Shown: one piece after another, positions 1-64,000 of the stretch | Numbering within the stretch: position 1 is the first letter of the stretch | How the letters are laid out: every line of letters begins with the position of its first letter | DNA from: a candidate division KSB1 bacterium | Lineage (GTDB): Bacteria > Zhuqueibacterota > Zhuqueibacteria > JANLFK01 > Oleimicrobiaceae | Reading direction: 5' to 3' | Assembly: GCA_024655945.1 (NCBI GenBank) | Contig: JANLFK010000010.1 | Coordinates: forward strand, 1-64,000 | Length of the DNA stretch: 64,000 nt | Translations under genes and position numbers: made by a program | Notes under the pieces: generated by a model | The model's input: the letters and a program-made list of their open reading frames with translations, nothing else | Databases searched by the model: none | Told to the model about the DNA's origin: nothing

Positions 1-92
1 CACAATTACCTGCCATTTTGCTACACTTATGCATCTCGCCCAACGCTGTTTACATGGATCCCCATAGCACCCCAAACTCCCTTACCGTCGCG

Positions 93-188
93 GCATAAGA
101 CGTCTGCGGATGAAGCATCACTTCCCTCCAACCGGTGAGCTATCAGGCTGCTGCGGCGAGGCACTGTCCTTATCACACGGTCTTATGC
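93..188. repeat. Short inverted repeat downstream of the integrase remnant
   Basis: GCATAAGAC at 93-101 is the exact inverse of GTCTTATGC at 180-188, and CGGCATAA recurs directly at 91-98 and 193-200. The sequence lies just past the 3' end of the decayed recombinase gene. It could be the remnant of a recombination site or of a hairpin. It does not satisfy the integron attC core consensus, so no function is assigned. Confidence 0.35.
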
Positions 189-217
189 GGATCGGCATAA
201 CAGTCTCCATGATCACC

Positions 218-957
218 TCAAGGCACATCATCGAGGCTGCCGACCGCGGCCGGCCCGCGGTTAAGCACGTGGGTACACACCATGGTCCTCTTCACGTCCT
301 TGTGACCAAGGGCCTCCTGGACTGTTCGAATGTCGTAGCCGCTCTCCAGCAGGTCTGTTGCGAAAGGATGCCGAAACGTATGGCATGTAGCGCGCTTGGC
401 CAATCCAGCCTTGGTGATGGCATCCTTTACCGCTTCTTGCACCAGTGATTCGTCTCTGTGATGGGGCTCTTCCTTGCCAGTCTCTAGGTCCTTGCGGCTG
501 TTTCCCTGGGGGAAACCCCATTCCCGGCGCCATTCGGCGGGCGCGCGCGGATACTTGCGGTGCAGAGTGGCTGGCATTTGCACCCAGCCCCATCCCCCTC
601 GTGGAGCACTTTGACCTCCCGCAAATGGTCGCGAAGGGGGCGCTTGAGCGATCCCCGAAGCACGGTCCCTCGCTCCTTGCCACCCTCGCCGTCGCGGGCG
701 ATGATTTCACTCCGCGCGAAGTCAGTCTCCTGAACCCGCAGTTGCCGCATTGCCTTGCCGTGGCCCAGCACCATGTCCCGTGGATGGCGGAGGCGCTGAA
801 AGCGGACAAAGCGCCCGACCCATTTCGCGTAGGCCTGGATCGTACGGCGTCTGCAATGGGGGGCACAAGTGGCCTCGCGCAGCTGGTTGAGGAGCTTGCG
901 TGGTCGTCCATCTCCGCACAAGGGCCGCTCGGTGTGAAGGGCAGTCATGATGCTCAA
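218..957 (-). pseudogene. Degenerate integron-type tyrosine recombinase (integrase) pseudogene
   Basis: Two minus-strand reading frames together resemble an IntI/XerC-type tyrosine recombinase. The upstream frame (957 down to about 590) holds the N-terminal SAM-like domain (LNQLREAT, RRRTIQAYAKWVGRF). It then jumps directly to LRVQETDFARSEII, so the stretch that normally carries the first catalytic Arg is deleted. A frameshift near 585-600 moves the C-terminal half into another frame (about 583-218), which has the HTFRHPFATDLLESGYD and GHKDVK motifs. The usual IYTHV nucleophile block reads MVCTHV: the catalytic Tyr is Cys (TGT for TAT). Deletion, frameshift and nucleophile loss together make an active enzyme very unlikely. 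No attC cassette array is visible nearby, so this may be a fossil of an integron or of a solitary integrase. Confidence 0.85.
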
Positions 958-1000
958 CCCCGTCGTCGGTATTTGACCAACCCTTTCGGTGGCAATTTAC

Positions 1001-1061
1001 CAAAGTGCCGTGCAAAAGTCAAGAGTTTTCCTGAGTTCTTATGGAGGGATCGGGCACTTTG
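1001..1061. repeat. 9-bp inverted repeat upstream of the lipoprotein promoter
   Basis: CAAAGTGCC at 1001-1009 and GGCACTTTG at 1053-1061 are exact inverse copies 43 bp apart, ending 3 bp before the -35 element at 1065. A regulatory site or a chance repeat are both possible. The rest of 958-1221 contains no gene that I can support. Confidence 0.35.
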
Positions 1062-1064
1062 CCC

Positions 1065-1093
1065 TTGCAAAAGTGGGGGAATTGTCCTATATT
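1065..1093 (+). promoter_or_regulatory. Predicted sigma-70 promoter for the lipoprotein gene at 1222
   Basis: TTGCAA at 1065-1070 and TATATT at 1088-1093 are separated by exactly 17 nt. It is the AT-richest spot between the integrase remnant and the first intact gene. Transcription would start near 1100, leaving a leader of about 120 nt. The spacing matches eight other promoters predicted in this window. Confidence 0.6.
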
Positions 1094-1221
1094 CGCCACG
1101 ACCCAGGGACGGCCAGAAGTCACGCGCTACGGCGCTGGCCCCGGAGCAAAGGTGCAAGCCTCTTCGGCGGGTCGGCAGAGACAAGCGTGAGCGGTGCCAA
1201 AGGCGAGGTGCGACTCGGGCG

Positions 1222-1836
1222 GTGAGACGCAAACGATGGAACGCAAGTCTGAAGGGGGCAGTCGTTCTGCTGGCACTGCTAGGGGTGCAGTGCAAGAACC
1301 CTTTTGCCACCCGCGAGGCAGAGCCGCCCACCGGCGGGCGCACGCCTTGGATCCCACCCACTTCACCCACCCTGGTGCTGGCGAATCTGCGCAACGCTAT
1401 TTCCGGCAAGAGCGTCGATAACTATCTGCGCTGCCTCAGCGACGGTTCGTCCGGCCGTCGCCCGTTTGTCTTCATCCCCGACCAGGGTGTTGCCTCGCTG
1501 AACCCCGGCTTCTTCGACCGCTGGGGCATTGTCAGCGAAGAGAACTATCTCCGGCAACTGTTTGCCGTGGTGCCTCAGGACTCGCTGCACAAGCTGGAGC
1601 TTGAGCTTGTCTCGGAGAACTCTTTTCCCGACTCGGCCGTGGTGGTGGAGAACTATGTGCTGACCGCGCACCACACCCTGCGCGACCCCTCTTATCCGCG
1701 CCAGGCGCAGGGCCAAGCCGAGTTCCGCCTCCTGTTGGACCAGCAAAGTGGCTACTGGTACATCTGGCGCTGGCACGACAGCGGCACAGGCCAGGCCCAT
1801 TCATGGAGCACGTTCAAGGCGGTTTTTGGGAAGTGA
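1222..1836 (+). CDS. Predicted lipoprotein, paralogue of the one at 18699
   Basis: The protein has 204 residues, with a basic N-terminus (RRKR), a hydrophobic stretch and a lipobox LLGVQC (lipidated Cys24), so it should be anchored in the envelope. The GTG at 1222 was chosen because it places the signal peptide correctly and has a purine-rich GGCGAGG upstream; the open frame continues further upstream, but that part is recombinase antisense. The mature protein begins KNPFA. It shares the layout of the lipoprotein at 18699: a QC-x-NPFA start, an L-x-N-x3-A region with a nearby DS/DN-x-Y, an FDP/IPDQG segment and a W-rich end (WYIWRWHDSG). This resembles the small alpha+beta proteins often found beside FCB secretion genes. 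The function is unknown. It is followed 27 nt later by the deacetylase gene. Confidence 0.75.
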   Translation: MRRKRWNASLKGAVVLLALLGVQCKNPFATREAEPPTGGRTPWIPPTSPTLVLANLRNAISGKSVDNYLRCLSDGSSGRRPFVFIPDQGVASLNPGFFDRWGIVSEENYLRQLFAVVPQDSLHKLELELVSENSFPDSAVVVENYVLTAHHTLRDPSYPRQAQGQAEFRLLLDQQSGYWYIWRWHDSGTGQAHSWSTFKAVFGK

Positions 1837-1863
1837 CGACGGCAGGCTCACCGAGCGAAGGCC

Positions 1864-3048
1864 ATGCGCAGACGACGCACATACCGGAGCCCACGCACCT
1901 GGCGACGAATGACCGGCTACCTGCTGCTCATTGGGGCCGTCGTCTTGGTGTTCTTCATCGTCTACGGCAGGCAGCGAGGCGCTGGGGGGCGCGTGGAGCG
2001 CAAGATCCCCTCAACGGCAGAGCTCAGGTCAGCGGTGTTGCAGCAAGCGGCCAGGCACGGCGTCGGAGAGCAGCAGGTCACCACAGAAGGGCAGTGGCTT
2101 GTCCTCTCTGTTCCGCCGGAAAAGTCGGTCCCCGAGTTGGTTGCCGAAATAGCCCGGAGCGCGCCTGCCATGGGTGCCACCGTGGAGCCTTCAGAGACGG
2201 CGCCGGGTGGCGACTCGGCGCGGCTCGTTCTCCGCCTGAAAGGCCAAGCAGCATTGCGCCTCCGCATCCAAAAGGCCCTGGCTCCGGGCCACGAAAGGCC
2301 CCTTATCGCTCTGGTCATCGATGACTTTGGCTACTCCGCCGGCGAATTGGCGAAGGAATCTCTCGACCTGCCCTGTGCCCTAACCGTGTCGGTGATCCCC
2401 GGGTTGCCCTTTTCGCGGGAGGTGGCCGAGCTGGCGGCGGCAGCAGGCAAAGAGGTGATGGTGCACATGCCCATGGAGGCCTTGCACGAGTCCGTGGAGG
2501 ATCGGGGCTCCACGCTGTTTGTCCACCTCAGTGACGAGGAGATCCGCCAGCGGGTAGATCGTGCCATTGCCAGTGTGCCCCATGCCGCAGGCCTCAACAA
2601 TCACCAGGGCTCCCGGGCCACGGCCGACGAGCGGGTTATGACCCTCGTCATGGAAGAACTGAGAGGGCGTGGCCTGTACTTTGTGGACAGTCGCACGAAC
2701 AGCATGAGCATCGCCTACGAGGTCGCCCTTCGCATGCAGGTGCCCTGCACTGCTAACGCCGCGTTCCTGGACGTCGAAGCAGACACGGCCAAGGTACGGC
2801 AGCAGCTCTGGCGGCTCGCCCACCTGGCAAAGCGGCAGGGGCGGGCACTGGGCATCGGCCACCTGCGACGGACCACCCTGGAGGCGCTTCGTGAGGAGGT
2901 GCCGAAGCTCCAGCAGCAAGGTTACCAGTTTGTGACTGTGTCGAGACTTCTACGCGTATCCCGACCCATTGCTATGCATTCCGACAGGCAAACGGTTCTG
3001 GCAAGACTGGCAGAGAGGGGCAGAGTTTGGAGGACTGCACATGCTTAG
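1864..3048 (+). CDS. Divergent polysaccharide deacetylase family protein (YibQ-like)
   Basis: The protein has 394 residues. Residues about 20-40 form one hydrophobic membrane anchor (LLLIGAVVLVFFIVYG), followed by a linker of about 100 residues and a NodB-like barrel from about residue 145 (IALVIDDFGY). Within the barrel are VMVHMPMEA, the family signature GLNNHQGSRAT, and the C-terminal GIGHLRRTTLEAL. This is the divergent polysaccharide deacetylase family (formerly DUF610), thought to act on glycans in the periplasm; the exact substrate is not known. The enzyme would face the periplasm through its N-terminal anchor. The gene overlaps the PdxJ-like gene by 8 nt, so the two are probably co-translated. 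Confidence 0.85.
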   Translation: MRRRRTYRSPRTWRRMTGYLLLIGAVVLVFFIVYGRQRGAGGRVERKIPSTAELRSAVLQQAARHGVGEQQVTTEGQWLVLSVPPEKSVPELVAEIARSAPAMGATVEPSETAPGGDSARLVLRLKGQAALRLRIQKALAPGHERPLIALVIDDFGYSAGELAKESLDLPCALTVSVIPGLPFSREVAELAAAAGKEVMVHMPMEALHESVEDRGSTLFVHLSDEEIRQRVDRAIASVPHAAGLNNHQGSRATADERVMTLVMEELRGRGLYFVDSRTNSMSIAYEVALRMQVPCTANAAFLDVEADTAKVRQQLWRLAHLAKRQGRALGIGHLRRTTLEALREEVPKLQQQGYQFVTVSRLLRVSRPIAMHSDRQTVLARLAERGRVWRTAHA

Positions 3049-3775
3049 ACTCGGGGTGAACATCGATTTAGTCGCAGTGATCCGTGCTGATCGTCGCGGC
3101 AAGGAACCCAATCCTGTGGCCGCCGCGCTGCAAGCGGAGGTCGGCGGCGCCGACGGGGTCGTGGCCACCCTGCGCGAAGACCGGCGCTACCTGACTGAGC
3201 GCGACATGGCTTTGCTCAAGGAAACGGTGACCACCCACTTCAACCTGCGTGTAGCAGCGAGCGAAGAGATGGCCAAGAGGGCAGTGGCTATCCTGCCCGA
3301 CATGGCGACCCTGATTCCTCCCCTGGCGCAGGGGGTGGTGCCAAGCACGGGACTGGACGTGGCGGCGGGCCCGGAGCCATTGGAGGACCTGGTGGCCACC
3401 TTGCGCTCCAGCAACATCGTGGTAGCGGCGCGCATCGAGCCGGATTTGCGGCAGGTGAAGGCGGCTGCGCACGTCGGCGTCGACTACGTGGAGCTGAACA
3501 CGACGCCGTTGGCCATGGCCCAGGATTTGGACGCCCAGACCGAACAATTGGAGAAGCTGCGCGCGGCGGCGTTGGCCGCCAGCAAGTTAGGGCTTGGCGT
3601 GAGCGCTGCCGGCGGGTTGAACTATCAGAACGTGCGCGAGGTGGCAAAAATCCCCCAGATCGAAGAAGTGAACATTGGGCACGCGCTCGTCTGCCGCGCC
3701 CTGCTGGTGGGATTGGCCCAGGCGGTGCGCGACATGACCACCCTTCTGCGGGAGTGTAGCCCGCCTGGCGAGTGA
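3041..3775 (+). CDS. PdxJ-family (pyridoxine 5'-phosphate synthase-like) protein with altered active site
   Basis: The protein has 244 residues and resembles PdxJ along its whole length: LGVNIDL at the start, GADGV-x4-REDRR-x2-TERD near residue 45, TGLDV, and the phosphate-binding NIGHALVCRAL near the C-terminus. PdxJ condenses 1-deoxyxylulose 5-phosphate with 3-amino-2-oxopropyl phosphate to make pyridoxine 5'-phosphate. By comparison with my recollection of the E. coli protein, three catalytic residues are replaced: His45 by Thr (ATLRED), Glu72 by Arg (NLRVA) and His193 by Gly (SAAGGLNY); His12 is Leu. The barrel therefore seems kept but the classical chemistry lost or changed. The ATG at 3041 has GGAGG 7 nt upstream. 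Co-transcription with a PLP enzyme (tryptophanase) hints at a B6-related role. Confidence 0.8.
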   Translation: MLRLGVNIDLVAVIRADRRGKEPNPVAAALQAEVGGADGVVATLREDRRYLTERDMALLKETVTTHFNLRVAASEEMAKRAVAILPDMATLIPPLAQGVVPSTGLDVAAGPEPLEDLVATLRSSNIVVAARIEPDLRQVKAAAHVGVDYVELNTTPLAMAQDLDAQTEQLEKLRAAALAASKLGLGVSAAGGLNYQNVREVAKIPQIEEVNIGHALVCRALLVGLAQAVRDMTTLLRECSPPGE

Positions 3776-3803
3776 CCAGGAACCAAAAGAGGAGTATCGA
3801 CTC

Positions 3804-4343
3804 GTGGAGAGCGCTGACAAGCTGCGAAAACTGTTCCCTGAGCTGGCCATGATTAGCGACGAGAGCCTGCGCGAGAAGACCCTGGCGGTAATGGTCGACG
3901 CCTTGCGGCGCGGCGGCTGGTCGGTCGAGGACTTAGCCACCATGCCCTTCACCTTGCTCATCCCCAACTGCAAGGTGAGCTACTTGACCCACGTGCGGGC
4001 AGTTACCCAAATTGCCATCAGAGCTGCCCAGGCGTTGTCTGAGCACTATGCGGGTCACCTCTCCCTGAACATGGATGTGCTGGTGGCGGGCGCGTTGCTG
4101 CATGACGTGGGTAAGCTCCTGGAGTTTCGACGCGAGACGGCAGGGTTCACTAAGAGTGCCGGCGGTAGACTCCTGCGCCACCCCTTCAGTGGCGTCGGAT
4201 TGGCGGTGGCCCACCTCCTGCCCGACGAAGTGGTGCACATCATCGCCGTGCATGCCAAAGAGGGGGACGGCGGCTACCGCAGCCCGGAGGCGGTGATTGT
4301 GCATCATGCCGACTTTATCACCTTTGAGCCGTTGCGCGGTTGA
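3804..4343 (+). CDS. HD-domain phosphohydrolase
   Basis: The protein has 179 residues and starts with GTG at 3804 behind AAGAGGAG. The HD motif is visible as VAGALLHDVGKLLEF around residues 95-105, with later VHIIAVHAKEGDG and VHHADFI supplying the distal metal ligands. HD-domain proteins are metal-dependent phosphohydrolases acting on nucleotides or other phosphoesters; small stand-alone ones like this cannot be assigned a substrate. It lies 28 nt after the PdxJ-like gene and its stop abuts the tryptophanase leader, so it is part of the same operon. Helical prediction fits a soluble cytoplasmic protein. Confidence 0.8.
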   Translation: MESADKLRKLFPELAMISDESLREKTLAVMVDALRRGGWSVEDLATMPFTLLIPNCKVSYLTHVRAVTQIAIRAAQALSEHYAGHLSLNMDVLVAGALLHDVGKLLEFRRETAGFTKSAGGRLLRHPFSGVGLAVAHLLPDEVVHIIAVHAKEGDGGYRSPEAVIVHHADFITFEPLRG

Positions 4344-4366
4344 GCAATCAGGCAGAGGGAGGGCGC

Positions 4367-5743
4367 ATGGAACAACTGTTCGAGCCGTTCAAGATCAAAG
4401 TCGTGGAGCCCATCAAGCGCACCACGCGTGAGGAACGCGACCGCTTGCTGCGCCAGGCTGGGCTGAATGTGTTCAACCTGCCCGCCGAAAGCATCCTCAT
4501 TGACCTGCTCACCGACAGCGGCACCTCGGCGATGAGCGACAACCAGTGGGCGGGAATGATGTTGGGCGACGAATCTTATGCCGGCAGCCGCAACTACTTT
4601 CACCTGGAAGAGACCGTGCGCCGGATTTTCGGCTTTAAGCACATCATCCCTACGCACCAAGGGCGCTCTGCGGAGAATCTGCTCTTCTCGGTAACGGTGA
4701 GCAAGGGCAAGGTAGTCCCCAACAACAACCATTTCGACACGACGCGTGCCAACGTTCTCCACAACGGTGGCGTGGCGCTGGACCTGGTGATTGACGAGGG
4801 ACGCGACCCCCATCTTGACCACCCCTTCAAGGGGAACATGGACCTGGTCAAGCTGCAGCAGGCGGTCGACACGTACGGCCCCGAGAAGATCCCTCTGTGC
4901 ATGATCACGGTGACCAACAACAGCGGTGGCGGCCAGCCCGTGTCCATGGAGAACATTCGCAAGACCAAGGAGCTGCTCAGCAGGTACGGGATTCCCCTGT
5001 TTTTCGATGCCTGTCGGTTCGCGGAGAACTGCTACTTCATCAAGGAGCGGGAGGAGGGGTACCGGCATACCCCGGTCATCGATATCGCGCGCGAGATGTT
5101 TTCCTACGGCGATGGCTGCACCATGAGCGCCAAGAAGGATGGCTTGGTCAACATAGGCGGCTTCCTGTGCATGAATGACGATAAGCTGTGCGAGAAGGTG
5201 TCCCACCTGCTCATCCTGGTGGAGGGGTTCACTACCTACGGAGGGCTGGCCGGCAGAGACTTGGAGGCGATTGCCCGGGGCCTTGAGGGGGTGTTGGACG
5301 AGGACTATCTCCGCTTCCGCATCGGGCAGGTGCGCTACTTGGGGGAGCTGTTGGACAAGGCGGGCGTGCCGATTCTGAAGCCAGTGGGTGGCCACGCCGT
5401 GTACCTGAACGCCCGCGAGTTTCTGCCACACATCCCGCCGGCTCAGTTCCCCGGTCAGGCGCTGGTGGTGGCTCTTTACCGGGAGTTTGGTGTTCGCGCC
5501 GTGGAAATTGGCAGTCTGATGTTTGCCGAGAAGGACCCGGCAACCGGCAAAGTCCGCCATCCGACCTTGGAACTGGTCCGGCTGGCCATACCACGGCGCG
5601 TCTACACCACGATGCACATGAACTATGTCGCTGATGCAGTCATTCGCCTTTACCAGATGCGCGATACCATCAAGGGGCTGCGCCTGGTCTACGAGGCGCC
5701 GCTGCTGCGCCACTTCACGGCACGGCTCGAGGAGGTGTCGTGA
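4367..5743 (+). CDS. tnaA: Tryptophanase (PLP-dependent beta-eliminating lyase)
   Basis: The protein has 458 residues and belongs to the tryptophanase/tyrosine phenol-lyase family, which cleaves an aromatic amino acid to the free aromatic, pyruvate and ammonia. The PLP lysine lies in MSAKKDG, and the IPTHQGR and DLLTDSGT blocks are present. The central region reads like tyrosine phenol-lyase (AMSDNQWAGMM, MFSYGDGCTMS), but the specificity positions are of the tryptophanase kind: FDTT (Asp where phenol-lyase has Thr124), RAVEIGS (no Arg381) and LLRHFTARL (His where phenol-lyase has Phe). Tryptophan to indole is therefore the better prediction. The ATG at 4367 follows GGGAGG; an upstream TTG at 4340 would overlap the HD gene. 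Sharing an operon with a PdxJ relative is suggestive. Confidence 0.85.
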   Translation: MEQLFEPFKIKVVEPIKRTTREERDRLLRQAGLNVFNLPAESILIDLLTDSGTSAMSDNQWAGMMLGDESYAGSRNYFHLEETVRRIFGFKHIIPTHQGRSAENLLFSVTVSKGKVVPNNNHFDTTRANVLHNGGVALDLVIDEGRDPHLDHPFKGNMDLVKLQQAVDTYGPEKIPLCMITVTNNSGGGQPVSMENIRKTKELLSRYGIPLFFDACRFAENCYFIKEREEGYRHTPVIDIAREMFSYGDGCTMSAKKDGLVNIGGFLCMNDDKLCEKVSHLLILVEGFTTYGGLAGRDLEAIARGLEGVLDEDYLRFRIGQVRYLGELLDKAGVPILKPVGGHAVYLNAREFLPHIPPAQFPGQALVVALYREFGVRAVEIGSLMFAEKDPATGKVRHPTLELVRLAIPRRVYTTMHMNYVADAVIRLYQMRDTIKGLRLVYEAPLLRHFTARLEEVS

Positions 5744-6414
5744 TTCGGGCGGTGCTGTTCGACTTTGACGGGGTGATTGGCGACACCATGTCCTGGCACT
5801 TGGCCGCGTGGAAAGAAGTGCTCGGCACGGTGGGCATTGACCTGAAGCCGGAAATGGTGCTCAAAAACGAAGGGCGGCCGGCGGCGGAAATCGCCATGAT
5901 CATTGCCCGCACCGTGGGTGTGCCGCTCTCGCCGGAGAAGGCCGAGGAGGTGGCACGCCGCAAGAACGAGCGCTTCCGGGCCATTCATCGGGCCTCAGCA
6001 GCCCCAGGCGCCCTTGAGTTGGTCGCGGAGCTCAAGCGTCGCGGCGTGAAGGTGGCACTGGTCACCGGCACCGAGCGCGCCAACGTGACGGCCGTGCTGC
6101 CGGCTGAGCTGGTCGACATGTTCGATGTCATCGTCGCGGCAGGAGACGCTGAGCGCGGCAAGCCGTATCCCGACCCCTACCTGCTTGCGGCGCAGCGGAT
6201 GGGCGTGCCGCCGAGCAGATGTCTGGTGGTAGAGAATGCACCCTCTGGCATTCGGGCGGCGCGGGCCGCCGGCATGGCCTGCGTGGCTTTGCGCACCACC
6301 CTCGACGATGAATACTTCGCGGGCGCCGACGTGGTCCTTGCCGACCTGCGTGCCCTTCACGCCCACCTGGACAAACTGGGGATCGGAAAGCGGTCAGCCA
6401 GAAAAATGGCTTGA
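5740..6414 (+). CDS. HAD-superfamily phosphatase, beta-phosphoglucomutase-like
   Basis: The protein has 224 residues. The GTG start overlaps the tryptophanase stop (GTGA) and has GGAGG upstream. HAD motif I is FDFDGVIGDT, motif II VTGT, and motifs III/IV are KPYPDPYLLA and VVENAPSGIRAARAAGM. The helical cap between residues about 15 and 80 makes it a subfamily IA enzyme of the beta-phosphoglucomutase/phosphoglycolate phosphatase group. It lacks the extended residues that would point to one substrate. It closes the operon and probably removes a phosphate from a small metabolite related to the neighbouring B6- or indole-associated genes; that link is inference. Confidence 0.85.
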   Translation: MIRAVLFDFDGVIGDTMSWHLAAWKEVLGTVGIDLKPEMVLKNEGRPAAEIAMIIARTVGVPLSPEKAEEVARRKNERFRAIHRASAAPGALELVAELKRRGVKVALVTGTERANVTAVLPAELVDMFDVIVAAGDAERGKPYPDPYLLAAQRMGVPPSRCLVVENAPSGIRAARAAGMACVALRTTLDDEYFAGADVVLADLRALHAHLDKLGIGKRSARKMA

Positions 6415-6439
6415 TTTTTCTGGGTCGTTTGGCTACATT
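6411..6439 (+). promoter_or_regulatory. Predicted sigma-70 promoter ahead of the Ig-like lipoprotein operon
   Basis: TTGATT at 6411-6416 and TACATT at 6434-6439 are spaced by 17 nt. The -35 element overlaps the stop codon of the HAD gene. The leader to the ATG at 6629 would be about 180 nt and contains no ORF of note; an alternative TTGACT at 6571 has no matching -10. Confidence 0.45.
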
Positions 6440-6628
6440 TGCTTGCACACGACAGAGAAGCTGGAGGTCGCCTCGAGTCGATTCTTGCTAGGGATTTGTC
6501 CGGTTGCAGCATGGTTTTTGGTCTGAGAACGCGTTCGATTTCCTAGCGGCTCGGAGGGCGGCTTTGCCTTTTGACTTATGGACCGGGTGCCGACCGAGCA
6601 GACATCCGGCCTTTTTGTATGAGGGTGG

Positions 6629-7819
6629 ATGATGCGTTTCGCTTGCGGGGCCATCGTGGCCTTGTGCACATGGCTGGCGTGCAGCTCAGAGCCCCCCAAC
6701 CACTGGGAGGCCGACGCCCCGCGCATTGTAGAGATCAGGGTGCCATCGGTGCTCAATCGCTCGCAAACGTACCCGATCCAGGCCGTAGTGGCAGACCCGC
6801 AGGGAGCCCCTGACGTGCGCTATGTGCTCATGACGCGTTATGCCCAAGGGATCGCCGTCGCCACCGACACCTTGTGGGACGACGGCGGCTTCCTGCACCC
6901 GGACGATGGGGACGAGATTGCCAAGGACGGCGTCTTTTCGCAACGCATCCGCTGGACCTCAACACAGAGCGCCGCGGAAAGCCTCTCCCTTGAGTTCCGC
7001 GCCGTCGACCAGGCGGGCCACTGGTCGGAGACGGTGGTGAAAAGCGTGCTTCTGCGCGCCAACTCACCGCCGCTGATCGTCACCCTGAGCGTACCGGACA
7101 CACTGCCCAGTGGTTTCCAGGGGAGCTACCTGTTTTGTGCGGAGGTATTCGACTCGCAAGGCGTGGCTGATGTCAGCGTGGTTCGTTTTCGCGCCTTGCA
7201 GGGGGGAGCATGGGCCTTCGACGGGGTACTTGTCGATGATGGCACGCAAGGAGACGAGGCGGCTGGCGACGGGCGCTTTTCCATGCGTGTGGAGGCCGCC
7301 TTTGCTGCCGGCAAGAAAGGGGACTACCGGCTCATCTTCGTTGCAGCGGATTTGGGAGGAGCGCAGAGCCCTGAGGTGCAGGCACAGCTCTTCATCGCCA
7401 ACGGACCACCCATGCTGAGCCAGTTGAGCCTGCCAGATTCCGTGACCAAACCGGCGAGCGGCGTTATCTTCGTGCCGATTACCGTAGCCGCGAGCGATCC
7501 CCAGTCACTGACTGATATCAAGCGCGTCGGCTTCACTTCACAGAAGCCAGATCTGTCCTATGCCAACGGCGGGCAACCGGTCCCGATGGTGGACAACGGC
7601 TTGCCGTTTGATCCGCTGGTGAGCCAGGCTTACGGAGACCAGGTGGCCGGCGACGGAGTGTATACCTTCACGCTGGTGGTGTATGCCGACCAGGAGGCGA
7701 GCAAGTGGGACCCACGGGGCAGCCCGATTCAGCAGGGATGGTACACCTTTACCTTTCAGGCGGAGGACAAAGTTGGAAATACCAGTGAGGCAATCGCTCG
7801 CCCCTTCAAGATCAAGTAG
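6629..7819 (+). CDS. Surface lipoprotein with three Ig-like repeats
   Basis: The protein has 396 residues, with a signal peptide and lipobox (WLAC, Cys18). The rest consists of about three repeated beta-sandwich modules of about 110 residues. Each ends in an acidic glycine loop: GDEIAKDGVFSQRI, GDEAAGDGRFSMRV and GDQVAGDGVYTFTL. Such GD-x3-GDG-x-F/Y loops are typical of extracellular Ig-like/CARDB-type modules and may bind calcium. GAGGGTGG precedes the ATG pair at 6629. It heads a run of secreted and outer-membrane genes and probably displays at the cell surface or in the periplasm. No enzymatic motif is seen. Confidence 0.75.
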   Translation: MMRFACGAIVALCTWLACSSEPPNHWEADAPRIVEIRVPSVLNRSQTYPIQAVVADPQGAPDVRYVLMTRYAQGIAVATDTLWDDGGFLHPDDGDEIAKDGVFSQRIRWTSTQSAAESLSLEFRAVDQAGHWSETVVKSVLLRANSPPLIVTLSVPDTLPSGFQGSYLFCAEVFDSQGVADVSVVRFRALQGGAWAFDGVLVDDGTQGDEAAGDGRFSMRVEAAFAAGKKGDYRLIFVAADLGGAQSPEVQAQLFIANGPPMLSQLSLPDSVTKPASGVIFVPITVAASDPQSLTDIKRVGFTSQKPDLSYANGGQPVPMVDNGLPFDPLVSQAYGDQVAGDGVYTFTLVVYADQEASKWDPRGSPIQQGWYTFTFQAEDKVGNTSEAIARPFKIK

Positions 7820-9275
7820 CCGGGTGCGCGGAGCGTGGCGCTCGGGTCTTGTCGTGGTGCTCCTGCTTGCCATAGCCCCTGTGGGGAGCAGCGCGCAAGT
7901 GCTGGCTAGGTTAGGTTATCGGTTCAACCAACCGGCGCCGGTACCGTGGCTGGCAGGCAACGCGGTGACGGACATCCTGATCGCCGGGGGAAAGGTCTGG
8001 GCAGGCACCGGTGGAGGGCTCAGCGTGAGTGAAGACGGCGGCAGGAGCTGGCGTTCCTATTCCCGCGCCCACGGCCTCGGCAAAGGGGGGGTGTCGGCGC
8101 TGGCAAGGCGCAGGGACACCATCTGGACTGCCACCGCCTTCGACACCCTCATTACCAACATTGGCTACCTGCCGGCAGGGGGCGGGCTCTCCTATAGCGT
8201 CGACGGAGGGGCCACCTGGCAGTGGATCCCCCAGCCTGGGCCGACCCCGGTGCAAAACGTCACCTATGACATCGCCCTGACAGACGAGGCGGTCTGGATC
8301 ACCAGCTGGGGAGGCGGGCTGCGACGCTCGCTGGACATGGGCGCGACCTGGGAGGTAGTGACTCCGGACACCTTCCTGTTTGACCCCTACGGCAACCTCA
8401 ACCATCGCGCCTTTGCGGTGATCGCCGTCGACGACACGCTCTGGGTCGGCACTGCCAAAGGGATCAACAAGTCCATTGACGGCGGCCGCACATGGGTGAA
8501 CATGAACCACCAGAACCAACCGCGGCCCATCTCGGGCAACTTTGTGGTGGCTCTTGCCCATCAGCGCTCTCAGGGAAAGTCGCTCTTGTGGGCGGCAACC
8601 GTCGAGGCGGAGGATCCAGATGAGTTCCGGGCGGTCTCCGTGTCCGACGACGGCGGCAGGAGCTGGCGGACCGTGCTGCGCGGCGAGTTTGTGCACAACT
8701 TTGGCTTTGACCCGGTGGCTGGCACCGTCTATGCGGTCTCCGACAACGGCCTTTGGAAGTCCGTGGCGCCGGATTCCTTCCTTGTCTTTCCGCCCATCGT
8801 CGACACAGATACCGGCCAGCGTGTCTACACCACGCAGTTCTATTGTGCGGCCGTGGGCCAGGACGGTTACCTCTGGGTAGGCACAGCCGACGGGCTGGCC
8901 AGAACGAACAACAACGGCTTCACCTGGCAGGTGTTTCGCGCCTATGTGCCCACTGGGAGCGGAGGAGCGCCACGCACCTACGCCTACCCGAACCCGTTTT
9001 CGCCGATGCGCCACAACCAGCTCGGAGCGGATGGCTACGTGCGCTTCCAGTACAACACCACCAAGCCCGCGCGGGTTACCATCCGCATCTACGATTTTGC
9101 CATGGACCTGGTGGCCACTGTGGTCGAGGGTAAAGCAAGGCCAGCGGGAGATTTCAGCGAGGCCTGGAACGGCCGCAATGACCGTGGCGACCTGGTGGCG
9201 AATGGCGTCTACTTCTACCGCCTGGACATCGAGGGGGAAGGCACGTTCTGGGGCAAGGTGATGATTCTGAACTGA
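7773..9275 (+). CDS. Secreted beta-propeller protein with FlgD-like C-terminal (type IX-like) domain
   Basis: The protein has about 500 residues. After a signal peptide (LVVVLLLAIAPVGSSAQ) come six or so propeller blades, several with a SxDGGxSW BNR/sortilin-like repeat (SEDGGRSW, SVDGGATW, SIDGGRTW, SDDGGRSW), so it is a beta-propeller of the two-component-regulator/exo-sialidase fold without catalytic residues. The C-terminus is a FlgD Ig-like domain: TYAYPNPFSP, then GVYFYRLDIEGEG and GKVMILN. In FCB bacteria such domains often serve as type IX sorting signals. The start is uncertain: TTG at 7773 has a good GGAGG 6 nt upstream but overlaps the previous gene; GTG at 7824 lies 5 nt after the previous stop with a weak SD. 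Confidence 0.75.
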   Translation: MEIPVRQSLAPSRSSSRVRGAWRSGLVVVLLLAIAPVGSSAQVLARLGYRFNQPAPVPWLAGNAVTDILIAGGKVWAGTGGGLSVSEDGGRSWRSYSRAHGLGKGGVSALARRRDTIWTATAFDTLITNIGYLPAGGGLSYSVDGGATWQWIPQPGPTPVQNVTYDIALTDEAVWITSWGGGLRRSLDMGATWEVVTPDTFLFDPYGNLNHRAFAVIAVDDTLWVGTAKGINKSIDGGRTWVNMNHQNQPRPISGNFVVALAHQRSQGKSLLWAATVEAEDPDEFRAVSVSDDGGRSWRTVLRGEFVHNFGFDPVAGTVYAVSDNGLWKSVAPDSFLVFPPIVDTDTGQRVYTTQFYCAAVGQDGYLWVGTADGLARTNNNGFTWQVFRAYVPTGSGGAPRTYAYPNPFSPMRHNQLGADGYVRFQYNTTKPARVTIRIYDFAMDLVATVVEGKARPAGDFSEAWNGRNDRGDLVANGVYFYRLDIEGEGTFWGKVMILN

Positions 9276-9286
9276 GTGGAGGAGCG

Positions 9287-10255
9287 ATGAGGAGGCGGCT
9301 GCTAATCGGGGGGATCGGCGTCGGCTGGTTGTTGGTGAGCTCCGTAACCTTGGCGGGACAGGGTATCGGCGGCTACGCAGGGGCGTTTCTGCGCATGGGG
9401 GTGGCTCCCCGAGCCCAGGCGATGGGGGATGCCTTCGTGGCAGTGCCGGAGGGGCCGGGCATTGGCCTGTACAACCCAGCAGGCGTGGCGCTGCTTGGTG
9501 GGCCACAGGCGACTGCAGGCGCGGGCGCCCTGGCCTTGGATCGCTCCCTTTACGTGCTCGGTTTCGCATTGCCGATTCACCCCAAAGGCATCGGTGCCAT
9601 GGACGGCGGCCTCGGGTTAACCTGGGTCCACGGCGCTGTGCATGACATTGACGGCCGCGACGCCGACGGCGTGCACATCGGAACGTTCTCCAATGCGGAG
9701 AATGCTTTCGTTTTCTCCTTTGCGGTGCGGCCGCACCGCATGGTGGCTGTGGGCATGACCGGGCTGATCCTTTACAACCGCCTGCCTGGCGTGACGCGCG
9801 ACAACGGTACTCTCACCAGTTCAGGGGTGGGCGTGCACTTGGGCGTGGCCGCTATGCCCCTGGCGGGCCTGGTGGTGGGGGCGACAGTGCATAACATCAA
9901 TGCCAAGTACACGTGGAATACCGAGAGCGTGTACGAGCACGGCACCAGTGTCGTGGACCGCTTCCCGCTCTGTTTGCGCGCCGGCGCGTCGTATCGCCCG
10001 GCGTGGGGTTGGCTGCTCGTGAGCGCGGAGCTGGAGCAGAGCGACCGGCAGGGCACATTGTACCGCCTCGGCGTGGAAGCAACCGTCAGCAGGCAGTTAG
10101 CGCTGCGCGGCGGGGTTGACAACGGCCGCCTGCGCTGCGGTATTGGCTTGACCTTCCCGATGTTCGGTCGGGCTGTGGCGTTGGACTATGCCTTTCTGCC
10201 CACCGTCGAGGGCCTTGCGCCGGACCACATGTTCGCCTGGGTCTTCCACTTCTAA
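9287..10255 (+). CDS. PorV/PorQ family outer-membrane protein
   Basis: The protein has 322 residues. A signal peptide (LLIGGIGVGWLLVSS) leads into the family hallmark AGAFLRMGVAPRAQAMGDAFVA, then YNPAG and alternating beta strands typical of a 14-stranded FadL-like barrel, ending in the aromatic MFAWVFHF. PorV family members help cargo leave the cell by type IX secretion in Bacteroidota, and the preceding gene encodes a plausible cargo. SD GGAGCG lies 5 nt before the ATG. The next gene is a paralogue in the same operon. Confidence 0.8.
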   Translation: MRRRLLIGGIGVGWLLVSSVTLAGQGIGGYAGAFLRMGVAPRAQAMGDAFVAVPEGPGIGLYNPAGVALLGGPQATAGAGALALDRSLYVLGFALPIHPKGIGAMDGGLGLTWVHGAVHDIDGRDADGVHIGTFSNAENAFVFSFAVRPHRMVAVGMTGLILYNRLPGVTRDNGTLTSSGVGVHLGVAAMPLAGLVVGATVHNINAKYTWNTESVYEHGTSVVDRFPLCLRAGASYRPAWGWLLVSAELEQSDRQGTLYRLGVEATVSRQLALRGGVDNGRLRCGIGLTFPMFGRAVALDYAFLPTVEGLAPDHMFAWVFHF

Positions 10256-10270
10256 AAGCAGGAGCAACTC

Positions 10271-11179
10271 ATGCATCGTTGGCTCTCTGTAGGGATGTTG
10301 CTGATAGCGGGGACCGTGGCGGCAGGGCAGTCTGGGCAAACCGGGTTTGCCCTCCTCAGAATGAACTCGGGCGCCCGCGCCGCTGCCCTGGCAGGGGCAG
10401 GGACTGCCTCGGCCGTCGACGCCAGCGCTGCCTTCGCCAACCCGGCGGGTGTGGCCACCTTGCGGGGCAGCGAGCTCTATTTCGCCCATGACGAGTGGCT
10501 ACAAGGGGTTGACCACGACCTGCTGGCAGTGGCAATTGTCAGCAGGAAGAGCGCCTGGGCGGTCAGCCTGGCCCATCTGGCGGTGGGGGAGATCGAACTG
10601 CGCACCATGCCCTCCGCAGAGCCGCTTGCTTCCGTCTCAGCCCATGAGGTGGTTGTCGGCCTGAGCCATGCGCGCCAGTGGCACGACCGACTCCATCTCG
10701 GGATCACGGCGAAGTACTTGTACGACAAGATCTACCTCGACACCGCCGGAGGGCTGGCGGTCGATGTCGGCGGTTTCTGTGAGACTGGCTGGTACGGCAT
10801 AGCCTGCGGCGCAGCCGTGCGCAACCTCGGCACCACCGGTCGCCTGCGCGATGAGCGCGTACCCCTGCCGTATCAGGTGCAAGCAGGGCTTTCCCGGCCG
10901 GTGCACCTTCCTGCCCTCCAGAGCAGTCTGCTCCTGGCCGCTGATGTGCTTTTTGAACGAGGGCAGAGCGCAAAGCTCTTGTTTGGGGCAGAAGGCCTGT
11001 TGCGCGAGGTCGTGGCACTGCACATAGGGTACGCAGCAGGCTACGACTCGCGAAGGCTTTCCTTCGGGCTCGGCGTAGCAAGCGGCCGCTACCGCCTGGA
11101 CTATGCCTATACGCCGTTCCCAAATGACCTGGGCAGCACCCAGCAAGTATCGCTTTCTATTGCGCTAAGCAAACGGTAA
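10271..11179 (+). CDS. PorV/PorQ family outer-membrane protein
   Basis: The protein has 302 residues and is a divergent paralogue of its upstream neighbour: signal peptide ending near GTVAAGQS, then FALLRMNSGARAAALAGAG and FANPAGVATLRGSE, followed by a beta-barrel pattern. The opening motif LRMNSGARAAALAGA is the usual PorQ/PorV beginning. AGGAGC precedes the ATG. Whether the two proteins work as a pair or with different cargos cannot be told from sequence. The gap to the upstream gene is only 15 nt. Confidence 0.75.
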   Translation: MHRWLSVGMLLIAGTVAAGQSGQTGFALLRMNSGARAAALAGAGTASAVDASAAFANPAGVATLRGSELYFAHDEWLQGVDHDLLAVAIVSRKSAWAVSLAHLAVGEIELRTMPSAEPLASVSAHEVVVGLSHARQWHDRLHLGITAKYLYDKIYLDTAGGLAVDVGGFCETGWYGIACGAAVRNLGTTGRLRDERVPLPYQVQAGLSRPVHLPALQSSLLLAADVLFERGQSAKLLFGAEGLLREVVALHIGYAAGYDSRRLSFGLGVASGRYRLDYAYTPFPNDLGSTQQVSLSIALSKR

Positions 11180-11195
11180 CTTCGCAGGAGGAGAG

Positions 11196-12314
11196 ATGGC
11201 CAAATACCGCATCGCATGGCTACCGGGTGATGGCATTGGCAAGGATGTGATGGAGGCGGCGCGGATCGTCCTGGACAGGCTCGAGTTCGATGCCGAATAC
11301 CTGCCTGGCGACATCGGCTGGGAGTTCTGGTGCAAGGAAGGCAACCCGCTCCCAGACCGCACCATCAAGCTCCTCAAAGAGACCGACTGTTGCCTGTTCG
11401 GGGCCATCACCTCCAAGCCCAAGGAAGAGGCAGAGAAGGAGCTCATTCCGCAGCTGCAGGGGAAAGGCCTCGTCTACTCCAGCCCCATCGTGCGTTTGCG
11501 CCAGGAGTTCAACCTGCGCACGAATCTGCGACCGTGTCGGGCCTACGAAGGAAACCCCTTGAACTACCGCGAGGGGATCGACCTGGTGGTCTTTCGGGAG
11601 AATACCGAGGACCTGTACGCCGGCGTAGAGTTCCATCCGGTGCCGCGTGCGGTGCGCAGTCTCCTGGAGGAGCATAACGCCAAGATGCGCCGTTTCGCCC
11701 ACGTGGCCGACGAAGACATGGCCATCTCCCTGCGCATCATCACGCGGCAGGCGAGCAGGAATATCGTGCGCGATGCCTTCGAGTATGCGCGCAAGCATGG
11801 CTACAAGAGCGTGACGGTGGTGGAAAAGCCCAACGTCATCCGCGAGACCTCCGGCATGATGATCCGTGAGGCGCGCAAGGTGGCCCAGGAATACCCTGAG
11901 ATCCAGCTGTGGGAGGCGAACATCGACGCCATCTGCATGTGGCTGCTGAAGAACCCGTTAGACTATGGTGTCCTGGTGACTTCGAACATGTTCGGCGACA
12001 TCATCTCGGACCTGTGCGCGCAGCTGGTAGGGGGAATGGGGTTTGCCAGCAGCGGCAACATCGGCGACAATTATGCGATCTTCGAGCCCACCCACGGCTC
12101 CGCGCCGAAATATGCCGGCCAGTACAAAGTGAACCCGATGGCCATGCTCTTGGCCGTCAAGCTGATGTTCGATTGGCTCGGCGAGAAGGACATGGCCCAG
12201 CGCTTGGAAGGTGCCATCGCCCAAGTGATCAAAGAGGGCAAGGTGCGCACCTACGACATGGGAGGCAATGCCAGCACCTTGGACCTGGCTCGGGCCGTGG
12301 CCAGCAAGCTGTGA
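11196..12314 (+). CDS. icd: NADP-type isocitrate dehydrogenase-like enzyme (beta-decarboxylating family)
   Basis: The protein has 372 residues of the isocitrate/isopropylmalate dehydrogenase family, catalysing NAD(P)-linked oxidative decarboxylation of a 2-hydroxy acid. Substrate motifs follow E. coli isocitrate dehydrogenase rather than LeuB: the S-x5-R-x9-R pattern in [18 protein letters not shown], and [14 protein letters not shown]. The cofactor loop reads [15 protein letters not shown]; the Lys-Tyr-...-Val pattern corresponds to residues 344, 345 and 351 that give E. coli Icd its NADP preference. It is shorter than E. coli Icd (416 residues), and homoisocitrate or isopropylmalate activity cannot be excluded. 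SD AGGAGG lies just before the ATG. It sits, unusually, between PorV genes and a GH57 gene. Confidence 0.75.
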
Positions 12315-12375
12315 GCCACGGGAGCGAGGCGGCACACCATTACCAGGACAGAGCAGAAGAGCGGCGAGGGATGGA

Positions 12376-14538
12376 GTGAGGAAAATCAACATCGCACTTG
12401 GCGTCCATAGCCATCAGCCTGTGGGCAACTTTGACTTTGTGTTCCAAGAGGGCTTTGACAAGGCCTATTTGCCCTTCCTGGAGGCGCTCTATCGCCACCC
12501 TCACATCAAAGTGGCCCTCCACTACACGGGGATTCTCTTGGAGTGGATTGCGACGCGCTATCCGCACTTTGTGGCGCTGCTGCGCGAGATGGTGGCTCGT
12601 GGCCAGGTGGAGATGATGACCGGCGGCTACTATGAGCCGATCATGATCACCATCCCGGATGAGGATAAGCTCGGGCAGATCGAAAAGCTGACCAGCTACG
12701 TCGCTACGCTGACCGGCTACCAGGCCACCGGCATGTGGCTGGCCGAACGCATCTGGGAGCCGCACCTCCCTACGCCACTGACCAGGGCCGGCATTCGCTA
12801 CACGGTGGTGGATGACGCGCACTTCAAGTACGCCGGCCTGCGCGAAGAGCAGCTTCTGGGGTACTTCCTCACGGAGAACGAAGGGGATACGCTTGCCGTT
12901 TTTCCCACCAGTGAACGGTTGCGCTACGCCATCCCTTTCCAGGAGCCGGAAGTGACCATCGACTATCTCCGCACCTTGGCCAGCGAGGATGGCAACCGGC
13001 TCGTGGTCTTTGCTGACGACGGCGAGAAGTTTGGCATCTGGCCGGGAACCCACAAGCACTGTTACACCGACCGCTGGCTGGAGCGCTTCCTCACCTCCCT
13101 CGAGGAGAACAGCGACTGGATCACCATCGTTCACTTCTCCGAGGCATTGGAGCAGCTTCCTCCGGCAGGGCGGGTTTACCTTCCCACTGCCTCCTACCGC
13201 GAGATGATGGAGTGGGCGCTCCCCGCGCGTGCCATGCACGAGTACGAGGACTTTGAGCAGAAGCTTGCCCAGGCGCAGCTCTTCGAGCGCTACAAGGTGT
13301 TCGTGCGTGGAGGCTTCTGGCGGAACTTTCTGGCCAAGTATCCTGAAGCCAACCACATGCACAAGCGTATGTTGCGCGTGAGCAGGAGAGTCTCCCGGCT
13401 GGCGCACCGGCAGCGCAGCACGCTCATCTCGCAGGCGCGCGACCACCTGTGGGCAGGGCAGTGCAATTGTCCCTACTGGCACGGCGTGTTCGGAGGGCTG
13501 TACCTGAACAACTTGCGGGCAGCCATCTACAAAGAGCTCATCTCCGCAGAGCAGCTCCTGGACCGTGTGGAACAGGCCCGCCGCACCAAGAAATGGGTGA
13601 CAGTACAAGTGAGCGACTTTGACGCCGACGGTCACAGCGAGGTCATTGCCGAGACCGACCGCTTCAACCTTTACCTCGCCCCGGCAAGAGGGGGCGTGTT
13701 GACCGAGTGGGACTATAAGCCGAAGGCAATCAATCTCCTGGACACAATCGCGCGCCGGGAGGAAGGGTACCATCGCAAGTTGGCCATTGCCGCTGGTGGG
13801 GCGCAAGATTCGCCTGGCCAGAAGAGCGTCGCCAGCATTCACGACCTCGTCTTGGTAAAAGAGCAAGGCCTTGAGCGCCGCCTCCACTACGACTGGTACG
13901 AGCACAAGTCCCTCGTCGACCACTTCCTGGGGCCAGATACGACCTTAGAGGAGCTGGCCTCTGCACGCTACGACGAGCGCGGCGACTTTGTGGGTGCTCA
14001 CTACGAGCTGGCCGTCGCCAAAGAGCGCGGCACAGCCGAGATCGTTTTGCGCAGAAGCGGCCAGGTGAACGTAGGAACTGTTGCGCGCGCCCTCGAGCTC
14101 ACCAAGCGGGTGCTGGTCAGCGCGGGGCGCGACGAAGTGCTCGCTCGCTATGAGTTGCACAATCCGGAGCGGGAGGATTTTGAGCTGCTCTTTGGTGTCG
14201 AGTTCAACGTAGCTCTGCAGGCTGGCCAGGCGCCGGACCGCTATTTTACCTTTGACGGGCGCAAGCCTGCCCAAGCGCACTTGGCGAGCACCGGTGAAGA
14301 GCAACGAGTCCATGAGGTGGCGCTCACCGACGAGTGGCGGCAACTCCGCGTCAGCCTCGCCTTCGATCTGCCGGCTACAGTTTGGCGATTTCCCATCGAG
14401 ACGATCTCGCAGTCGGAAGGTGGGTTTGAACGGGTGTACCAGAGCTCGGCAGTCGTACCCTTGTGGCGCGTGGTGATACCGGCTGGCGAGGACTGGCGTG
14501 TCCAGGTGGGCATGAAGTGCGAGGTGCTTGGCAGTTGA
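12376..14538 (+). CDS. GH57 4-alpha-glucanotransferase / alpha-amylase
   Basis: The protein has 720 residues. The GH57 barrel opens with LGVHSHQPVGNFDFVF and shows the conserved blocks TGILLEWI, GGYYEPI, WLAERIWEPHLP (catalytic Glu, equivalent to Glu123 of the Thermococcus litoralis enzyme) and FADDGEKFG (catalytic Asp, equivalent to Asp214). C-terminal beta domains (DUF1925/1926 type) follow from about residue 400. The length and domain order fit 4-alpha-glucanotransferase, which rearranges alpha-1,4-glucans. There is no signal peptide, so it should be cytoplasmic and act on glycogen or maltodextrin. GTG at 12376 was preferred to an upstream in-frame ATG inside icd, because protein similarity begins at RKINIALG. 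Confidence 0.85.
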   Translation: MRKINIALGVHSHQPVGNFDFVFQEGFDKAYLPFLEALYRHPHIKVALHYTGILLEWIATRYPHFVALLREMVARGQVEMMTGGYYEPIMITIPDEDKLGQIEKLTSYVATLTGYQATGMWLAERIWEPHLPTPLTRAGIRYTVVDDAHFKYAGLREEQLLGYFLTENEGDTLAVFPTSERLRYAIPFQEPEVTIDYLRTLASEDGNRLVVFADDGEKFGIWPGTHKHCYTDRWLERFLTSLEENSDWITIVHFSEALEQLPPAGRVYLPTASYREMMEWALPARAMHEYEDFEQKLAQAQLFERYKVFVRGGFWRNFLAKYPEANHMHKRMLRVSRRVSRLAHRQRSTLISQARDHLWAGQCNCPYWHGVFGGLYLNNLRAAIYKELISAEQLLDRVEQARRTKKWVTVQVSDFDADGHSEVIAETDRFNLYLAPARGGVLTEWDYKPKAINLLDTIARREEGYHRKLAIAAGGAQDSPGQKSVASIHDLVLVKEQGLERRLHYDWYEHKSLVDHFLGPDTTLEELASARYDERGDFVGAHYELAVAKERGTAEIVLRRSGQVNVGTVARALELTKRVLVSAGRDEVLARYELHNPEREDFELLFGVEFNVALQAGQAPDRYFTFDGRKPAQAHLASTGEEQRVHEVALTDEWRQLRVSLAFDLPATVWRFPIETISQSEGGFERVYQSSAVVPLWRVVIPAGEDWRVQVGMKCEVLGS

Positions 14539-16124
14539 GCATCCGCTGGAAATGGACAGCAGGAGTTTTCCTCTTCCTATCTGCTGCCTTCGCACTTCGC
14601 CTTGACAGCAAGGCAGCAGGGGCCGTCGCTGTTGCCCAGGACCACCTGCGGCGCTTTGTTGAGGTCCTTAACGCCGTCCGCCGCTACTACGTGGAGGAGG
14701 TAGACACAGGGCGGCTGGCGGATGCCGCGATTCGCGGCATGCTCAGCGAGCTCGACCCGCACACTACCTACATCCCGCCAAGCAAGGCGGCGCAAAGTGA
14801 ACAGCGCCACAACGGCTTCTATGAGGGCACGGGGATCGAGTTCATGGTGCTGAACAAGGTGCCGGTGGTCGTGGCCCCGCAGACCGGCAGTCCAGCCGAG
14901 CGGGCGGGCATTCGGCCTGGCGATCGCATCCTGCGCATCGATGATCAGTCCACCCTGGGACTGGACGCCCGGGAAATCGAAGAGCGCCTGCGGGGCAGGA
15001 TGGGTAGCACCGTGACCTTGAGCCTGCGGAGGCCTGGCGCAAGCGAACTGCTCAAGGTACAGCTGCAGCGGGAGCGCATCCCTCTGGCGAGTGTGGCTTG
15101 TGCCTTCATGCTAGAAGGGCGCACCGGCTACGTGCGGCTGGCGTCTTTCTCGCGCACGGCCAGCCGCGAGCTGGACCGCGCCCTGGCCGAGCTCCGGCGG
15201 CAGGGCATGGAGCAACTCCTCCTTGACCTACGCTCCAATGCCGGTGGCTTCTTGGAGCAAGCCTATGAGGTGGCAGACCGCTTCATTCCCGGCGGGAGGA
15301 CGATCGTCTACACCAGGGGACGTGGAGCCCATGCCAGCGAGCAGCTCTGCTCCTCAGACCCTACGCCCTATGCAGATCTTCCCCTCGTAGTCCTTGTGGA
15401 CGGCGGCTCTGCCAGTGCTGCAGAAGTGGTGGCGGGCGCTCTGCAGGATTGGGATCGCGCCCCAATCGTCGGTGAGCCGACTTTTGGCAAGGCCCTCGTC
15501 CAGAGTGAAGTACCGCTGAGCAATGGTGGCGCCCTGCGCATCACCATAGCTCGCTACTACACGCCAAGTGGGCGACTCATCCAGCGCGCATTGGAGGACT
15601 TGGAATTGGCAAACGGCACCGCACCGCTCGACCAGACCAGACCCGCGCGCCCCCAGTTTCGCACCATGGGTGGCCGGACGGTCTACGGAGGTGGTGGCAT
15701 TGTACCGGACGTCGAGGTGGCCGCTCCTGCGCCAAGCGCACTCAGCCTTCAGTTGATCGCCGACGGATTCTTCTTCGAATACGGGGCTGACTACGCGGCG
15801 CGACACCGAAGCCTGGCACGAAACTTCGCTGCCTTCAAACAGCGCTTTGTGGTTGACGAAGGAATGCTTCTCGAGTTCCGGCGGCTCCTGTTGCGCCGGA
15901 GGGTGGGTGTAGATGAACATGTGGCGCAGGCAGAGCGAGAGCTGTGGCGGCAGGCCATTAAGAGCGAGATTGCCCGGCACCTGTGGGGAACGGAGCGGTT
16001 CTACGAGGTGGCCGCTGCCCAGGACGCCCAGGTGAGAGCGGCTTTGGCGCAGTTCCCTGAGGCCAAGCGCCTGCTCCAGGCGGGAATGCGAAGCTCCGTT
16101 TCGCGTCTGCAAACCGGGGAATAG
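14535..16124 (+). CDS. ctpA: S41 family C-terminal processing protease (CtpA-like)
   Basis: The protein has about 529 residues from TTG at 14535, which overlaps the GH57 stop (TTGA). A hydrophobic N-terminus (GVFLFLSAAFALRL) exports or anchors it. Then come an N-terminal helical region with SELDPHTTYIPP, a PDZ domain (about residues 90-180: AGIRPGDRILRIDD) and the peptidase core with the Ser in GGSASAAEVVAG and the Lys in PTFGKALVQ, the Ser-Lys dyad of the family. It cleaves near the C-termini of periplasmic substrates. A further 200-residue helical tail after the protease core is longer than in minimal CtpA. It ends the operon. Confidence 0.85.
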   Translation: MSIRWKWTAGVFLFLSAAFALRLDSKAAGAVAVAQDHLRRFVEVLNAVRRYYVEEVDTGRLADAAIRGMLSELDPHTTYIPPSKAAQSEQRHNGFYEGTGIEFMVLNKVPVVVAPQTGSPAERAGIRPGDRILRIDDQSTLGLDAREIEERLRGRMGSTVTLSLRRPGASELLKVQLQRERIPLASVACAFMLEGRTGYVRLASFSRTASRELDRALAELRRQGMEQLLLDLRSNAGGFLEQAYEVADRFIPGGRTIVYTRGRGAHASEQLCSSDPTPYADLPLVVLVDGGSASAAEVVAGALQDWDRAPIVGEPTFGKALVQSEVPLSNGGALRITIARYYTPSGRLIQRALEDLELANGTAPLDQTRPARPQFRTMGGRTVYGGGGIVPDVEVAAPAPSALSLQLIADGFFFEYGADYAARHRSLARNFAAFKQRFVVDEGMLLEFRRLLLRRRVGVDEHVAQAERELWRQAIKSEIARHLWGTERFYEVAAAQDAQVRAALAQFPEAKRLLQAGMRSSVSRLQTGE

Positions 16125-16344
16125 ACAGAACCTCGCAGCGGACACAAGGCGAGCGCACGAGACAAAGCAAAGACGGGGACGCAGCGGCGCGGTGCGTTAT
16201 GCCAAACTGCTGGAGAACAGAGGTTGGGGCCCTGCTGCCCTGTGGGCGAGGAGCCGGGGACGCGCAGATGGTCGCAGAGGGGAAAAGCACGCGACGATAA
16301 CACCAGCTGAGGTGCCCCAAAACTGCGCCATCGAGAAAAAAGTA
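16125..16344. other. Intergenic stretch with no recognised gene
   Basis: Between the ctpA stop and the exbB promoter I see no ORF with coding character, no tRNA and no clear terminator. The sequence is GC-rich until about 16325, where it becomes AT-rich at the promoter. Confidence 0.6.
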
Positions 16345-16373
16345 TTGACATTTACGCAAAAATTCGCTATACT
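16345..16373 (+). promoter_or_regulatory. Near-consensus sigma-70 promoter for the exbB-exbD-exbD-tonB operon
   Basis: A perfect -35 TTGACA (16345-16350), a 17-nt spacer and -10 TATACT (16368-16373) precede exbB by about 60 nt. It is the best promoter match in the window on this strand and probably drives strong expression of the energy-transduction operon. No iron-box-like palindrome is evident beside it. Confidence 0.85.
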
Positions 16374-16436
16374 TATAAGCAAGACAGACGGGCCGTCCGT
16401 TGCAGGTTTCTAACTTGTTGAAGAGGAGGAGGTAGC

Positions 16437-17051
16437 ATGCTCGAACTGTATCTTCGTGGCGGCGCATTCATGTGGCCGATTTTGGCGCTGCTCATCCTAG
16501 GTCTGGCAATCAGTTTCGAGCGGTTGTGGACCCTCTCGCGGGCCTCGGTCAAGACGAAGGAGTTCCTGGCCCAGATTCGCGAAGCGCTGAAGGGCGGCGG
16601 CGTCAAGCTCGCGCTGGAACTGTGCGAGAAGACGCGTGGTCCGGTGGCGGCGATCTTCCACGCTGGTCTGCTGCGCGCCGACCGTGGCATTGACCAGGTC
16701 GAGAAGGCCATTGTCAATGCCGGTTCTATCGAGATGGCATTCTTGGAAAGAGGCCTGGTGTGGTTGGCCACGGTGGTGAGTGTGGCACCCATGCTTGGCT
16801 TCTTGGGTACCGTGTGGGGAATGGTGAACGCTTTTGACGCCATTGCCAAGGCCAATGACATCTCCCCCACCATTGTTGCCGACGGTATTTCGCAAGCGTT
16901 GCTCACCACCGTGTTCGGGTTGATCGTGGCCATCATCACGCAGGCGGCCCACAACTATTTTGTATCACGCATCGACCGCTTGGTTATTGACATGGAGGAG
17001 AGCTCGGTCGACCTTATCGACACGCTGGTGGAGGTGGAGAAGACCAAGTAG
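16437..17051 (+). CDS. exbB: ExbB/TolQ/MotA-family proton channel subunit
   Basis: The protein has 204 residues with three membrane helices: one at about 10-30 (FMWPILALLILGLAISFE) and two near 110-130 and 150-175, separated by a cytoplasmic segment of about 80 residues. The signature APMLGFLGTVWGMVNAF and the following GISQALLTTVFGL identify the family. With ExbD it converts the proton gradient into force for TonB, which opens outer-membrane receptors. AGGAGG stands 5 nt before the ATG. It is the first gene of a four-gene operon. Confidence 0.9.
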   Translation: MLELYLRGGAFMWPILALLILGLAISFERLWTLSRASVKTKEFLAQIREALKGGGVKLALELCEKTRGPVAAIFHAGLLRADRGIDQVEKAIVNAGSIEMAFLERGLVWLATVVSVAPMLGFLGTVWGMVNAFDAIAKANDISPTIVADGISQALLTTVFGLIVAIITQAAHNYFVSRIDRLVIDMEESSVDLIDTLVEVEKTK

Positions 17052-17071
17052 CTCTTAGCGAGGAACTTAGC

Positions 17072-17473
17072 ATGTTAGTGGAGCGCAGAAAAGAGCGCAC
17101 GCTCGCAATCCCGCAGGCCTCCTTGTCGGACATTGTCTTCCTCTTGCTCACGTTCTTCTTGCTGACTACCACCATTGACGTGGACAAGGGAATCGGCCTG
17201 GCGCTTCCGCCCAAGGGTGAGACCAAGGAGGTGCGGAAGGAGAACATCGCCAACCTGCTCATCAATGCCAGCGGGCAGGTGATGTTGGACAGGCAGCCGA
17301 TCGAAGTGAAGATGATTCGGGAGGCTATCAAGACCAGGTTGGCCGAGCGCCCGCAGCTCATCGTGTCCGTCAAGACCGATCGACGCACCCCTTACGAGGT
17401 GTTCATCGCGGTTCTGGATCAGGTGAAGCAGGCCAAGGCGCCACGGATCTCCATCGCCGAGCCCGAGTCGTAA
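17072..17473 (+). CDS. exbD: ExbD/TolR family protein
   Basis: The protein has 133 residues. A short basic N-terminus is followed by one transmembrane helix with the essential Asp at its start (LSDIVFLLLTFFLLTT), then a periplasmic domain that ends in FIAVLDQVKQAKAPRIS. It partners ExbB as the second proton-path component. Spacing to exbB is 20 nt. The second exbD-like gene directly downstream is a diverged paralogue. Confidence 0.9.
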   Translation: MLVERRKERTLAIPQASLSDIVFLLLTFFLLTTTIDVDKGIGLALPPKGETKEVRKENIANLLINASGQVMLDRQPIEVKMIREAIKTRLAERPQLIVSVKTDRRTPYEVFIAVLDQVKQAKAPRISIAEPES

Positions 17474-17518
17474 GACGGCGGCTCCGGGAACATCTGGCAA
17501 CGGGAAGGAGTCAAAGAA

Positions 17519-17935
17519 TTGAAGTTCCGGAAGAAAGAGAAGGCTTCCGCCGCAATCCCGACGGCCTCGCTGCCGGATATCATCTTCATGCTGCTGCTGT
17601 TCTTTCTGGTGGCGACCGTCTTTAAGCAATATCGCGGTCTGCCGGTGGTGCTGCCGAAGGCAAAGCAGATTGAAAAGCTACCCGGCAAGCGCGATGTAGC
17701 TTACGTGTGGGTGGACCGCTTGCAGCGCATCTCCGTCGATGACAAGCTGGTGGACGTGCGCGATATCTCCGGCATCATGTACAAGAAGCGCACCGACCCC
17801 TTGCACCCGCTGAAGGTGGTGTCGCTGCGCGTGGACAAGGATGCGCAGATGGGGGTGGTCATCGACATTCAGGAGGAGCTGCGCAAGGCCGACGCCCTCA
17901 ATGTTAACTATTCGGCAAAACCTGCCGGAGAGTGA
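17519..17935 (+). CDS. exbD: Second ExbD/TolR family protein
   Basis: The protein has 138 residues. It starts with TTG at 17519, with GGGAAGGAG 8 nt upstream, and has a cytoplasmic basic tail (KFRKKEKAS), a membrane helix with the family Asp (LPDIIFMLLLFFLVATVF) and a periplasmic domain with MGVVIDIQEELRKADALN. Pairs of exbD genes are common in FCB TonB systems, where the two form a mixed stator. Sequence differences from its neighbour are large enough to suggest distinct roles. Confidence 0.88.
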   Translation: MKFRKKEKASAAIPTASLPDIIFMLLLFFLVATVFKQYRGLPVVLPKAKQIEKLPGKRDVAYVWVDRLQRISVDDKLVDVRDISGIMYKKRTDPLHPLKVVSLRVDKDAQMGVVIDIQEELRKADALNVNYSAKPAGE

Positions 17936-17947
17936 GGTGATGGAGCC

Positions 17948-18592
17948 ATGTTGAGGAAAGACCCAAAGGCGGACCTCAGGCTGCAGTACCGGAAGGTCTT
18001 CCAGCTTTCCATGGTGCTGGCCCTGGTCTTGCTCATCGGGATGTTCCAAGCCTCCAAGCGCTACGAGATCAGGAGCGAAAAGGTGGAGAGCATCGACTTT
18101 AAGATGCAGGTCGATGAGATCCCGCCCACGGAGCAGATGGACCGCCCACCTGCTCCGAGCCGCCCTGCCGTCCCCATCGAGAGCCAGAGCGAGGACATCC
18201 CGGAGGACGAGACCATTTCCACCACGGAACTGGACCTTTCGGAGCTGCCCCCGCCCCCTCCGCCCCCAGAGCAAGTAGACGAGTCGGCGCAGATCTTCGT
18301 GGCCTGGGACGAGCCGCCCGAGCCGATTGGTGGTTTTCAGGCCATCCAGCGGGCGCTGAAGTACCCGGAGATCGCCCGCAAGGCTGGAGTGGAAGGGAAG
18401 GTCTACGTCATCGCCGTCATCAGCGACAAAGGCGAGGTCATCAAGGCCTGGGCGCAGAATTCGCTGGGCAACAACGGGTGCGATGAGGCAGCCATAGAAG
18501 CGGTCAAGGCTGTCAAATGGAAACCGGCCAAGCAGCGCGACAAACCGGTGACCGTGCAGATCGGCATCCCTGTGCACTTCAAGCTGAAATAG
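17948..18592 (+). CDS. tonB: TonB family energy transducer
   Basis: The protein has 214 residues, a membrane anchor at about 18-38 (QLSMVLALVLLIGMF), an acidic proline-rich spacer with a run of prolines (ELPPPPPPPEQV), and the C-terminal TonB domain (YPEIARKAGVEGKVYVIAVI ... AIEAVKAVKWKPA). It carries energy from ExbB-ExbD across the periplasm to outer-membrane receptors. It lies 12 nt after exbD and closes the transducer unit; a hairpin follows at 18622. Confidence 0.9.
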   Translation: MLRKDPKADLRLQYRKVFQLSMVLALVLLIGMFQASKRYEIRSEKVESIDFKMQVDEIPPTEQMDRPPAPSRPAVPIESQSEDIPEDETISTTELDLSELPPPPPPPEQVDESAQIFVAWDEPPEPIGGFQAIQRALKYPEIARKAGVEGKVYVIAVISDKGEVIKAWAQNSLGNNGCDEAAIEAVKAVKWKPAKQRDKPVTVQIGIPVHFKLK

Positions 18593-18621
18593 ACCGAACG
18601 GAACAGAACAGCGCAACGCAT

Positions 18622-18646
18622 GAAGGCGGTGGAGAGCACCGCCTTC
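18622..18646 (+). terminator. Hairpin after tonB, weak intrinsic terminator candidate
   Basis: GAAGGCGGT (18622-18630) pairs with ACCGCCTTC (18638-18646) in a perfect 9-bp stem with a 7-nt loop. The tail TTCATTG is poor in T, so termination may be partial and let transcription continue into the lipoprotein and dsbD genes. Confidence 0.5.
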
Positions 18647-18698
18647 TTCATTGATGGCCATGGCCAGGTTGGAATGGCCCAGGTGAGCCGAGGAGCTC

Positions 18699-19298
18699 GT
18701 GCGGCACCCGACAAGACAAGCAAGGAGCGGTCGAGAAGCAGCGCGCCCCAAGTGGACAGAGCCACCCCGCAGGAGGCGCCAGCTATCCGTGCCCGCCGCC
18801 CTTCTGTGCGCACTGCTGGTCGCCGGAGCAGTGCAGTGCTTCAACCCTTTTGCTCCTGCGCTGCACCAGGGTCCCGAAGACGAGTTCATTGTCACCGAGC
18901 AACGCACGCCCGAAGAGGTGCTGCAGAACTTCCGCTACGCCTACACCTTCAAGGACTCGCTTCTCTATGCCAACCTTTTGGACAGCTCCTTCGTGTTCGT
19001 ATTCTTCGACCCCAACCAAGGGTCGTCGGGGCTGTTCATGTCCTGGGGCAGGGACGTCGACTTGAAAACCACGGGGCGGATGTTCCGCAGCTTCGATGTG
19101 CTCGACCTGAACTGGAACTCTACCATCTACGCGTTTGAGGAGGAGAGTACCGCAGAGCTTTCCAAGAGCTTCTCCATCAACTTCAGTGGAGCCTTTGCCG
19201 AGTTTCGGATATCCGGCACGGCAATCTTCTCGTTCCGGCGTTGTGCGCACGATGGTAAGTGGCGCATCACCCGCTGGAAGGACGAGTCCGAGTACTAA
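18699..19298 (+). CDS. Predicted lipoprotein, paralogue of the one at 1222
   Basis: The protein has 199 residues, with a basic RRRRQ stretch before a hydrophobic signal and the lipobox VAGAVQC followed by FNPFAPAL. It matches the protein at 1222 in its QC-x-NPFA start, in the VLQNFRYAYTFKDS region, in an FDPNQG segment and in its Trp/Arg-rich end. No known enzyme motif is present; the fold resembles small NTF2/SnoaL-like alpha+beta proteins, but this is a guess. GTG at 18699 has GAGGAG 3 nt upstream; an in-frame GTG at 18789 with AGGAGG 12 nt upstream would leave the signal without positive charge. It lies between tonB and dsbD. Confidence 0.75.
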   Translation: MRHPTRQARSGREAARPKWTEPPRRRRQLSVPAALLCALLVAGAVQCFNPFAPALHQGPEDEFIVTEQRTPEEVLQNFRYAYTFKDSLLYANLLDSSFVFVFFDPNQGSSGLFMSWGRDVDLKTTGRMFRSFDVLDLNWNSTIYAFEEESTAELSKSFSINFSGAFAEFRISGTAIFSFRRCAHDGKWRITRWKDESEY

Positions 19299-19345
19299 GC
19301 ATTCCCACAGAGGCCGGTGAGATAGCGGAACAGAGGAGAAAGAGC

Positions 19346-21166
19346 ATGGCAACAACGAGGTGCTGGCAGATTGTGGTGCTCACTTTGGTGTTGACTGCCG
19401 GGGCTGAGGCACAATGGGGAGGACAGCGCGTGGTGACGGTGCTGCCCGCCGTGAGACCCGACACCCTTAGCGCCGGGCAGGAGGCGCGCGCGGAGATCGC
19501 CTTGGTGATCGCCCCGGGCTACCATATCAACTCCCACAAGCCTTTTGACCCCGACTTGATTCCGACGGACATCTCGCTCCAGGTCCCGGCCGGGGTAGAG
19601 GCCGCTTCGCTGCGATTTCCTGAGGGCGTCCGCAAAAAGTTGGCATTCAGTGCAGATGAGCTTTCGGTGTATGAGGACACGGTGGTAGTGACCGCAAAGT
19701 TAAGGGTGGAGCGAGTGCCCACGCCCTCCGTCCTGCAGATACGCGGCACGGTGAGTTTTCAGCCCTGTACAGACCAGGCCTGTTTCCCGCCCGATCAGGT
19801 GCCCTTTGCTCTCTCCTTCGCGGTTACGGCCGGCCAATCGGCAGCAGAGCATCCAGCTACGAGCGAGAACAGATCAGGCCAGGCCGGCAAGCCCAAAGCG
19901 ATGGAGCTCACTGCCGATGAACTGCGCGCACAACGCCTACTGGAGCGGGGGCTGCTTTACGCGGTGGCGGCGTTTTTTGTGCTTGGGCTGGCTTTGAACT
20001 TGACCCCCTGCGTCTACCCCGTCTTGCCACTCACCGTCAGCTACTTTGCCAGCAGGGGGGAGCAGCGCCGGGGAGCGGCCTTTGCCGCGGCACTTGTCTA
20101 TGTGGTGGGCATTGCCATCGTCTTCTCCGCACTGGGACTGATCTCGGGACTGGCAGGCAGGCAGTGGGGGTTTCTTTTCCAGAGCCCATGGTTTGTGGCG
20201 GCCATTGCTCTGATCGTCCTTGCCATGGCGGCGAGCATGTTTGGCGCCTTCGAGATCACCGTCCCCAGCTGGCTGCTGACGCGCGTGGGCGGTGCCCGCG
20301 AGGGCATGGTTGGCGGCTTCGTCATGGGCCTTACGGTGGGCCTGGTCATTGCCCCCTGCGCAGCCGGCATAATCATTGGCCTGGTGGGGCTGGTGGCCAA
20401 GCTTGGCATCGTCGGCAAAGGCGCGCTCTTCTTCTTCGTAATGGGGCTCGGCTTGGGGCTACCCTACCTGGTGCTGGCGACGTTCTCGCAGCTCCTCTCG
20501 CGCCTGCCAAAGGCTGGCATGTGGATGGTCTGGATCAGGAAGCTGTTCGGCGTGCTGCTCATAGGGGTGGCTTTGTACTTCGTGTTGCCGCAGGCAGAGC
20601 GCGCCGCAGACATGCTCGCCTTCTTCCTCGGACTGCTGACCATGTTCGGCGGGCTGCTCTTAGGTTTTCTGGATCATGGCCAGGATTACACGCGCGCCTT
20701 CAAGCTGGCGCGGGCGGTCTTCGGAGTGGTGCTGCTCGTAGGGGGGGCAATGCTCTTTCGGGGTGCCTTGCATGAGAAGGCCGCAGGCATCGAATGGGTA
20801 CAGTATCAGGGCCAGGAGATTGAACAGTTGGCGATGGACAAACCCGCGCTGGTGGAGTTCTACGCCGACTGGTGTGCGCCCTGCAAGCAGATGGAGCGCA
20901 CGACCTTCCGCGACCCGCAAGTGGTGGCGCGCAGCCGACAGTTCCTCATGGTGCGCGTGGACTGCACCGCCCCGGATGCCATAGTGCAGAAGCTGATGCA
21001 GCGATTCAGAGTGACGGGCATGCCGACGCTCGTCTTCTTAGAGCCCGGCGGCACGGAACGAACTGACCTGCGCGAGGTCGGGGCGCTCAACGCCGCGGAA
21101 TTACTGGCCAGGCTGGAGTCACTTCAGGCGCAAGGCTCCCCTTCGCCCCAGGCCGGACCGCAATAG
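19346..21166 (+). CDS. dsbD: Thiol:disulfide interchange protein DsbD
   Basis: The protein has 606 residues in the canonical three-part layout. A signal peptide ends at AEA. The N-terminal periplasmic domain has the redox cysteines in SFQPCTDQACFP (about 141 and 147). Eight membrane helices from about 210 to 450 carry single cysteines in NLTPCVYP and APCAAG. A C-terminal thioredoxin-like domain has WCAPCKQ near residue 510. It passes electrons from cytoplasmic thioredoxin to periplasmic reductants such as DsbC or cytochrome-maturation proteins. The ATG at 19346 follows GAGGAGAAAG; an upstream ATG at 19259 falls within the lipoprotein gene. It converges on the minus-strand gene at 21171 with only 4 nt between stops. 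Confidence 0.92.
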   Translation: MATTRCWQIVVLTLVLTAGAEAQWGGQRVVTVLPAVRPDTLSAGQEARAEIALVIAPGYHINSHKPFDPDLIPTDISLQVPAGVEAASLRFPEGVRKKLAFSADELSVYEDTVVVTAKLRVERVPTPSVLQIRGTVSFQPCTDQACFPPDQVPFALSFAVTAGQSAAEHPATSENRSGQAGKPKAMELTADELRAQRLLERGLLYAVAAFFVLGLALNLTPCVYPVLPLTVSYFASRGEQRRGAAFAAALVYVVGIAIVFSALGLISGLAGRQWGFLFQSPWFVAAIALIVLAMAASMFGAFEITVPSWLLTRVGGAREGMVGGFVMGLTVGLVIAPCAAGIIIGLVGLVAKLGIVGKGALFFFVMGLGLGLPYLVLATFSQLLSRLPKAGMWMVWIRKLFGVLLIGVALYFVLPQAERAADMLAFFLGLLTMFGGLLLGFLDHGQDYTRAFKLARAVFGVVLLVGGAMLFRGALHEKAAGIEWVQYQGQEIEQLAMDKPALVEFYADWCAPCKQMERTTFRDPQVVARSRQFLMVRVDCTAPDAIVQKLMQRFRVTGMPTLVFLEPGGTERTDLREVGALNAAELLARLESLQAQGSPSPQAGPQ

Positions 21167-21170
21167 GCCT

Positions 21171-21521
21171 TTACTGCTTCTCCTCGTACTTCAGATAAAG
21201 CGGGATTTCCGTGCCTTCCTTCACCAACGCGTATTGCGAGCGGTAATACTTGGAAAGCTGCTCATTGACGATGCGATAGACGAACTGCAGGCCCTTGGTG
21301 AACTGACTGGGGGGGACCAGCTCGTAGCCCTGGGACAGGAGCAGGGGCTCGGGCACAAACTCGTAGCCGCGCGCGAAATAGCGCTCCATGGCAGCAAGAT
21401 TCACTGCGATGTCCGGACGCGGCCCTTTGAGTTGGTAGCCCGCTTCCACCAGGGCCCGTAACTGTTGTGCCTGCGAGATTGGGGAAAGCTGAGCAGTTGG
21501 CTCTGTGTACTTGTCGGCCAT
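21171..21521 (-). CDS. Hypothetical protein of 116 residues
   Basis: I do not recognise this protein. It is hydrophilic, without signal or membrane segment, and contains a tyrosine/glutamine-rich middle: LRALVEAGYQLKGPRP and a repeat-like pair of ARGYEFVPEPLLL and SQGYELVPPSQF. The end is LKYEEKQ. The ATG at 21521 was chosen because CGGAG lies 7 nt upstream; an upstream codon at 21548 has none. It is transcribed alone from a predicted promoter at 21579-21607, divergently from tRNA-Val, and meets dsbD tail to tail. Confidence 0.7.
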   Translation of the reverse strand: MADKYTEPTAQLSPISQAQQLRALVEAGYQLKGPRPDIAVNLAAMERYFARGYEFVPEPLLLSQGYELVPPSQFTKGLQFVYRIVNEQLSKYYRSQYALVKEGTEIPLYLKYEEKQ

Positions 21522-21578
21522 CTGAAAACTCCGTAGACTCATGCGCATCCACAGAATCTTTCGATTGCGAACATGGTA

Positions 21579-21607
21579 AATTTAACCCCGCGTCGGCAAA
21601 AAATCAA
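21579..21607 (-). promoter_or_regulatory. Predicted sigma-70 promoter for the hypothetical gene at 21521
   Basis: Read on the minus strand, TTGATT (21607-21602) and TAAATT (21584-21579) have a 17-nt spacer. Transcription would start near 21572, giving a leader of about 50 nt. It faces away from the tRNA promoter, with near-identical CCCTTGATTTT cores in both. Confidence 0.65.
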
Positions 21608-21657
21608 GGGCAAAGCGCGGCGGCCAGGAGCAGGGGCGCAGCGTCGCATCTTTTCCC

Positions 21658-21686
21658 TTGATTTTCACGCGCCGTTTTGCTATTAT
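21658..21686 (+). promoter_or_regulatory. Promoter of tRNA-Val
   Basis: TTGATT (21658-21663), a 17-nt spacer and TATTAT (21681-21686) end 12 nt before the mature tRNA, so the primary transcript would have only a short 5' leader. Confidence 0.8.
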
Positions 21687-21698
21687 TGCGACAGTGAC

Positions 21699-21772
21699 GG
21701 GCGATTAGCTCAGCTGGTCAGAGCGCTGGTCTCACATACCAGAGGTCACTGGTTCAAGTCCAGTATCGCCCA
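21699..21772 (+). tRNA. tRNA-Val (anticodon CAC)
   Basis: A complete cloverleaf fits 74 nt: acceptor stem GGGCGAT/ATCGCCC, D-arm GCTC...GAGC, anticodon stem CTGGT/ACCAG with loop CTCACAT giving anticodon CAC for codon GUG, and T-arm ACTGG-TTCAAGT-CCAGT. The discriminator base is A, normal for Val, and no CCA is encoded, so it must be added after transcription. It has its own promoter and a strong terminator. Confidence 0.95.
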
Positions 21773-21773
21773 C

Positions 21774-21809
21774 AAGGAGGATGTGGCCGGGCGCCGCACC
21801 TCCTTTTTT
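21774..21809 (+). terminator. Intrinsic terminator of tRNA-Val
   Basis: AAGGAGG plus TGTGGC (with one bulged A) pairs with GCCGCA plus CCTCCTT, followed by a run of T to 21809. The long stem and U-tract make it the strongest terminator seen in the window. Confidence 0.88.
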
Positions 21810-21848
21810 GTTCTGGGCCATTGAGTACATTCTGCGGAGGGTACCGCA

Positions 21849-24800
21849 ATGGTGAAGCGCTTGCCTGCCGTTAGTCTGGCGATTGCCGTGTTGGCGGCCA
21901 CTGCAGCTGCTCAATCGCAAGATACCTTTGTACGCGAGTGGCTGGTAGTCGGGGCCTTTGCCGTGGATCCGGAGCACGAGCCCCTGCGCGCTGACCATCT
22001 CGGAGGCGAGGTGGATGCCATGCCCCGACTCGGACAGGTCGCAGGCGGCAAGAGTTGCTTCGTCGCCCAGACCGACCAACAGGGCCGCCTGAACTTCATC
22101 CGCATGGGCGTCGAGCCGCCAGAGCGTTCCGTGGTCTACGCCCACGTCTACGTCTTTGTGCCCAGGCTTGTGGAGGCCGTCCTCCTGGTGGGCAGCGACG
22201 ACGGGGTGCTGGTACGGGTGAATGGCAACGCGGTGCACGAACATCTGGTGCTCCGCGGCTGGCGCGCTGACCAAGACACCGTGCGCGAGCAATTGGGTGC
22301 CGGGTGGAATAGGGTGCTGTGCAAGGTGTTCAACAACCTCGGCGGCTTTTCCCTGTCCCTGCGCGTGACCGGCCCGCAGGGCGAGGCAATCGAGGGGCTG
22401 CGCTACGCGGCCGAGCTGCCTGCCGACTACAGGCCTGCCGTCGTGCCCAGCCGGTACGACCTGGCCAGCCTGTCTGTGGCGCCCCATGCGCAGTTGACGG
22501 CAAAGGGTTCGCTCATGGCCACAGTGCAGGCGCAGGTCCGCCCCCACGGCACTACACCAGTCGCCGCGCTCCGCTGCGTGCTTCAGGTGGCGAGCAAGTT
22601 GCACCCGCTGCGACGCACAGAAGGGCTGCGCGGAGATCCGTTCACTATTGCCTGGGCGGTGCCACTCAGCGAGGTGCTGCGTGCTGCTACCGCAGGAGAT
22701 CTCCTAACGGTTGCAGTGGATTGGGGCAGGGGCAAAGCGATGATGGAGCTCTCGCTCACCCGGCAAGAGGCGCTTGGCGCGGTGCTCGCAGGGGTGGAGC
22801 TCAGCGAGCTATTCTCCTTCTCGCAAACTACCTCCGGCACGCACGGCAAGGCGCGCCTCCGGTTGCCGAAGGAGTTGGCTGCCCACGAGCTGTGCCTAAG
22901 GGTGAGGGCCCCGCAGAGCGTGGTGAGGGCTTTTTGCGATGACCAGGCTCTGCCCCCCCTTCCGCAACGCCAGGGACTGTGGCAGGCGCAGGTGCGGCAG
23001 CCTGAGGCGCGGTTTGCGCTGCCCAGGCTGGACTCGACCCGGCAGGTGCGCCTGGCTATCGACCTGGTACCAGCGAAGCAAGCGCCACGGGTTTTCATCG
23101 ACTTCGTTGCCCTGGACTATGCTGCTCTGCTCGATGACCTGCGGTTTGGCGAGATGTACGCCCCGGGAAGCGACTTTGGCCAGGCGGAGCTGTGGACACG
23201 GCCGGTGGAGGCATTTCAAGCTGCCGATGCCGGCGGTTTGCGCGCCGCCCTGCAGGAGTTCAGGGAGAGGTCAGAGCCCCTGCGCCGCGCGATGAAGCAG
23301 GACACCATCCACGTCGTCGGCAATGCCCACATCGACATGGCCTGGCTGTGGCGCTGGCAGGAGACGGTGCAGGTCTGCGAACAGACCTTCCGCCAGGCCT
23401 TGGAGTTCATGGGGAAGGACTCGACCTTCACTTATGCGCAGAGCCAGGCCCAGGCGTACCAGTGGATGGAATGCTTTCATCCGGAAATACTGGCGGGCAT
23501 CAAGGAGATGGTGCGGCGTGGACAATGGCTGGTGGTCGGCGGGATGTGGGTCGAGCCCGACTGCAACCTGCCCGCCGGTGAGGCTTTGGTGCGGCAGATC
23601 CTCCTTGGCAAGCAGTATTTGCGGGAGAAGCTGGGAGTCGATCCGCGGGTTGGCTGGACACCTGACACCTTCGGCTACGCCTGGACCTTGCCGCAAATCT
23701 ACAAGAAGAGCGGCATCGATTACTTTGTCACCAGCAAGCTGTGGTGGAACGATACCACCCCGCCAGAGCATCAACTCTTCTGGTGGGAATCGCCGGATGG
23801 CTCGCGCATCCTTACTGTGGTGCCCCTCAGCTATGTCGAGGAGTTGGGGGAGGAGCGGACCCTGCGCACCCTCCTGGACTTTCGCCAGGCCACGGGCGTA
23901 AACCACGCGCTCGTTCTCTACGGCGTGGGCGACCACGGAGGCGGCCCCACCAAAGAGATGCTCGCCCGTTTCGACCACATGGCCGAGACGCGCCTCTACC
24001 CCACGGTGGTCAAGTCCTCCGCAGAAGCGTTCTTCCGCGCTACGGAGACAAAGCTGGACCTGCCCATCGTGCGCAACGAGCTCTACCTGCAGACGCACCG
24101 TGGCACCTACACCACCCAGGGCGCCATTAAGAAGAGAAATCGCCAGATGGAGGTCCTCCTGGAGACGGCAGAAAAGTTCGCCTCCTTTGCCCCACTCCCC
24201 TACCCAGAGCAGGAGCTGCGAAGGGCGTGGCAGGGCACGTTGTTCAACCAGTTCCACGACATCCTGCCCGGCTCCAGCATTCCGGAGGTCTACAAAGATG
24301 CCCACGCTCTGTACGACTCCTGCCAGGCCCTTGCCGGTTCGGCATTGCAGGCGGCCCTGGAGGCTCTCTGCGCGGAGATCGACACGCGCGGAAAGGGCAT
24401 GCCCGTGGTGGTCTTCAACCCCCTGTCCTGGGACAGAAGCGACGTGGCCTGGGTGAGGCTGCCCGGACCCCTGCTGGAGCAAAGCTACGAAGTGGTGGAT
24501 GCCAATGGCGTGCTCCATGCCGCACAACTTCACGAGGATGGTCTGCTGTTTGAAGTCAGCGGCGTGCCGGGTGTAGGCTACAAGGTTTTTTGGCTGCGAC
24601 CTGCTGCCCGACGCTTCTGGCCAGATGCGCCCCAGGCTGTCCCTTGGACCGTGCAGAACGGCGCCTGGGAAGTGAAGCTGAATGCAGAGACTGGCGATAT
24701 CGCCTCCGTGGTTGACCGGACGAGCGGCCGAGAGGTGCTGGCCGGGCCTGGCAACCAGCTGCAGTTCTTCGAGGACCAGCCTGCGGAGTACGATGCGTGG

Positions 24801-25703
24801 AACATAGGCTACACTGGCAAGGAGTGGCGTGCTGACCGGCCCACCGAGCTTGAGGTCATTGCCCAGGGTCCGGTCCGGGCCACGCTGCGCGTGGTTCGTC
24901 CGTTCGGCAGCTCACGCTTTGTTCAAGACATCACCCTCTACCGCCGCCTGCCGCGCATCGACATAAGCACGCGTGCGGACTGGCATGAGTCGCACGTGCT
25001 GGCCAAGGCCGCCTTCCCCGTTGCTGTTCAAGCACGCGCTGCCACCTACGAAATCCCTTACGGCTGGATCCAACGCACCACCGTGCCGGCCACGCCTGCC
25101 GAGAAGGCGATGTTCGAGGTCCCCGCGCAAAAGTGGGTCGACCTGACGGACGACTCAAGCCTCCATGGCGTGAGCCTGCTCAATGACTGCAAATACGGTC
25201 ACGACATCTGCGGTAACGTCATGCGCATCACGTTGCTTCGCTCCCCGAAGAACCCAGACCCCAACGCCGACATGGGCGAACACGAGTTCACCTACAGCCT
25301 GCTGCCGCATGCCGGCAATTGGCAAGAGGCAGAGAGCCATCGACGCGCCTTTGAGCTGAACTACCCTCTGCAGGTCCTGCTCACGCAGCCGCATCCGGGG
25401 CGCCTTGGAAAGCAAGGTTCTTTCGTACTTCTCGACGCCGGCTCTGGTGTGATGCTTTCGGCAGTCAAGCGAGCGGAGAAGGGCGAGGCAACAGTTCTCA
25501 GAGTTTACGAGCTCTTCGGCAAGGAGACCAGCGTGCAGGTCACCTTCAGGGAGAGGGTTGCCGAAGCATTTGAGACGAACCTATTGGAGGCAATCGGCGG
25601 CAGCGTGCCCGCTGCGCGTCGGACGATAAGCACCAAACTCGCCCCCTTTGAGATCAAGACCCTTCTGGTGCGATTCGCAAGCCAGGCCGGGCCCAGGAGG
25701 TAG
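21849..25703 (+). CDS. Secreted GH38 alpha-mannosidase
   Basis: The protein has 1284 residues with a signal peptide (LAIAVLAATAAAQS). An N-terminal beta-rich region of about 470 residues precedes the GH38 catalytic barrel. The barrel begins at VVGNAHIDMAWLWRW (zinc-binding His and Asp, about residue 492) and includes GWTPDTFGYAWTLPQI (Asp nucleophile, about 604) and YGVGDHGGGPTKE. Middle and C-terminal GH38 domains follow (NQFHDILPGSSI, FNPLSWDRS). GH38 enzymes cleave alpha-linked mannose with retention. The extra N-terminal domain is larger than in typical bacterial GH38 enzymes and resembles carbohydrate-binding or PA14-like folds (VLLVGSDDGVLVRVNG). SD GGAGG stands before the ATG. Probable role: degradation of mannan or N-glycans outside the cell or in the periplasm. 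Confidence 0.88.
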   Translation: MVKRLPAVSLAIAVLAATAAAQSQDTFVREWLVVGAFAVDPEHEPLRADHLGGEVDAMPRLGQVAGGKSCFVAQTDQQGRLNFIRMGVEPPERSVVYAHVYVFVPRLVEAVLLVGSDDGVLVRVNGNAVHEHLVLRGWRADQDTVREQLGAGWNRVLCKVFNNLGGFSLSLRVTGPQGEAIEGLRYAAELPADYRPAVVPSRYDLASLSVAPHAQLTAKGSLMATVQAQVRPHGTTPVAALRCVLQVASKLHPLRRTEGLRGDPFTIAWAVPLSEVLRAATAGDLLTVAVDWGRGKAMMELSLTRQEALGAVLAGVELSELFSFSQTTSGTHGKARLRLPKELAAHELCLRVRAPQSVVRAFCDDQALPPLPQRQGLWQAQVRQPEARFALPRLDSTRQVRLAIDLVPAKQAPRVFIDFVALDYAALLDDLRFGEMYAPGSDFGQAELWTRPVEAFQAADAGGLRAALQEFRERSEPLRRAMKQDTIHVVGNAHIDMAWLWRWQETVQVCEQTFRQALEFMGKDSTFTYAQSQAQAYQWMECFHPEILAGIKEMVRRGQWLVVGGMWVEPDCNLPAGEALVRQILLGKQYLREKLGVDPRVGWTPDTFGYAWTLPQIYKKSGIDYFVTSKLWWNDTTPPEHQLFWWESPDGSRILTVVPLSYVEELGEERTLRTLLDFRQATGVNHALVLYGVGDHGGGPTKEMLARFDHMAETRLYPTVVKSSAEAFFRATETKLDLPIVRNELYLQTHRGTYTTQGAIKKRNRQMEVLLETAEKFASFAPLPYPEQELRRAWQGTLFNQFHDILPGSSIPEVYKDAHALYDSCQALAGSALQAALEALCAEIDTRGKGMPVVVFNPLSWDRSDVAWVRLPGPLLEQSYEVVDANGVLHAAQLHEDGLLFEVSGVPGVGYKVFWLRPAARRFWPDAPQAVPWTVQNGAWEVKLNAETGDIASVVDRTSGREVLAGPGNQLQFFEDQPAEYDAWNIGYTGKEWRADRPTELEVIAQGPVRATLRVVRPFGSSRFVQDITLYRRLPRIDISTRADWHESHVLAKAAFPVAVQARAATYEIPYGWIQRTTVPATPAEKAMFEVPAQKWVDLTDDSSLHGVSLLNDCKYGHDICGNVMRITLLRSPKNPDPNADMGEHEFTYSLLPHAGNWQEAESHRRAFELNYPLQVLLTQPHPGRLGKQGSFVLLDAGSGVMLSAVKRAEKGEATVLRVYELFGKETSVQVTFRERVAEAFETNLLEAIGGSVPAARRTISTKLAPFEIKTLLVRFASQAGPRR

Positions 25704-25721
25704 CCCCTGCGCGACAGCCAC

Positions 25722-26855
25722 ATGCGCCCGCGAAGCGACAAGATCAAGCCCCGGGAAGAAGTCGCCGCTCTGTGCGCACAGGCGCGGGCGGAGGGCAAGA
25801 AGGTCGGCTTCACCTCTGGGGCCTTTGACCTCCTCCACGCCGGCCATGTCGACTATCTGGAAAAGGCGCGCCAGGCCTGTGACCTGTTGGTGGTGGGGGT
25901 GAACTCCGACGCCTCCGTGCGGGCCTACAAGGGGCCCCACCGGCCCATTATCCCCGCCCAGCAACGGGCGGAGGTGGTGGCCGCCCTGGAATGCGTCGAC
26001 CTGGTCTTCATCTTCTCGGAACGCCGCAACAAGGTGAACATCGAACTCTTGCGGCCGGACCTTTACATCAAGGCAGGCGACTATCGGCCAGCGGAATTGA
26101 CCTCCAGCGAGGTGGTGGAGCGCTGTGGGGGCCGGGTGCTGTTGCTTCCGGTGGCCACCCCTCTGTCCAGCACGGAAATCATCGCCCGGGCCGCCGCGGC
26201 ACATGTGCCTCAGGCCGCGCCGGTGGAACGCGATGGCGCCGTGCATATTCGTCGCCCGCCTCCGAAGCAGGCGCCCGCCGTGTTCGTCGACCGGGATGGC
26301 ACCATCTTGGAGGATGTGCCCTTTCTGCACGAGCCGGACAAGGTACGATTGCTCCCCGCGGCAGCCGCAGGCCTCAAGCGCCTTCAGGACATGGGCTATC
26401 GGATTGTGGTGCTGACCAATCAGGCGGGAATCGGGCTCGGTTACTTCACGCTTGAGGACTTTTACCGCGTCAACAGTGCGATGCTCAAACTCCTCGATGC
26501 CCACGGAGTGCGTGTCGACAAGGTCTACTTCTGCCCGCACGGGCTAGCTGAGCAGTGCGAGTGCCGCAAGCCGGGCACAGCGCTTCTCCGCCTGGCCCAG
26601 GAGCAGCTCAATGTGGATCTGCATCACAGCGTGGTGATCGGTGACCGCACAGCCGACGTCGAGACTGCCCGCCGCGCGGGGTGCAGGAGCATCCTGGTGC
26701 GCACCGGCGCAGGCGGCCAGGATGGGGAGTACGCCGTGGCGGCCGACTTTGTCGCCAATGACCTCGAGGAGGCCGCTGCTATCCTGCTGGAGCAGGAGCG
26801 GAGACCTGCAGGGGAAGACAAGACGAAAACACCAGCTTCCGGAGAAAAGCCATGA
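25722..26855 (+). CDS. Fusion of HldE-type nucleotidyltransferase and GmhB-type heptose bisphosphatase
   Basis: The protein has 377 residues in two domains. Residues about 1-165 are a cytidylyltransferase-fold domain like the C-half of HldE/RfaE2 (GFTSGAFDLLHAGHVDYL with HAGH, VGVNSDASVRAYKGPHRPI, LSSTEII), which activates heptose 1-phosphate with ADP or GDP. Residues about 180-350 are a HAD domain of the GmhB family (FVDRDGTILEDV, LTNQAGIG, CPHG...CECRKPG with the zinc ligands, IGDRTADVETA), which removes the 7-phosphate of heptose 1,7-bisphosphate. The reactions are consecutive in ADP- or GDP-heptose synthesis, so the fusion joins dephosphorylation with activation. The HldE kinase domain is absent and must lie elsewhere. 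Stop and start with the next gene overlap (ATGA). Confidence 0.85.
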   Translation: MRPRSDKIKPREEVAALCAQARAEGKKVGFTSGAFDLLHAGHVDYLEKARQACDLLVVGVNSDASVRAYKGPHRPIIPAQQRAEVVAALECVDLVFIFSERRNKVNIELLRPDLYIKAGDYRPAELTSSEVVERCGGRVLLLPVATPLSSTEIIARAAAAHVPQAAPVERDGAVHIRRPPPKQAPAVFVDRDGTILEDVPFLHEPDKVRLLPAAAAGLKRLQDMGYRIVVLTNQAGIGLGYFTLEDFYRVNSAMLKLLDAHGVRVDKVYFCPHGLAEQCECRKPGTALLRLAQEQLNVDLHHSVVIGDRTADVETARRAGCRSILVRTGAGGQDGEYAVAADFVANDLEEAAAILLEQERRPAGEDKTKTPASGEKP

Positions 26856-27079
26856 CCGTTCGCATTCCTTACTGCACCACCTGAGGCTTTCGAGCGCGCG
26901 CCGTCAGTTTGGCGGAGGAAATAGCACAGCACTTTGGCATAGAGCCAGAGGTGGTGCAGTCCACCGCAGGCGTGTTTGAGGTGGAAGTGGACGGCCAGCT
27001 GATTTTTTCGAAAAGGCGACTCGGCCGCTTCCCGGAGCAAGGCGAGGTCGTGCGCTTGCTTCGGGCTGCAATGCGATAG
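26852..27079 (+). CDS. SelW-like (Rdx family) selenoprotein with in-frame UGA
   Basis: Reading TGA at 26882-26884 as selenocysteine gives a 75-residue protein that starts M-T-V-R-I-P-Y-C-T-T-U-G-F-R. This is the CxxU redox motif of SelW/Rdx proteins (Cys8, Sec11), in the right beta-strand-turn-helix setting and followed by RARAVSLAEEIAQHFG, VVQSTAGVFEVEVDGQ, LIFSKRRLGRFPEQ and VVRLLRAAM, all typical of the family. Without readthrough the product is only 10 residues and this conservation is unexplained. A hairpin that meets the bacterial SECIS rules lies directly after the UGA. The ATG overlaps the stop of the fusion gene, suggesting translational coupling. Ordinary gene finders would miss it. 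The role is likely thioredoxin-like peptide or metabolite redox. Confidence 0.88.
26882..26925 (+). promoter_or_regulatory. bSECIS-like hairpin after the selenocysteine UGA
   Basis: CGCC (26899-26902) pairs with GGCG (26911-26914), closing an 8-nt loop GTCAGTTT whose first base is G26903; 18 nt separate it from the UGA. A lower stem, GCTTTC (26886-26891) with GAAA...GC (26918-26925), is possible. The published bacterial SECIS model asks for a G at the start of a 3-14-nt apical loop, 16-37 nt from UGA, which is satisfied. The upper stem is at the 4-bp minimum. Confidence 0.7.
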
Positions 27080-27097
27080 AGCTGATCCCTCCGGGGG

Positions 27098-28072
27098 CTA
27101 TTTGACCGGCATTTCTTTCAGCGCGGCAAGAAGGCGCTGAAAGTCATCCGGGGGCGGGACCTCGAAGTACATCTCCTGGTGCAGGACCGGATGCACGAAG
27201 CCAAGGCTGAGGGCGTGCAGGGCGGGCCGGTTGAACTGCTTGAGGAGCTTCACTGCGAAAGCGAGGTTTTCGCGGCTCAGGCCGCTCAAGCGCTTACTTC
27301 TGCCGCCGTAGGTGGCATCGCCGAAAACTGGATGGCCGATGTAGGCCATGTGCACGCGAATCTGATGCGTCCTTCCGGTCCCCAAGGTCAGGCACAGCAG
27401 GCTGAGCAGGCGAAACTCCTCCAGCACCTCGTAGTTGGTGATGGCCAGCTTGCCGAGTTTGGAGACGGTCATGCGCAGGCGGTTCTTGGGGCTGCGCCGC
27501 AGCAAGGTCTCCACCCGGCCGCTCGGCGAGCGGAAGTGTCCCCAGACCACTGCCCGGTACTCCCGCTGCACCTGGCGCGCGGCAAATTGTTGCGACAGTG
27601 CCACATGCGCCGCGTCGCTCTTGGCTACCACCATCACCCCCGATGTCTCCCTATCCAGGCGATGGACGATGCCGGGCCGCTGCACGCCGCCAATTCCGGA
27701 CAGCTGCTGGCAGTGCGCCAAAAGGGCATTAACCAGAGTGCCGGTGTAGTTGGCAAACGCAGGGTGGACGACCATGCCTGCCGGCTTGTTCAGTACCAAA
27801 AGATGTTCATCCTCGTAGAGAATGTCCAGGGGGATTTGCTCGGGAAGGATCTCTAACTTCTTGGGTTCAGGAACGGTCACCTCCACCACCTGCCCCGGCC
27901 GGACGCGATGGCCAGGTTTCGTGGGCGCGCCGTTGAGCAGGATCTGCCCCTCATCGATCAGGCGTTGAATGCGCGAGCGCGTCAGGTGAGGCAAATGCTG
28001 GCGAAGGAAATTGTCTAAGCGCCGGCGCTCATCCGCCTGCGGGACCACCAGGGTGTGCTGTTCGCGCGGCAT
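27098..28072 (-). CDS. rluD: Ribosomal large-subunit pseudouridine synthase, RluD family
   Basis: The protein has 324 residues. An N-terminal S4 RNA-binding domain (about 15-75, RLDNFLRQHLPHLTRSRIQRLI) precedes the RluA-type catalytic domain with the Asp-bearing GIVHRLDRETSGVMVVAK, TGRTHQIRVHM and GDATYGG. It converts uridines of 23S rRNA to pseudouridine. It is the last gene of the long yggS-led operon, 18 nt downstream of lspA, and ends 18 nt from the selenoprotein gene on the other strand. Confidence 0.9.
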   Translation of the reverse strand: MPREQHTLVVPQADERRRLDNFLRQHLPHLTRSRIQRLIDEGQILLNGAPTKPGHRVRPGQVVEVTVPEPKKLEILPEQIPLDILYEDEHLLVLNKPAGMVVHPAFANYTGTLVNALLAHCQQLSGIGGVQRPGIVHRLDRETSGVMVVAKSDAAHVALSQQFAARQVQREYRAVVWGHFRSPSGRVETLLRRSPKNRLRMTVSKLGKLAITNYEVLEEFRLLSLLCLTLGTGRTHQIRVHMAYIGHPVFGDATYGGRSKRLSGLSRENLAFAVKLLKQFNRPALHALSLGFVHPVLHQEMYFEVPPPDDFQRLLAALKEMPVK

Positions 28073-28090
28073 GTGCCACTTGAGGCACGC

Positions 28091-28597
28091 TCAGGCAGAG
28101 AGTTGCTCGCTGGTCTGCCGGTGGCCGCCACGCTCGGAGCTCAGCAGAATCATTAAGATGAGGACGATGACCCCGATGGTGACGGCAGCGTCTGCGACGT
28201 TGAACACCGGCCAGCGGGCCATCAGGAAATCCGGAAAGTCCACATCCACAAAGTCCACAACCCGGCCAAAGAGGACTCTATCGGTAAGATTGCCCAGTGC
28301 CCCGCCAAAGGTGATGGCCAAAGCGACGCGCTCGATGTTGCTCACTGCGTGGGCGCGCAGCAGGTAGACCAGCACCACGATACTCGCCACAGCAATCAGC
28401 ACGGTGAAGACTGGCCCATGGCCCACTCTGATGCCGAAAGCGATGCCCGGGTTTTCCACGTAGGTCAGGCGCACCAAGTCACCCACCAGCGGCACCGAGT
28501 GGTCGCGCGGCAGCAGATGGCGCGCCAGCACCTTGGTCAATTGATCGGCCACCAGTACGAGCGCTGCATAGCGGAGCACTTTCACTCGTTCGATCAC
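28091..28597 (-). CDS. lspA: Lipoprotein signal peptidase (signal peptidase II)
   Basis: The protein has 168 residues with four membrane helices. Family motifs are DQLTK near residue 18, YVENPGIAFG, GALGNLTDR followed by VVDFVD (first catalytic Asp), and FNVADAAVTIG (second catalytic Asp). This inner-membrane aspartic peptidase removes signal peptides from prolipoproteins, several of which are encoded in this window. Upstream and downstream gaps are about 20 nt, consistent with one transcript. Confidence 0.92.
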   Translation of the reverse strand: MIERVKVLRYAALVLVADQLTKVLARHLLPRDHSVPLVGDLVRLTYVENPGIAFGIRVGHGPVFTVLIAVASIVVLVYLLRAHAVSNIERVALAITFGGALGNLTDRVLFGRVVDFVDVDFPDFLMARWPVFNVADAAVTIGVIVLILMILLSSERGGHRQTSEQLSA

Positions 28598-28617
28598 CTA
28601 TCGCACCTCGGTTCGGG

Positions 28618-28995
28618 TCACTGACGCTGCTTCTCCTCCTTGGCCTTACACTCGATGCACAGCCGCACATGGGGCACCGCTTCGAGCCGCTCCTTGCCGA
28701 TATCCTTGCCGCACTGCACGCACTTGCCGTAGGTGCCGTCCTCGATGCGCTCCAAAGCCCTGTCCAGGTGGTAGAGGAGATTTCCTTCCCGGGAGGCAAG
28801 GAAAAAGGCCTTCTCACGCTCCATGGTGTCGGTGCCCTGGTCGGCCATGTGGAAGGAGTAGGAAGAGTGGTCTCCGGTAGCCTCTTTCAGCGTGGAGTTC
28901 AACCCCGACTCCTTCAGCCTCTCCAATTCCCTGAGGAGTTCTTCCCGCTTCTGCAGGATCAGCTTCTTGAAGTACTCCAGTTCCTTTTTGGTCAT
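28618..28995 (-). CDS. dksA: TraR/DksA family zinc-finger protein
   Basis: The protein has 125 residues. An N-terminal coiled coil (KKLILQKREELLRELERLKE) leads to the acidic segment typical of the family (MADQGTDTMEREKAF) and a C4 zinc finger, CVQCGKDIGKERL ... RLCIECK. DksA-type proteins reach into the RNA polymerase secondary channel and modulate stringent control. ATG at 28995 with GGAGGAG upstream was preferred to an earlier Met 21 nt away. It is often linked to lspA and ileS, as here. Whether it is a true DksA or a shorter paralogue cannot be decided by sequence alone. Confidence 0.85.
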   Translation of the reverse strand: MTKKELEYFKKLILQKREELLRELERLKESGLNSTLKEATGDHSSYSFHMADQGTDTMEREKAFFLASREGNLLYHLDRALERIEDGTYGKCVQCGKDIGKERLEAVPHVRLCIECKAKEEKQRQ

Positions 28996-29056
28996 TGTCT
29001 CCTCCGACCTGTACACATCACAGGTGTTGTGGTGTGTGCAGACTCCCCACCATCTG

Positions 29057-32000
29057 TCACCGTTCCCTGATGCGGCTCACCCCGATGGTGACTACCTCCT
29101 CGCCAATGTTCCATTTCTTCGTGTACTCGCCACTGACCTCCGGCAAGACGATCTCTTTGGCCAGCGTCTCGGTGCGGATGTACGAGGCAAGCCGCGAGAT
29201 GGCCTTGGCCAACTTGCCCTGAGCGTCACACGAGATAATGATGCGGTCGACGACGTCAAACTGCGCCACTTTCCGGGTGTTCTGCACCCGGTTGACGAAC
29301 TCCCGCGCCAGCCCCTCCAGTTCCAGGTCCTCGTTCAAAGTGGTGTCCAAGGCGACGGTGAGTTCGCCTTCGCTGCCAACCACCAGCCCCGGCGCCTGTT
29401 GCATCACCACTTGCACATCCTCCGCGGTGAGGGTCACTTCCGTGCCGTCGACCGTGAGGGGCAAAACTCCGCGCGCTAGCAGCGTGCTGATCTGCGTTTC
29501 CTCCAGCGAGCGGATAGCCTGGGCCACTGCGTTGACCTTGCTGCCAAACTTCGGCCCCAACGCACGGAACAACGGCTCGGCGCGACGGCTGTGCAGCGCT
29601 GATGAATCCGCCACAAACTCCACCCGTTTGATGTTCAACTCTTCCAGAAGCAGGTTCTCCATGCCGTCCAGCATGGCCCGACGTCGGTCGTGAGGATCGA
29701 CCACCACCAGTCTGGCCAGTGGCTGCCGCACTTTCACCCCCTCCTGGTTGCGTAACGCGCGCCCGAGGAGGACAATTTGCCGCACCAAGTTCATGCGCTC
29801 TTCCAGCCGTTCGTCCCAAAAGTCGCAGGGAGGCTGGTCAGGCACTGGATAGGCGTCCAAGTGCACGCTCTCCGGCAAGGAGGCGCCACTCCCCTCCTCC
29901 AGCCTTCGGTACAGCTCGTCAGTGAGGAACGGCACAAAAGGCGCAGCCAGACGCACGCTGGTGAGGAGTGCTTCGTAGAGCGTCTGATAGGCGGCCAGTT
30001 TGTCTTGGTTGTTTTCTGCTTTCCAAAAGCGTCGGCGGGAGCGCCGTACGTACCAGTTGGAAAGGTCATCGATCACGAATTCGCCGATGCGCCGCGCCGC
30101 CCGCGACAGCTCGTACTGCGCCAAGTCGTCGTTGACCACGCGCACGGTGCTGTGCAGCGTCGACAGCAGCCAGCGATCCAGCTGCGAGCGCTCTTCCACC
30201 GGGAGACGTTCCGCGCCGGGGATGAACCCATCAACGTTGGCGTACATGGCGAAAAAGTTGTACACATTGACCAGCGTGTCCAGGAATTTGTTCTGCGCCT
30301 CAACAACCCCGGCCGGGTCAAAACGCGTGGGCAGCCAGGGCGCGCTGGCGGTGAGCAGGTACCAGCGCAAGGCGTCGGCGCCCTCCTTGTTCAGGTGGTC
30401 GAACGGGTCGACCGTGTTGCCACGGCTCTTGGACATCTTCTGGCCTTCCTTGTCCAGAATCAGGCCAAGGGATACGCAGCTCTTGTAGGCCGGCTTGTCA
30501 AAGAGCAGGGTGCTAAGCACCAGCAGCGAGTAGAACCACCCTCTGGTCTGGTCAACACCCTCAGCGATGAAATCGGCAGGAAAGTTCTGCTCGAAGACCG
30601 CCACGTTCTCAAAGGGGTAGTGGAATTGGGCGTAAGGCATCGCCCCGGAATCGAACCAGCAGTCCAGGACCTCTGGCGTGCGCCGCATGGGCTGGCCGCA
30701 AGAGGGGCACGGAATGCTGACTTGGTCAATGTAGGGGCGGTGCAGGTCGATAACCTCACGCAGTCCGCCGCGTTCCATGAGCGCCGCAACATTGCCGATG
30801 CTCTCCTGGGCTCCGCAGCCCTCACAGATCCAGATGTTGAGCGGCGTGCCCCAGAACCGATCCCGTGACAGGGCCCAATCGACGTTGTTTTCCAGCCACT
30901 CACCGAACCGGCCCTCACCCACCTCAGGGGGGAACCACTTGATCAAGCGGTTGTTGCGTATCAAGGCCTCCTTGAAGGCAGTGGTGCGCAGGTACCACGA
31001 CTTGCGCGCGTAGTAGAGCAGCGGCGAGGAACAGCGCCAGCAGAAGGGGTAGCTATGTCTGATGCGCTCGGCCTTATACAAGAGCTTCCGCTCGCGCAGG
31101 TTGTCGATGATCAGGGGATCGGCATCTTTGACGAACATCCCCTGCCAGGGCTGAATCTCCGCGGTGAAGCGTCCGCTCTTGTCCACTGGCTGCAACACCG
31201 GCAGGTCGTACTGTTCGCCTACCTGGTAGTCCTCTCCGCCGAACGCCGGGGCAATGTGCACGATGCCCGTTCCCTCCTCGGTGCTCACAAAATCGGCGAC
31301 CATGGTGTAGTAGGCGCGCTTCTCCGGGGTAAGGTAGTTGAACAGCGGCTCGTAGCTCACACCTGCCAGCTGTTCCCCGCGCATCTTCTCTTCGATTTCA
31401 TAGTCGCCGTCGAGACACGACAGGCGGTCAAAGCCAAGCACGAGGTGCGCTCCCTGGTGCCACACCTTGACGTAGGAAAGCTCCGGGTGCAAAGCCAAGG
31501 CGACGTTTGAGAGAAGTGTCCACGGAGTGGTGGTCCACACCAGGAAGAACGTGTTTTCCTGGCCGACAATGGGCACTTTCACGTAGATGGAGGGGTCTTC
31601 GACCTCTTCATAGCCTTGCGACACCTCGTGGCTGGAGAGCGGCGTTTCGCAACGTGGACAGTAAGGGAGGATCTTGTGACCCTGGTAGAGGAGGCCCTTG
31701 TTCCAGAACTGGTGCAAAATCCACCAGACCGTCTCGATGTAGTCGTTGGTGTAGGTGATGTACGGCTGCTCGAGGTCGACCCAAAAGCCGATGCGGCGCG
31801 TCATCTCGTCCCAGTCTTCTTTGTAGGCAAAGACCGATTTGCGGCACTCCTCGTTGAAGCGCTCGATGCCATAGGCAATGACCTGGTCTTTGCGCTGGAT
31901 GCCCAGCTTCTTTTCGACCTCAATTTCCACCGGCAGGCCGTGCGTGTCCCAGCCCGCCTTGCGCTCCACGCGGTAACCCTGCATGGTCCGCCAGCGGCAG

Positions 32001-32209
32001 ACGAAATCCTTTACCGTGCGCGAGATGACGTGGTGAATGCCAGGGCGCCCGTTGGCAGTAGGGGGGCCTTCATAGAAGACGAACTTGTGGGCCGGGTCGC
32101 GGGACTCGACGCTCTTCTGGAAGATTCTCCGTTCTTCCCAGAATTTGAGGACATCCTTCTCCAGTTGAGGATAATCGACCCGACCCGAGAACTCGCGATA
32201 CATAGCCAT
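29057..32209 (-). CDS. ileS: Isoleucyl-tRNA synthetase (long, type-2-like)
   Basis: The protein has 1050 residues. The catalytic HIGH-type signature reads TANGRPGIHHV near residue 50, and the KMSKS loop is KMSKSRGNTV near 605. The large CP1 editing domain lies between, and the anticodon-binding domain and a long C-terminal extension follow. The glycine-rich GRPGIHH form and the extension match the eukaryote-like type 2 IleS class, which includes mupirocin-insensitive enzymes. It charges tRNA-Ile. No T-box precedes it, so it appears constitutively expressed in the operon. Confidence 0.92.
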   Translation of the reverse strand: MAMYREFSGRVDYPQLEKDVLKFWEERRIFQKSVESRDPAHKFVFYEGPPTANGRPGIHHVISRTVKDFVCRWRTMQGYRVERKAGWDTHGLPVEIEVEKKLGIQRKDQVIAYGIERFNEECRKSVFAYKEDWDEMTRRIGFWVDLEQPYITYTNDYIETVWWILHQFWNKGLLYQGHKILPYCPRCETPLSSHEVSQGYEEVEDPSIYVKVPIVGQENTFFLVWTTTPWTLLSNVALALHPELSYVKVWHQGAHLVLGFDRLSCLDGDYEIEEKMRGEQLAGVSYEPLFNYLTPEKRAYYTMVADFVSTEEGTGIVHIAPAFGGEDYQVGEQYDLPVLQPVDKSGRFTAEIQPWQGMFVKDADPLIIDNLRERKLLYKAERIRHSYPFCWRCSSPLLYYARKSWYLRTTAFKEALIRNNRLIKWFPPEVGEGRFGEWLENNVDWALSRDRFWGTPLNIWICEGCGAQESIGNVAALMERGGLREVIDLHRPYIDQVSIPCPSCGQPMRRTPEVLDCWFDSGAMPYAQFHYPFENVAVFEQNFPADFIAEGVDQTRGWFYSLLVLSTLLFDKPAYKSCVSLGLILDKEGQKMSKSRGNTVDPFDHLNKEGADALRWYLLTASAPWLPTRFDPAGVVEAQNKFLDTLVNVYNFFAMYANVDGFIPGAERLPVEERSQLDRWLLSTLHSTVRVVNDDLAQYELSRAARRIGEFVIDDLSNWYVRRSRRRFWKAENNQDKLAAYQTLYEALLTSVRLAAPFVPFLTDELYRRLEEGSGASLPESVHLDAYPVPDQPPCDFWDERLEERMNLVRQIVLLGRALRNQEGVKVRQPLARLVVVDPHDRRRAMLDGMENLLLEELNIKRVEFVADSSALHSRRAEPLFRALGPKFGSKVNAVAQAIRSLEETQISTLLARGVLPLTVDGTEVTLTAEDVQVVMQQAPGLVVGSEGELTVALDTTLNEDLELEGLAREFVNRVQNTRKVAQFDVVDRIIISCDAQGKLAKAISRLASYIRTETLAKEIVLPEVSGEYTKKWNIGEEVVTIGVSRIRER

Positions 32210-32243
32210 TCACTTCGACTCAGCGTGGTTGGTGCTCGTCAGT

Positions 32244-33065
32244 TCACATTCGCTCGATGACTTTGCGCATAAGAATCGTCAGGCTGGGCTCGGCCTGTTT
32301 TGCAAAATGCAGAATCTCGGTGATGTCCGCCGGCTTCAGGCAGTCGGCAAAGCAGGCATCGGTGATGACGGACAGGCCCAGCACGCGCATACCCGCATGC
32401 ACGGCCACTATGACCTCCGGCACGGTGGACATACCCACCACGTCTGCCCCGATGGTGCGCAGGAAGCGGTACTCGGCAGCCGTCTCTAACGAGGGGCCGG
32501 TCATGGCCACGTACACACCCTTTTGCACCCAGATCTTCTCCTCCATGGCCACCTGCTCGGCCAAGGCGATGAGGGCGCGACTGTAGGGTTCGGACATGTC
32601 CGGAAAGCGCGGCCCCAGCGACTCGTCGTTGATACCGATCAGTGGGTTGTCGCCGAGAAGGTTGATGTGGTCGGTGATAATCACAATTTGGCCTGGGCGG
32701 AACAGCGGATTTAGGCAGCCACTCGCCGAAGAGACCACCAGGGTGTGTGCCCCAAGGTGCTTCATGAGGCGCACCGGATAGGTGATCTGCTTCATCGTGT
32801 ACCCTTCGTAGTAGTGGAAGCGGCCCTGCATGGCCATCACCCTCTTGCCGCCCAACTTACCGAAGAGCAGCTTGCCCGCGTGGAATTCCACCGTGGAGCG
32901 GGCAAAGTGCGGGATCTCCTCGTAAGAGAGCACGGCTTCCTTTTCGATTTCGTCGGCAAGGGCGCCGAGCCCGGTGCCAAGGATGATCCCCACCTCCGGC
33001 TGCATCTGGGTGTGCCTGCGGATGAAGGCAGCGGTCTCTTCAAGCTGCTGACGTAGTCCCTGCAT
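32244..33065 (-). CDS. punA: Purine nucleoside phosphorylase (trimeric family)
   Basis: The protein has 273 residues of the PNP/MTAP family, which splits purine nucleosides with phosphate. The phosphate-binding GTGLGALADEI and FHYYEGY, and MTGPSLETAAEYR with the catalytic Glu, are all clear. At the position of human Asn243, which selects 6-oxopurines, this protein has Asp (SVITDACF). In MTAP and in engineered N243D PNP, Asp allows 6-aminopurines, so adenosine or methylthioadenosine use is possible. Salvage role; it sits between the coiled-coil lipoprotein and ileS. Confidence 0.88.
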   Translation of the reverse strand: MQGLRQQLEETAAFIRRHTQMQPEVGIILGTGLGALADEIEKEAVLSYEEIPHFARSTVEFHAGKLLFGKLGGKRVMAMQGRFHYYEGYTMKQITYPVRLMKHLGAHTLVVSSASGCLNPLFRPGQIVIITDHINLLGDNPLIGINDESLGPRFPDMSEPYSRALIALAEQVAMEEKIWVQKGVYVAMTGPSLETAAEYRFLRTIGADVVGMSTVPEVIVAVHAGMRVLGLSVITDACFADCLKPADITEILHFAKQAEPSLTILMRKVIERM

Positions 33066-33082
33066 TGCCGCAATACCTCTTC

Positions 33083-33781
33083 TCAGCGTGGCGGTTTTTG
33101 CTTTCCCTGCTTTTGGGCCTCTCTCTGCTTGCGCAGCGCTTCAATCTCGCGTTCCTGAGCCTCCTGCTCGCGGCGCAGCCTGTCCAGCTCTGCCTCCACC
33201 TGGGCCTTGCGCGCCCTTTCGGCGTTCAGCTCCTCTTCCGACCTGCGCAGCCGCTCGGCGTTGATCTGCTGGATGGCATATTGACGGTCCCTCTTGTCCC
33301 CCCGCAGGGCAAAGTACAGGGCGCCGACAGCGCTGCCCACGGCAGTGGTGGCGATGCGCAGCGTGTTGTCGGTCTGGTCTTCCTGAAAGCCGCGTTGCAA
33401 CATCGATCCTAGGTAAAAGCTCACTCCGCAGCTCAGGGCCGTTCCACCAAAGGTGTGCAAGAAAAGTTGGCGATGCCCCTTGGCTGCGGCGATCTCCCGC
33501 TCGGAGATGGGCATGCCATTTTCATCGTAGACGGGAGGCCTGCGCTCGATGCTGGAAATGTCGTGAGTCGCCACCCGAAACGCCCGACCATCATCGCCCT
33601 GCACAATCAGGTTCGTGGCGTCCGCGGCGACCAGTTCGCCCTGCACCACGGTGCCAGACCTGAGAGAAAGGCGCACCGTCTGTTTCGGCTCGACTTCTTC
33701 TTTGGACACAGCCGTCCAGTGTGCGCACCCCACAGCGGCGCTGAGCACGGCCACCACGCCAACCCACCTCACACCGTTCAT
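33083..33781 (-). CDS. Predicted lipoprotein with C-terminal coiled coil
   Basis: The protein has 232 residues. The signal peptide ends in a lipobox, LSAAVGC. Then comes a small beta-barrel-like domain that resembles LSm/SH3 folds (TVRLSLRSGTVVQGELVAADATNLIVQGDDG), a glycine-rich middle with two short hydrophobic stretches (GTALSCGVSFYLGSML, AVGSAVGALYFAL) and a long charged coiled coil of about 65 residues, rich in Arg, Glu and Gln, ending QKQGKQKPPR. ATG at 33781 with GGAGG upstream was chosen. I do not recognise a named family. Its position between divIVA and punA suggests an envelope or division role by context only. Confidence 0.75.
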   Translation of the reverse strand: MNGVRWVGVVAVLSAAVGCAHWTAVSKEEVEPKQTVRLSLRSGTVVQGELVAADATNLIVQGDDGRAFRVATHDISSIERRPPVYDENGMPISEREIAAAKGHRQLFLHTFGGTALSCGVSFYLGSMLQRGFQEDQTDNTLRIATTAVGSAVGALYFALRGDKRDRQYAIQQINAERLRRSEEELNAERARKAQVEAELDRLRREQEAQEREIEALRKQREAQKQGKQKPPR

Positions 33782-33822
33782 CCGGCATCCTCCCTGTTGC
33801 TCTGTGCCTGCCACCCTGCGGT

Positions 33823-34473
33823 TCAGATGATGAACTCGTCGCTCAAGCGCCCAGGAGGTGGCGCGGAAGGTTTTTCCTGCGCGGCGCGTTCTGCCCCTGC
33901 AGCCGGCGGCGTTGCCGGCTGTTCATCCAGGCCAACGATGCGCGGTTCGCTCTTTTCGGCCGCCGCTTCCTCCTGAATTTCTTGCTCCTCCCGCTGCACG
34001 GTCCGAAAGCCACCAAGATCAAGGTCGTCACTGCTCAGCACCTCGACGAGCTCCACTTGCGACTGCAGGAGCTGCTTCAGCCGTTTCACGAAGGAGGCCT
34101 TTTCCGCGCGCAGCAGCAGGAGCTCGTTTTTCAGCTGCTGCAGTTGGTTGCGGGCGTCCTCGATGATCTCCTCGGCGCGCAGTTCCGCCTCCCGCACGAT
34201 GAGCTCGGCCTCTCGTCGGGAAGACTCACGGGACTCGCTGATGCTCTGCTGGGCGTTCATCAACGTCTCCTGCAGGGTCTTTTCCACCTGCTGGTAGTCC
34301 CGCAGTTGGGTGCGGACCTTGAGCACTTCTTCGTTGAGCCTATTGCGTTCGCGGAGCAGGGTTTCGAACTGTTCGGCCACCATGTCGAGGAAGGTCTCCA
34401 CTTCATCGACGTCGAAACCGCGCACGGCGCGTCGAAACTCCTGCTTGCGTATGTCCAGTGGCGTCAATCTCAC
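33823..34473 (-). CDS. divIVA: DivIVA domain protein
   Basis: The protein has 216 residues and a GTG start with GGAGGG upstream. The N-terminal DivIVA signature TPLDIRKQEFRRAVRGFD precedes a long coiled coil (about 30-150), with an alanine/proline-rich tail. DivIVA proteins sense membrane curvature and recruit division or polarity factors in Gram-positive bacteria; members in diderm phyla have less known roles. The coiled coil carries EVETFLDMVAEQFETLLRE, a DivIVA-typical repeat. It follows yggS by 15 nt, the usual genomic arrangement. Confidence 0.88.
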   Translation of the reverse strand: MRLTPLDIRKQEFRRAVRGFDVDEVETFLDMVAEQFETLLRERNRLNEEVLKVRTQLRDYQQVEKTLQETLMNAQQSISESRESSRREAELIVREAELRAEEIIEDARNQLQQLKNELLLLRAEKASFVKRLKQLLQSQVELVEVLSSDDLDLGGFRTVQREEQEIQEEAAAEKSEPRIVGLDEQPATPPAAGAERAAQEKPSAPPPGRLSDEFII

Positions 34474-34488
34474 CGTGGCACCCTCCGG

Positions 34489-35223
34489 TCAGCTGACGTT
34501 GCGCAGCACTTCGCCAGAATCCGGGCCAGGCGGGCCCTCCTGGCGCTGACCGAAAATCGCCCTACCGATGCGCACCAAAGTTGCCCCTTCTTCGACCGCG
34601 ACTCCAAAATCGTCGGTCATGCCCATGGAAAGATGTGGGATCTGCACGTTGTCGATACCCAGGCGGTCTATCTCTTCTCTTACCTGGCGCAGGGTGACGA
34701 AGCAGGGGCGGACGAGCTCTGGGTCAGGAAGGAAGGCACCGATGGTCATCAGCCCCAAGACGCGCACGCCAGGCAGTTGAGCTATGCGCGCCACCAGGTC
34801 CGGTGCCTGCTCAGGGGGGACGCCAAACTTTGACGGTTCCCCAGAGGTGTTAACCTCGACAAAGACCTCCACCCGACGCCCACAGGCGATGGCACGGCGA
34901 CTGATTTCTTCGGCCAGATGCAGACTGTCCACCGACTGGATGAGGTCGAAGCACTCCAGCGCCCGCTTGACCTTGTTCGTCTGCAAGTGGCCCACCATGT
35001 GCCACGCTACCCCTCTGCCAATGGCCTGCACCTTGGGCCAGGCCTCTTGCACTCTGTTCTCCCCGATAATGCGGATGCCCGCGGCAATAGCCTCACGAAT
35101 GCGGTCCACGTGCACGGTCTTGCTCACCGCGACGATCTCCACCTCACGCGGGTCGCGACCCGCCCGGGCGCACGCCGCCGCGATGCGCTCCCGGACCTGG
35201 CGGACGTTGTCCTCGATTGCCAT
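34489..35223 (-). CDS. yggS: YggS family PLP homeostasis protein
   Basis: The protein has 244 residues of the alanine-racemase-like barrel family. The PLP Lys lies in VAVSKTV near residue 36, and GENRVQEAWPKV, WHMVGHLQTNK, LSMGMTDDF and RIGRAIFG are family blocks. It binds pyridoxal phosphate without a known reaction and buffers free PLP and amino-acid pools. It is the first gene of the operon, with its promoter and a perfect palindrome just upstream. ATG at 35223 has AAGGGA upstream. Confidence 0.9.
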   Translation of the reverse strand: MAIEDNVRQVRERIAAACARAGRDPREVEIVAVSKTVHVDRIREAIAAGIRIIGENRVQEAWPKVQAIGRGVAWHMVGHLQTNKVKRALECFDLIQSVDSLHLAEEISRRAIACGRRVEVFVEVNTSGEPSKFGVPPEQAPDLVARIAQLPGVRVLGLMTIGAFLPDPELVRPCFVTLRQVREEIDRLGIDNVQIPHLSMGMTDDFGVAVEEGATLVRIGRAIFGQRQEGPPGPDSGEVLRNVS

Positions 35224-35231
35224 AATCCCTT

Positions 35232-35243
35232 GCCAACGTTGGC
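35232..35243. promoter_or_regulatory. 12-bp perfect palindrome at the yggS transcription start
   Basis: GCCAACGTTGGC is perfectly self-complementary. It lies between the predicted -10 (35248-35253, minus strand) and the yggS ribosome-binding site, about where transcription starts. It could be an operator for a repressor, or fold as a small RNA hairpin at the 5' end. Confidence 0.45.
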
Positions 35244-35247
35244 TTAA

Positions 35248-35276
35248 AATATACGCCATTCCTGCAGGAAAAACAA
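35248..35276 (-). promoter_or_regulatory. Promoter of the yggS-divIVA-...-rluD operon
   Basis: On the minus strand, TTGTTT (35276-35271) is followed after exactly 17 nt by TATATT (35253-35248). It precedes the eight-gene operon directly and is its best promoter candidate. Confidence 0.7.
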
Positions 35277-35317
35277 CCGGAAAATTGCCCGTTTCCCTGG
35301 TCCCTGTGCCGGCGACT

Positions 35318-36604
35318 TCAAGGGAGCGCGACGTGCGCCAGGCGTTGCCGGAGGTGCTCAGGGTCCTCCCGGGCTAACTTGGCCATCTCTGCCAAGAACT
35401 TGGTGTCATCCAAGTCGCGCTGGTGCAAGCGCACCATGTACTCCACGGCCACCTGATAGGACTCGGTAGTTACGTCCACCAGGCGCAAGCGGGTCTTACC
35501 CGTGGCGGGGTCCAGCACGTCCTCGAAGCGCACCGGCAGCTGCTTGCCGCCATTCACGCAAATGAGGGCGCTGTCGCGATGCTCGGGGCGCGTGCTCAGC
35601 AGGTAGCGCACGGCACTGTAGCCGAGGTCGCGGACGTACTCGCAGTCGAAGGGGATGGGATCGGCGCAGCGGAGCACATAGCCGATGTTGATTTCGACGA
35701 TCTCTATCTTGTCGCCGCGGGCGGCAAAGCGGTTTTCGAGCTGCAGCTTCAGAATTTTGCCCAATTCCACTTCGCCCAGCCGGATATTCCCGTAGGGGTC
35801 ATGCTCGATGACCACCCCCGGGATGGCCTGCAGCTCCGCAGGAGTGAATCGCTCGGCCAACCCCTCGGCGATTACCGCCACACCGTGCTTATGGCCCATG
35901 GCCCGCCGCTTAAGGATGGCCCCTTCCAGCACGTCGCACACGGCCTGCACGGTGATGGGGCCCGGCTTAAACTCCTCGGCGATGACCGCCAAGGTAGCCC
36001 CTGCTGCCTTCGCCATGCCCAGCGCCAAGTGACCGGCCTTCCGCCCCATGGCGACGATGAAATACCAGCGGTTCGTGGTGCGCGAGTCCTCCATGAGATT
36101 CTTTACCAACTCGGCCCCCAAGTGCCGGGCGGTCTGAAAGCCGAAGGTGGGAAGATTCTCGGGCAGCGGCAAGTCGTTGTCGATGGTCTTGGGCACGTGC
36201 GCGAACTTGATTTTGCCCTTGGCCGCCGCGGCCAGCTTGCTTGCCGCGTAGATGGTGTCGTCCCCGCCTATGGTGATGACATAGTTGACGCCCAAGTGGT
36301 GAAAGGCGCGCAGGCAATTGCGCAGCGTGCGTTCATCTTTGGTCGGGTTGACCCGTGAGGTGCGCAGGATGGAGCCGCCCATGAAGTGAATGCGCGCCAC
36401 GTCCCGCATGTGCAGCTCCCGCACGTTTTGGCGGAGCTCATCCAGGTTGTCGCCGATGAGCCATTTGAAGCCATCCATGATGCCCAACACCTCGAGGTCC
36501 GATTTGCGCGCCTCAGTGGTGGCGGCGCTGATCACGCCGTTGATGCCCGGCGCCGGGCCGCCGCCCACAAGGATCGCCAGGCGACTCTTGCCACTCTTGG
36601 TCAT
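35318..36604 (-). CDS. pfp: Pyrophosphate-type 6-phosphofructokinase
   Basis: The protein has 428 residues. Family blocks include LVGGGPAPGIN at the start, TIGGDDTIYAA and PKTIDNDLP. In ATP-dependent enzymes the equivalent of Asp in GGDDT is Gly (GGDGS) and that of Lys in PKTIDND is Gly (PGTIDND); the Asp-plus-Lys pair is the known signature of PPi-dependent PFK. The enzyme would interconvert fructose 6-phosphate and the 1,6-bisphosphate reversibly with pyrophosphate. The ATG at 36604 was chosen: GGAGG lies 13 nt upstream, and earlier Met codons overlap fabH. It sits 38 nt downstream of fabH, same strand. Confidence 0.87.
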   Translation of the reverse strand: MTKSGKSRLAILVGGGPAPGINGVISAATTEARKSDLEVLGIMDGFKWLIGDNLDELRQNVRELHMRDVARIHFMGGSILRTSRVNPTKDERTLRNCLRAFHHLGVNYVITIGGDDTIYAASKLAAAAKGKIKFAHVPKTIDNDLPLPENLPTFGFQTARHLGAELVKNLMEDSRTTNRWYFIVAMGRKAGHLALGMAKAAGATLAVIAEEFKPGPITVQAVCDVLEGAILKRRAMGHKHGVAVIAEGLAERFTPAELQAIPGVVIEHDPYGNIRLGEVELGKILKLQLENRFAARGDKIEIVEINIGYVLRCADPIPFDCEYVRDLGYSAVRYLLSTRPEHRDSALICVNGGKQLPVRFEDVLDPATGKTRLRLVDVTTESYQVAVEYMVRLHQRDLDDTKFLAEMAKLAREDPEHLRQRLAHVALP

Positions 36605-36642
36605 GGGTGACTCTTCACCTCCAGGCATACGATGAGTCCATC

Positions 36643-37632
36643 CTACCACTTGACCACTGCCGAGGCCCAGGTGAATCCCGAGCCGAACGCCACCAGCACG
36701 ATATAATCACCCTGTCGTACGCGCCCCTCCCTGACCGCTTCATGCAAGGCAATGGGGATCGAGGCTGCCGTGGTATTCCCGTACTTGTGAATGTTCGAGT
36801 AGACCTTGTCCATTCCGCCAAAGCGCTCAGCCACCGCTTCGGTGATGCGCAGATTCGCCTGGTGCGGGATGATGAGGGCCACTTGCTCAATGGTGAGCTC
36901 GTTGGCCCGCAGCGCCTCCTCGATGGCCTCGCAGAAGCGGGTCACGGCGTGCTTGAAAACGGTCCTGCCGTTCATCTTGGGGTCCAGGCTGCCGTCGGTG
37001 AGCATCTCCGGCGTCAGACGCGGACTGCGCAAGCAGCCAGGGTGCTCCATCCACAGCTCCTTGGCATAGCGACCATCGGCGAGCAGATTGGTGGACAGGA
37101 TCCCAGAGCCGTCCGCGCTGGGCGTGACCACCACTGCACCGGCACCGTCGCCAAACAGCACCGCCGTGTCCCTCCCCGCAGTGCTGAGGTTGAGCCCGAT
37201 TGATTGCACCTCTGCTCCGACGACCAGCACGCAGCGATACATGCCGGTGCGAACGTACTGGTCGGCAATGGACAGGCCGTAGATGAAGCCGCTGCACTGG
37301 TTGCGCACGTCAAGAGCGCCAACGTCGGTGATGCCCAGCTTGGCCTGCAGCAAGCAACCGGAGCCGGGAAATGGGTACTCCGGGCTCAGCGTGGCAAAGA
37401 TGATAAAGTCCACCTCCTCTGGTTTCTTGCCGGCATCTTCCAGGGCCTTCAGGCTTGCGCCTAACCCAAGGTCGGCAGAGCCGACGCCTGGCGTAACGAA
37501 CCGCCGCTCCACAATGCCGGTGCGCTCCCGAATCCACGCATCGCTGGTATCCATCAACTTTTCCAGATCGAAGTTGCTCACCACCCGCTCGGGAACACAC
37601 ATCCCTGTGCCGGCAATACGCGCTCTCACCAT
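36643..37632 (-). CDS. fabH: 3-oxoacyl-ACP synthase III
   Basis: The protein has 329 residues. The Cys-His-Asn catalytic triad is visible in RNQCSGFI, IIPHQANLRI and YGNTTAASIP. The enzyme starts fatty-acid synthesis by condensing acetyl-CoA with malonyl-ACP. Full length and typical. It is followed by pfp and preceded by the PAP2 gene 21 nt away, so these three are probably on one transcript, though they do not form a pathway. Confidence 0.92.
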   Translation of the reverse strand: MVRARIAGTGMCVPERVVSNFDLEKLMDTSDAWIRERTGIVERRFVTPGVGSADLGLGASLKALEDAGKKPEEVDFIIFATLSPEYPFPGSGCLLQAKLGITDVGALDVRNQCSGFIYGLSIADQYVRTGMYRCVLVVGAEVQSIGLNLSTAGRDTAVLFGDGAGAVVVTPSADGSGILSTNLLADGRYAKELWMEHPGCLRSPRLTPEMLTDGSLDPKMNGRTVFKHAVTRFCEAIEEALRANELTIEQVALIIPHQANLRITEAVAERFGGMDKVYSNIHKYGNTTAASIPIALHEAVREGRVRQGDYIVLVAFGSGFTWASAVVKW

Positions 37633-37653
37633 AGATTATCAGCCCGCCTCGAT

Positions 37654-38658
37654 TCAATTGGCAACTGTAGTCACCAGGGCTGCTGGCTTACGGGCAGGGC
37701 GCGCCAGCAGCGGATCGATCACTTTCGGCATAAGCACTCGGGTTACTATCACGTAGGCAACGACCACATAGCCGGTACCAATCAAAAGATCGATGATGTA
37801 GTGCTGATTGAGGTAGACGGCAGAAAACCACACGCACAGAGGGTAAAGCGCCACCAGTGGCACCGGCCAGCGCAGGCCCTTGTGCACGAACAGGGCGATC
37901 ACCACCGGGTAGGCCCCGTGCAAAGAGGGGATCGCTGCGAAATGGTTGGGATTGAATCCCCCCCACAGGGTGGTGAAGAACTTCATCCCGATCATCCGGT
38001 CCACGTTGAGAAGGCCGCCCGGGCCCATGCCCCAGAAAGAGGTCCTGGCCGGCTGACCAAAGCCATGGGCATATACGTACCACGGCGGGGCCGCAGGATA
38101 GGCCATGAAGGTGGCCAGCGCCGAGAAGTTCAGCAGCGTCAGGGTGCCAACGAAGGTGTAGAACAGCCGACGATCGTCCCTCGTGTGCCAGAAGTACCAC
38201 CCCAAAACAATGGGCAGGCCGAAGTGAAGCGTATAGAACAGGCCCCCAGAGGCATCCAAGAGCTGGCGCAGCGGCGAAGCGCCCAACCTCTGTTGCCAGT
38301 GCTGGAAGAAGAAGCAGGGGAGCTGCCCGCCAAACAGTGGGCCAAACAGTGCCAACTCCACTCGGTAGGGGAGCGCCACGTTGATGACCCCCCGCACCGA
38401 GTCGGCAATGCCCCGCATCATGTCGTAGGCGGTCCAGAACACGATGAACGGGCTCCAATCGATGAGAAAGCGCTTGCCTTTCTCCTTGCCAAGCAGGGTA
38501 GCCAACATGAGCAAAGCCACGAAGGCGTGGTCAGGGCGGACGCGGATCACCTGGTTGATGGCGACAAAGTAGAGCACCACCGCGAGCAACACATACACTC
38601 GCCACCGCCGCGAAGGTTTATTGAAATACTGCCGAACGCGCACGAAGAGTCGCTTCAT
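37654..38658 (-). CDS. PAP2-superfamily membrane phosphatase/phosphotransferase
   Basis: The protein has 334 residues with about six membrane helices. The PAP2 site is AAIPSLHGAYPVVIAL (catalytic His) followed by YLNQHYIIDLLIGTGY (second His, Asp), as in the inositol phosphorylceramide synthase/AUR1-like branch, also seen in mycobacterial lipid enzymes. It probably moves a phospho-headgroup or removes phosphate from a lipid or isoprenyl phosphate. The ATG at 38658 follows AAGGTGAG. A good promoter lies at 38702-38730. The substrate is not deducible. Confidence 0.82.
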   Translation of the reverse strand: MKRLFVRVRQYFNKPSRRWRVYVLLAVVLYFVAINQVIRVRPDHAFVALLMLATLLGKEKGKRFLIDWSPFIVFWTAYDMMRGIADSVRGVINVALPYRVELALFGPLFGGQLPCFFFQHWQQRLGASPLRQLLDASGGLFYTLHFGLPIVLGWYFWHTRDDRRLFYTFVGTLTLLNFSALATFMAYPAAPPWYVYAHGFGQPARTSFWGMGPGGLLNVDRMIGMKFFTTLWGGFNPNHFAAIPSLHGAYPVVIALFVHKGLRWPVPLVALYPLCVWFSAVYLNQHYIIDLLIGTGYVVVAYVIVTRVLMPKVIDPLLARPARKPAALVTTVAN

Positions 38659-38701
38659 GGAATGTCTCTCACCTTTTCCCACCGATTCCGCGCGGGCGAA
38701 A

Positions 38702-38730
38702 AATGTATAAATGCCCCCGCAGAAAAACAA
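38702..38730 (-). promoter_or_regulatory. Predicted promoter for the PAP2-fabH-pfp transcript
   Basis: On the minus strand, TTGTTT (38730-38725) and TACATT (38707-38702) with 17-nt spacing lie 44 nt upstream of the PAP2 start. It has the same -35 hexamer as the yggS promoter. Confidence 0.55.
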
Positions 38731-38808
38731 GCGCCATTTGTCCTCGTGAACCGGGGGCCGCTTTACGGACAGTGTTAGCCGCGCCGGGACGGTGGCGGCC
38801 CACCACAG

Positions 38809-40227
38809 TCAGCCGCGCACCTGGTGAACGGTTATCAGATTGGTAGTGCCCCGTCTGGGGATGGGGAAGCCCATCACCACCACCAGTAGGTCGCCAGGCG
38901 AGGCAAGGCGGGCGGCGAGCATGTGGGCGTCGATTCTCTCCAGAAGGTCCTGCAAGTCATCGCTAAACTGGAGCAGGCGGGGGCGCACGCCCCAGACAAG
39001 CTGCATCTGCCGCTGCACCGCCACATGCGGCGTAAAGGCGACAATCGGCGCCTCTGGCCGATACTTGGCAATCATGCATGCGGTGTAGCCTGACTGCGTG
39101 AGGGTGACAATGGCGCGCGCCTTCAGGTCAGCGGCTGCGCGGCAAGCAGAATCAGCCACTGCGTCGGCAACAGTCGGGGTCGCGGCTGGGCGTGGCGGCG
39201 CCTCGCTGCGCAGGTAGCGCTCCTCGCCTTCCACCGCACGAATGATGCGCGCAAGCATTCTCGCCACCTGCACTGGACGCTCGCCGGTGGCAGTTTCGGC
39301 GGTAAGCATCACGGCATCGGCCCCTTCCTGGATGGCATTAGCTACATCGGTGACCTCTGCGCGGGTGGGACGAGGCTGCGTGCGCATCGACTCCAGCATC
39401 TGCGTGGCGACGATACAGGGCACCCCCGTCTGCCGGCAGCGGTGGACAATCTGTTGCTGCACCACCGGCACCCTCTCCAACGGCAGCTCCACGCCCAAGT
39501 CCCCGCGCGCCACGATCACGCCATCGCTGGTGCGAAGGATGGCATCCAGGTCAACGAGCGCCTCCGGCTTCTCGATCTTGGCAATGACGCGCACCGGCGC
39601 CCCCTGTGCGGCGATGAGCTCCCGCACTGCCGCAACATCTGCCGCCCGGCGCACAAAGGAGACCGCCACAAGATCGACCCCCTGTGCGAGCCCGAACAAG
39701 AGGTCTTTCCTGTCCTTGTCCGTCAGCGCAGGGGAAGAAACCTCGACTCCCGGCAGGTTGATCCCTTTGTAGCTCGTAACCGTCCCTCCTTCGATGACTT
39801 TGCAGGTGACAGACCGGTCGGTGGTCGCGAGCACCTTCAGCTGGATGAGGCCGTCATCGATCAGAATCTTGTCCCCTGGACGCACGTCCTTGGGCAGGTG
39901 CAGATACCAGGTGGTCAACACCCCTGGGTCTGCCTCTGCCTCTTGGGCAAGAATGGTCACCTCCTGCCCGCGAAGCAGGGTTAGCGAGCCACCCGCCACC
40001 TGGCCAATGCGCAATTTGGGCCCTTGCAGGTCCTGCATGATCGCCACCGGCACCCCCAGTTGTTCCGAAGCTCTGCGAATCATGGCGATGGCCTCGGCGT
40101 GCTCCTCGTGCGTGCCATGCGAGAAGTTGAGCCGCGCCACATCCATCCCGGCGCGGATAAGGTTTTCGATGGTCTTCTGACACGCGCTTGCAGGGCCGAT
40201 GGTGCAACAGATTTTCGTCCTTCTCAT
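38809..40227 (-). CDS. pyk: Pyruvate kinase
   Basis: The protein has 472 residues. The blocks KICCTIGPAS, GMDVARLNFSHG, QDLQGPKLRIG, KIEKPEALVDLDAIL, GVIVARGDLGVELP and TQMLESM define the fold and active site, with the C-terminal regulatory domain present. It makes pyruvate and ATP from phosphoenolpyruvate and ADP. The start at 40227 has CGGAG 8 nt upstream; an earlier Met at 40251 is also open. It follows comEC by 34 nt on the same strand. Confidence 0.93.
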   Translation of the reverse strand: MRRTKICCTIGPASACQKTIENLIRAGMDVARLNFSHGTHEEHAEAIAMIRRASEQLGVPVAIMQDLQGPKLRIGQVAGGSLTLLRGQEVTILAQEAEADPGVLTTWYLHLPKDVRPGDKILIDDGLIQLKVLATTDRSVTCKVIEGGTVTSYKGINLPGVEVSSPALTDKDRKDLLFGLAQGVDLVAVSFVRRAADVAAVRELIAAQGAPVRVIAKIEKPEALVDLDAILRTSDGVIVARGDLGVELPLERVPVVQQQIVHRCRQTGVPCIVATQMLESMRTQPRPTRAEVTDVANAIQEGADAVMLTAETATGERPVQVARMLARIIRAVEGEERYLRSEAPPRPAATPTVADAVADSACRAAADLKARAIVTLTQSGYTACMIAKYRPEAPIVAFTPHVAVQRQMQLVWGVRPRLLQFSDDLQDLLERIDAHMLAARLASPGDLLVVVMGFPIPRRGTTNLITVHQVRG

Positions 40228-40261
40228 CTCTTGCTCCGAACTGTGGTTCACAACCTATGGA

Positions 40262-42703
40262 CTACCAGGCCAAAAGCTCTGACAGCGGGGTTAGCCTCCG
40301 TCGCCAGCGCACAAGGTGCCACCGCTCGGCATCGCTGTACAAAACTGCCGCTGCGTCATGATCGGTTCGCCAAATGCGGGCCCCCTGCTTCCTGATGCGC
40401 GCCAGCGTAGCAGCAGAGGGGTGATGATGCGGGTTCCATGCCCCCACCGAGATGAGGGCAAGCTCCGGCCCCACCGCTGCAAGGAACCGCTCGCCCGAGG
40501 CCCCTCGACTCCCGTGATGCGCCACTTTGAGGACCTGACTCCTCAGCAGTGGGCCAAAGCGCAACATGGCCTCTTCGGCCGGCATCTCCGCATCCCCGGT
40601 CAGCAGCAGGCGCGTCTTTCCATATGCCACCAGGAGCACCGCCGAGCAGTTGTTGAGGCCGAACGGCGCTGGCCCCGTGTTCCGCACAAAAGCCTGGGAA
40701 GGATGAAGCACGAAGATCAGCGCCGGCTCCCACCCGGTCAGTTCGTCACCGGCCCGTATGGTCTGCCGCCGCACTCCGACGCTGTCAGCCACCCTGACCA
40801 GCGCCTGGGACAGAGGCTCCTGTTGCTCCTGGCCAGGTTCAAAGAGTACGCCAACCGGAAATGCACGCAGGAGGTGTGCCGCGCCCCCGTAGTGGTCACT
40901 GTGTGGATGCGTGACCACTATGCCGTCCAGCCGACGCACGCCTTGGTAGCGCAGGAAGGGTTCCACAACGTGCCGGCCGGCGTCGTAGGTGGAGTCTGCG
41001 GGGCCGGCGTCCACCAACAGGCATTTGCCGTTGGGGAAGCGCAGAAACACCGCATCGCCTTGTCCGACATCGAGGAGCGTGACTTCAAGTCTGCCCCGGG
41101 GCCGGAAAGCATCCGCCCACACTGCGACGCATGCCAGGGCAAGGACGAAGAGCAAAACACGCCCGCGCCAGCGGGCTTCGCGCACGTGCAGAAGACAGAC
41201 CAACAGACCGTAGTAAGCCACTGCGTGCATGAGCCGTGGCCTGGGATAGGCAACATAGGCGAACGGCAGATTTCCCACCCACTCGACGCCGTGGATCAGG
41301 CAACTGAGCAGAAGCCAATTCGCCGCGGCATAGAGTTTCGCCAGTGGCCAGCACAGTGGGGCCAGCAGCGTTGTGGTGTAGCCCAGGGGCACGATGACGC
41401 CCACCGTGGGCACCACCAGCAGATTGACGACGATGGACCACAGCGGCACACGTCCAAAGTAGTAGGCAGTCAACGGGAGAGTGCCAAGCTGTGCGGCCAA
41501 GGAGACAAAGAACAGAGGGAGCACAGAGGTTCCCCAGAAGCTGCCTTTCTCCACCGCACGCAACAGGAGGTCGCGGAAGGCACGCTGCAGCCACCGATAC
41601 AGACCCAGAATGGAGCCCACAGCAGCAAACGACAGCTGACAGCCCGCCTGGAAGAGCTCGAAAGGATTGATGAGCAGCACCACCAGCCCTGCGACGGCCA
41701 GGGAGTTCCACACATTGCCCACCCGGCGGAACGCCGTGCCGCCCAGGAGCACCACAGCCATGATGGAGGCGCGCACCACCGGGGGACGGGCCTCAGTGAC
41801 CAGCACATAGAGGGCCAACACTGCGCAGATGGCGACCAACCTCCCCCCTGCCGGCAAGCGCAGCACCCCGCAGATCGAGGCGGCAATGAGCACCACATAT
41901 CCCACGTGCAAGCCGCTCACCGCCAGCACATGCACGACCCCGGTGTTGGCGAACGCCTGACGCAACTCGGGCCTGATCTCGCCTCTTTCGCCGACGAGCA
42001 AGCCTTTGAGAAAGGCCCCCTGATCGCCGGCAATGGAGCGGTCCACCACAGAGGTCATGTACTCGCGCACCGGGTAGACCACCTTGCGCAGTAGCCACGC
42101 CCCGTGCCCCCCGCTCAAGTAGCGTACGTTCTTAGCATCCCTGCAGGACAGGAGTGCGTGCACTCCACGAGCGCGCAGGTATTCGCGGTAGTCAAATTCA
42201 CCGGGGTTGCGCCTGTTCCGCGGCAGACGCAGCGTGCCCTCCACCTCCAGCGAGTCGCCGTAGCGGATGGGACTCTCGTCGCCCGGCACGGAGAGGAGTA
42301 CCTTGCCGTGCACGGGAAGCATGCCGCCCGGCAGAAATAGTTTGCTCGCCTGGAGCGTCACGAGCGCGCGCCCCACGCGCTGGTCCGGCCCAGAGGTGAC
42401 CATGCCGCGCAGGCGCACCGGAAACGGGAGGCCGGTGAAGTGGACAATGTGCGTAGGATCATCGGTAGCCCCTGCTGCGAGCAAGTACCGGAGCGCTCCT
42501 GCCACCAGGAGGCTGAACAGCAACATGGCGCCGGTGAGCCGATCGCGCCGTACCAGCAGGGCGGCCATCCCCGTTGCCACCAGACAGCATCCCAACACCG
42601 CCCACGCGGTCTGGGCGGACACATAGTCCTCCAACAGGTAGCGGGCAGCCGCTACCCCGATGGCAAACAACACGCAGCAAGGAACTGCCGGCTTTCCCCT
42701 CAT
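40262..42703 (-). CDS. comEC: ComEC/Rec2 family DNA-uptake channel protein
   Basis: The protein has 813 residues. An N-terminal DUF4131 region with two helices is followed by the competence membrane domain (VHVLAVSGLHVGYVVLIA, the family hallmark) with about ten helices, and then a C-terminal metallo-beta-lactamase domain (LLDVGQGDAVFLRF, VVTHPHSDHYGGAAHLL, VAHHGSRGASGERFL). ComEC carries single-stranded DNA across the inner membrane and its nuclease domain degrades the other strand. All metal ligands seem present, so the organism may be naturally competent. No other com gene is in the window. GGGGGAG precedes the ATG. Confidence 0.92.
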   Translation of the reverse strand: MRGKPAVPCCVLFAIGVAAARYLLEDYVSAQTAWAVLGCCLVATGMAALLVRRDRLTGAMLLFSLLVAGALRYLLAAGATDDPTHIVHFTGLPFPVRLRGMVTSGPDQRVGRALVTLQASKLFLPGGMLPVHGKVLLSVPGDESPIRYGDSLEVEGTLRLPRNRRNPGEFDYREYLRARGVHALLSCRDAKNVRYLSGGHGAWLLRKVVYPVREYMTSVVDRSIAGDQGAFLKGLLVGERGEIRPELRQAFANTGVVHVLAVSGLHVGYVVLIAASICGVLRLPAGGRLVAICAVLALYVLVTEARPPVVRASIMAVVLLGGTAFRRVGNVWNSLAVAGLVVLLINPFELFQAGCQLSFAAVGSILGLYRWLQRAFRDLLLRAVEKGSFWGTSVLPLFFVSLAAQLGTLPLTAYYFGRVPLWSIVVNLLVVPTVGVIVPLGYTTTLLAPLCWPLAKLYAAANWLLLSCLIHGVEWVGNLPFAYVAYPRPRLMHAVAYYGLLVCLLHVREARWRGRVLLFVLALACVAVWADAFRPRGRLEVTLLDVGQGDAVFLRFPNGKCLLVDAGPADSTYDAGRHVVEPFLRYQGVRRLDGIVVTHPHSDHYGGAAHLLRAFPVGVLFEPGQEQQEPLSQALVRVADSVGVRRQTIRAGDELTGWEPALIFVLHPSQAFVRNTGPAPFGLNNCSAVLLVAYGKTRLLLTGDAEMPAEEAMLRFGPLLRSQVLKVAHHGSRGASGERFLAAVGPELALISVGAWNPHHHPSAATLARIRKQGARIWRTDHDAAAVLYSDAERWHLVRWRRRLTPLSELLAW

Positions 42704-42766
42704 CGCTCCCCCTGACAGCCAGTGATTCTCCTCTTGGCAATCCCCGGCTCCTGTGGCAGACTCTGC

Positions 42767-43408
42767 TCAAACGGCCCGCCCGCTTTCCTGCAAACGGGCC
42801 TGGAGCCAGGAGAAGAGGGCGCGAACCTGTGCGCGCAGGGCAAAGAGCGAGCCGCTGTTTTCCACCACGTAATCGGCCAGTCGCACTTTCTCTTCCAACG
42901 GCATCTGGGCGGCCATGCGCGCGCGCACCTGCTCCTCGCTCAGGCCGTTGCGGCGTCGAATGCGCTCCACGCGCTCCTCAAGCGGCGCGTAGACCACCAC
43001 AAGGTAGTCCATGTGGCTCACCAAGTCTGCCTCGCCGAGCAGCGCTGCATCGACCACGACGATGGGGGCCCCTGTTGCAAGGTGGGCAGCAACCTGAGCA
43101 TCAATCCGCTGGCGCATGGGCGGATGCACGATGGCGTTCAGCTTTTGCCGTGCCTGCGGATGCGCGAAGACGATGGCCGCCAGCTCCTCCCTGCGCAGCT
43201 TGCCATCGGGGGCGAAAATCTGCTCTCCGAAGGCAGCCCGCAGAGCCGCCTGCACCGCCGGGTCGGAGGAGGTGACCTCGTGCCCAATAGCGTCGGCGTG
43301 GATAACGGGCAGGCCGTAGCGCGAGAGCAGGCGCGCGACAGCAGACTTGCCGCTGCCAATTCCACCGGTGAGGCCGACCACGATCCCAGTGCCCTGCTTC
43401 GACGCCAT
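42767..43408 (-). CDS. coaE: Dephospho-CoA kinase
   Basis: The protein has 213 residues. The P-loop is GLTGGIGSGKSAVARLL; HADAIGHEV and the LLGEADLVSHMDYLVVVYAP block follow. It phosphorylates dephospho-CoA in the last step of coenzyme A synthesis. It is followed by comEC 63 nt downstream and preceded by the subtilase gene, 13 nt upstream. Confidence 0.92.
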   Translation of the reverse strand: MASKQGTGIVVGLTGGIGSGKSAVARLLSRYGLPVIHADAIGHEVTSSDPAVQAALRAAFGEQIFAPDGKLRREELAAIVFAHPQARQKLNAIVHPPMRQRIDAQVAAHLATGAPIVVVDAALLGEADLVSHMDYLVVVYAPLEERVERIRRRNGLSEEQVRARMAAQMPLEEKVRLADYVVENSGSLFALRAQVRALFSWLQARLQESGRAV

Positions 43409-43421
43409 CGGCTGTCTCCTC

Positions 43422-46400
43422 CTATCGCACCACCGCCAGCTTTCCCATCACGCGCTCTTTGTCGTTGCTTATCACGTACAGATAGACACCAGAGCCAACA
43501 AGCTGGTCGTTGCCGTCCTTGCCGTCCCAGAACATGCCGCCATTGCCGTCTCTCTCCTCAAGAACGCGGACCACCTGCCCTTCCACTGTCATGATGGAGA
43601 TGGTGGCCGTTTCCGTGAGGTTGGCGAAAGTGACACGCCCCGTGCCGCTCTGGAGAAGGAAAGGATTCGGGTAGGTAAACACCTGCGACAGATCGGCCCG
43701 GACCAGACGGAGCGCCAGCCGGTCGCCCCGGCCAGGTACCACCGCTCTCCCTTCTTCCGACTTGACGCCGCTCACGTAGACGATGTGGTGCGCGTTCGGC
43801 GCTCCCAGGGGGGCGAGATGGCCGATCTGGAGGAGCACCCGCCGCAGATCTTTGGGGTCAAGCACGCTGCTGACAATGCGCACCTCCGGTTCGATCCGGT
43901 AGTTGGTCACCGTTTCTGCGCTTGTCTTGTCCAAAGGCTGACTGAAAGTGAGGACGACCTGCGCGCTCCCACTCAGCGACACGGCGGTGAGATATGGCGG
44001 CTCTGGCGCACTCACGTAGCTGAAAGTGGCGCTGCTGCGCGTCGTGTCAATAGGAGTGCGATCGCAGTCCGAGACACCCCGTACCTGCACCCTGACGGTG
44101 TCGCCGCTGCGCAGGCGTTCCGCAAGTGTGAGAATCACCTCGTGGCCAGAGCGGTCGTAGAGCACGGAATGCACGCTCCCGCCAGGAGAAAGGGAATAGC
44201 ACGAGGGGTCTTTGACAGAGGCATTCATAGGCTCACTAAAACGCAGGCGCAAACTTGTTTCACTCAGCGCGGTGGCGGCAGCGAGCCACGGGGGGCGATT
44301 CGGCTTGGCGGTCGCCATGCGCGAGGGCAGACTCTCGGGTGGGTGGCGGCTTGAGTCCACCGCACTCACCGCAAACCAGTACATCTGGTCTTGTACAAGT
44401 CCGCTCAGAGAACACAGGGGCGCAGTTGTCCAAACGCTTTGCCGCAAGCTATCCGGATACGTGCCGTACTTGACCCAATAGCCGTCGGCTCGATCGACCG
44501 GGCTCCAGGTGACGGCGATGCGAGCAGTATCCAGAGGGAAGGCATCGACCGTCTTTGGCCGTGGTGGGCGGCCCCCGATGGACAGGTACTGATGCGCGAT
44601 GACGCCGCTGCCGTCGTTGAAATAGAGCTCACGAACGCCGTCGCCATCGGTATCGGCCACGGGGGCCACATTGCTCCGGTTTGGACGATAGTGCCACACC
44701 GGCCGATACTCGCCTGCTTCGGGCACAAACTTGACCACGTAAAAGTCCGGGAAGACGTTGATGAGCACCTCATCGCGCCCATCGTTGTCGATGTCTCCGG
44801 AAGAGACCCCGGCGTCAAAGTCCTTTGGCGAGGCAAAGCCGAAGAAGCGCAGTTCGGCCTGGGGCGAGTAGCGGTCGTTGCCTGAGGCCTTGTACACGCG
44901 GTACAGCCAGTGCCGAGCGTCGTACTCGTGCTCTGCGTCCAGGCTGGGGTCGGAGTGGCAGCCGACCACAAATTCTGGGCGCCCGTCGCCGTCATAGTCG
45001 CCACTGCTCAAAAAGTCAATGGCGTCCATGAGTGGCAAGTGCTCCGACCACGTCGTCCGGAAGCGGCCATTTTCCGTGCGTTCATAGATGAACACGTCGC
45101 CGTCATAGTCGCCGATGAGGATCTCCATGAGGCCGTCGCCGTCAAAGTCCTGCACCTCCACATGGGGCACGCCCGTGATGTTGCTGCCGGGTGTGTGGTT
45201 GGGAAGCGAATCCAGCAGGGCGAAGGTGGGACCTGGCAGGCTCCGCCACACCTGGTAGGTAGCGTCCACGCGCACGATGAGCTCGGGCCGACCATCGCCA
45301 TCGAGGTCGGCGATGCGAGCCCCCCAGACATTGCTGCTATTGCGCCACACTGCCTGAAAGCTCAAGGCGCGTGGAGCGGTCTGCTCAAACAGCACGGACG
45401 TGCCGCCGTAGCCGGCAAGGATTTCAAGCAGGCCGTCGCCGTCGGTATCGCCGATGCTGCGCGGAATGGCCGGCTCGCGACTTTCCCAGACAGGGATAAG
45501 GGAGCCGTCGCGGTTCTGCCAGACCACAAGGGGCCCGAAAGAATTGCCGTTTTGATACCGGCAGCCGACGAGCTCCTCTCTGCCGTCGGCATCGAAGTCG
45601 CACACCTGCGCCAAAAGATAGGCCGGCGGGAGCGACAACGGCAGGAAGACCATCTCCAGCGCCGAGATCGGCGCCGCAGGCAGGGCCAGAGAATAGAGTC
45701 GGCCGGCATTGTCGTCGACAGTGGTGAGCTGCGCCCGGTTGGTTGCGACGATGCAAAAGCCCGCTTGCCCAGGAAGCATCTGGGGGGTCAACAAGATGCG
45801 GTGCTCAGTGGTCTGGTAGGCCAGGCGCAGTTCCTGCCATTGGTCTCCAGGAGTCGGCCACTGCACCGCTGCCTCGCAAAGGTCATCTGTGGCGAAAGTG
45901 AGGAGCGAAGCGAAGTAGTCCCCTTCGAGCATCGGGGTCTGCACCACTTGGCTGATGCGCGGTGGGGTGCGGTCCACAAACAGACGCAGCGATTGCGACA
46001 CCACGCTGCCGCCGGCGCTTTCCACGGACAGGCGCAAGGTGTACTCGGTATCCGGAAGGGCGCTGACATCCCACAGGCCCAGGGTGTCGTCGATGACTTG
46101 CCGGTTCTGCACCCGCACCAGCGGCTGCCAGACGTTGGGGTCGACTCCTGCTCCATAGGAGAGCCCGTAGGCGCGCATGAACACCCCGGCGGCCGTGCCC
46201 ACGAGCGGCACGCTCCCACCGGCAATCCCTTGGTCCAGTCGCGGCCAGGTAATACGGGCCACCGTGAAGTTGGGACTGTGGAGGGCGCTGCTGGCATTGA
46301 TCCGTCCTGCCCCATAGTAGCGGTCCCACCCTGTACTCCCCAGGTCGTCGGCGGTTGCAAGGAGAGTTCCCCGCACATTGTCACTGGCATAATCCGGGTG

Positions 46401-47642
46401 CTGTGTGAAAATCAGTGCGGCAAGGGCGCTGACGAAAGGCGCAGCTGCTGAGGTACCGCTGAACATCGTGTACCCGCCGCCGAGGCTAGTGGTAAGGATG
46501 CGGGATCCAGGCGCCACAAGGTCAATAGTGGCACCATAGTTGGAAAAGCCGGCCAAGTAGTCGGTGGAGTCGGTAGCCCCTACGGCCAGCACCTCCTCGA
46601 AGCCCGAAGGGTAATGCACCTCGCTGCTGGCACTGTTGCCAGCGGAGGCGACCAGCAGCACCCCACAAGCATGTGCGTAGGCGATAGCGTCGCGGAGGAG
46701 GGGCGTGCACACTACATCGCCAAAGCTCATGTTCACCACCTGCGCGCCATTGTCAGCGGCGTAGGCCAAGGCTGACGCCACGTCGTCTTCCTCCAGCAGG
46801 CCGCGACTTGTCCCTGCACGCAGATTCATTAGCCGACAGCCGAACGCCAGGCCCGCAATGCCCACGCCGTTGTCAGCGACCGCGGCGATGATCCCTGCCA
46901 CCGCTGTGCCGTGACCGTGCTCGTCGGCCGGGTCGTTGTCGCGCACCAGATAGTCCCCCCCATCGGCGAAATAGGGCGCGTCGGTAAAGTCCCACCCCTG
47001 CACGTCATCGACAAAGCCATTGCCATCGTCGTCTATGCCGTTGAAGTCAGTGGAGTCGACACGGCCATTGCTGTTGAGGTCCTCGCCTGGGTTAATCCAG
47101 ATGTTTGCTGCCAGGTCCTCGTGCCGGTAATCGATACCCGTGTCGATGACGCCCACAATCACGCTCCGCGAGCCCGCAGTGACCTCCCACGCGGCGCTCG
47201 CCTGGATGCGCTGGAGCCCCCACTGCGAGGGGAACATAGGGTCATTTGGCAGGAAGTGCAGGGAAAAGACGTGATTGACATGCGCGTACTCCACCTCCGG
47301 ATCGCTCGCCAGCGCCGCGACAAACGTTTCCGCTTCAGCACCAGGGAGACGCACCTCATAGATGCGATCCAAGCCCAAGGAGCGGCGCACCTCGGGGTGG
47401 CAGGGTCTTCCAGGACGGACAAAGGTCGGACGTACGCTCTCTACCCGATGTGTCTGGCAGAGGTGGTCCAAAGTGGTCATGCCAGTGCTGATCGGCCCCT
47501 CGGCGGTTTTGCCCAGCGCGCGCAGGGGCTGCCGTGTCTTGACGATGACCTCGACGAGGCCGCGGCCTTCGTCGCCAACAAGGTGCGACGAAAGAGTGAG
47601 CAGCGCGCAAAAAGCCAGTATTTGCTCTGCCAGCCTCTTCAT
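43422..47642 (-). CDS. Secreted subtilisin-like (S8) protease with FG-GAP repeats and FlgD-like C-terminal domain
   Basis: The protein has 1406 residues, with signal peptide LAFCALLTLSSHLVG. An I9-like prodomain (about 30-130) precedes the S8 core: Asp in GVIDTGIDYRHEDL (about 165), His in HGHGTAVAGIIA (about 243), Ser in FSGTSAAAPFVSAL (about 395). An insertion of DSTDFNGIDDDGNGFVDD type looks calcium-binding. The second half has several FG-GAP/VCBS-like repeats of D-x-D-GDGRPE kind (about 690-1020), fibronectin-like domains, and a C-terminal FlgD/sorting domain (TYPNPFLL ... GVYLYVISNDKERVMGKLAVV). A cell-surface or released degradative protease is likely. ATG at 47642 has GGGAGAGG upstream; it is 2 nt from the GT2 stop. 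Confidence 0.87.
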   Translation of the reverse strand: MKRLAEQILAFCALLTLSSHLVGDEGRGLVEVIVKTRQPLRALGKTAEGPISTGMTTLDHLCQTHRVESVRPTFVRPGRPCHPEVRRSLGLDRIYEVRLPGAEAETFVAALASDPEVEYAHVNHVFSLHFLPNDPMFPSQWGLQRIQASAAWEVTAGSRSVIVGVIDTGIDYRHEDLAANIWINPGEDLNSNGRVDSTDFNGIDDDGNGFVDDVQGWDFTDAPYFADGGDYLVRDNDPADEHGHGTAVAGIIAAVADNGVGIAGLAFGCRLMNLRAGTSRGLLEEDDVASALAYAADNGAQVVNMSFGDVVCTPLLRDAIAYAHACGVLLVASAGNSASSEVHYPSGFEEVLAVGATDSTDYLAGFSNYGATIDLVAPGSRILTTSLGGGYTMFSGTSAAAPFVSALAALIFTQHPDYASDNVRGTLLATADDLGSTGWDRYYGAGRINASSALHSPNFTVARITWPRLDQGIAGGSVPLVGTAAGVFMRAYGLSYGAGVDPNVWQPLVRVQNRQVIDDTLGLWDVSALPDTEYTLRLSVESAGGSVVSQSLRLFVDRTPPRISQVVQTPMLEGDYFASLLTFATDDLCEAAVQWPTPGDQWQELRLAYQTTEHRILLTPQMLPGQAGFCIVATNRAQLTTVDDNAGRLYSLALPAAPISALEMVFLPLSLPPAYLLAQVCDFDADGREELVGCRYQNGNSFGPLVVWQNRDGSLIPVWESREPAIPRSIGDTDGDGLLEILAGYGGTSVLFEQTAPRALSFQAVWRNSSNVWGARIADLDGDGRPELIVRVDATYQVWRSLPGPTFALLDSLPNHTPGSNITGVPHVEVQDFDGDGLMEILIGDYDGDVFIYERTENGRFRTTWSEHLPLMDAIDFLSSGDYDGDGRPEFVVGCHSDPSLDAEHEYDARHWLYRVYKASGNDRYSPQAELRFFGFASPKDFDAGVSSGDIDNDGRDEVLINVFPDFYVVKFVPEAGEYRPVWHYRPNRSNVAPVADTDGDGVRELYFNDGSGVIAHQYLSIGGRPPRPKTVDAFPLDTARIAVTWSPVDRADGYWVKYGTYPDSLRQSVWTTAPLCSLSGLVQDQMYWFAVSAVDSSRHPPESLPSRMATAKPNRPPWLAAATALSETSLRLRFSEPMNASVKDPSCYSLSPGGSVHSVLYDRSGHEVILTLAERLRSGDTVRVQVRGVSDCDRTPIDTTRSSATFSYVSAPEPPYLTAVSLSGSAQVVLTFSQPLDKTSAETVTNYRIEPEVRIVSSVLDPKDLRRVLLQIGHLAPLGAPNAHHIVYVSGVKSEEGRAVVPGRGDRLALRLVRADLSQVFTYPNPFLLQSGTGRVTFANLTETATISIMTVEGQVVRVLEERDGNGGMFWDGKDGNDQLVGSGVYLYVISNDKERVMGKLAVVR

Positions 47643-47644
47643 CC

Positions 47645-48544
47645 TTACCTCTCCCTGCGCCGACCCGCTCTCAGGAGTGCCCATGCCACCCGTGGCCACA
47701 GGCTCACCAGGAGCAAGATGGCCACGCAGAGGTCAACTGCTGCACATCGTGCAGGGTATTTGCGGAAGTAGCGCAAGAAGTCACGATGCGAAGCAATCAG
47801 CGCCGGCACGCGATGGGCGAATACACTGGCGCCTTTGTGATGGACAGCATGCACCTCCGGCACGAATGTCACCCGCCACCCTTTTTCCCAGAAGCGGCGA
47901 CACCAGTCCACGTCGCTGAAGAACATCACAAAGCGCTCGTCGAGCAGTCCCACGGAGGCCACCGCCTCGCGCCGTGCCAAGAGAAAGGCACCCTGCGGCT
48001 GGTCAACATCCCGTCGCGAGAGGTGGTCGAAATCGCCCATCTTCCAGGCATTGAACAGTGGACTCTCAGGGAAGAGGCGTGAAAGCCCAAGCAGCTCGAA
48101 CAGCAGGTCGCGACGTCTTGGAAAACGCCGACAGGACGGCTGCACGCTCCCATCCGGAAAGCGGAGTTGAGGGGCCACAATCCCCACGTCGCGCTCTCGC
48201 TCCAAGAAGGAAATCAGATGGGGAAGCGCACCCCGCGGCACCTCGACGTCTGGGTTCAACAGTAGCAAGAACCTGCCGGAGGCGGAGGCCAGTCCCTGGT
48301 TTGTAGCACGCGTGAAGCCGAGATTCCACTTGTTGCGCAGCAGGCGGATGGGGATGGGCGCGCTTGCAGCGATGCGCTCAACAAGGGCACAGGTGCCATC
48401 CTCTGAGGCATTGTCGATAACCCATACCTCTGCACTCAGGCCCTCAACTGCCGCAAGGAGGGAAGAAAGGCAGGCGCCGATAGAGCGTTCGCTGTTGTAC
48501 GTGACCACCACGGCGGACACGCCGCCACGGGAGAGGCCTTTCAC
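47645..48544 (-). CDS. Family 2 glycosyltransferase (rhamnosyl-type)
   Basis: The protein has 299 residues. It opens VSAVVVTYNSERSIGACLSS, then WVIDNASEDGT, LLLLNPDVEV (the DxD-like nucleotide-sugar site) and VMFFSDVDWCRRFWEKGW, the pattern of rhamnosyltransferase/mycofactocin-type GT2 enzymes. One hydrophobic segment lies at the C-terminus (VAILLLVSLWP). It starts with GTG at 48544 after GAGG. It shares its transcript with the protease; a glycosylation link to that secreted protein is tempting but unproven. Confidence 0.85.
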   Translation of the reverse strand: MKGLSRGGVSAVVVTYNSERSIGACLSSLLAAVEGLSAEVWVIDNASEDGTCALVERIAASAPIPIRLLRNKWNLGFTRATNQGLASASGRFLLLLNPDVEVPRGALPHLISFLERERDVGIVAPQLRFPDGSVQPSCRRFPRRRDLLFELLGLSRLFPESPLFNAWKMGDFDHLSRRDVDQPQGAFLLARREAVASVGLLDERFVMFFSDVDWCRRFWEKGWRVTFVPEVHAVHHKGASVFAHRVPALIASHRDFLRYFRKYPARCAAVDLCVAILLLVSLWPRVAWALLRAGRRRER

Positions 48545-48605
48545 CTTCTGCCTCGCACTGCTGTCCTGTCGCTGCCCTCACCGTCGTGCGCCCATGCGCG
48601 AGAAG

Positions 48606-48634
48606 AAGGTAGCAAAACGGCAAAAAAATAGCAA
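48606..48634 (-). promoter_or_regulatory. Possible promoter for the GT2-protease transcript
   Basis: On the minus strand, TTGCTA (48634-48629), a 17-nt spacer with a T-run, and TACCTT (48611-48606). The region just before the -10, GCCGTTTTGCTA, is identical to the same part of the tRNA promoter. The -10 is weak. Confidence 0.4.
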
Positions 48635-48944
48635 CCGCTTTCTCTCCTCGTGGAGGCCAGAGGTGGGGTGGAGCTTACCAGGGACGCACAGTGGCGGAGG
48701 ACAAAACCCAGGCTCGGCCGGTCCTTCATGGCTGGCGTACTTGTCCACCCGAGACGGAGCATGAGCGCCCCCTGGCAAAGGGGGAGACGACTGATTCCAT
48801 CGGCCGGGGGATTGCCTGACAGCGTGCTGTGCAGTGCGGCAAACGGGGGTGCTGCTCCTCCGCTGCGGGGGCCTGCGCTGTCCGTGGCTCATACCCACCC
48901 CTTTGCACCAGAACCCGACGGGGCGCCTTGGCTTCCTGGCGCAC
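48635..48944. other. Non-coding spacer between the GT2 promoter and araA
   Basis: No ORF here has coding character. A perfect CCCCCT-GGCAA-AGGGGG hairpin at 48768-48784 lacks a T-run; it might be a weak terminator for the arabinose operon, which ends at 48945. Confidence 0.5.
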
Positions 48945-50432
48945 TCAGTACGCAGAGGCGTTCCAGCGCAGCTCCTTCTTGAAATCCTGCACTGTGGTGG
49001 AATCGTTGATTTCTACCAGCTCAATCCCTGCAATTTCAGCAAAGTCGCGCAGAGGCTCGGCAGTGAGGGTCATGGTGAATGCCGTGTGGTGCGCCCCTCC
49101 CGCCATAATCCAGCAATGCGCGGCAACGCGAAGGTCGGGCTTCGGCACCCATACCGCTCTCGCTACCGGCAATTTCGGCAAGTCTTCATCTGGCCCGACA
49201 CTTTCGACCTCGTTGAGTACCAGGCGGAAGCGGTGGCCGAGGTCGATCATCGCGATGTTCAGAGCCGGTCCGGGGGGTGCGCCAAAGACCAAGCGCGCCG
49301 GATCGGCCTTGCCGCCGATCGACAGCGGATGAACCTCTAGGCGGGGGCGCTCAGCCGCCAGTGTCTCGCACACCTCCAGCATGTGCGCCCCGAGCACCTT
49401 CATGCCACCCGGGGCCAGATGGTAGGTGTAATCCTCCATGAACGAGGTGCCGCCCCCGAGTCCGGCGGCCATGACCTTCATGGCCCGCACCAATGCCGCA
49501 GTCTTCCAGTCGCCCTCCGCCCCGAATCCGTACCCTTCAGCCATGAGCCGCTGCACGGCAAGACCAGGCAGTTGAGCGAGGCCGTGCAAATCCTCAAAGG
49601 TCGTCGTAAATGCCGAGAAGCCACCATCGCGGAGAAACTCCCTCAGGCCCAGCTCAATGCGCGCCGCCTCCCTGATGGCCTGGTGCTTTGGTGCACCGGG
49701 TTGGGCATCTTTGGCGATGGTGTACTTCTCGCTATATTCCCGGACAAGGCGATCGACCTCAGAGTCGGAGATACATTGTACCGCCTTGACCAAGTCGCCA
49801 ACGCCGTAGCCATTAACCGAATATCCCAGCTCCATCTGGGCTTGGACTTTATCGCCCTCGGTGACGGCGACCTCGCGCATGTTGTCACCAAAGCGGGCGA
49901 TCCTCCCTGCTTGCCAATCTTGCCAGGCGGCGGCAGCGCGCATCCAGACCGCCAGCTCCCGGTGGACCGTCTCCTCCTGCCAGTGGCCGACGATGACCTT
50001 GCGCTTGAGCCCCAAGCGCGTGCAGATGAAGCCAAATTCCCGATCTCCGTGCGCCGACTGGTTGAGGTTCATAAAGTCCATGTCGATCTCCGACCAAGGG
50101 AGATCGCGATTGTATTGCGTGTGGAGGTGGACGAAAGGCTTGCGCAGCGTCTTCAGTCCTGCGATCCACATCTTGCCTGGCGAGAAGGTGTGCATCCACA
50201 CGATGAGGCCGATGCAGCTCTTGGCGCTGTTCGCCGCCATCGCCAGGGCGAGGATGTTATCCGGATCCGTCAGCACCGCCTTAAAGACGATGCGCGCGGG
50301 GATTTCCGGCACGGCGTCCAGAAAGGTGGCAATCTCCCGAGAGTGGCCGGCCACCTTTTGCAAGACCTCGTCCCCATAGAGGTGTTGACTGCCGGTGACA
50401 AACCAGACCTCGGAATTCTCGTACACCTTCAC
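48945..50432 (-). CDS. araA: L-arabinose isomerase
   Basis: The protein has 495 residues, full length. It begins [13 protein letters not shown], the family start, and carries [41 protein letters not shown] (catalytic Glu), [14 protein letters not shown] (catalytic Glu) and AGGAHHTAF (His ligands). It converts L-arabinose to L-ribulose. The GTG start lies 3 nt after the araD stop. Last gene of a four-gene arabinose operon. Confidence 0.95.
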
Positions 50433-50435
50433 GTT

Positions 50436-51140
50436 TCACCCCTCACGAGCTTTTTTCTGCCCGTAATAGGCTTCAGGCCCGTGTTTGCGCTGAAAGTGCT
50501 TGTGCAAGATGTGGTCGGGCAGATTTCCCACCCTCGCATTGAGCAGGATGGTGTGAAAGGCCATCTGGGCTACTCTCTCCAAGACAAGGCTGTTGTTGAC
50601 AGCCTCCATCGGGTTCTCGCCCCAAGTGAAGGGTCCGTGGCCGGCCACAAGGACGGCAGGCATTTCCAGCGGGGCGATTTGGGCAAAGGCCTCGACAATC
50701 GCCAGACCGGTGGCGCGTTCGTATTCCCTCTCCACCTCATCCGCAGTCAGAAAGCGCGTGACCGGGATTGGCCCATGGAAATGGTCCGCGTGCGTGGTCC
50801 CTAAGCACGGTATGGGCAGGCAGGCCTGCGCGAAGGAGGTAGCGTAGTCACTGTGCGTATGGGCGATGCCCCCGATGCTGCGAAAGGCTTGGTATAAGGC
50901 CACGTGCGTCGCCGTGTCGGACGAGGGCTGCCACTGGCCCTCAACTACTTTGCCGTCCAGGTCAACGACTACCATGTCGTCCGGGGACAATTGGCTGTAG
51001 TCAATTCCGCTCGGTTTGATCACCACCAGGTTCTTTTCGCGGTCGCGTCCGCTCACATTACCCCAAGTCAGGGTGACCAGCCCATATTCGCGCAGAGCGA
51101 GGTTGGCTTTCAGGACCTCTTCCTTTAGCTCCCCGAGCAT
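50436..51140 (-). CDS. araD: L-ribulose-5-phosphate 4-epimerase
   Basis: The protein has 234 residues, class II aldolase fold. TWGNVSGRD and the zinc ligands in IAHTHSDYAT and HADHFHGP match the family; VLVAGHGPFTWG holds the third His. It makes D-xylulose 5-phosphate for the pentose phosphate pathway. The ATG at 51140 follows GAAGAGG and overlaps the araB stop region by 16 nt, so translation is coupled. Confidence 0.94.
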   Translation of the reverse strand: MLGELKEEVLKANLALREYGLVTLTWGNVSGRDREKNLVVIKPSGIDYSQLSPDDMVVVDLDGKVVEGQWQPSSDTATHVALYQAFRSIGGIAHTHSDYATSFAQACLPIPCLGTTHADHFHGPIPVTRFLTADEVEREYERATGLAIVEAFAQIAPLEMPAVLVAGHGPFTWGENPMEAVNNSLVLERVAQMAFHTILLNARVGNLPDHILHKHFQRKHGPEAYYGQKKAREG

Positions 51141-52840
51141 GCCTCTTCCGTCCTCACTCTGTCCCTTATGTCCAGCAAGTCTTTCATGACATTGTACATC
51201 TGCCCTGACCATTCACGGGTGCCGAAGGCATCGTGCAGCTGGCGATACAGGGCGTACAGCCGTTGGTAAATGCGGTGGTTCTCCTCCTGTGGAGTGTAGA
51301 TCTTGTCGGTGCCGGTCATGGCCTGCCTGGCATCTTCAACCTTGGTGTATCCGCCCTTCTGCTTTCCGGCAGCCACAGCGGCAAACATGGCCGCTCCCAG
51401 TGCCGGCGCCTGCTGGCTGCGCGAGACCTTCATCGGCCTGCCGGTCACGTCCGCATAGATCTGCATGAGAAGCGGATTCTTGACTGCCAGACCGCCGCAG
51501 TTGACAATTTCCCGTACCGGCACGCCGTAGCTCTGAATGCGGTCGATGATGGTCAACGCCCCAAAGGCGGTGGCTTCAATCAGGGCGCGGTAGACCTCAT
51601 GGGGCTGCGTATGCAGGGTCTGCCCCAACAACAGCCCTGCGAGACGCACATCCACGAGGATCGAACGATTGCCATTGTTCCAATCCAAAGCAAGCAGCCC
51701 ACTCTCCCCCGGTTTCAGTCGCGCTGCGGCCTCTCCGAGCCGCTCGAACCTGTCATCGGCAGTCCTGCCGAATGACTCGGGGACGAGGTTATTGACGAAC
51801 CAGACAAAGATGTCGCCCACTGCTGACTGCCCGGCTTCGATGCCGTAGTAACCGGGGATCACCGAGCCGTCGACAATTCCGCAGACACCGGGAATGGCCT
51901 CGAGTTTCTCGGTATTCGGGAGGACCATGATGTCGCAGGTGCTGGTGCCGAGAATCTTCACCAGGATGCCCACGTCAATGCCTGCGCCCACTGCCCCCAT
52001 GTGGGCGTCGAATGCCCCTACGCTCACCACAACGTCTCTGGAAAGCCCCAGCTTTTGTGCCCACTCAGGCGACAGAGTCCCGACCCTCTCATCCGCGCAG
52101 TACGCAGTCTCGTAGAGCCTTGGGCGCATGGCGGCTACCTCGGGGGACAGCTGCCGGAGGAACTCTTCATCAGGCAGCCCGCCCCACTGGGCATCAAACA
52201 GGGCCTTGTGCCCGGCTGCACAGGTGCTGCGCTTGATTTTGGCAGGACGGGTCTCTCCCACCAGCACCGCGGGAATCCAATCACAGATCTCCACAAAGCT
52301 GTGCGCCGCGCGAAAGACTTCCGGGGCCGTCTTCTGCAGATGCCAGAGCTTGCTCCAAAACCACTCCGAGGAGTAGACGCCGCCTATCTTTGCCAGGTAG
52401 TGCGGTCTCATCTCTCGGGCAATTTCGGTTAGCCGCTGCGCTTCTGCGTAACTGGTGTGGTCCTTCCACAGCCAGACCATGGCCGCAGGATTGTTGCGGA
52501 ACTCCTCGTGGAAACAGAGCGGCACGCCTCGCTCGTCCACCGGCACCGGGCTGCTCCCCGTCGTGTCAATGCCAATGCCGACGATGTCGTCGGCGGAAAA
52601 CTCCGGCTCATTTTCCCTGGCCAGGCTGATTACCCCGGGAATCACTGCCTCCAGGCCTGCGAGGTAGTCAGCCGGATTCTGCCGCGCCACATTGGGATCG
52701 GCAGGGTCCAGGACGACTCCCGCCGTGCCGGAGGGGTAGTGAAAGACCTGAGTGGCCACTTCCCTGCCGTCGGCGATATCCGCAATCACTGCCCGGCACG
52801 AGTTCGTGCCAAAGTCAATGCCTATGGTGTATTTGCCCAA
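51125..52840 (-). CDS. araB: L-ribulokinase
   Basis: The protein has 571 residues of the FGGY kinase family, starting at TTG 52840 with AGGAGG 6 nt upstream; a GTG at 52876 is a weaker alternative. IGIDFGTNSCRAVIADI holds the phosphate loop, GIGIDTTGSSPVPVD matches AraB, and GGLAVKNPLLMQIYADVTGRP is the C-terminal signature. It phosphorylates L-ribulose. It lies between the transporter and araD in pathway order. Confidence 0.94.
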   Translation of the reverse strand: MGKYTIGIDFGTNSCRAVIADIADGREVATQVFHYPSGTAGVVLDPADPNVARQNPADYLAGLEAVIPGVISLARENEPEFSADDIVGIGIDTTGSSPVPVDERGVPLCFHEEFRNNPAAMVWLWKDHTSYAEAQRLTEIAREMRPHYLAKIGGVYSSEWFWSKLWHLQKTAPEVFRAAHSFVEICDWIPAVLVGETRPAKIKRSTCAAGHKALFDAQWGGLPDEEFLRQLSPEVAAMRPRLYETAYCADERVGTLSPEWAQKLGLSRDVVVSVGAFDAHMGAVGAGIDVGILVKILGTSTCDIMVLPNTEKLEAIPGVCGIVDGSVIPGYYGIEAGQSAVGDIFVWFVNNLVPESFGRTADDRFERLGEAAARLKPGESGLLALDWNNGNRSILVDVRLAGLLLGQTLHTQPHEVYRALIEATAFGALTIIDRIQSYGVPVREIVNCGGLAVKNPLLMQIYADVTGRPMKVSRSQQAPALGAAMFAAVAAGKQKGGYTKVEDARQAMTGTDKIYTPQEENHRIYQRLYALYRQLHDAFGTREWSGQMYNVMKDLLDIRDRVRTEEACSGS

Positions 52841-52876
52841 GCCTTTCCTCCTGCACCGAGCCAGTGAGGTAGCCAC

Positions 52877-54622
52877 TTATCCTGAGAAATAGATGTATGC
52901 CATCACGATGAAAAGAACCAGCAGCACCGAGGCGACGACATCGCCCCTTGACCAACTGGCCCGGGAGGCGCGGCGCTGTTCGTCGGTGGTGGTCGCGAAA
53001 GTCAAGCCGGTCAGCCTCTCGTATGGCGGCTCCGCAGCCGTGTAGCTGGCTAAAATCATCACGCCGACGGTCACCAGGGTGATGAACAGGCTGTAATACT
53101 GGAAGTAGATGTGGTTGATAATCCACAGGAAAGAGCCTGGTGCATATTGCACGTGGAACAACTTCACTGGCGTGTCGACGGCCAATCTGAACAGCCCCAA
53201 CGCGAATCCGGTGGTAAGGGCGGTGACACACCCCCTGGCGTTCATCCGCTTCCAGAACACTCCCATGAAAAAGACCACGAAGATGGGCGGGGCGAGGTAG
53301 GACTGCACACCCTGCAGGTAGTCGTACAGTCCTTTGCCACCGCGGATCACCGGAATCCACAACAGGCCGATGATGACCATGACGGTGGTCGCCATTCTCC
53401 CGATCCACACCAGGTGCCTTTGACTGGCGTCCGGGCGGCAACGGGAGTAGAAGTCAATGGTGAACAGAGTGGCAGAGGCATTGAACACACCGGCCAGGGA
53501 GCTCATCAGCGCTGCTAGTAGGCCGGCAACGACAATTCCTCTGGCCCCCGCGGGGAGCACATGAGCGACCAGCAGCGGGAAGGCTTTCTGGGCATTTTCG
53601 CGCACGATCTCCCCGTGTTCGCCAATCAACTGCGCCTGCAGGACAGCAATCTTGCCGCTCACCGCCAGCGCGTAGACAATCATGCCCGGAATGATGAAGA
53701 TGAAAACTGGCAGGAGCTTGAAGAACCCGGCACAGATAGCGCCGCGACGGGCTTGCGTTTCGTTTGGCGCTCCCAGCGCCCTCTGCACGATGTACTGGTC
53801 GGTCGTCCAATACCACAGGCCAATAATGGGCGCGCAGAAGAGCATCCCTATCCAAGGATAGTTGTCGTTGAAGTACCAGGCCATGCGCCCGCCTTCCATC
53901 ACCGGGGCCCAGGTGCCTTCCACCCCGCGGGGCACCAGCGGCTTCCAGAGATTGAACATCTCTGACCCTGCAACTGCGCGCAATGTCTCCCAGCCGCCCA
54001 GGGCATGCAGGCCAAAGAGGGTGACGAGAATGGAGCCAACCACCAAGACTATCGTTTGCAGCGCCTCCGTGTAGGCCACGGCGCGCAAGCCGCCGAGAAT
54101 CGTGTAGATGCCGGTGAGCACGATGACCAGGATCGCACCGACCCAGAAACTGTCCATGCCCATGAAATGCACTTCGGGCAGGAGGACGCTGAACACGATA
54201 CCTCCGGCGAAGATGCCGACGGCAATTTTCGTCAAGACGTAGGCGATCAGCGAAATTGCCGAAAGGATCGTCCGTGCTGAGGATGAGTAGCGCCGCTCCA
54301 AGAATTCGGGCATGGTAAAGACGCGGGAGCGCATGTAGAACGGCACCATTACCCAGGCCAGCACCAACAGGCACCAGGCGTGGAGCTCATAGTGCGCCAT
54401 CGCCACCCCGTCAGTGGCGCCCGAACCAGCTAACCCGACCAGGTGCTCCGAGCCGATATTGGACGCGAAGATCGACGCCCCAACAATGAACCAGCCCAAG
54501 TGCCGCCCGGCCAAAAAGTACTCGGTGGAGGTGTTCTGCCTCTGCCTGATCACCCACCAGGCAATGCCCAGAACTATGGCGAAGTAGACGGCAATGATCA
54601 ACCAGTCCAAGGTCTGTAGCAT
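52877..54622 (-). CDS. Sodium:solute symporter (SGLT-like), likely arabinose transporter
   Basis: The protein has 581 residues and about 14 membrane helices of the SSS family. Na+/substrate core motifs include SIFASNIGSEHLVGLAGSGA and GLWYWTTDQYIVQRALG, the latter being the vSGLT-type sugar-transporter block. Position ahead of araBDA makes L-arabinose the obvious substrate. The ATG at 54622 follows CGGAGGG. It is the first gene of the operon, preceded by a leader of about 440 nt and the promoter at 55069. Confidence 0.88.
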   Translation of the reverse strand: MLQTLDWLIIAVYFAIVLGIAWWVIRQRQNTSTEYFLAGRHLGWFIVGASIFASNIGSEHLVGLAGSGATDGVAMAHYELHAWCLLVLAWVMVPFYMRSRVFTMPEFLERRYSSSARTILSAISLIAYVLTKIAVGIFAGGIVFSVLLPEVHFMGMDSFWVGAILVIVLTGIYTILGGLRAVAYTEALQTIVLVVGSILVTLFGLHALGGWETLRAVAGSEMFNLWKPLVPRGVEGTWAPVMEGGRMAWYFNDNYPWIGMLFCAPIIGLWYWTTDQYIVQRALGAPNETQARRGAICAGFFKLLPVFIFIIPGMIVYALAVSGKIAVLQAQLIGEHGEIVRENAQKAFPLLVAHVLPAGARGIVVAGLLAALMSSLAGVFNASATLFTIDFYSRCRPDASQRHLVWIGRMATTVMVIIGLLWIPVIRGGKGLYDYLQGVQSYLAPPIFVVFFMGVFWKRMNARGCVTALTTGFALGLFRLAVDTPVKLFHVQYAPGSFLWIINHIYFQYYSLFITLVTVGVMILASYTAAEPPYERLTGLTFATTTDEQRRASRASWSRGDVVASVLLVLFIVMAYIYFSG

Positions 54623-55047
54623 GTCCGTTCCCTCCGGGTTCCTTGTCTCTCAAAGCGCGGAATCATCCGGGGCAGTTTGCTTTCATCCGTCCCTGAAAGG
54701 GGGCACAAGAAGGCATCTCGCCTTCGGAGAGGCGCGTGCCTGCAGGCGGAGGCTAAGTCGCCGGCGTGGCCGCGTGCCTGTGCGGGCAGGCACACCCTCT
54801 GTCGAAAGGGGTGCCGACGCAAGATCTCTGCTCTTTGCTGCTCTGGGTGCGGGCGGAGTCGGCAGGAAATGAAGAGGATTTGCACTGGCTGCCACGCGCT
54901 TCTGCCACGCCTCAGGCATGCGGAAGCGGTGAGGCATGGGGCGCCACCGCCCGAGGCGGAGCAAGGGCTTGACCGGCGCGACGGTAACGGCGTGCGATGA
55001 GGCTCCCGTGTCCTGCGTCATATGCCCTCGTGTGCGCGAGGATGAGG
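54623..55047 (-). promoter_or_regulatory. Long structured 5' leader of the arabinose operon
   Basis: About 425 nt separate the operator from the first start codon. I see no convincing gene in it. Hairpins include GTGCCTG/CAGGCAC (54774-54793) and GAAGGC/GCCTTC (54709-54725). On the minus strand, AGGCACGCG occurs twice, at 54772-54793 and near 54735. A half-copy of the operator, TGCGTCA, lies at 55014-55020. Regulation at the RNA level is possible but no riboswitch class fits. Confidence 0.4.
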
Positions 55048-55065
55048 TGCGTCAACAATGACGCA
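55048..55065. promoter_or_regulatory. 18-bp palindromic operator at the arabinose operon start
   Basis: TGCGTCA-ACAA-TGACGCA has perfect 7-bp arms. It begins 4 bp past the -10 (minus strand), so it covers the start site of transcription, the classical place for a repressor. The decamer TCCTGCGTCA that includes one arm also occurs in inverted orientation at 55011-55020. Confidence 0.7.
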
Positions 55066-55068
55066 GGA

Positions 55069-55097
55069 ATTTTACCAAATCCACAGGACAATGTCAA
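55069..55097 (-). promoter_or_regulatory. Consensus sigma-70 promoter of the arabinose operon
   Basis: Minus strand: perfect -35 TTGACA (55097-55092), a 17-nt spacer, -10 TAAAAT (55074-55069), transcription start near 55062. With the operator just downstream, the promoter would be strong and need repression. Confidence 0.85.
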
Positions 55098-55413
55098 GCT
55101 GTTTTTGGCTGAGCTGCCAGGGGTACTAAAGGGCTGTGACGGAGCACGGGTGATTCCGCCCATTGCCAGAGGCGCCCAGAAGCATGGGGACTCCGTTCGC
55201 GGCACGCTCACGGCGCACAATCAGCAGGGGCTCGCACCTTCCGTGGACCCGAAAGGCGCAGTTGGTAGGCGCTTCGCTCCTGGTGCAAGTCGGCGCTGTC
55301 GTCCGCCGGTCCGCTCTCGACTTCTCCATCTGAAGCTGCTCGAAAGGCCACCTGGCGCCTCACGCGCTCGCGGCAGGCGAGTGTCCCTCGGGTCTCGGCG
55401 GTTCCTTCGCCGC
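55098..55413. other. Non-coding region between the ara promoter and glpD
   Basis: No gene is supported here; ORFs on either strand look random in composition. Directly after the glpD stop (minus strand), GGCGG-CGAAGGAA-CCGCC can form a short hairpin, with no T-run. Confidence 0.55.
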
Positions 55414-57093
55414 CTAAGGGACCGCATGCGGCATGGGGTAGCCGCGCTTCATGTCCTCGACCTCTCTCTCGGCACGCCTTGCCGGCCAGCCTAACTCTTT
55501 CGCCATGAGCCGGGCACAGCCCTTCACGGCCTCATCGCCAGGGTACTCGGCGCTGCCCAACTCGGTGCGGCGCAGCACCGCATCCGACAGCTTACAGGCC
55601 ATCTCCTCCCTGGCGGCGTGCACGACCTCCGCGCCGAGCACCTGCGAGCCGGGAAAAGGCGAAAGCAGCTCGGCGCTCTCCTGCCCATAGGCGAGGAGGC
55701 GGGCACAGTCGGAGCCGTAGTTCATTACCAGGTGACGCACCAAAGAAGGACTCAGCCCGCCAGAGGCATGCGCAACTGCGTCCTCAAGAAAGGAGGAGAA
55801 GCGGGGAATGTGCCCGCCCACGAGGGGCGTGGTGCGGGAGCGACCCCCATCCTTTGCCTTCCCGAGCTTTTTCGCGGCGAGGTTCACTGTCTTTTCTGCC
55901 ACATCGCGCGCGGTGGTGTACTTGACGCCGATGACGGTGAGCAGCCCTTCCGGACCGCCCAGACGCGCGTGGTCGACGAGGCGATAGTGCTTGGTGAGCT
56001 GCACCTCGCCCGTCTTGCCAGTGACGCCGTCCATCGGCAGGAAGCCCTTGTGCACAAAAACGATGTCGTCTCTGCTGATCGCGCCCCCCGGATAAGCGCT
56101 GTTGACCTCCGTGAGGAATTGCTCTAGCTCCTGCTCGGTCGCTTGCAAGCGGACTTTGCCGTCCAGGTAAGGGCGGTGGAAAGTACCGATGATGGTGTAG
56201 CCCCGCCAGGGCGCCATGAACAGCACGTGCCGACCGGCATGGGTACGGCCGCCTGGCGTTGGATAGGTGAAGTTGCCGTACACCCCGGCCGCATAGCCGT
56301 TGAGCAGCCGCTTGCGCACGATGATGTTCATGGCGGTGGAAAGCTGAAATGGCACGGGTGGCAATCCGCTCGCGGCAAGAAGTTCATTTGCCCACCCACC
56401 AGCGGCGTTGACCACCAGCCTGGCGCGCACGTCGAGTGTGTCGCCGGACAGCACGTCGCGGGCATGCACCCCCCTCACCACTCCTTTGTCTGAGGCCAGC
56501 CACACCGCTTCCACATAATTGGCCAGCTGGGCCCCTTGGCTGGCCGCCGAGAGCAGGAAAGCCAAAGTCATCCGCTCCGAGTTGTACATTTGTGCGTCCG
56601 TCCAGCAGGCGCCACCGGTCACCCCTGCGGGGTCGATCCCTGGGAGAAGCTCGAGAACCTGCTTGCGCGAGATGACCCGGCCGGCGGGAATCCATTTGTC
56701 GGGGTCGGCTAAACGATTGCGGTCAAAACTGAAGAGGTCATTGGCCAGCAGGCCGAGACGCATGACCTCCTTACCTTTCATCAAATGGCCATAGGTGGGC
56801 ATGACGCACGGCAGCGGGTGGACTAAATGCGGAGCAATGGCCAGAAGGATGCAGCGCTCCCGCACTGACTCCCGCACGCGCTTGATGTCCAGGTGCTGGA
56901 GGTAGCGCAGCCCGCCGTGGATGATTTTCAGGCTGCTCGCAGAGGTGCCGGAGGCAAAGTCGCCGCGCTCGACGAGGGCCACCGACAGGCCGCGCAGCGC
57001 GGCTTCCCATGCCACCGTCGCGCCGTAGATACCCCCGCCGATAATCAGTATGTCGAATTCAGTCGCTGCTAAAGCGTTCAGGTCCCTTTTCAT
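55414..57093 (-). CDS. glpD: FAD-dependent glycerol-3-phosphate dehydrogenase
   Basis: The protein has 559 residues. The FAD dinucleotide fold is ILIIGGGIYGATVAWEAALRG near residue 14, followed by FASGTSASSLKIIHGGLRYLQH, the GlpD family signature, and the C-terminal DAO-C region. It oxidises glycerol 3-phosphate to dihydroxyacetone phosphate and passes electrons to quinone at the inner membrane. No glpK or glpF is near. AGGAG precedes the ATG. It stands between the ara promoter and the GT4 gene, 75 nt from the latter. Confidence 0.92.
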   Translation of the reverse strand: MKRDLNALAATEFDILIIGGGIYGATVAWEAALRGLSVALVERGDFASGTSASSLKIIHGGLRYLQHLDIKRVRESVRERCILLAIAPHLVHPLPCVMPTYGHLMKGKEVMRLGLLANDLFSFDRNRLADPDKWIPAGRVISRKQVLELLPGIDPAGVTGGACWTDAQMYNSERMTLAFLLSAASQGAQLANYVEAVWLASDKGVVRGVHARDVLSGDTLDVRARLVVNAAGGWANELLAASGLPPVPFQLSTAMNIIVRKRLLNGYAAGVYGNFTYPTPGGRTHAGRHVLFMAPWRGYTIIGTFHRPYLDGKVRLQATEQELEQFLTEVNSAYPGGAISRDDIVFVHKGFLPMDGVTGKTGEVQLTKHYRLVDHARLGGPEGLLTVIGVKYTTARDVAEKTVNLAAKKLGKAKDGGRSRTTPLVGGHIPRFSSFLEDAVAHASGGLSPSLVRHLVMNYGSDCARLLAYGQESAELLSPFPGSQVLGAEVVHAAREEMACKLSDAVLRRTELGSAEYPGDEAVKGCARLMAKELGWPARRAEREVEDMKRGYPMPHAVP

Positions 57094-57168
57094 GCAGTTG
57101 TGCGTCTCCTGGCAACTTCGGAAATGGTAAACAATGGCGAAGGAGTGGATAGCAGCCGCTGGCTCTGC

Positions 57169-58398
57169 TCATGAGTCAGTCTTTTCCCGCGGCTGCTTCG
57201 GGCGCCTGTCGATGACCTGCTCCACGAGCGCCCGCAGCTTGGCGCGGTAGACTACGGGGCTGTACCTCTCCTCGGCTAACCGTTGAGCAGCGGCCACCAG
57301 CCGCCGCGCCAGCGCAGGGTCAACCAGTATGCGCACAATCCCTTGCGCCAGCGCCGATGGCTCGATGCCGGTGAGCACGGCGACCTCGCGGCTCAGCACC
57401 TGCGTGTGCGTGATGTGGTCGGTTGCTACGATGGGCACACCGGAGCGGAGATACGAGTAGATTTTCAGCGGCGTATTGGTGCCCTCAAATCGAGGACTGA
57501 CCAACACGTGGGCCACTCCGTAAAAGTCCTTGATGCGCTCCGGTGCCACCGCCCCCACAAAGACGCAGGAGTCGGCCACCCCTTGCTGCTCCGCCAAATG
57601 CCGATAGTACGCCACCTGGTCTGACCTGCCCCCCACGAGCAAGAAGATCGCCCTTGGCTCTTGTCGAATCACCTCGGGGGCCGCGCGAATAAGAAGGTCG
57701 ATGCCCTGGTAAGGCTCGAAGGTGCCGGTGTAGAGCACCACCTTGTGGCCCTGCAGGTGATATCGCTCGCGGAGGGTCTCGGGGGTGAGCGGACGAGCGC
57801 CCGGCGGAGGGTCCAACTCCAGCACGTTTTCAATGACTGTGATCGGCGTGTGCGGGGCGATGCTCTTGGCGTGGGCCGCTAATTCCGGACAGATGGCAAT
57901 CACGCCGTCGGCGTTGCGAAGGGTCTTCTTCTCCGCCCAGCGGAACAGGCCCAAAGCCAGCCCGGAGGTGGTGAACTTGAAGTTGAGCAGCTGCTGCGGC
58001 AGGCTGGAGTGCATGTCGTACAGGTGGGGAATTCCCCGCCAGCGTGCCAGCACCGCGCCCCAAAAGCAAGCTTCTTCGTGGGTATGGATGAGGTCATAGC
58101 GCCTGCGCAGCAGCATCCGCACCGAATAGGGGATCATCCACACCATGTCCAGGAACAGCTTCTCCCTGGATGGCCCCACGCGCGCCTCGCGAATGCACGG
58201 CAGTCGCGGGATGCGCACGATGCGCACGTTGGGGTAGGAGATGTCACGTCCAAAAGGGTAAGTGAGGAGGTCAACCTGGTGCCCCATGTACGCCAAAGTG
58301 CGTAGTCGATGCAAGGAGCTAAAGGACGTCCCACGTGGTTCAAAGAAGGGCTGGGGCAAAAGCATCAGGATTCTCGCCACACACACCTCACTTCCCAT
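57169..58398 (-). CDS. Family 4 glycosyltransferase
   Basis: The protein has 409 residues in the GT-B fold. The N-terminal half begins ARILMLLPQPFFEPRGTSF and has DLIHTHEEACFWG; the C-terminal half carries VVLYTGTFEPYQGIDLLI, a glycine-rich nucleotide-sugar loop, and SPRFEGTNTPLKIYSYLRSGVP with the family Glu. Likely lipopolysaccharide, exopolysaccharide or glycolipid synthesis. ATG at 58398 lacks an SD; GTG at 58380 follows GAGG and is an alternative start. It is 17 nt after the TPR gene. Confidence 0.85.
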   Translation of the reverse strand: MGSEVCVARILMLLPQPFFEPRGTSFSSLHRLRTLAYMGHQVDLLTYPFGRDISYPNVRIVRIPRLPCIREARVGPSREKLFLDMVWMIPYSVRMLLRRRYDLIHTHEEACFWGAVLARWRGIPHLYDMHSSLPQQLLNFKFTTSGLALGLFRWAEKKTLRNADGVIAICPELAAHAKSIAPHTPITVIENVLELDPPPGARPLTPETLRERYHLQGHKVVLYTGTFEPYQGIDLLIRAAPEVIRQEPRAIFLLVGGRSDQVAYYRHLAEQQGVADSCVFVGAVAPERIKDFYGVAHVLVSPRFEGTNTPLKIYSYLRSGVPIVATDHITHTQVLSREVAVLTGIEPSALAQGIVRILVDPALARRLVAAAQRLAEERYSPVVYRAKLRALVEQVIDRRPKQPREKTDS

Positions 58399-58415
58399 GC
58401 TGATGCATAGAGGGA

Positions 58416-59426
58416 CTACAAAGGTTCTTCTTGCTCCCTGCCGGTGGATTCTTCCAGTTTGCGCTGGAGCTCTTCGATCCGCTGCCGGAAACGGGGGTTG
58501 TCTGGATGTTTGCGCGCCAGGATGGTGAACACGCTCATGGCCTTTGCGTATTGCCCTTGCGCGGCGTAGATCTCCCCCAAAGTCGGGGTGACCATGCGCT
58601 CCTCCTCTGCTTTCGGAGCCTCACGGGCGGGCTCCGCCACTGGTTTAGGCGCCTCAGGCTGCGGTGGCGGCGGGGCTGTCTCCTCTTGGGCCTCGAACAG
58701 TTCCTCGGCCAACGGCTCTGCTTCCTCCTCGACGGGAGGCGGCGGTGGAGGTGGAGCGGGCACCGGAGCCGTTTCCACCGGTCCTGGCTCCGGCTCCGGC
58801 CAGAAGATGTCCTGCAAGTCTGCAGTCGGCCCAGGAGTCTGCTCTTCATTTTCTATGGTTGGTGCCGCGCCTTCCTCCTCGCTAAAGATGTCGTCAAGAA
58901 TGTACGAGAAGCGGTCCTCGACAGCTTCGGCGAGTGCAGGTTCTGCCGCCGCCTCTCCTGCCACAGCCCTGGGCGGAGAAGGGGCCTCCTCAGGCGGGGG
59001 CGCCAACCGCTGCTGGCGCAAGGCGTTCAGCATAGCCCGCACGTCCTCGTTCAGCGCATCTATGGCCAGCAGTTCACTGTAGCTGCGCTCGGCGGCTTCC
59101 TCCTTTCCTAAGCTCTTTTGCAGATCGCCGTAATACTTCCAGCCCAGGGGATGGCGCGGGTCCAGGTCCAGGAGCGACTTTAGCGTGTGCAGGGCCTTGG
59201 TGTGCTCACCCTGCGCCAGCAAAGCCTTGGCCAGCACTATCTTGCCTGTCACGTAGCGAGGGTGGTGCCTCAGCCCTTGTTCGCACAGCTCCACCGCCTT
59301 GTCCGGGCGGCCTATGGCAATGTACGCGTCCGCCAGACGAGCAAAGCGCATAGAGTCCGGATGGCGGGCCAGTACCGGCTCCAGCTCGCGAATGATGTCT
59401 TGCGCAATGTGCGAAGGTGTGGTCAT
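58416..59426 (-). CDS. TPR-repeat protein with Pro/Glu-rich linker
   Basis: The protein has about 336 residues. Four or so TPR helices cover residues 1-140 (FARLADAYIAIGRPDKAVELCEQGL, GKEEAAERSYSELLAID). A low-complexity linker of about 130 residues, very rich in Pro, Glu and Ala, follows, then another TPR-like pair (TLGEIYAAQGQYAKAMSVFTILARKHPDN). No enzyme domain. Such proteins often scaffold assembly complexes. GGGG lies 7 nt before the ATG chosen. Confidence 0.82.
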   Translation of the reverse strand: MTTPSHIAQDIIRELEPVLARHPDSMRFARLADAYIAIGRPDKAVELCEQGLRHHPRYVTGKIVLAKALLAQGEHTKALHTLKSLLDLDPRHPLGWKYYGDLQKSLGKEEAAERSYSELLAIDALNEDVRAMLNALRQQRLAPPPEEAPSPPRAVAGEAAAEPALAEAVEDRFSYILDDIFSEEEGAAPTIENEEQTPGPTADLQDIFWPEPEPGPVETAPVPAPPPPPPPVEEEAEPLAEELFEAQEETAPPPPQPEAPKPVAEPAREAPKAEEERMVTPTLGEIYAAQGQYAKAMSVFTILARKHPDNPRFRQRIEELQRKLEESTGREQEEPL

Positions 59427-59553
59427 CTCCAATCCCCACGTTCACTGTTGCTCCCCACAGCAGCGGCAGTGCCGCATTCGCGTCCCGTGGCACGCCGCGC
59501 CCTTTCTATACGGCAGAACCGGTGCATGTGCTGACAGTTTGTTCGAGCATGCC

Positions 59554-60057
59554 CTACCATCCGGACACCGTGCGGTTGAGGATCTCGGTGACCAGCCTGC
59601 GGATTGCCTCGTTGATCCCTTCCTGCCGAGCGCTGGTGCCGCCGGCCTTAGGGTCGTAGGCGCCCCACTGCGTGAGGCGGTCTTTCCAGACCTCCTGGCT
59701 CTTCTTCAGATCGAAGTAGCGGACGTCCACGGTGATATAGACCTTGAGTTCCTGCACCATCTCCTGCTTGTCATAAGGTCCGGCACGGTCATCCACCGAC
59801 ACGATGACACCTTCAAGCACAGAGTCGGCGCTGTGCCGCTCGGCGATGCGCAGCGTGTTGTCGCGGGTGAACTCCTGCACCAGCGCCTCGGTGAGCTGCT
59901 CGCGGATGCCAAACTCGGCGGTGCGGTCGTCAAACACCGGGATAGCCACCGTCTTGATGTGCGAGGCGCTCCCCGGCGAGAATGAATAGTAGCCACACGA
60001 GCACAGCAACGAGGTGGCCGACAAGAGCAAGACGAGGCGTAAAGGTCTACAGGCCAT
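59554..60057 (-). CDS. lptE: LptE-like LPS-assembly lipoprotein
   Basis: The protein has 167 residues. A signal peptide with lipobox LLCSC (Cys21) is followed by [25 protein letters not shown] and a beta domain of the LptE/RlpB kind seen in FCB genomes. It would plug the LptD barrel that inserts LPS in the outer membrane. Its start overlaps the sigma-54 activator stop by 11 nt. Assignment rests on the domain layout more than on strong motifs. Confidence 0.78.
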
Positions 60058-61204
60058 ACTGCTTGATCTTCCGGTAGATGGTGCGCTCCGAAATGCCCAA
60101 GAGTTTGGCCGCCTGGCGGCGGTTGTTGTTGGCCGCCTGCAGCGCCTTGCGAATGGCCTCGCGCTCGCTGTCGCGCAGCGCGTGTACAGGAGCTTCGCGC
60201 GGCTCGTCCACGGCGACGTCCACCACTGGCTCTGGCTGTGTCGCCCGCCACGGCATCAGGCCACGGGGGGCGATCAGACCGTCGTAGATGAGGCGGCGCA
60301 GCTCGGCAATCTCATCGCGCAGTTCCAACAAGGCGCGGTAGATGAACTCGCGCTCTACCTGCTCCACCGTCTTGCCCACGCGCACCGGCAGGCTGCGCTC
60401 GCCTTCGCTTGCCGGCCGCAGATGGCGGGCAAGCACGCGCTCATCGATCCTCTTGCCTTTTTCCAGGACAATGATGCTCTCCACCAGGTTCTTGAGCTGG
60501 CGGACGTTTCCCGGCCAGGTGTAGTTCTCCAGCAGGTGGTAAGCCGACTCGGTAAAGCCTTCGAACTCGATATGGTTCTCGCGGCAGAAGCGCCGCGCAA
60601 AGAGGTCTACCAGCGGACGAATGTCCTCGCGTCGCTCGCGCAAAGGCGGCACCTGAATGGTAACGGCGTTAAGGCGGAACAAGAGGTCCTGCCTGAAGGT
60701 GCCCTTCTTGACCTCTGCCTCTAACTCCTTGTTGGTGGCCGCGATCACGCGCACGTCGACGCGCACCGTGGTACTGCCCCCGACGCGCATGAACTCCTTG
60801 TACTCCAACACGCGCAGAATCTTGACCTGGGTCGCCAGCGGCATCTCGCCGATTTCGTCAAGGAAGATGGTGCCGGCGTCGGCAATTTCAAAGTACCCCT
60901 TTCTCGTGCCGATGGCGCCGGTGAACGAACCCTTCTCGTGCCCAAAGAGCTCTGACTCCAATATGCCCTCGGGGATTGCCCCGCAGTTGACCACCACCAG
61001 CGGGCGTTCTCTGCGCAGGCTGCCGGCATGGATGGCTTTGGCAATGAGCTCCTTGCCAGTGCCGCTTTCACCGGTAATGAGCACCGAGATGTCGGTGGGG
61101 GCCACCTGCTCCACCGCGCGCAGGACACGCTGCATCGCCTCAGAGGTGGCGATAAAGCCTTCCTCTTGCAGCCAGCTGGTGGTCTTCTGCGGTTGGTCGC
61201 TCAC
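60047..61204 (-). CDS. Sigma-54 activator with AAA+ and Fis-type DNA-binding domains
   Basis: The protein has 385 residues. The AAA+ domain (about 15-250) carries Walker A GESGTGKE, the sigma-54 loop GSFTGA (usually GAFTGA), Walker [12 protein letters not shown] and the arginine-finger region LRERREDI. A Fis-type helix-turn-helix is at the end ([24 protein letters not shown]). No receiver or other sensor domain is present, so its activity is controlled by levels or by partners. GTG start 3 nt after the epimerase stop. Targets are not identifiable here. Confidence 0.9.
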
Positions 61205-61207
61205 GGG

Positions 61208-62134
61208 TCACCCCTCTGCCTGCGCCCGGAACCACGCCACCGTCCGCGCCAGTCCATCGTCCAGGCTGACCTCTGGCTCCCAGCCCAAGATCACCTTTGC
61301 CTTGGCGACATTGAGCACGCTGCGTCGTTGTTCCCCCTCTTTCGGGGCATCGTGCACCTCCTTTTGCCGCGCCCCACACAGCGCATTGAGCTTGGCGAAA
61401 ATGGTGTTGACGTCGGTCTCGATGCCGGTGCCAATGTTCACGTAACTGTTTGCCGAACTCCGCAAAGCGAGCAGGTTGGCGCGCACCACATCGCCCACGT
61501 ACACATAGTCCCGCGTCTGTTTGCCGTCTCCATGGATGACCGCTTCCTTGCCGGCCAGCAGGCGGCTGGTGAAGATGGCGACTACCCCTGCTTCGCCAAA
61601 GGGGTTCTGGCGCGGCCCGTACACGTTGGCATACCTGAGGATGCAGTAGCGCATGCCATAGGTGGTGGCGTAGAAGTGGATGTACTTCTCGCAGGCCAAT
61701 TTAGTGATGCCGTAGGGACAAGCCGGCCAGGTGGGATGCTCTTCGTCCGCAGGGAAGGTCTGCTGCTCGCCGTAGACGGCCCCCCCGGTGGAAGCGAAGA
61801 TGAAAGCCCGCACGCCGTGCCGCTTGCAACTCTGCAGGAGGTTGATGGTGCCCAACACGTTCACCTGCGCGTCGTAGATGGGGTCATCTACCGAGCGGCG
61901 CACGTCCATTTGCGCCGCGTGGTGGTTCACCAGGTCGAAGTGCCCTTCTGCGAAAACGGCGCCAAGCTGCGCTTCCCGAATGTCCACTTGCCAGAAGCGC
62001 GCCTTCGGGTTGATGTTCTCGCGGCGCCCAGTGGAGAGGTTGTCCACCACGGTGACCTCATGTCCCTCAGCAATGTACGCATCAACTACGTGACTGCCGA
62101 TGAAACCTGCGCCTCCGGTTACCAGTATCCTCAT
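61208..62134 (-). CDS. NAD-dependent sugar epimerase (GalE-like)
   Basis: The protein has 308 residues of the extended SDR family. The NAD loop is VTGGAGFIGSHVVDAYI at the start, the Ser in ASTGGAVYGE and the YGITKLACEKY (Tyr-x3-Lys) complete the catalytic triad, and RYANVYGPRQNP follows. UDP-glucose or UDP-glucuronate 4-epimerase is likely. It starts at ATG 62134, overlapping the purD stop by one base. Confidence 0.85.
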   Translation of the reverse strand: MRILVTGGAGFIGSHVVDAYIAEGHEVTVVDNLSTGRRENINPKARFWQVDIREAQLGAVFAEGHFDLVNHHAAQMDVRRSVDDPIYDAQVNVLGTINLLQSCKRHGVRAFIFASTGGAVYGEQQTFPADEEHPTWPACPYGITKLACEKYIHFYATTYGMRYCILRYANVYGPRQNPFGEAGVVAIFTSRLLAGKEAVIHGDGKQTRDYVYVGDVVRANLLALRSSANSYVNIGTGIETDVNTIFAKLNALCGARQKEVHDAPKEGEQRRSVLNVAKAKVILGWEPEVSLDDGLARTVAWFRAQAEG

Positions 62135-63435
62135 CAATCGTGTCCCTTTCCCAGCTGTCTGCGTCGCAGGTGTTCCAAAGCGCGTGCCCCAATATCCTTG
62201 CGGTAGTAGGCGCCATCAAAAGTTATCTGCTTGACTGCCGCGTAAGCGTCGCGGATGGCCTGGGGGATGCTGTCGCTCACGGCCGTGACGCCTAACACGC
62301 GGCCGCCGTCAGTGACCACCTGGCCGTTGTTCCTCTTCGTGCCGGCATGGAAGAGGAGCACGTTGTCCGGAAACTCGTGGTCCAGGCCGGAGATAGGCTT
62401 GCCTTTGTCATAGGCACCTGGGTACCCTGCGGAGGCGACAACCACGCACACGGCCGCAGCCTTGTTTTGGGCAAAGGTCTCTTTTGCCAGCGTCCCCTCG
62501 ATCGTTGCATTCATGAGCGCCGCCAAGTCGCCTTCCAGAAGCGGCAGCACGGCCTGCGTCTCCGGGTCACCGAACCGGCAGTTGTACTCCACCAAACGTG
62601 GCCCCGCAGCGGTGAGCATGAGCCCCAAGTAGAGGACACCGCCGTAGGGGTGACCTTCCTGTCGCATTCCCTGGATGGTCGGCCGCACCAGCTCCTCTTC
62701 GATGCGGCGGAGCTGCTTAGCATCCACCACCGGCGCGGGGGCATAGGCCCCCATGCCGCCGGTGTTGGGCCCCTGATCGCCGTCAAATATGCGCTTGTGG
62801 TCCTGGGCCGGAGCCAGGCAACGGTAGGTGTCGCCGTCTGTGAGCACGAGTAGCGAGGCCTCCTCCCCCTGGAGAAACTCCTCGATGACCACCACGTCGC
62901 CGGCCGGCCCAAAAGCCCGCTGCACCATGATGGTGTGCAAGGCTGCGCGCGCCTGCTCCAGCGTCTCGCAGACGATGGCCCCTTTGCCGGCAGCAAGGCC
63001 GTCCGCCTTTATCACTAAAGGCAAGGGGTGGCGTTCTATGTACTGCCAGGCGGTCTGTGGATCGCGGAAAATGGCAAAAGCTGCGGTAGGGATGCCATGG
63101 CGATGGGCAAATTCCTTGGCAAAGGCCTTGCTGCCCTCCAGAGCAGCTGCCGCAGCAGTCGGCCCGAAGATGCGCAGCCCCTTTTTCGCGAACTCGTCGA
63201 CGATCCCCAGCACTAAGGGTGCCTCAGGTCCCACGACCGTAAGGGCGATGCGCTGCTTCTTGGCAAAGTCCAGCAGGCGGCGGATGTCCGTGGGGGCAAT
63301 GTCCACGCATTCAGCTATCTGGGCGATGCCTGCATTGCCAGGCGCACAATAGAGCTTGCGCACCTGGGGGCTCTGCGCGAGCTTCCAGACCAAGGCGTGC
63401 TCTCTTCCTCCACCGCCGACCACCAGTACCTTCAT
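62134..63435 (-). CDS. purD: Phosphoribosylamine-glycine ligase
   Basis: The protein has 433 residues, typical length. KVLVVGGGGREHALVWKLAQSP opens the N-domain; the ATP-grasp domain with KADGLAAGKGA and EYNCRFGDPETQAVLP follows. It makes glycinamide ribonucleotide in purine synthesis. ATG at 63435 follows AGAGGA; a longer open frame upstream overlaps the uvrB end and is not used. Confidence 0.93.
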   Translation of the reverse strand: MKVLVVGGGGREHALVWKLAQSPQVRKLYCAPGNAGIAQIAECVDIAPTDIRRLLDFAKKQRIALTVVGPEAPLVLGIVDEFAKKGLRIFGPTAAAAALEGSKAFAKEFAHRHGIPTAAFAIFRDPQTAWQYIERHPLPLVIKADGLAAGKGAIVCETLEQARAALHTIMVQRAFGPAGDVVVIEEFLQGEEASLLVLTDGDTYRCLAPAQDHKRIFDGDQGPNTGGMGAYAPAPVVDAKQLRRIEEELVRPTIQGMRQEGHPYGGVLYLGLMLTAAGPRLVEYNCRFGDPETQAVLPLLEGDLAALMNATIEGTLAKETFAQNKAAAVCVVVASAGYPGAYDKGKPISGLDHEFPDNVLLFHAGTKRNNGQVVTDGGRVLGVTAVSDSIPQAIRDAYAAVKQITFDGAYYRKDIGARALEHLRRRQLGKGHD

Positions 63436-63479
63436 CTTCCTCTTCCGTTTGACCGCAATGGAATGATATCCCCAGGTGC

Positions 63480-64000
63480 TTAGAATTGCACTTTGAGCTT
63501 CCTGCTCCTCCCCTGCAGCGCGTCGATCTGGTCGCGCAGTTCGGCCGCCCGTTCGAATTCCAAGCGTCGGGCGGCTTCCATCATCTCCGCCTCCAGCTGC
63601 GCGATGAGTTGCTCGCGCTCCACGGGAGTCATCCGTCGCCAGCGCGCCGCCAGCGATTGCGTGCGCTCGGCAGCGCGCGCCCACTTGCTCCCTTTGGCGT
63701 CGGCCACGCGTGTGGCCCCGAGCACGTCTTCAACTGACTTGTAGATTGTCGTCGGGGTGATGCCGTGCTCTTCGTTGTACTGCTGCTGCATGAGGCGGCG
63801 ACGGTTTGTCTCCTCAATGGCCCGCTGCATGGAGGAAGTCATCTGGTCGGCGTAGAAGATGACTCTGCCGGCGGCGTTGCGCGCGGCCCTGCCCGCCACT
63901 TGAATGAGCGAGCGCTCAGAGCGCAGGAAGCCCTCCTTGTCGGCGTCCAGCACCGCGATGAGACTGACCTCCGGCAAATCCAGCCCCTCGCGCAGCAGGT
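63480..64000 (-). CDS. uvrB: UvrABC system protein B, C-terminal part (runs off the window)
   Basis: Only the last 173 residues are in view; the 5' end lies beyond position 64000. [28 protein letters not shown] and AGRAARN are helicase motifs V-VI, and the C-terminal UVR domain ([24 protein letters not shown]) binds UvrC. UvrB verifies DNA damage in nucleotide excision repair. It appears to be first of the uvrB-purD-epimerase run, 44 nt before purD. Confidence 0.95.

Follow-up and report, generated by a model that had tools for sequence, protein, structure and literature searches.

A predicted SelW-like selenoprotein gene with a conserved SECIS hairpin, overlapping a heptose fusion gene in a candidate division KSB1 bacterium

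Within the 64,000-nucleotide stretch analysed here (the window), positions 25722-26855 of the forward strand carry an open reading frame matching the Pfam CTP_transf_like and HAD hydrolase families, corresponding to a cytidylyltransferase and HAD phosphatase fusion gene of the HldE-C/GmhB-like type. As the preliminary description had noted, its TGA stop (26853-26855) overlaps the ATG start (26852-26854) of a second gene on the same strand through the shared sequence ATGA. This second gene, at 26852-27079, comprises 75 codons and a TAG stop (27077-27079) when its frame is read through a TGA at 26882-26884, and is preceded by a probable ribosome binding site, GGAG (26841-26844, forward strand), identified from the sequence 7 nt 5' of the ATG and lying within the upstream gene. 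With TGA written as U, the translation reads MTVRIPYCTTUGFRARAVSLAEEIAQHFGIEPEVVQSTAGVFEVEVDGQLIFSKRRLGRFPEQGEVVRLLRAAMR. The UGA thus corresponds to residue 11, the second redox position of an N-terminal CxxU motif (C8-T-T-U11), and is predicted to specify selenocysteine from the pattern of UGA and Cys among homologues and the selenocysteine machinery of the genome.

The read-through frame matches the Pfam Rdx family (PF10262) over profile positions 1-73 of 74 (2.3e-20; 73 bits against a cut-off of 22.6) and TIGR02174 (2.9e-17; 62.7 bits against 34.2), a match far beyond chance which bears out the earlier reading that Rdx-typical sequence continues to the TAG at 27077. With U written as C, the protein also matches the SelTWH_Campy equivalog NF041051 (1.6e-24), and is not filed under it because its score of 86.0 bits falls just under the curated cut-off of 88. 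Among PDB chains, sequence matches were obtained to C17orf37 (6.5e-12) and to selenoprotein W (2npb; 2e-4). In a simple ORF map after overlap removal, no ORF of at least 100 amino acids covers 26856-27097; the locus is empty in such an annotation, as had been anticipated, and gene callers that take UGA as a stop would miss the gene.

Homologues were identified in 64 of 194 related genomes, nearly all with the in-frame TGA, and a further 48 loci came from a collection scan, with titles naming Acidobacteria, Gemmatimonadetes, Planctomycetota, Actinomycetota, Desulforhopalus, Sulfurospirillum and others. Across these many phyla the UGA occupies the same codon: among the 94 homologues readable in frame, the fourth motif position is UGA in 92 and Cys in two (L103, CVRC; L104, CTQC), with a weaker Cys-form homologue (L105) carrying CPRC. 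The placement of TGA 26882 at the second redox residue, as noted earlier, is confirmed. The best identity to the named homologues found is 55%, and the residue after the predicted selenocysteine is Gly in the window protein and Asn in most homologues. A closer relative provides a measure of selection beyond the UGA. In G001, a genome of the same genus, the gene is intact with its UGA in place and encodes a protein 87% identical to that of the window; over the codons after the UGA the two genes differ by 17 synonymous and 7 nonsynonymous changes (dS 0.48, dN 0.05, dN/dS ~0.10), indicating that these codons are under purifying selection. Coding conservation past the UGA, whose absence from close relatives the preliminary description had named as grounds for rejection, is therefore present in G001 as well as in some 90 distant homologues.

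The preliminary description had also proposed a hairpin with a G-first apical loop 18 nt after the UGA. A hairpin with such a loop does exist, and comparison among homologues supports it in a different register: the 18-nt placement, 4 nt nearer the UGA than the conserved one, was replaced by a core at 26901-26915 of the forward strand, in which CCGUCA (26901-26906) pairs with UGGCGG (26910-26915) around a GUU loop (26907-26909), giving a 6-bp stem and placing the loop G 22 nt past the UGA. Published constraints on bacterial SECIS elements (bSECIS) specify a loop of 3-9 nt, an upper stem of 4-16 bp, a G among the first two loop bases and a distance of 16-37 nt from the UGA (PMC13188914). The window hairpin satisfies this geometry (GUU loop, 6-bp stem, 22 nt), while the energy of its core stem, -7.4 kcal/mol, is just short of the published free-energy cut-off of -7.5. 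Folding of the window sequence by itself is not supportive and was set aside as evidence for a SECIS: the segment 26880-26925 reaches -9.8 kcal/mol in a fold other than the core and is less stable than its shuffles (z +1.7), and the window's own best hairpin (-7.4) is no better than its synonymous-codon controls. Since the window hairpin is not unusually stable alone, support for the SECIS is comparative.

This comparative support takes several forms. Averaged over homologues, the best bSECIS-constrained hairpin reaches -11.3 kcal/mol, whereas synonymous-codon controls average -7.5. The loop begins 21-22 nt after the UGA in most homologues, and all 88 distinct sequences have the loop G at 22 nt. 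In these sequences, 82% of the cells of an eight-pair stem are paired, a share that falls to 71% in row shuffles and does not exceed 50% when the structure is slid. For the same structure, the covariation score of a 28-sequence alignment is 0.32, compared with 0.16 after shuffling, and none of 500 shuffles reaches the observed value. The hairpin also leaves a mark on codon usage eight codons past the UGA (+8), where Ser is encoded by AGU in 38 of 43 cases (7.5% at other positions of these genes), Gly by GGU in 29 of 34 (16% elsewhere), and Arg by CGU in 5 of 11 (15% elsewhere). These counts indicate that the SECIS hairpin dictates codon choice at this position, an NGU rule. Whether one uniform SelW-like SECIS (CC-R-GU-Y-U-GG, with a loop G 22 nt past the UGA) is shared by many phyla, imposes an NGU codon on Ser, Gly or Arg alike and forms a defined bSECIS subclass, is a proposition to which we give even chances; such a family-wide SECIS and codon rule could help annotators to find hidden genes of this kind. 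A covariance model of the element convincingly recovered the window site and its G001 orthologue in three genomes of the genus, with no further convincing SECIS site in these three genomes, and no Rfam family was matched in the window.

The source assembly, a 26-contig draft of 3.94 Mb that is 97.7% complete, carries a complete bacterial selenocysteine pathway. It contains a tRNA-Sec (75 bits; confirmed by ARAGORN, anticodon TCA) located less than 1 kb after selB (350 bits), together with selA (568 bits) and two selD genes above cut-off, so that selA, selB and selC, whose absence had been put forward as a reason to discard the prediction, are all in the genome. As previously predicted, the locus and this machinery indicate that the organism makes selenocysteine. 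One selD (L019:1483-2436; contig C19 of the source genome, G000, ~45713-46648) is itself of the Sec type, as its active-site loop (TSAAGUAAK) contains an in-frame TGA, and the genome therefore encodes at least two predicted selenoproteins; this selD comes directly after a YedF-like (SirA/DsrE-type) gene. A formate dehydrogenase was rejected as a further selenoprotein, the homologue having no internal stop and scoring under the family cut-off. A single open frame on another contig (L018:301-2424; G000:C3, ~59768-61891) encodes a NifS-like class-V aminotransferase fused to SelD, the SelD part being a Cys form (GLGCACK) that coexists with the separate Sec-type SelD. A NifS-SelD fusion has been reported from one Geobacter only, with a CxxU motif (PMC2398784).

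Among the related genomes, selA or tRNA-Sec was present in 55 of the 58 with a UGA-containing SelW gene and in 75 of the 136 others (Fisher p 1e-8, overstated inasmuch as the homologues are related and the counts take no account of genome relatedness or incompleteness). Neither component was detected in the remaining three, all drafts: G050, G064 and G112 (loci G050:C34:4652-4873, L037 and L050, respectively). Incompleteness of the assemblies is the probable cause, although the completeness rating of G064 is 98%.

The order of heptose gene and SelW-like gene is found in G001 and in a second genome of the genus, G002, and neighbourhood clustering of homologues revealed no heptose-gene neighbour outside the genus. 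A functional link to the heptose gene was therefore discarded, and the neighbour is a genus-level coincidence. In G002, where the gene order is kept, the heptose gene and a pseudouridine synthase flank a decayed SelW copy (L106:2916-3135; G002:C4) that shows frame disruptions and additional stops and is no longer matched by the SECIS covariance model. Since this copy has decayed in a genome that retains selA, selB and tRNA-Sec, the SelW-like gene is dispensable, and G002 looks like a recent case of selenoprotein loss with the selenocysteine machinery kept.

The decayed G002 copy is the one observation in favour of reading the window locus as a pseudogene, i.e. an Rdx gene in which a UGA stop has arisen by mutation of the Cys codon. 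The evidence for the intact copies is not weakened by it, and we regard this reading as very unlikely given the purifying selection after the UGA relative to G001, the recurrence of UGA at the same codon in many phyla, and the presence of an intact SECIS, tRNA-Sec, selA and selB. Decoding of the UGA by other means, through near-cognate suppression or stop reassignment, is extremely improbable: nothing was found in its favour, TGA serves as a normal stop for other genes in the window, among them the upstream gene (26853-26855), the SECIS is conserved in place and sequence, and the full selenocysteine machinery is available. The draft state of the genome might suggest that the UGA is a sequencing or assembly error, an explanation whose chance is negligible and which is refuted by the same UGA in the separately assembled G001 and ~90 other genomes.

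Taken together, the family match across the UGA, the conservation of the UGA itself, selection on the codons after it, the conserved SECIS and the full selenocysteine machinery make it nearly certain, as judged from sequence, that a bacterial SelW-like (Rdx) selenoprotein is encoded by a functional gene at 26852-27079, with its UGA read as selenocysteine. Selenium would then be incorporated by the mechanism established for bacteria, involving SelB, Sec-tRNA and a SECIS. A ribosome meeting the UGA at codon 11 would find SelB with Sec-tRNA(Sec) bound to the hairpin at 26901-26915, its loop G 22 nt 3' of the UGA, and selenocysteine would be inserted. Translation is probably coupled to that of the upstream gene via the ATGA overlap, and the product, judging from its family, would be a redox protein of thioredoxin-like fold with a CxxU selenenylsulfide pair.

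Cys-containing Rdx proteins (PDB 2fa8 and 2ljk; L103 and L104) belong to the same family as the window protein, but have Cys in place of selenocysteine and need no SECIS. Eukaryotic selenoprotein W likewise belongs to the family by sequence (PDB 2npb) and shares the CxxU position, whereas its SECIS lies in the 3' UTR rather than in the coding region. Knowledge of SelW-like CxxU selenoproteins in bacteria dates back to 2005 (PMC1088965, PMC2398784); they have been described in Sargasso Sea bacteria (PMC1088965) and in sequenced bacterial genomes (PMC1794560), and form the most numerous selenoprotein family in Global Ocean Sampling data, where Sec forms number 427 and Cys forms 56 (PMC2398784). 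The window gene resembles these (PF10262; TIGR02174) in family, CxxU motif, UGA-encoded selenocysteine, a SECIS just downstream and a small stand-alone product, and differs in nothing essential, its particulars being an identity of at most 55% to named homologues, the Gly after the selenocysteine and, within the genus, the heptose-gene overlap. The locus is thus a real, ordinary bacterial selenoprotein gene of an already known family.
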